Shown here in pieces: positions 1 through 14,082 of a stretch of DNA of 14,082 bases. The DNA comes from Candidatus Altarchaeum sp. GTDB lineage: Archaea > Altiarchaeota > Altiarchaeia > Altiarchaeales > Altiarchaeaceae. The DNA is taken from the NCBI GenBank assembly GCA_018260755.1, contig JAGTWP010000010.1, forward strand, positions 16,136 to 30,217. Reading direction: 5' to 3'. The notes under the pieces are model-generated. The model worked only from the letters and a program-made list of their open reading frames with translations. It was not told the origin of the DNA and ran no database searches. The position numbers and the translations under genes are program-made. How positions within the stretch are numbered: position 1 is the stretch's first letter; every line of letters begins with the position of its first letter.

Positions 1-77
1 TTACAAATAATATGATTTTAATATTATATCACATTACAAATAATATGATTATTAATATTATATCACATTACAAATAA
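1..77. repeat. AT-rich tandem repeat upstream of the first ATPase
   Basis: Two near-identical units of 33-34 bp (1-33 and 34-67) each start with TTACAAATAATATGAT and end with AATATTATATCACA. A third, truncated copy (TTACAAATAA) begins at 68. Within the first unit ATAATAT (7-13) and ATATTAT (21-27) can form a 7-bp stem. There are no unrelated spacers between units, so this is not a CRISPR array. It occupies the likely promoter region of the gene at 95. The repeat may continue to the left of the window. Confidence 0.7.
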
Positions 78-94
78 GGTAATAAGCAAATAAA

Positions 95-796
95 ATGCTA
101 TCGTATGAAGAAATTGTAAAAATAATAAGTGATTTGAACTTATGGGGAAGAGAACAGGAAATCGGAATTGAGCGGAAGGATTACCTTAAAACAATATCAG
201 AGTTTTCAGGAGCGAAAGAGGATGCCATCGTCATAGTTGGGATAAGAAGATCAGGAAAAACTTATTTAACTAAGCAATTTCTAAAAAATATTTCTGATAA
301 AACAAAAAAAGAACAAACACTTTATGTCAACTTTGAAGACCCAAAGTTAGATCCTCATCTTTCTCTTTCTTTACTTGATGAAATATACAGTGCGTATAGA
401 ACTTATATAAACAGGAATGATTTTGCGTGGATTGTGTTTGATGAAATTCAGAATATACCTATATGGGAAAAATGGGTCAGACTAATGCAGGAGAAAAAGG
501 AAAATGTAAAAATTTTACTTTCCGGATCTTCATCAAAATTACTAAGCGCAGAATTCTCCTCTGTTCTTACAGGAAGATACCTTAAAATAGAGGTGTTTCC
601 CATTTCCTTTAAAGAGTTTCTGTATTTCAATAAAGTTGAGTTTGAAAAGGACTACGATATACTTGTAAAAAGTGAGGAAATAAAAAGAAACCTTCACAAA
701 TATCTCAAATATGGCGGATTTCCCAAAGTTGCTCTTGAAGAAAACGAAAATTTAAAGAAAGAATACTTAACAGGACTTACGCAGTCCAGTATATAA
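95..796 (+). pseudogene. N-terminal part of AAA ATPase (AAA_14/DUF4143 type), gene split by insertion
   Basis: This is the ATPase half of a DUF4143-type AAA protein. The Walker A motif GIRRSGKT lies at residues 49-56, the Walker B motif WIVFDEIQN at about 112-120 (D116, E117), and a sensor-like LLSGSSS at 141-147, followed by the family signature GRYLKIEVFPISFKEF. The family-typical YGGFPKVALEENENLKKEYL (206-225) is then followed by an abrupt unrelated end, TGLTQSSI, and a TAA stop. These last residues are encoded by an inserted 71-bp element (772-842). The rest of the protein continues in the same frame from about 842 to 1501. Proteins of this type are common in archaea. Their cellular role is poorly defined, and defence or mobile-element contexts have been suggested. 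A separate truncated protein may still be made, but the intact two-domain protein cannot be made without stop readthrough. No clear Shine-Dalgarno decides the ATG at 95; AAGG at 75-78 is rather far away. Confidence 0.8.
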
Positions 797-842
797 AAAG
801 GTATTAAAATCCCTAAATTTATGTATGTTTTGCGTAAGTTCT
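772..842. mobile_element. 71-bp MITE-like insertion inside the ATPase gene
   Basis: The ends are 12-bp terminal inverted repeats: AGGACTTACGCA at 772-783 and TGCGTAAGTTCT at 831-842 (11 of 12 positions pair). The element is flanked by a direct repeat TACTTAA at 764-770 and 842-848, a likely 7-bp target duplication; its right copy shares one base with the inverted repeat, so the exact boundary is ambiguous by about 1 bp. Removing the 78 bp between the two direct repeats restores one open frame that reads EYLKEIFEGIVYRDIL, which matches the usual DUF4143-family junction. The insert brings the TAA at 794-796 and an in-frame ATG at 821. It encodes no transposase, so it would need an autonomous relative elsewhere. 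ACTTACGCA occurs again at 5600-5608. Confidence 0.85.
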
Positions 843-1501
843 ACTTAAAAGAAATTTTTGAGGGCATTGTCTATAGAGACATATTAGCAAGGCACAAGAT
901 TAAAGATGCCGGATTAGTTAAGGCAGTTGTGGAATTTGGAATCAATTATTTTTCGTCCTTAATGAGCGCCAACAAAATAAGAAATATTATTAGGGATATA
1001 TTTAAAAGACAGGTCTCTCCAAACACTATCCTAAATATACTAAAATACACAGAAGAAACTTATCTGTTATTTTTTGTTCCGATTTTTTCGTACAAAATTA
1101 AAGATCAAAAACTATATCCAAAGAAAATTTATTGTATTGACAGCGGATTAATAAATATTGTTTCGTTAAAATTTTCAGATGATTTTGGTAGGATTTATGA
1201 AAATATAGTGGCAATTGAACTAAAAAGAAGGATTAAAGAAATTTATTACTGGAAAGACAGCCAGCAAAGAGAGGTTGATTTTGTTGTTATAGAAGATAAA
1301 GAACCAAACCAATTAATTCAGGTCTGTTATGATGTTAAAAATCCGGAAACAAAAAAAAGAGAAACATTTGCACTGGTAAAAGCGAGCGAGGAATTAAAAT
1401 GCGAAAATTTATGGGTAATAACTTATGATTATGAAAACGAGGAAATTTTTGACGGAAAATTAATAAAATTTATTTCCTTGTGGAAATGGCTACTGATTTA
1501 G
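821..1501 (+). pseudogene. C-terminal part of the split AAA ATPase (DUF4143 domain)
   Basis: This is the second half of the gene that begins at 95, in the same reading frame. Genuine protein sequence resumes at about 842 (YLKEIFEGIVYRDILARHKI). The first residues after the ATG at 821 (MYVLRKF) come from the inserted element. Family landmarks include the YRDILARH segment, SPNTILNILKYTEETYL, the YPKKIYCIDSGL stretch, and the C-terminal nuclease-fold core GRIYENIVAIELKRR ... YYWKDSQQREVDFVV ... LIQVCYDV. DUF4143 is placed with PD-(D/E)XK-like domains (established family knowledge). If translated alone from ATG 821, the product would lack the P-loop. The last 16 nt overlap a small unassigned ORF at 1486-1632. 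Apart from the insertion the frame is undamaged, which suggests the insertion is recent. Confidence 0.75.
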
Positions 1502-1630
1502 TTCCGTTTGCGATATATTCAACAAAAAATAAAGATGAAAAAGATGAGGTTGAAAAATTTGATGAATTTGCATGCAGGAATGGAAGATATGGAAAAGGTG
1601 TTGAAAATTTTATGGAAATTTTGTTGAAAT

Positions 1631-1660
1631 AGTATAATTCAAATTAGTATAATTCAAATT
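1631..1660. repeat. Perfect 15-bp tandem duplication in the intergenic region
   Basis: AGTATAATTCAAATT is present twice without a gap (1631-1645 and 1646-1660). It lies in the 224-bp gap between the split ATPase and the next ATPase. The gap is otherwise AT-rich and contains only a possible 48-codon ORF (1486-1632). Confidence 0.8.
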
Positions 1661-1689
1661 ATATTAAATTTATAATAGTGTAATCTAAA

Positions 1690-1725
1690 TGAAAAATATA
1701 CAAAATCATAATAAATAAGCAAAAA
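1690..1725 (+). promoter_or_regulatory. Candidate archaeal promoter for the ATPase_2 gene
   Basis: An AT-rich AAAAATATA box at about 1692-1700 sits 26-34 nt upstream of the GTG start at 1726, and there is no Shine-Dalgarno-like sequence before the start. That spacing fits a TATA box serving a leaderless transcript. It is inference from position only. Confidence 0.3.
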
Positions 1726-3090
1726 GTGAAATTTATAAACAGAAAGGAGGAATTAAGAATATTGAACGAGGCATTGGAAAGTGAGAGATTTGAATTTTAT
1801 GTTCTTTATGGGAGGAGAAGAATAGGAAAAACATGCCTTGTTCTCAATGCTGTAAAAAACAAAAAAGCGATTTATTATCTTGCTGTTGAGGGAAGCAACA
1901 TTGAAAAATTTAAAAATGTTGCCTCAAAAACAAAGCCGGAAATACAATATGTAAAGAACGATTTTGAAGCGATTTTTAATTTTTTGAAGGATGAAATTGT
2001 GGTTATTGATGAGTTTCCGAATCTAATCAAAGAAAATCCAAAAATCGTATCGGAGTTTCAAAGAATAGTAGATGTTGTTTTGAAGGACACCAAAACAAAA
2101 CTAATCCTGCTCGGTTCATCAACCTCTATGATAGAAAACAGTGTTTTAAGCTACAGTTCGCCTTTGTTCGGGAGAAAAACCGGACAGATAAAACTAAAAC
2201 CGATGAAATTTCGTGAAATAAAAAATTTTTTCCCAGAAGCAAGTGCAGAAGAATTAGTGGAAATATATGGTTTTGCCGATGGGGTTCCTTTTTATTTAGA
2301 GAAGCTCAGATATCCTTTTTGGGAATGGATGGAAATGGAATTAAAAAGAACGGACAGTTTTTTAAAGACAGAAATTGATTTTCTGATGAAATATGAATTT
2401 TCGGAAACAAGAAGATATAAAAAAATTTTAGAAGCGATAGCATTTGGCAATACACAACTCGGGGAAATAAAAGATTGTTGTGGATTTAAAGGAACGGATA
2501 TAACTCCTTACTTAAAAAAATTAATTGAAACAGAATTTGTCCATAAAATTTCTCCGCTCTTTGCTCCTGTGCAGTCAAGACAAAATAGATATTATATAAA
2601 AGATAATTTTGTAAAATTTTGGTTTAGATTTATTTATCCTAACATAAGTTTCATTGAAGAAGGTATTTTTTCTATTGATGAAATAAAAAAGAACTATTCT
2701 ACATATCTCGGAAGAACATTTGAAAAAATTTGCTTTGAATTTTTGATTGAAAATATGAATCTTCTGCCGTTCAAATTCACAAAAATCGGAAGACAATATG
2801 GAACCATTCTATTGGCAAAGAAAGGCGAAAATCAATATGAAATTGACTGGGTTGTGACAAATGAAGAAACAAAAGAAATTTTATTTGTGGATTGCAAGTG
2901 GAAGGACTTGAATGAAGAAGAATTTGGAAAAATTTTGGAAAAATTGAAGGAAAAGGCAAAATTTGTCAAATGGAATAATGATGACAGAAAAGAATATTTT
3001 GGAATTATTGCAAAAAGAATAGAAAATAAAGAAAAATTAATAAATGAGGGTTTCTTAGCATTTGATTTGAATGACTTTAAATTTTCATGA
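1726..3090 (+). CDS. Archaeal ATPase (ATPase_2) with C-terminal DUF234 nuclease-like domain
   Basis: The 454-aa protein is full length for this archaeal family. It opens with the characteristic FINRKEELRILNEAL, then Walker A GRRRIGKT (residues 29-36), Walker B IVVIDEF (91-97, D95/E96), LLGSSTSM (128-135) and the family signature PLFGRKTGQIKLKPMKFREI (146-165). A winged-helix-like middle follows (about 225-275), and then DUF234 from about 288 (YYIKDNFVKFWFRFIYPN). The C-terminus carries acidic residues of a PD-(D/E)XK-like core: E334, EID (372-374) and DCK (389-391). These proteins are frequent in archaea. Their function is not settled, though nucleic-acid or mobile-element roles are suspected. 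The start is GTG, chosen because the family begins almost exactly at this FINRKEE sequence. It converges on the Nre gene with a 38-bp gap. Confidence 0.85.
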   Translation: MKFINRKEELRILNEALESERFEFYVLYGRRRIGKTCLVLNAVKNKKAIYYLAVEGSNIEKFKNVASKTKPEIQYVKNDFEAIFNFLKDEIVVIDEFPNLIKENPKIVSEFQRIVDVVLKDTKTKLILLGSSTSMIENSVLSYSSPLFGRKTGQIKLKPMKFREIKNFFPEASAEELVEIYGFADGVPFYLEKLRYPFWEWMEMELKRTDSFLKTEIDFLMKYEFSETRRYKKILEAIAFGNTQLGEIKDCCGFKGTDITPYLKKLIETEFVHKISPLFAPVQSRQNRYYIKDNFVKFWFRFIYPNISFIEEGIFSIDEIKKNYSTYLGRTFEKICFEFLIENMNLLPFKFTKIGRQYGTILLAKKGENQYEIDWVVTNEETKEILFVDCKWKDLNEEEFGKILEKLKEKAKFVKWNNDDRKEYFGIIAKRIENKEKLINEGFLAFDLNDFKFS

Positions 3091-3128
3091 TAAAGTTTGG
3101 TGTTTATTATGGAAATTTTATTAAAAAC

Positions 3129-4415
3129 CTAAAGGTTGATTTCCAACCGTTTCTGCACCATAATTTCACTTCTTTTCAAATACTCTCTCATCGGAACCTT
3201 CAAGTATTTTGCTATATCCTTCAACGCATCATTCAAACTTGCAAATTTTCTGTCTTTGTTTTTAAACGCATTCCTTACATTTTCCCGCACTTCCCAGACC
3301 CCCACAGGCATAAGATATCCCTCATAAATTTCCCTGAAAATAATTACTCTTGCCTGCTTCTTTATCTTCCTTAAATATTCCAGAACGGCAAACCTCGCGG
3401 CATAATAACCACCCCCTTCTTTAATTGCATAATCATTCCTACCTTTGTAATACTCTGCCTCTAAATTTATTGCATAATCCTTCACTCCTTTTGTCCATAA
3501 TGTTTCCGGTGCCCATGCTTCAAACTGCTCAAATTCCCAGTTTCCTGGAATGAGCAAAATTTCAAAATGATTAAAAAGATAGGTATTTGAAAAAACCGTA
3601 ATTTCGGAGACATTTTCATACTCTTTAATTTCTTTAATAAAAATTTTTCCGAGAAGGTCATCGGTTGCTGTTATACTCCATCTTGTCGGAACTAATCGTT
3701 TCTCTTTCATCCCAAATGCACCTGAAGAAAATGCCTTTATCAGGTAATAAATGTCAAAATTTCTTTCCATATATAAAATTTTTAAGGTGTTTGTAACATT
3801 TAAATTTTCGTCAATAACCTCATCAACGGTTTTCGGAATTTTCGGATTTTCTGCAATTCGCAGGTAAGTCAATTCACCCGTAGGTCCCATCGGCTGTGCA
3901 ATAGAAGAAAATGAAATTTTAAATTCCGGCAGCGACTTAAACTTTGTCTCAATATCAATCGGTTTAACTGACAGGGCAATTTCTTTGTTCTTTTCGGAAA
4001 AGTTTGAAATTTCGCTTATATTCTGTTTAACCATTCCTCTGACAAGTAATGCTCTTATTTTTATAATTTCGTCAAAATTTGCTCCGTAAAGCAAAGACGG
4101 ATTATCGGAAATTATGGCTTTTTCGTTGTCCAAACATGTTAAAGGACCGACAAAAATGTCTGGATAATTTTTCCACCCGACAAAAATTGAAGGCGATTTT
4201 CCAAACATTAAAGTGGAAATTTTGTTTTGCAGCGGTTCCTGAATAGAAAATTTCTTAATTAAAGGACAACTTTGCCTTCCGCAAAGCAACCTTCCACCTT
4301 TACAAATTAAGCATAAATTTCTTGACATCGGAAGATGTTTGGACATTGCTTTTAAGATTTCACATCTCGGGTTGTCCCATGACTGATATTTTGATTTCAT
4401 ATCGGATATTTTCAA
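3129..4415 (-). CDS. nre: Nre-family archaeal DNA repair protein (DUF650/DUF651)
   Basis: This 428-aa protein belongs to the archaea-specific Nre family, which is implicated in DNA damage tolerance with PCNA. An N-terminal zinc finger is visible as CLICKGGRLLCGRQSCPL (C35, C38, C45, C50). The DUF650 core follows with SPSIFVGWKNYPDIFVGP (74-91) and the TCLDN segment. The MGPTGELTYLRIAENPKI stretch and the C-terminal part with VGVWEVRENVRNAFK fit the DUF651 end of the family. Family members usually end in a PCNA-interacting peptide. Here the last eight residues are QKRLEINL, which keep Q and L at the right spacing but lack the usual aromatic pair, so the motif is degenerate. The ATG at 4415 is chosen; a Met at residue 6 is an alternative. 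It is divergent from the DUF1016 gene and convergent with the ATPase_2 gene. Confidence 0.9.
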   Translation of the reverse strand: MKISDMKSKYQSWDNPRCEILKAMSKHLPMSRNLCLICKGGRLLCGRQSCPLIKKFSIQEPLQNKISTLMFGKSPSIFVGWKNYPDIFVGPLTCLDNEKAIISDNPSLLYGANFDEIIKIRALLVRGMVKQNISEISNFSEKNKEIALSVKPIDIETKFKSLPEFKISFSSIAQPMGPTGELTYLRIAENPKIPKTVDEVIDENLNVTNTLKILYMERNFDIYYLIKAFSSGAFGMKEKRLVPTRWSITATDDLLGKIFIKEIKEYENVSEITVFSNTYLFNHFEILLIPGNWEFEQFEAWAPETLWTKGVKDYAINLEAEYYKGRNDYAIKEGGGYYAARFAVLEYLRKIKKQARVIIFREIYEGYLMPVGVWEVRENVRNAFKNKDRKFASLNDALKDIAKYLKVPMREYLKRSEIMVQKRLEINL

Positions 4416-4495
4416 TATGGATATTAATTATAATTTAATATCAGTTAAATTTATAATGATAAATATACGAAAATATTCTCTTACTTTATATAACG
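4416..4495. promoter_or_regulatory. Divergent promoter region between nre and the DUF1016 gene
   Basis: This 80-bp AT-rich gap separates two divergent starts. On the plus strand AAATATA at 4461-4467 lies 29-35 nt before the ATG at 4496. On the minus strand TATAAATTT (complement of 4448-4456) lies 33-41 nt before the ATG of nre. Both spacings fit TATA boxes of transcripts with short or absent leaders, and the two boxes almost touch. No Shine-Dalgarno is evident for either gene. Confidence 0.4.
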
Positions 4496-5557
4496 ATGAA
4501 AAAGATTGAGAAAAATAAAGGATTATCTAAAATAGATTATGGAGGGGTTTTTGATAAAGTTGCTGACTTGATTGAACAGGCAAGGCAAAGAGTTGCTATT
4601 ACCATCAATCAGGAGATGGTTCTTCTTTACTGGAATATTGGTAAAACAATTAAAGAAGAAATTATAAAATCTGATAGGGCAGAATATGGCAAACAAATAG
4701 TCCACTCATTGAGTGGAGAATTAACACTGAGATATGGTAAAGGGTATTCGGTGCAAAACTTATGGTATATGATCAAGTTATATGAAACATACCCAATTCT
4801 CCAATCACTGCTTGGAGAATTTAAAGGGCTCAGTTGGACTCATATAATAAATTTGTTGCCTATAAAAGACGACTTAAAACGAAAATTTTATGCCATCCTA
4901 TGCGAAAAAGAGCATTGGAGCACACGCACCTTACAAGAAAGAATAAGCAGTATGTTATATGAAAGAACTGCTTTGTCAAAACTTCCTGAGAAAACTATAG
5001 AGATGCAATTGAAAGAATTAAAAGAAAAAGACAAAATGACACCGGAATTGGTTTTTAGAGACCCTTATGTGTTAGATTTTTTAGAACTTTCTGATACTTA
5101 TAGTGAAAAAGATTTAGAGGGTGCAATCTTGAATGCTCTTGAGAAATTTATCCTTGAATTGGGAAAGGATTTTTATTTTGTGGCAAGACAGAAAAGAATT
5201 ACTCTTGATAATATTGATTATTATATGGACCTGGTCTTTTATCACCGAAAACTTAGATGTTTTGTAGTTATAGATTTGAAACTTGATAAATTCAGGGCAG
5301 AATATAAGGGTCAGATGGAATTATATTTGAGATATCTTGAAAAATATGAAATGGATAAAGATGAAAATCCACCCGTTGGATTGATACTCTGTGCAGAAAA
5401 AGGCAAAGAACAAATTGAACTATTATTTTTGCCGAAAGATAGAATAAATGTGTCCGAATACTTAACTAAACTACCTCCTAAGGAATTATTTGAGAAAAAA
5501 TTACATAAAGCAATATTAACTGCTCAAATATCATTAAAAGAAGGCAAAGAAGAATAA
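4496..5557 (+). CDS. DUF1016 / YhcG-type PD-(D/E)XK nuclease
   Basis: The 353-aa protein matches the YhcG/DUF1016 family along its length. The N-terminal domain carries INQEMVLLYWNIGKTI, YGKQIVHSLSGELTLRYGKG and LSWTHIINLLPIKD. The C-terminal nuclease domain begins near LVFRDPYVLDFLELSDTYSE. Likely catalytic residues are D245 (in YYMDLVFYHR), D260 and K262 (in VVIDLK), with a conserved Gln at 273 (GQMELYLRYL). The family is mostly bacterial and often found among mobile or defence genes, so horizontal acquisition is plausible. Base composition does not stand out by eye. Two perfect inverted repeats lie inside the coding sequence (4701-4717 and 4796-4820). It is monocistronic in appearance and followed by a short inverted-repeat element. 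Confidence 0.88.
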   Translation: MKKIEKNKGLSKIDYGGVFDKVADLIEQARQRVAITINQEMVLLYWNIGKTIKEEIIKSDRAEYGKQIVHSLSGELTLRYGKGYSVQNLWYMIKLYETYPILQSLLGEFKGLSWTHIINLLPIKDDLKRKFYAILCEKEHWSTRTLQERISSMLYERTALSKLPEKTIEMQLKELKEKDKMTPELVFRDPYVLDFLELSDTYSEKDLEGAILNALEKFILELGKDFYFVARQKRITLDNIDYYMDLVFYHRKLRCFVVIDLKLDKFRAEYKGQMELYLRYLEKYEMDKDENPPVGLILCAEKGKEQIELLFLPKDRINVSEYLTKLPPKELFEKKLHKAILTAQISLKEGKEE

Positions 5558-5560
5558 AAG

Positions 5561-5702
5561 TGGTAGCGATAAACAAAAGTAATGCTGTTTTAAACAATCA
5601 CTTACGCAAAGCCATAAATTTAGTTGATTATGAATGCAAAATTTAAAATTTTTAGGTATAAGTGTAATATATGTTGTGAGCATTACTTCTTAGCCACTAC
5701 CA
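5561..5702. mobile_element. Possible 142-bp MITE-like inverted-repeat element
   Basis: The ends are imperfect inverted repeats of about 25 bp. TGGTAG...TAA...AAAGTAATGCT at 5561-5586 pairs with AGCATTACTT...TTA...CTACCA at 5679-5702; the outer 6 bp and inner 10 bp pair and the middle has gaps. The interior contains CACTTACGCA at 5599-5608, which shares ACTTACGCA with the terminal repeats of the insertion at 772-842, followed about 50 bp later by a partly matching TATAAGTG. No convincing target duplication is visible. It accounts for most of the gap between 5558 and 5757. It could instead be a hairpin or terminator of the nuclease gene. Confidence 0.4.
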
Positions 5703-5787
5703 AAAATATTATAAAAATAAGTATGAAAGCGAAGAACTTTTACAAGTATATTTACGAATGCAATCGGGGTTTATAAAGAAATTTAAC

Positions 5788-6384
5788 ATGATTACAGAGG
5801 AAAAAAATAATGCTGGAAAAGAGAATAATTCACACGCAGCAGGATTAGAGGAAGAAAAAGAAAAACTGCTTAAATTATCAGAAGTAAGTTTGATATTGGA
5901 CACTTATGACGATATTTTTTCTGATTTTGATCCTAGACCTTATGCTGAAAGAGGACTATCCGATGATTTTTTGTCAGAAACGAATAAGAGAGTTAGAAAA
6001 AAGTCATCCGGAACAATTGAGTTAAAATTTCTTATCCCGGCAAATAAAAGAAATTTGTCTGACGAGACAATAATTAAAAAACGGCTAACCGAACATTTTA
6101 ACAAAGAGTTTGAACATCTCAATAGCCAAAAGAGAAAAATAATAAAAGAAGGAGCAATATTTATAGTCCTCGGAATTGTTGTAATGTTTATAGCAAGTTA
6201 TGTTCTGTTTGGTATGGAAAAAGATCCTTTAGCAAGTTTTATTATTATTGTAATGGAGCCGGCCGGCTGGTTTCTTTTTTGGGAGGGGGCAGGTATGACT
6301 ATTTTTGAATCAAGGAAGATAACTCCCGAACTGGAGTTTTGTGAAAAAATGTCAAGGTGCGAAATATCTTTTCTAGCATATTAG
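5788..6384 (+). CDS. Conserved two-TM membrane protein of unknown function (DPRPYxER motif)
   Basis: Function is not recognised. The protein has a charged, Lys/Glu-rich soluble N-terminal part, a segment DTYDDIFSDFDPRPYAERGL followed by SDDFL, and then KFLIPANKRNLSDETIIKKRL. Two hydrophobic segments follow, EGAIFIVLGIVVMFIASYVLF and LASFIIIVMEPAGWFLFWEG, separated by a short loop, and the tail is soluble (TPELEFCEKMSRCEISF). I recall proteins with the DPRPYxER...SDDFL arrangement and a membrane hairpin in both archaea and bacteria, but no function for them. The start is uncertain: the ATG at 5788 is preferred, while an in-frame ATG at 5758 would add ten residues (MQSGFIKKFN). It converges on endoQ with 12 bp between the stop codons. 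Confidence 0.7.
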   Translation: MITEEKNNAGKENNSHAAGLEEEKEKLLKLSEVSLILDTYDDIFSDFDPRPYAERGLSDDFLSETNKRVRKKSSGTIELKFLIPANKRNLSDETIIKKRLTEHFNKEFEHLNSQKRKIIKEGAIFIVLGIVVMFIASYVLFGMEKDPLASFIIIVMEPAGWFLFWEGAGMTIFESRKITPELEFCEKMSRCEISFLAY

Positions 6385-6394
6385 AAATTTCTAA
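6381..6394. terminator. Perfect 14-bp palindrome between convergent genes
   Basis: TTAGAAATTTCTAA is a perfect palindrome that includes the stop codon of the membrane-protein gene and ends 2 nt before the endoQ stop. AT-rich sequence follows on both sides. It is placed where a shared bidirectional termination signal would be expected, but archaeal terminators do not require hairpins, so the role is a guess. Confidence 0.3.
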
Positions 6395-6396
6395 AT

Positions 6397-7743
6397 TTAT
6401 AAAAATTCATCAAGTCCTTTCTGCCTTTCTTTACCTTTGTTTTTCTCTTTCTTTTTACCTTTATTGTTTTTTTCTTTATCTTTTTCTTTCTCTTTACCTT
6501 TTTCTTTACATCCCTGAGCTTTATTGCCACCTTCACTACCTTCAATTAAAATTTCTCCATAGACGCCATCATATCCCGGCTTAATAATGTGTTTATTATT
6601 TCGCAATGCTCCAATAATATTTGCTATATTTTCATCAATATTTTTAATTTCATCAATTTCCGCATTAAGCAAAACATTCATTTCGTTATTAAATTTTCCG
6701 AGCAAAATTTTCTCCTTGTCTTTAACCTTAAATTTCCCGCAAATTTCCCACAAAGGAATTATGTTCTTAAAGGGAATCGCATCCTTTGGAATAAAACCGC
6801 TTTTCCTGTCCGCAAGTTCCTCAACCCTTTGTTCAACACCGATCGTTAATGGATTGTTGCAGACAGGACAGATGTTGTGCAAATTTATTGCTTCTTTCGG
6901 TGGGCACGAAAAATTACAATTTCTGTGTCCGGTATAATGATATTTGCCGAATTCCGGCGGAACTTCAATGGTAAACAAAAATTTCTCCTTATCTTTAAAT
7001 TTTATGGTATTAATAATGTCTTGATAGTTTACCTTTTCCTCATCAAAATTAAAAGCGTTGCATTCTCTTCCGAGATTGTGCAAACTATGTGAATCGGAAT
7101 TTGAAATTAAAGCATATTTGTCAAGCTCACTTATTCGCCAGTTCATCAAAGGGTCCGAGGATAACCCAGTCTCAACCGCATAAATTTCTTTACTTTTATC
7201 TTCAAAACATTCTTCAATACTGTCAAAGCCGGATTTTGAACCGAGAATACCGAACCATGGAGTCCAGAGATGCGCAGGCACGATAAAATTTTCCTTTGAA
7301 ATTTCTAAAAATTTCTCCGTAAAATCAATGGCATTCATTCCAAATATCGGTCTGCCATCTGCCTTTAAATTTCCAACCTCTGAAAACCAGTCATTAATTT
7401 GTTCAGCAATTTCAAAATTTTTCGCAAAAACCAGTAGATGAACCTTTCTTACTTTCTTAACCTTATTTATTTCTTTGCTGAATATCAGGCATATTTCTGT
7501 TGTAAGAATAAATTTTGTCCCGCTTTTTTCTTCAATGAAAATTCCTTCGTTAAATTTCGTTAAATTTTTCTTCAACTCAGCAAAATACATCGGATGGGTA
7601 AAATCACCGGTGCCGAGTAAATTTATACCTTTTTCTTTTGCTGCTTTTCCCAAATCAATAACATTCATCATCGGACTTGTTGCCCTGCTGTATTTGCTGT
7701 GTAAATGAAAGTCTGCAAGAATCATATTTGTAAATTTATTCAT
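6397..7743 (-). CDS. endoQ: Endonuclease Q (PHP-domain DNA repair endonuclease)
   Basis: EndoQ nicks DNA 5' of deaminated bases and abasic sites in archaea (family knowledge). The PHP metal-site motifs are present: ADFHLHSKYSRATSP (D11, H13, H15), NLLGTGDFTHP (41-51), TTEI (E83), VHLLVFAKN (H102), PAHLWTPWFGILG (H158) and SNSDSHS (D217, H219). The family's zinc-ligand region follows as GHRNCNFSC (C276, C280) and CPVCNNPLTIGVEQRVEELADR (C292, C295). After about residue 404 comes a low-complexity Lys/Glu/Gly tail (411-440). The last eight residues, QKGLDEFL, are a good PIP-box (Q-x2-L-x2-F-L), consistent with the reported PCNA interaction of EndoQ. Start ATG 7743; Met7 (MILADFHLHS) is an alternative and gives the more usual N-terminus. 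Confidence 0.93.
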   Translation of the reverse strand: MNKFTNMILADFHLHSKYSRATSPMMNVIDLGKAAKEKGINLLGTGDFTHPMYFAELKKNLTKFNEGIFIEEKSGTKFILTTEICLIFSKEINKVKKVRKVHLLVFAKNFEIAEQINDWFSEVGNLKADGRPIFGMNAIDFTEKFLEISKENFIVPAHLWTPWFGILGSKSGFDSIEECFEDKSKEIYAVETGLSSDPLMNWRISELDKYALISNSDSHSLHNLGRECNAFNFDEEKVNYQDIINTIKFKDKEKFLFTIEVPPEFGKYHYTGHRNCNFSCPPKEAINLHNICPVCNNPLTIGVEQRVEELADRKSGFIPKDAIPFKNIIPLWEICGKFKVKDKEKILLGKFNNEMNVLLNAEIDEIKNIDENIANIIGALRNNKHIIKPGYDGVYGEILIEGSEGGNKAQGCKEKGKEKEKDKEKNNKGKKKEKNKGKERQKGLDEFL

Positions 7744-7895
7744 TAAATTACGAAATCAGCAAAATTTAAAGTTTAAATATTTATATTTCCAATCCTAATT
7801 ATTTAAAGTTGGTTAATTAAACCAAAAAATAACACAAATAATTTAATAAAAGGATAATTAATATCTAAAAATTTAAAAAATTTAAAAAATTTAAA
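7744..7895. promoter_or_regulatory. Divergent intergenic region between endoQ and the beta-helix gene
   Basis: For endoQ a TATA-like stretch, TTTAAATATTTATATT, lies at 7772-7787, about 28-43 nt upstream of its start. An inverted repeat TTGGTT-AATTA-AACCAA (7809-7825) lies in the middle and could be an operator shared by both genes. Immediately before the plus-strand ATG, AAAAATTT-type units repeat three times (7865-7895). None of these roles is proven; the assignments rest on position and symmetry. Confidence 0.35.
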
Positions 7896-9674
7896 ATGGC
7901 AAAATTTAAAAAAGCAAAAACAAGTATAAAATTTAAAACAGGGACAATTAAAACGGCAGGGACAATTAAAACGGCAATAATTGGAATTTTGTTTGTTTTG
8001 TTCGCATCTTATGTAAATGCGGACTGCGGATGTATTGGTGTAAATACAAATACAATCTATAAATGCGGGGATTATGTTAATGAAAGTTGCGTTTTAAATT
8101 GCAGTTTAACGTGCTCGGGAAATGGTTTAAAGGTAAATGCACATAACATTATATTAGATGGAAACGGATATAATTTAACAGGGTTGGAAATTAACTATTT
8201 AGGAAATAGTTATACAGTAGGAATTATCACAAATAATAAAGAAAATATCACCATAAAAAATTTTGAAATAAGAAATTTTAGCAACGGAATTATTCCTGTT
8301 CCTTTATCAATGGGAGGAAGTATGAAAAATTATACCATAATGAACAACAGAGTTCATCACATGTCAAGTTGCGGAATTTCTCTTTATGGAGCATCAGATA
8401 GTAAAATAATAAATAATACCTGTTATTCAATAAAACTTGACGGAATAGATTCAGCTCCGGGAAATAACAATGTAATAGAAAATAATACTTGTTACAACAA
8501 TAAAGGAGGAATTGGATTCTATGGGAGCACAACACAAAATAACACAATAAAAAACAACAACCTTTACAATAATAAATGGGGAATAATTCTTGGATGGGCT
8601 GGACCTAATCACAATAAAATTTTAAATAACACAATTTATAACAACACTTATTTTGGAATATATCTTTATTATGGTTCAAGCTTTAATGAAATTTATAATA
8701 ATACTATAAAGAACAATAAAAACGGAATTTTCTTAACAAAATGCCACCCCATAAAAAATGTTTGCTATCCGCAAAATGTAACAAATAATACAATCGCTTA
8801 TAACAAAATTTTAGGAAATTCCGAATACGGAATTTATATAAATTCATCTACGAACAATACAATCATTTCAAATAAAATTTGTAATAAAAATAGTATAGAT
8901 ATTGCAATATTTAACGGCACAATTAACGCAACTGAAAATTCAGGAGATAATAATTCCTGCACCTCCGGACTAAATTATAAAGATATTTCTGCGGGTTCTA
9001 ACTATACCTGCACCAACATTTGTAATTGTTCATCAAATTCAGAATGTTTAAGCAACAAATGTGTTGATGAAGGTGTCAATAAAGTTTGTAAATCAACGAC
9101 AAAAAATATATCTGTTGGATTAGTAATCAAATACCCGGACAATTTAACAATCACAAAATGTGTAAAAGTTCCTGAGTATGCAAACGGGAAAGAAATTTTA
9201 CAAGCATCGGGAATAGAAATCGATGGTTCTGATTATGAGGACTGGGGTTTTTTCTTGGATTGTATTAATAATACCTGTTCGCCATATGATTGGAGTTGGT
9301 ACTGGTCCTTCAATATGCACAAAATTGATGAAAACTATTGGACATATATGCCTGTTGGATTAGGCCCAGGGGGAACAAACAACGATTTCTGCTGGAAGAG
9401 AAATTATAATAGCGGCAATGGACATTATTGTGCTAATGACGGAGATGTTATTTTATTAAATGCAACAATTGGAGAGAGTGTAAAAAATTATCCTTGGTGT
9501 ACAGAAGATGACTTTAATAACGATGGGTTTGTTGACATATTTGATGCTGTAACAGGATTAGAATCTTTATCTGAAAGAAATTATTCTGAATATTCAGATG
9601 AATGCATCAGAAAAGAGCATATAGATTTATCTGAAATTTTAAAATTGATGGGAAAGATTGTGATTGAATTTTAA
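7896..9674 (+). CDS. Secreted beta-helix protein with transcobalamin-like (DUF4430) and dockerin-like C-terminus
   Basis: The 592-aa protein appears to be a surface protein. A long basic N-region (1-27) precedes a hydrophobic core (IIGILFVLFASYV) and a probable signal cleavage at VNA|DCG (after 42). Residues 45-355 form a NosD-like right-handed parallel beta-helix, with a CASH-type opening (NGLKVNAHNIILDGNGYNLTG) and many NNTIYNN...GIYLY turns. A Cys-rich linker (about 375-398, SECLSNKCV) follows. Residues 403-528 resemble the transcobalamin C-terminal-like DUF4430 fold: DYEDWGFFLDCI, WYWSFNMHKID and DGDVILLNAT. The tail begins with DFNNDGFVDIFDA (539-551), a calcium-loop pattern of dockerin type, and a degenerate second helix. 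The DUF4430 call fits the cobalamin genes downstream. Binding of B12 is inferred, and the helix could instead bind polysaccharide. Confidence 0.75.
   Translation: MAKFKKAKTSIKFKTGTIKTAGTIKTAIIGILFVLFASYVNADCGCIGVNTNTIYKCGDYVNESCVLNCSLTCSGNGLKVNAHNIILDGNGYNLTGLEINYLGNSYTVGIITNNKENITIKNFEIRNFSNGIIPVPLSMGGSMKNYTIMNNRVHHMSSCGISLYGASDSKIINNTCYSIKLDGIDSAPGNNNVIENNTCYNNKGGIGFYGSTTQNNTIKNNNLYNNKWGIILGWAGPNHNKILNNTIYNNTYFGIYLYYGSSFNEIYNNTIKNNKNGIFLTKCHPIKNVCYPQNVTNNTIAYNKILGNSEYGIYINSSTNNTIISNKICNKNSIDIAIFNGTINATENSGDNNSCTSGLNYKDISAGSNYTCTNICNCSSNSECLSNKCVDEGVNKVCKSTTKNISVGLVIKYPDNLTITKCVKVPEYANGKEILQASGIEIDGSDYEDWGFFLDCINNTCSPYDWSWYWSFNMHKIDENYWTYMPVGLGPGGTNNDFCWKRNYNSGNGHYCANDGDVILLNATIGESVKNYPWCTEDDFNNDGFVDIFDAVTGLESLSERNYSEYSDECIRKEHIDLSEILKLMGKIVIEF
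7941..7976 (+). repeat. 18-bp in-frame tandem duplication in the signal-peptide N-region
   Basis: The unit GGGACAATTAAAACGGCA occurs twice exactly (7941-7958 and 7959-7976), giving GTIKTAGTIKTA before the hydrophobic core. It lengthens the basic n-region of the signal peptide by six residues without breaking the frame. Confidence 0.85.
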
Positions 9675-9730
9675 ATAAAAGGTATTTGTTTATTTGCTTA
9701 AAAAATTAAGTGTGAAAACTATGAAAAAAT

Positions 9731-10026
9731 CACCTCATTTCATTCGGAGATTTACAAAATGCTTTGCATTTTGTAAGATTGAAAATCTGAATATTTTCAG
9801 TATTACAAAATGTTCCAAACATTTTGTAAGATTGAAAATCTGAATATTTTCAGTATTACAAAATGTTCCAAACATTTTGTAAGATTGAAATCAAAAGATT
9901 TCAGTATTTCAAAACTTTGGGTTTTGAAAATCACCTCGCTGTTGCTCGGAGATTTACAAAATGCTTTGCATTTTGTAAGATTGAAAATCTTGTAGATTTT
10001 CAGTATTTCAAAATTTCATTTTGAAA
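9731..10026 (+). repeat. Chain of twelve hairpins with alternating 3-nt linkers GAT and GTA
   Basis: This fills most of the 479-bp gap after the beta-helix gene. Hairpins in order: CACCTC...GGAG (9731-9749), TTACAAAATGC/GCATTTTGTAA (9752-9776), TGAAAAT/ATTTTCA (9780-9799), TTACAAAATGTT/AACATTTTGTAA (9803-9829), the last two repeated exactly 53 bp later (9833-9852, 9856-9882), TGAAATC/GATTTCA (9886-9903), TTTCAAAAC/GTTTTGAAA (9907-9929), CACCTC...GGAG again (9932-9951), TTACAAAATGC type (9954-9978), TGAAAATC/GATTTTCA (9982-10002) and TTTCAAAAT/ATTTTGAAA (10006-10026). Linkers are GAT before each TGAAA stem and GTA after it. Stems differ in sequence but stay paired, as expected if structure is selected. 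It could be a structured RNA, a DNA recombination or termination element, or a dispersed repeat family. Confidence 0.85.
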
Positions 10027-10153
10027 ATAACTACAAAATCAAATATGACTATGTAAAAATCCAATTATCTAAACAAACATGATTGAAAAAATAAAATTAT
10101 CATAAATATAAAAATTTATAAAAATACAAAAATAAAAATTTATAAAATACAAA
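10027..10153 (+). promoter_or_regulatory. AT-rich leader and candidate promoter of the cobalamin operon
   Basis: Two tandem near-copies of AAAAATTTATAAAATACAAA (10110-10130 with one extra A, and 10134-10153) run directly into the GTG start at 10154. TTTATAAA inside the first copy is 32-39 nt upstream of the start, a plausible TATA box for a short-leader transcript. No cobalamin riboswitch-like conserved box was found here. Confidence 0.35.
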
Positions 10154-12190
10154 GTGAGAAAAATTTTACCTTTATTGTTTGGAATTTTCTTTGTATGTTT
10201 TTCTTTTCAGATTGTCTTTGGAGAAAATATAACCTGTCAAGAAGGAACATATTTAAAAAACAATTCGTGTGTCAATTATGAAAGAGTTATTTCATTAGCT
10301 CCATCAATAACCGAAATAATTTATGCAATAAACGGACAAGATAATCTTATAGGAGTTACAATCTTTTGTAATTACCCCGAAGATGCAAAAAGCAAAACAA
10401 AAATTGGCGGCTATGTTACGCCAAGTATTGAAAAAATAATTTCATTAAATCCGGATTTAGTTTTTGCTCATGATTTAACAGACCCTGATGATATTAAATT
10501 ATTACAGGACGCAAATATTACTACGATTATAATCAATATCTCTTCCAATATTGAAGGCATATACTATAATATGAGAACAATTGCTAAATATTTGGGAAAG
10601 GACTCTGAAGGTGAAAATTTAATAAACAATATGAAAGAAAGAATAGAAAAAATAAAGAAAGTAAAGAGTGAATTAATATTCTCATCTCCAAAAATGGCAC
10701 AGATTGTCGAGGCAGACCCTCTATGGGTGTCTGGAGGTAATACATTTATAGATAATATAATTACAACCGTCGGAGGGATAAATGTTTATTCTGATATTTA
10801 CAGATGGCAACCTGTTTCCGTTGAAACACTTATCACAAGAGACCCGGATATTATAATTGCTTCTTCTGGATATATGGGAGAGTATAATTATATATTAAAT
10901 AATCCTAATTTTAAAACTTTAAAGGCAGTAAAAAATAACGATGTCTATAATATAAATGAAGATATTATTTCAAGAGATGGTCCAAGAGTAATTGATGCTT
11001 TGGAGAGTGTTATGGGAATGATCATTTCATATCAATATAAACACATCCCGAAATATTGTATGGATGATTCCGATTGCACATCTGGAAAATGTGATTCTTC
11101 AATTCATATATGTTTTAAATTTAAATTAAATAATGAAAGTTGCGTATTTGATAAAGAATGTATATGCGAGAACTGCGAAAATGGTGTATGTAAGGAAAAA
11201 AATTCTGCAGGCAGTTTAGGAATAAGCAAAAGTTATGGAAGTGGCGGAAATTATGGAGGCGGAGGAGGAACATCGTCTGTCAGATATGTTGATAGTAGTG
11301 AAAATATACCTGTGAATGTAGAAGAAAATACATTTTCATCAGAAATTTTTAACATTTCAGAAATTTTTGGTCTGAAACAAACATTAAATTTGGGAGGAAA
11401 TTTTAAGGAGACAGAAATAACAATAAAAGTTAAAAACGAAACAAGGAAATTTAAATCAGATGAAAAAGGAGATATAACTTTAACAATTCCTGATTATGGA
11501 ATTGCAGAAATAACAATTTCAAAATCCGGATTTAAAAATTTCACAAAGACAATTAATGTTTATGCCGGAGCTTTAAACATAACAAAGATTTCGGGCGGGG
11601 AATACGGAAACGAATTTAAATTTAAAGTAACAACAAAGGATGGAATTCCTGTAAAAAATGCAGAAGTTGAAATTTACGGAGAAAAATTGAAGACAGATGC
11701 AAACGGGATTGTTAGAACAACAATTAAAACAATACGGGCAGGTTTAGAAGCATCTGTATTAGCAAATAACTATAAAAGTTCAAGCATTTCATTTGATGTC
11801 CAAGCAATAGGAAAGCTAACTATTAATGCCCCTGAAAAAGTAAAGCAAGGAGATACAATTACAATTACATTGATGGATGAAAACAAAAAGCCAGTGCCGA
11901 ATGCGAAGGTTACAATTAACGGTGTTGAACATACCGCAGATACTAATGGAAAGATTGAATATAATGTTACAACAACATCCCTTATACTTAAGGCAGAAAT
12001 GGAAGGATATATATCATCAGAGCAAATTTCAGTTGTGGTTGAAAAAGAGACTGCGATTGAAAATAAAACAACACATAATGAAACAAAAAAAGATACATCA
12101 AATGATAATTTGTTTTCACTTCAAAATTTAATTATTGCTGTAATTTTAATTATTGCCTTAATAATTTTCTTAAAATGGAGGAAAAAGTAG
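10154..12190 (+). CDS. BtuF-like cobalamin-binding protein with Ig-like stalk and C-terminal membrane anchor
   Basis: The 678-aa exported protein begins with a signal peptide (1-23, MRKILPLLFGIFFVCFSFQIVFG). Residues 42-295 are a periplasmic-binding domain of the BtuF/FhuD class: RVISLAPSITEIIYAI, SIEKIISLNPDLVFAH, ADPLWVSGGNTFIDNI with VGGINVYSD, and VETLITRDPDIIIAS. A Cys-rich segment (302-346, DSDCTSGKC and ECICENCENGVC) and a Gly/Ser linker (353-374) follow. Two or three Ig-like carboxypeptidase-regulatory-type domains span about 395-630 (PVKNAEVEIYGEKLKTDANG, PVPNAKVTINGVEHTADTNG). A C-terminal TM helix (658-674) is followed by KWRKK. It probably captures corrinoid at the cell surface for an importer; BtuC/BtuD are not in the window. 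Iron-siderophore binding is the main alternative, but the adjacent cobA favours cobalamin. Start GTG, set by the signal peptide. It overlaps the next gene by 16 nt. Confidence 0.85.
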   Translation: MRKILPLLFGIFFVCFSFQIVFGENITCQEGTYLKNNSCVNYERVISLAPSITEIIYAINGQDNLIGVTIFCNYPEDAKSKTKIGGYVTPSIEKIISLNPDLVFAHDLTDPDDIKLLQDANITTIIINISSNIEGIYYNMRTIAKYLGKDSEGENLINNMKERIEKIKKVKSELIFSSPKMAQIVEADPLWVSGGNTFIDNIITTVGGINVYSDIYRWQPVSVETLITRDPDIIIASSGYMGEYNYILNNPNFKTLKAVKNNDVYNINEDIISRDGPRVIDALESVMGMIISYQYKHIPKYCMDDSDCTSGKCDSSIHICFKFKLNNESCVFDKECICENCENGVCKEKNSAGSLGISKSYGSGGNYGGGGGTSSVRYVDSSENIPVNVEENTFSSEIFNISEIFGLKQTLNLGGNFKETEITIKVKNETRKFKSDEKGDITLTIPDYGIAEITISKSGFKNFTKTINVYAGALNITKISGGEYGNEFKFKVTTKDGIPVKNAEVEIYGEKLKTDANGIVRTTIKTIRAGLEASVLANNYKSSSISFDVQAIGKLTINAPEKVKQGDTITITLMDENKKPVPNAKVTINGVEHTADTNGKIEYNVTTTSLILKAEMEGYISSEQISVVVEKETAIENKTTHNETKKDTSNDNLFSLQNLIIAVILIIALIIFLKWRKK

Positions 12191-12426
12191 ATGACGAGGA
12201 AGATGAAGAAGACGCAAATAAGTTTAAGACAATAGTAGCAAAACAGGTTGTTCAGGTATTACGGATTTCCCATAAAGATATTGCCAAGTTTGTTTCAAAA
12301 GTGAATGAAGGCAAAAATTTTACACAGGAAGATCTTGACAAAGCACAGAGCGATACGGTTGCTGCTTTTTACCTGTCAACACTCCTTTCAGACGAATCAA
12401 ATTTAAAAAATAAAAAGGCAAAATAG
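12175..12426 (+). CDS. Small acidic-N-terminus protein of unknown function (83 aa)
   Basis: Not recognised. The protein has a very acidic start (EEKVDDEEDEED), a predicted helical core (KFKTIVAKQVVQVLRISHKDIAKFVSKV), a second helical part (FTQEDLDKAQSDTVAAFYLSTLL) and a Lys-rich end. There is no signal peptide or TM segment, so it is probably cytoplasmic. Its start lies inside the last codons of the BtuF-like gene (16-nt overlap) and its stop shares one base with the GTG of the radical SAM gene (TAGTG), which suggests translational coupling. Its position suggests a partner or accessory of the radical SAM protein or of CobA, but nothing in the sequence names a function. No other in-frame ATG is available as an alternative start. 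Confidence 0.7.
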   Translation: MEEKVDDEEDEEDANKFKTIVAKQVVQVLRISHKDIAKFVSKVNEGKNFTQEDLDKAQSDTVAAFYLSTLLSDESNLKNKKAK

Positions 12427-13154
12427 TGGGTGTTTATCATATAACTTGGACAGAGGGATTAAAAGAAATTTGTTTGTTTATGAATTCTGACGGAAAATGT
12501 AATTTCTCCTGTCACGGATGCGTTATAGAAATTTATCCGTTGGATATTCACCTGATGTTGGCAGAGAAATCAGATGCGCGCAAAAAAAGGAAAATTTTAT
12601 CGGAAAAAGAGGTATTGTCTTACCTTTCTCCTTTATCTTATGAAAAAGTGATATTTCTGGGAAAAGAGCCAAGCATTGATAATACCCTTGTTCCTCTTGC
12701 AAAAAGTTTAAAGGAAAATTTTTCCACATATAATATTATGCTCACAAATGGATATAAATTTGTAGTGCAAAATATTGATGAAGTTTGTATAAGTCTAAAG
12801 GCGATAACAAAGGAAAAATTTAAAAATTGGACAGGTGTTGATGATACAGAAACAGTTTTGGAAAATTTTAAAAAATATGTAAAAACAGGGATTAAAGTAA
12901 GGGCAGAGAGTGTTTTTATTCCGAATTTTATAGATGATGACGAAATTGAAAAGATTGCAAAATTTATTGCAAGTGTTGATAAAAATATTCCTTATAGAAT
13001 TGATGGTTATATTCCCGAACGAAATGATATATTTAGGGCACCGACAAAGGAAGAAATAGATGAAATTGAAAATATTGCCAAAAAATATTTAAATAATGTA
13101 ACAACACTTCATAAAGAGATAAAACTAAAATACGAAGTAAAAGAAATGTATTAA
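12426..13154 (+). CDS. Radical SAM protein, substrate unknown
   Basis: The 242-aa protein has the radical SAM cluster motif CNFSCHGC (C25-x3-C29-x2-C32), preceded by GLKEICLFMNSDGK. This arrangement is typical of small activase-like radical SAM enzymes. VIFLGKEPS (about 78-86) matches the position of the GGEP motif that binds the SAM amino group, with Lys in place of the second Gly. VCISLKA and later KVRAESVFIPNFIDDDEI follow the barrel pattern. No auxiliary cluster domain is seen and the length is just enough for a partial barrel. The start is GTG overlapping the upstream stop by one base. It lies between the BtuF-like gene and cobA, so a role in corrinoid processing or in modifying a nearby partner is inferred. 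The reaction cannot be read from the sequence. Confidence 0.8.
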   Translation: MGVYHITWTEGLKEICLFMNSDGKCNFSCHGCVIEIYPLDIHLMLAEKSDARKKRKILSEKEVLSYLSPLSYEKVIFLGKEPSIDNTLVPLAKSLKENFSTYNIMLTNGYKFVVQNIDEVCISLKAITKEKFKNWTGVDDTETVLENFKKYVKTGIKVRAESVFIPNFIDDDEIEKIAKFIASVDKNIPYRIDGYIPERNDIFRAPTKEEIDEIENIAKKYLNNVTTLHKEIKLKYEVKEMY

Positions 13155-13165
13155 AATTAATTTAA

Positions 13166-13726
13166 ATGGAAAACGGCTTGACACATATTTATACGGGAGA
13201 CGGAAAAGGAAAAACAACAGCAGCAATAGGATTAGCAGTAAGAGCAAAAGCTCGTAACTTAAATGTTTGCTGGATTTCCTTTCATAAAGCTCTTGAAAAA
13301 CCACTCTACTCCGAAGGAGAATATAAAATTTTAAAAGAAATAGGAATTGAATTGTACAATTTTGTAAAGTATTGTGAGTTTAAAAATCCTTATAAAAGCG
13401 AGGAAGAATTGTTTGAACATGAAAGAAAGGACTGCCTAAATGCAATAAAATTTATCAAGGAAAAAATTTATACTCACAGTGAAAATTATGACATCTTAAT
13501 TTTGGATGAAATTTTGATTTCTTTGAGAGAAGGATACTTAAACGTTCATGAAATTCTTGATTTGGTCAATTCAAAACCGAAAACACTGGAATTAATTATC
13601 ACAGGAAGGTGTTCTGATGAAAAATTAAAAGAAATTATTGAAGTTGTAGATTATGTCAGTAAAATTGAAAAAATAAAACATCCTTTTGATAAGGGTATTG
13701 AAAGAAGGAAAGGAATAGAATATTAA
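13166..13726 (+). CDS. cobA: Cob(I)alamin adenosyltransferase (CobA/BtuR)
   Basis: The enzyme transfers adenosyl from ATP to the reduced cobalt of corrinoids, giving adenosylated corrinoid in the cytoplasm. The 186-aa protein matches the family in length and motifs: P-loop GDGKGKTT (11-18) with AAIGLAVRAKARNLNV, Walker B-like LILDEI (111-116), the segment SLREGYLNVHEILDLVNSKP, the ITGRCSDE motif (145-152) and the conserved end IKHPFDKGIERRKGIEY. An 11-nt gap separates it from the radical SAM gene, so it is the last gene of the operon. A tandem repeat derived from its last codons follows directly. The ATG at 13166 places the P-loop at the usual distance from the N-terminus. Confidence 0.93.
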   Translation: MENGLTHIYTGDGKGKTTAAIGLAVRAKARNLNVCWISFHKALEKPLYSEGEYKILKEIGIELYNFVKYCEFKNPYKSEEELFEHERKDCLNAIKFIKEKIYTHSENYDILILDEILISLREGYLNVHEILDLVNSKPKTLELIITGRCSDEKLKEIIEVVDYVSKIEKIKHPFDKGIERRKGIEY

Positions 13727-13916
13727 AAGAAGGAAGAATGGAATATTAAAAGAATAGGATATTAAAAGAATAGGATATTAAAAGAAGGAAGAATGGAATA
13801 TTAAAAGAATAGGATATTAAAAGAATAGAATATTAAAATGCATAAGGAGAAAGGAATAGGATATTAAAAGAATAGGATATTAAAATGCATAAGGAGAAAG
13901 GAATAGGATATTAAAA
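13727..13916 (+). repeat. Minisatellite built from the 3' end of cobA
   Basis: ATATTAAAA recurs ten times, counting the copy that contains the cobA stop. Spacers are of three kinds: GAATAGG/GAATAGA (16-bp unit), GAAGGAAGAATGGA (23-bp unit) and TGCATAAGGAGAAAGGAATAGG (31-bp unit). Larger periods of 55 bp (ATG 13738 to 13793) and 47 bp (ATG 13838 to 13885) are visible. Several units repeat the final codons of cobA almost exactly (AAAGGAATAGRATATTAA, that is KGI(E/G)Y-stop), and four contain a tiny ATG frame (MEY twice, MHKEKGIGY twice). It lies between cobA and the right-hand hairpin array. Confidence 0.85.
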
Positions 13917-13935
13917 GTAACTATTCAGAGGGTAT

Positions 13936-14078
13936 TTTCAAAATGAAATTTTGAAATACTGAAAATTATAAATTTTTAATCTTTAAAAATCTGCAAGATT
14001 TTTAAATACTGAAAATATTCAGATTTTCAATCTTACAAAATGCAAAGCATTTTGTAAATCTCCGAACGAAGTGAGGTG
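13936..14078 (-). repeat. Second hairpin-chain array, inverted relative to the first
   Basis: On the plus strand the hairpins are TTTCAAAAT/ATTTTGAAA (13936-13956), an imperfect TGAAAAT/ATTTTTA (13960-13978), TTTAAAAATC/GATTTTTAAA (13982-14006), TGAAAAT/ATTTTCA (14010-14029), TTACAAAATGC/GCATTTTGTAA (14033-14057) and CTCC...GAGGTG (14060-14078). Linkers are TAC, ATC, TAC, ATC, which are the complements of GTA and GAT in the first array. The outer 70 bp match the outer end of the first array nearly base for base in inverted orientation, except inside the CACCTC hairpin where changes are paired. The array reaches the window edge and may continue. Confidence 0.85.
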
Positions 14079-14082
14079 ACAA

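What the first reader, a model, noticed from the sequence alone, without database searches (positions are those of the whole stretch)
9731..10026. Hairpin chain with fixed 3-nt linkers and compensatory stem changes
Twelve consecutive small hairpins follow one another with linkers that are exactly GAT before, and GTA after, every TGAAA-type stem. Stem pairs change together: TGC/GCA versus TGTT/AACA, AAAC/GTTT versus AAAT/ATTT. In the CACCTC hairpin the inner pairs are AT/AT, GC/GC and AC/GT in the three copies of the window. The order is TTACAAAA-type stem, GAT, TGAAA stem, GTA, next stem. I know of no described element with this architecture. It could be a repetitive structured RNA, a folded single-stranded DNA substrate for a transposase or recombinase, or a bidirectional transcription stop. 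Linker and pairing facts are read directly; function is inference.
Basis: partly seen in the sequence, partly recalled or inferred. Interest (0 to 1): 0.8.

Follow-up and report, generated by a model that had tools for sequence, protein, structure and literature searches.

The report
Nested mobile DNA hairpins in archaea
The string of twelve small hairpins is not one structured RNA but a pile-up of tiny two-hairpin mobile DNA units, sitting inside a short transposon remnant of the archaeon Candidatus Altarchaeum; some of these units have jumped by themselves, one even into the middle of an enzyme gene without breaking its reading frame.

Summary
In detail: twelve hairpins at 9730-10026, with every TGAAA-type stem preceded by GAT and followed by GTA. 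The feature extends further, to a 399-nt element at 9682-10080 with terminal inverted repeats. It is a MITE-like element ("T1", 8-bp target duplications in its best-preserved copies) of Ca. Altarchaeum. A second family ("T3", window 13917-14082, cut by the contig end) shares its ends with a decayed IS66-family transposon.

The hairpin chain is cargo made of two kinds of small two-hairpin unit. Y is stem-GAT-stem-GTA, about 50-57 nt. X is a CACCTC hairpin plus an ATTTn..nAAAT hairpin, about 41-46 nt. The window's twelve hairpins parse as two X units holding three and one Y units. Both units move on their own: orthologous filled and empty sites in related genomes show a bare X+X+Y chain in a tRNA spacer, two X units elsewhere, and one Y unit inserted in frame (18 codons) in an HdrA-like gene. 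Stems covary across 58 distinct Y units.

The enzyme that moves X and Y was not found: no Y1 transposase was detected in four genomes of the genus. Closest kinds are BOX elements, Rickettsia palindromic elements and PATEs. I rate it a new variant of a known kind.

The parts
9682..10080 (+). T1 element (MITE-like shell): left TIR GTATTTGTTTATTTGCTTAAAAAATTAA, right end CCAATTATCTAAACAAACAT
   Evidence: matches 40 T1 ends genome-wide; paired copies 139-659 nt with 8-bp duplications in the best-preserved copies. This copy's own duplication is not recognisable (4/8)
9682..9709 (+). T1 left terminal repeat
10052..10080 (-). T1 right terminal repeat (mutated at its tip)
9730..9930 (+). X unit no. 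1 (CACCTC hairpin 9730-9750 and closing stem 9907-9929) holding three Y units
   Evidence: parsed by comparison with X units without Y (C32:4419-4705)
9752..9802 (+). Y unit a: stem TTACAAAATGCTTTGCATTTTGTAA, GAT, stem TGAAAATCTGAATATTTTCA, GTA
9803..9855 (+). Y unit b (53 nt)
9856..9906 (+). Y unit c (51 nt; short second stem TGAAATCAAAAGATTTCA)
9931..10028 (+). X unit no. 2 (CACCTCGC hairpin 9931-9952 and closing stem 10006-10026) holding one Y unit
9954..10005 (+). Y unit d: stem, GAT, TGAAAATCTTGTAGATTTTCA, GTA
13917..14082 (-). T3 element (IS66-type ends GTAACTATTCAG), with Y and X units, truncated by the contig end at 14082
   Evidence: contig G000:C43 ends at 30217 = window 14082

Best explanation
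The hairpin chain is an assembly of two kinds of tiny (about 41-57 nt), two-hairpin mobile DNA unit (X and Y), nested in each other and carried inside a MITE-like element (T1) of Candidatus Altarchaeum. SHOWN: the T1 and T3 shells have inverted ends and make 8-bp target duplications; T3 ends match a decayed IS66-family transposon; X and Y units occur inside the shells, inside each other and alone; orthologous sites in related genomes are filled in one and empty in another, so units or short chains do insert on their own. INFERRED: the shells are moved in trans by transposases (IS66 type for T3, unknown for T1). INFERRED, most likely: X and Y are moved as folded single-stranded DNA by an enzyme that recognises the hairpins and short single-stranded tags (GAT/GTA) rather than the stem sequence (this step alone about 0.4). 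That would explain fixed linkers, free but paired stems, and the lack of a clear target duplication. Because each Y unit ends in GTA, which is also its target, new units can land beside old ones, and tandem slippage then adds identical 53-nt copies.
For: TIRs and target duplications: 24 of 38 T3 and 5 of 12 T1 pairs have >=7/8 flank identity vs 0.7% at random. IS66 link: L159 (G001:C134) PF03050 E 4e-30, 1.7 kb between GTAACTATTCAG ends; C4:1435-1795 of the own genome looks like its internal deletion. T3 shells exist empty (14 of 38) or with modules at independent sites in 7 other combinations. Orthologous filled/empty sites: a bare X+X+Y chain between two tRNA genes in G003 (CTCTTTATTT..ATGCGGGAG) vs nothing in G000; two X units (about 90 nt) in G000 C49 vs nothing in G001. 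HdrA-like gene: Y unit of 54 nt after GTA in G003 (18 aa TENLYDFQSLKNPQDFLN), empty in G001; an older in-frame unit in both; three orthologues from outside the genus lack both. Linker fixity and covariation.
Against: No Y1 transposase (PF01797) in any of the four genus genomes; TnpB occurs in G003 and G001 only and not next to the Y junctions that were listed. The Y2 search is uninformative (no control rang). Genomes are incomplete (65-87%) and break at repeats, so a missing enzyme is weak evidence either way. The window's own T1 copy has no clear target duplication. GTA around Y could be a 3-bp duplication or microhomology. Stem covariation can also arise from palindrome self-correction without any enzyme.
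Confidence: 0.8

Rival explanations
1. No dedicated enzyme: X and Y spread by replication template switching at 3-nt microhomology (GTA) and by hairpin slippage, and the stems stay perfect because palindromes correct themselves (one arm templates the other).
For: Identical neighbouring 53-nt units in C53:16592-17250; inner stem parts shared between the two hairpins of a unit more than chance overall and in G002 (LCS 6.44 vs 5.26, p 0.0005), though not in G000 (p 0.95); no HUH transposase found.
Against: Borders are strict: permuted linkers give 0 units, whereas microhomology switching should use many short words. Single units reach unrelated loci such as hdrA and a tRNA spacer.
Confidence: 0.3
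2. X/Y are miniature IS200/IS605 (HUH) elements: left-end plus right-end hairpins without a core, like the 52-bp terminal-only PATEs of Haloquadratum, moved by a Y1 transposase since lost or unassembled.
For: Two subterminal hairpins, no long duplication, insertion next to a short word; 52-bp PATE precedent (PMC3119063); intact TnpB genes in G003 and one in G001.
Against: No Y1 match in four genomes; G000 and G002, rich in Y, have no TnpB; no listed Y junction flanks a TnpB (list incomplete).
Confidence: 0.3
3. Functional structured RNA: the chain is transcribed and kept for a regulatory or structural role.
For: Strong fold, covariation; mismatches in distinct stems lean to G.U over A.C (10 vs 4).
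Against: Copy number of hairpins varies from none to many at homologous positions; location in coding sequence; no Rfam match.
Confidence: 0.07
4. Bidirectional transcription terminator.
For: AT-rich hairpins in intergenic DNA.
Against: No enrichment between convergent genes; present between tandem genes and inside an ORF.
Confidence: 0.04

Closest known systems
BOX elements of Streptococcus pneumoniae (PMC3049150)
   Same: Composite short repeat, 67-637 bp, MITE-like features, outer modules with a variable number of tandem inner modules (boxB) that fold independently.
   Different: Here the inner modules also occur and insert alone outside the shell, two unrelated modules nest in each other, and two shell families with different ends share them. 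No BOX sequence was compared.
Rickettsia palindromic elements (RPE; described in PMC10969869)
   Same: Short palindromic units inserted in frame in protein genes as well as outside them.
   Different: RPEs are about 150 bp; Y is about 54 nt with two stems, mostly in arrays inside MITEs; only one gene (two units) seen here.
PATEs and SMRs of Haloquadratum walsbyi (PMC3119063)
   Same: Archaeal transposase-free elements with terminal palindromes (PATE), no target duplication, often inserted into other mobile elements (SMR-A); a 52-bp terminal-only form exists.
   Different: PATE ends match IS605-type transposons; no such partner was found for X/Y. X/Y form long regular chains.
IS66-family MITEs
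   Same: T3 ends start with GTAA, 8-bp duplication, and match a decayed IS66 element in the same genus.
   Different: Interior is filled with X/Y hairpin units unrelated to the IS.
REP / BIME with RAYT (GTAG- and CGTC-tagged repeats, PMC3733652)
   Same: Small palindromes with a short unpaired tag.
   Different: Tags are GTA/GAT before AT-rich stems, not GTAG or CGTC; no RAYT-type transposase detected.

Membership tests
MITE (T1 and T3 shells) | terminal inverted repeats and short non-coding body | tested here: met
MITE (T1 and T3 shells) | target-site duplication | tested here: met
   8 bp; 24/38 T3 and 5/12 T1 pairs >=7/8 identical; the window copy itself not recognisable
MITE of IS66 (T3) | ends shared with an autonomous IS66 element | tested here: met
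   L159: PF03050 between GTAACTATTCAG ends, 18-nt match to T3L; that copy has stop codons
MITE of IS66 (T1, the window's element) | ends shared with an IS66 element | tested here: inconclusive
   no transposase found between T1 ends; a 1.38-kb T1 pair in G001:C3 was not read; PF03050, PF01609, PF01610 give no match there
IS200/IS605-derived PATE (X, Y) | terminal palindromes and no long target duplication | tested here: met
IS200/IS605-derived PATE (X, Y) | ends shared with an IS605-type transposon | tested here: not met
   no PF01797 in the genus; listed Y junctions not beside TnpB (TnpB flanks themselves not read)
REP/RAYT | GTAG or CGTC tag | tested here: not met
   tags are GAT and GTA followed by T
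REP/RAYT | RAYT transposase in the genome | tested here: not met
   PF01797 0 of 4 genomes, 5 of 14 controls ring
Rickettsia palindromic element | in-frame insertion in protein genes | tested here: met
   HdrA-like gene, two units
Rickettsia palindromic element | sequence relationship to a described RPE family | not tested
   no RPE sequence was compared
BOX element | boxA/boxB/boxC sequences | not tested
   no BOX sequence was compared
Rfam RNA family | covariance-model match | tested here: not met
   no match at gathering threshold

The most novel reading that the evidence does not exclude
X and Y are a new class of minimal mobile DNA: about 41-57 nt double hairpins recognised by structure and three-base tags rather than by sequence, moved by an unidentified enzyme of Altarchaeum, and able to add in-frame peptides to host enzymes.
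Probability: 0.25. Interest if true: 0.8.

Novelty: new variant of a known kind. Interest (0 to 1): 0.52.

Why it matters
It appears to be an undescribed set of small mobile palindromes in an uncultivated archaeal lineage, present in hundreds of places across the genus and at many of the contig ends in the assembly. It gives concrete insertions of ~50-nt units, including one that added 18 residues to an HdrA-like redox enzyme while the gene stayed open. If the stems are recognised by shape, it would be a very small transposition substrate whose sequence can drift freely, and it makes the question 'what moves palindromic repeats that have no transposase' testable.

Tried and rejected
Known RNA family: none. 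CRISPR-like reading: rejected, the repeats are palindromes that vary together and have no spacers. Y1 HUH transposase (PF01797): none in four genomes. ISL3 (PF01610): none. DDE_Tnp_1 (PF01609): present in relatives, but not between T1 ends at the one long pair. Y2 (PF04986): uninformative, no control rang. TnpB: in G003 and G001 but not beside listed Y junctions. Duplicated transposase ORFs in the own genome: none recognised by self-BLAST. Viral contigs: no exact match to a Y-unit pattern. Terminator role: no orientation bias. RNA-strand test by wobble type (10 G.T vs 4 A.C in distinct stems): too few to decide. First genome contigs pattern scan found nothing. After that, the genome search was used for questions of presence and position, an orthologue search, still returned 12 loci, and their hdrA parts were used. 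TnpB flanks and the 1.38-kb T1 pair were left unread.

Full report
WHAT IS THERE. The twelve hairpins lie at 9730-10026, and the GAT/GTA linker rule holds for all four TGAAA-type stems. Folding energy is 11 standard deviations below shuffles for RNA and DNA. Being built of palindromes, the region should fold similarly on either strand (only the + strand was folded).

HOST. The window is contig C43:16136-30217 of a 1.32-Mb genome in 78 contigs (31.8% GC over the 98% read). One genus member, G003, has a 34,500-base contig C99 that matches record JAGWDQ010000099.1, Candidatus Altarchaeum sp. HURL_140, so the genus is Ca. Altarchaeum. A 16-nt junction of the chain (TTTTGTAAGATTGAAA) has 140 matches within two mismatches in the own genome against 4 for the reversed control. 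With one mismatch it is repeated only in the four genomes of this genus, with one or two matches in four of the other 57 relatives. The related junction TTTTTAAAGATTGAAA has 209 matches in G003 and 94 in G001.

THE SHELL. Comparing copies shows that the chain is inside an element with terminal inverted repeats, T1: GTATTTGTTTAGCTGCTTAAAAAATTAA at one end and GTATTTGTTTAGCTAATTGGATTTTACTG at the other, 139-659 nt long in this genome. The window copy is 9682-10080. A second family, T3, has GTAACTATTCAGCCACCC and GTAACTATTCAGAGGGTA ends; its copy in the window starts at 13917 and runs off the contig. Both leave 8-bp target duplications: 24 of 38 T3 pairs and 5 of 12 T1 pairs are at least 7/8 identical, against 0.7% for random pairs. 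For the window's own T1 copy the flanks do not match (4/8). A decayed IS66-family transposase in G001 lies between two GTAACTATTCAG ends 1.7 kb apart. A 361-nt T3 element in the own genome has the same terminal stretches and looks like an internal deletion of such an IS. So T3 is best read as an IS66-type MITE. The partner of T1 was not found.

THE BRICKS. Shell copies differ by whole modules. The 101-nt T3 form is empty. Others carry (i) X units, e.g. GAAATTTT|CGCAGG against GAAATTTT-ACGCTCACTTCGTTCGTGTATTTTCAAACAAGTTTGAAAAT-CGCAGG, and (ii) Y units, e.g. CAGGTA|AATTTTTG against CAGGTA-TTAAAAAATATTTGAAATATTTTTTAA-GAT-TGAAAATTTATTTATAAATTTTCA-GTA-AATTTTTG. Eight combinations of module occupancy occur among 38 T3 copies, so modules come and go independently. 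The window's twelve hairpins parse as X with three Y units nested in it, followed by X with one Y unit.

Y units number 105 in the held DNA, 58 distinct, always GTA-stem-GAT-stem-GTA; permuted linkers give none. The first Y of each X in the window follows GAT rather than GTA, so the entry site is not strictly GTA. Equal-length stems show paired changes beyond shuffles and slid controls. Related sequences weaken the shuffle control, but the changes include both-side swaps such as CG/UA, AU/CG and GC/AU.

INDEPENDENT MOVEMENT. Comparisons between genus members give filled and empty orthologous sites. First, between two tRNA genes G003 has a bare chain X+X+Y with no T1/T3 ends, where G000 has CTCTTATTT|ATGCGGGAG; the right flank is 99% identical. 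Second, G000 C49 has two X units where G001 has none. Third, G000 C58 has a 244-nt T3 element where the blastn flanks nearly abut in G002 (the realignment was poor there). Fourth, an HdrA-like gene in G003 has a 54-nt Y unit after GTA, in frame (18 residues TENLYDFQSLKNPQDFLN), while G001 is empty there; both carry an older in-frame Y unit (TENSLGIFNLKKTTSFFN in G003). Orthologues in three genomes outside the genus lack both, so gain, not loss, is the simplest account for hdrA. For the other sites direction rests on the empty side being clean.

MECHANISM. Shown: shells transpose with 8-bp duplications; units or short chains insert without the shells; stems stay paired while sequence changes; linkers are fixed. 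Inferred: a nuclease or transposase recognises folded single-stranded hairpins plus the GAT/GTA tags, as HUH enzymes do in IS200/IS605 (general knowledge of that family). Because Y ends in GTA and enters after GTA, arrays can grow by repeated entry; identical 53-nt neighbours suggest slippage as well. No Y1 transposase was found in the four genomes, although they are 65-87% complete and break at repeats. A rival without enzyme, template switching at short homology with palindrome self-correction, is kept at 0.3. It is weakened by the strict borders.

NOT SUPPORTED. A dedicated RNA (no Rfam match; hairpin number varies between copies) and a terminator role (29 tandem, 9 convergent, 8 divergent, close to intergenic length shares of about 61/18/21%). 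The elements are not found in the viral collection with the pattern used.

COMPARISON. Modular composites of this general design are known as BOX elements (67-637 bp, variable number of boxB; PMC3049150), in-frame palindromic insertions as RPEs (PMC10969869), and very short palindrome-ended archaeal elements as PATEs (52-bp form; PMC3119063). The combination of two nested two-hairpin units with fixed three-base linkers, their use of two different MITE shells and their solo jumps was not found in the papers searched; the library holds only open-licence papers.

Noticed in passing
window 1-77: 2.3 copies of a 34-nt AT-rich repeat TTACAAATAATATGATTATTAATATTATATCACA directly upstream of an ORF.
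   Followed up: no
window 13709-13917: A-rich minisatellite (AAAAGAATAGGATATT units, 16/39/55-nt periods) directly abutting the T3 element.
   Followed up: no
G000 C2, C7, C63 (L001, L002, L027): A further repeat, possibly with ends CGCTCATATAC / CGCTCTTATGTTGATTTTCA, that sits next to X/Y chains.
   Followed up: partly
L139:6200-6500, L145:100-420, L169:5890-6100: Possible further element family in relatives with GGTGMTCA.. and ..GGGTCAGCACC ends, also carrying Y units.
   Followed up: no
G003 contigs C13, C24, C42, C69, C70, C84, C109, C119: Eight TnpB (PF07282) matches, open frames 400-540 aa, without any detectable Y1 TnpA in the genus.
   Followed up: partly
window 95-1501: An ATPase-like gene split by a stop at 794-796 into two ORFs (95-796 and 821-1501), a likely pseudogene.
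   Followed up: no
window 7896-9674 and 10154-12190: Genes flanking the T1 element: a NosD/beta-helix protein and a Peripla_BP_2 protein; further on radical SAM and CobO genes.
   Followed up: partly
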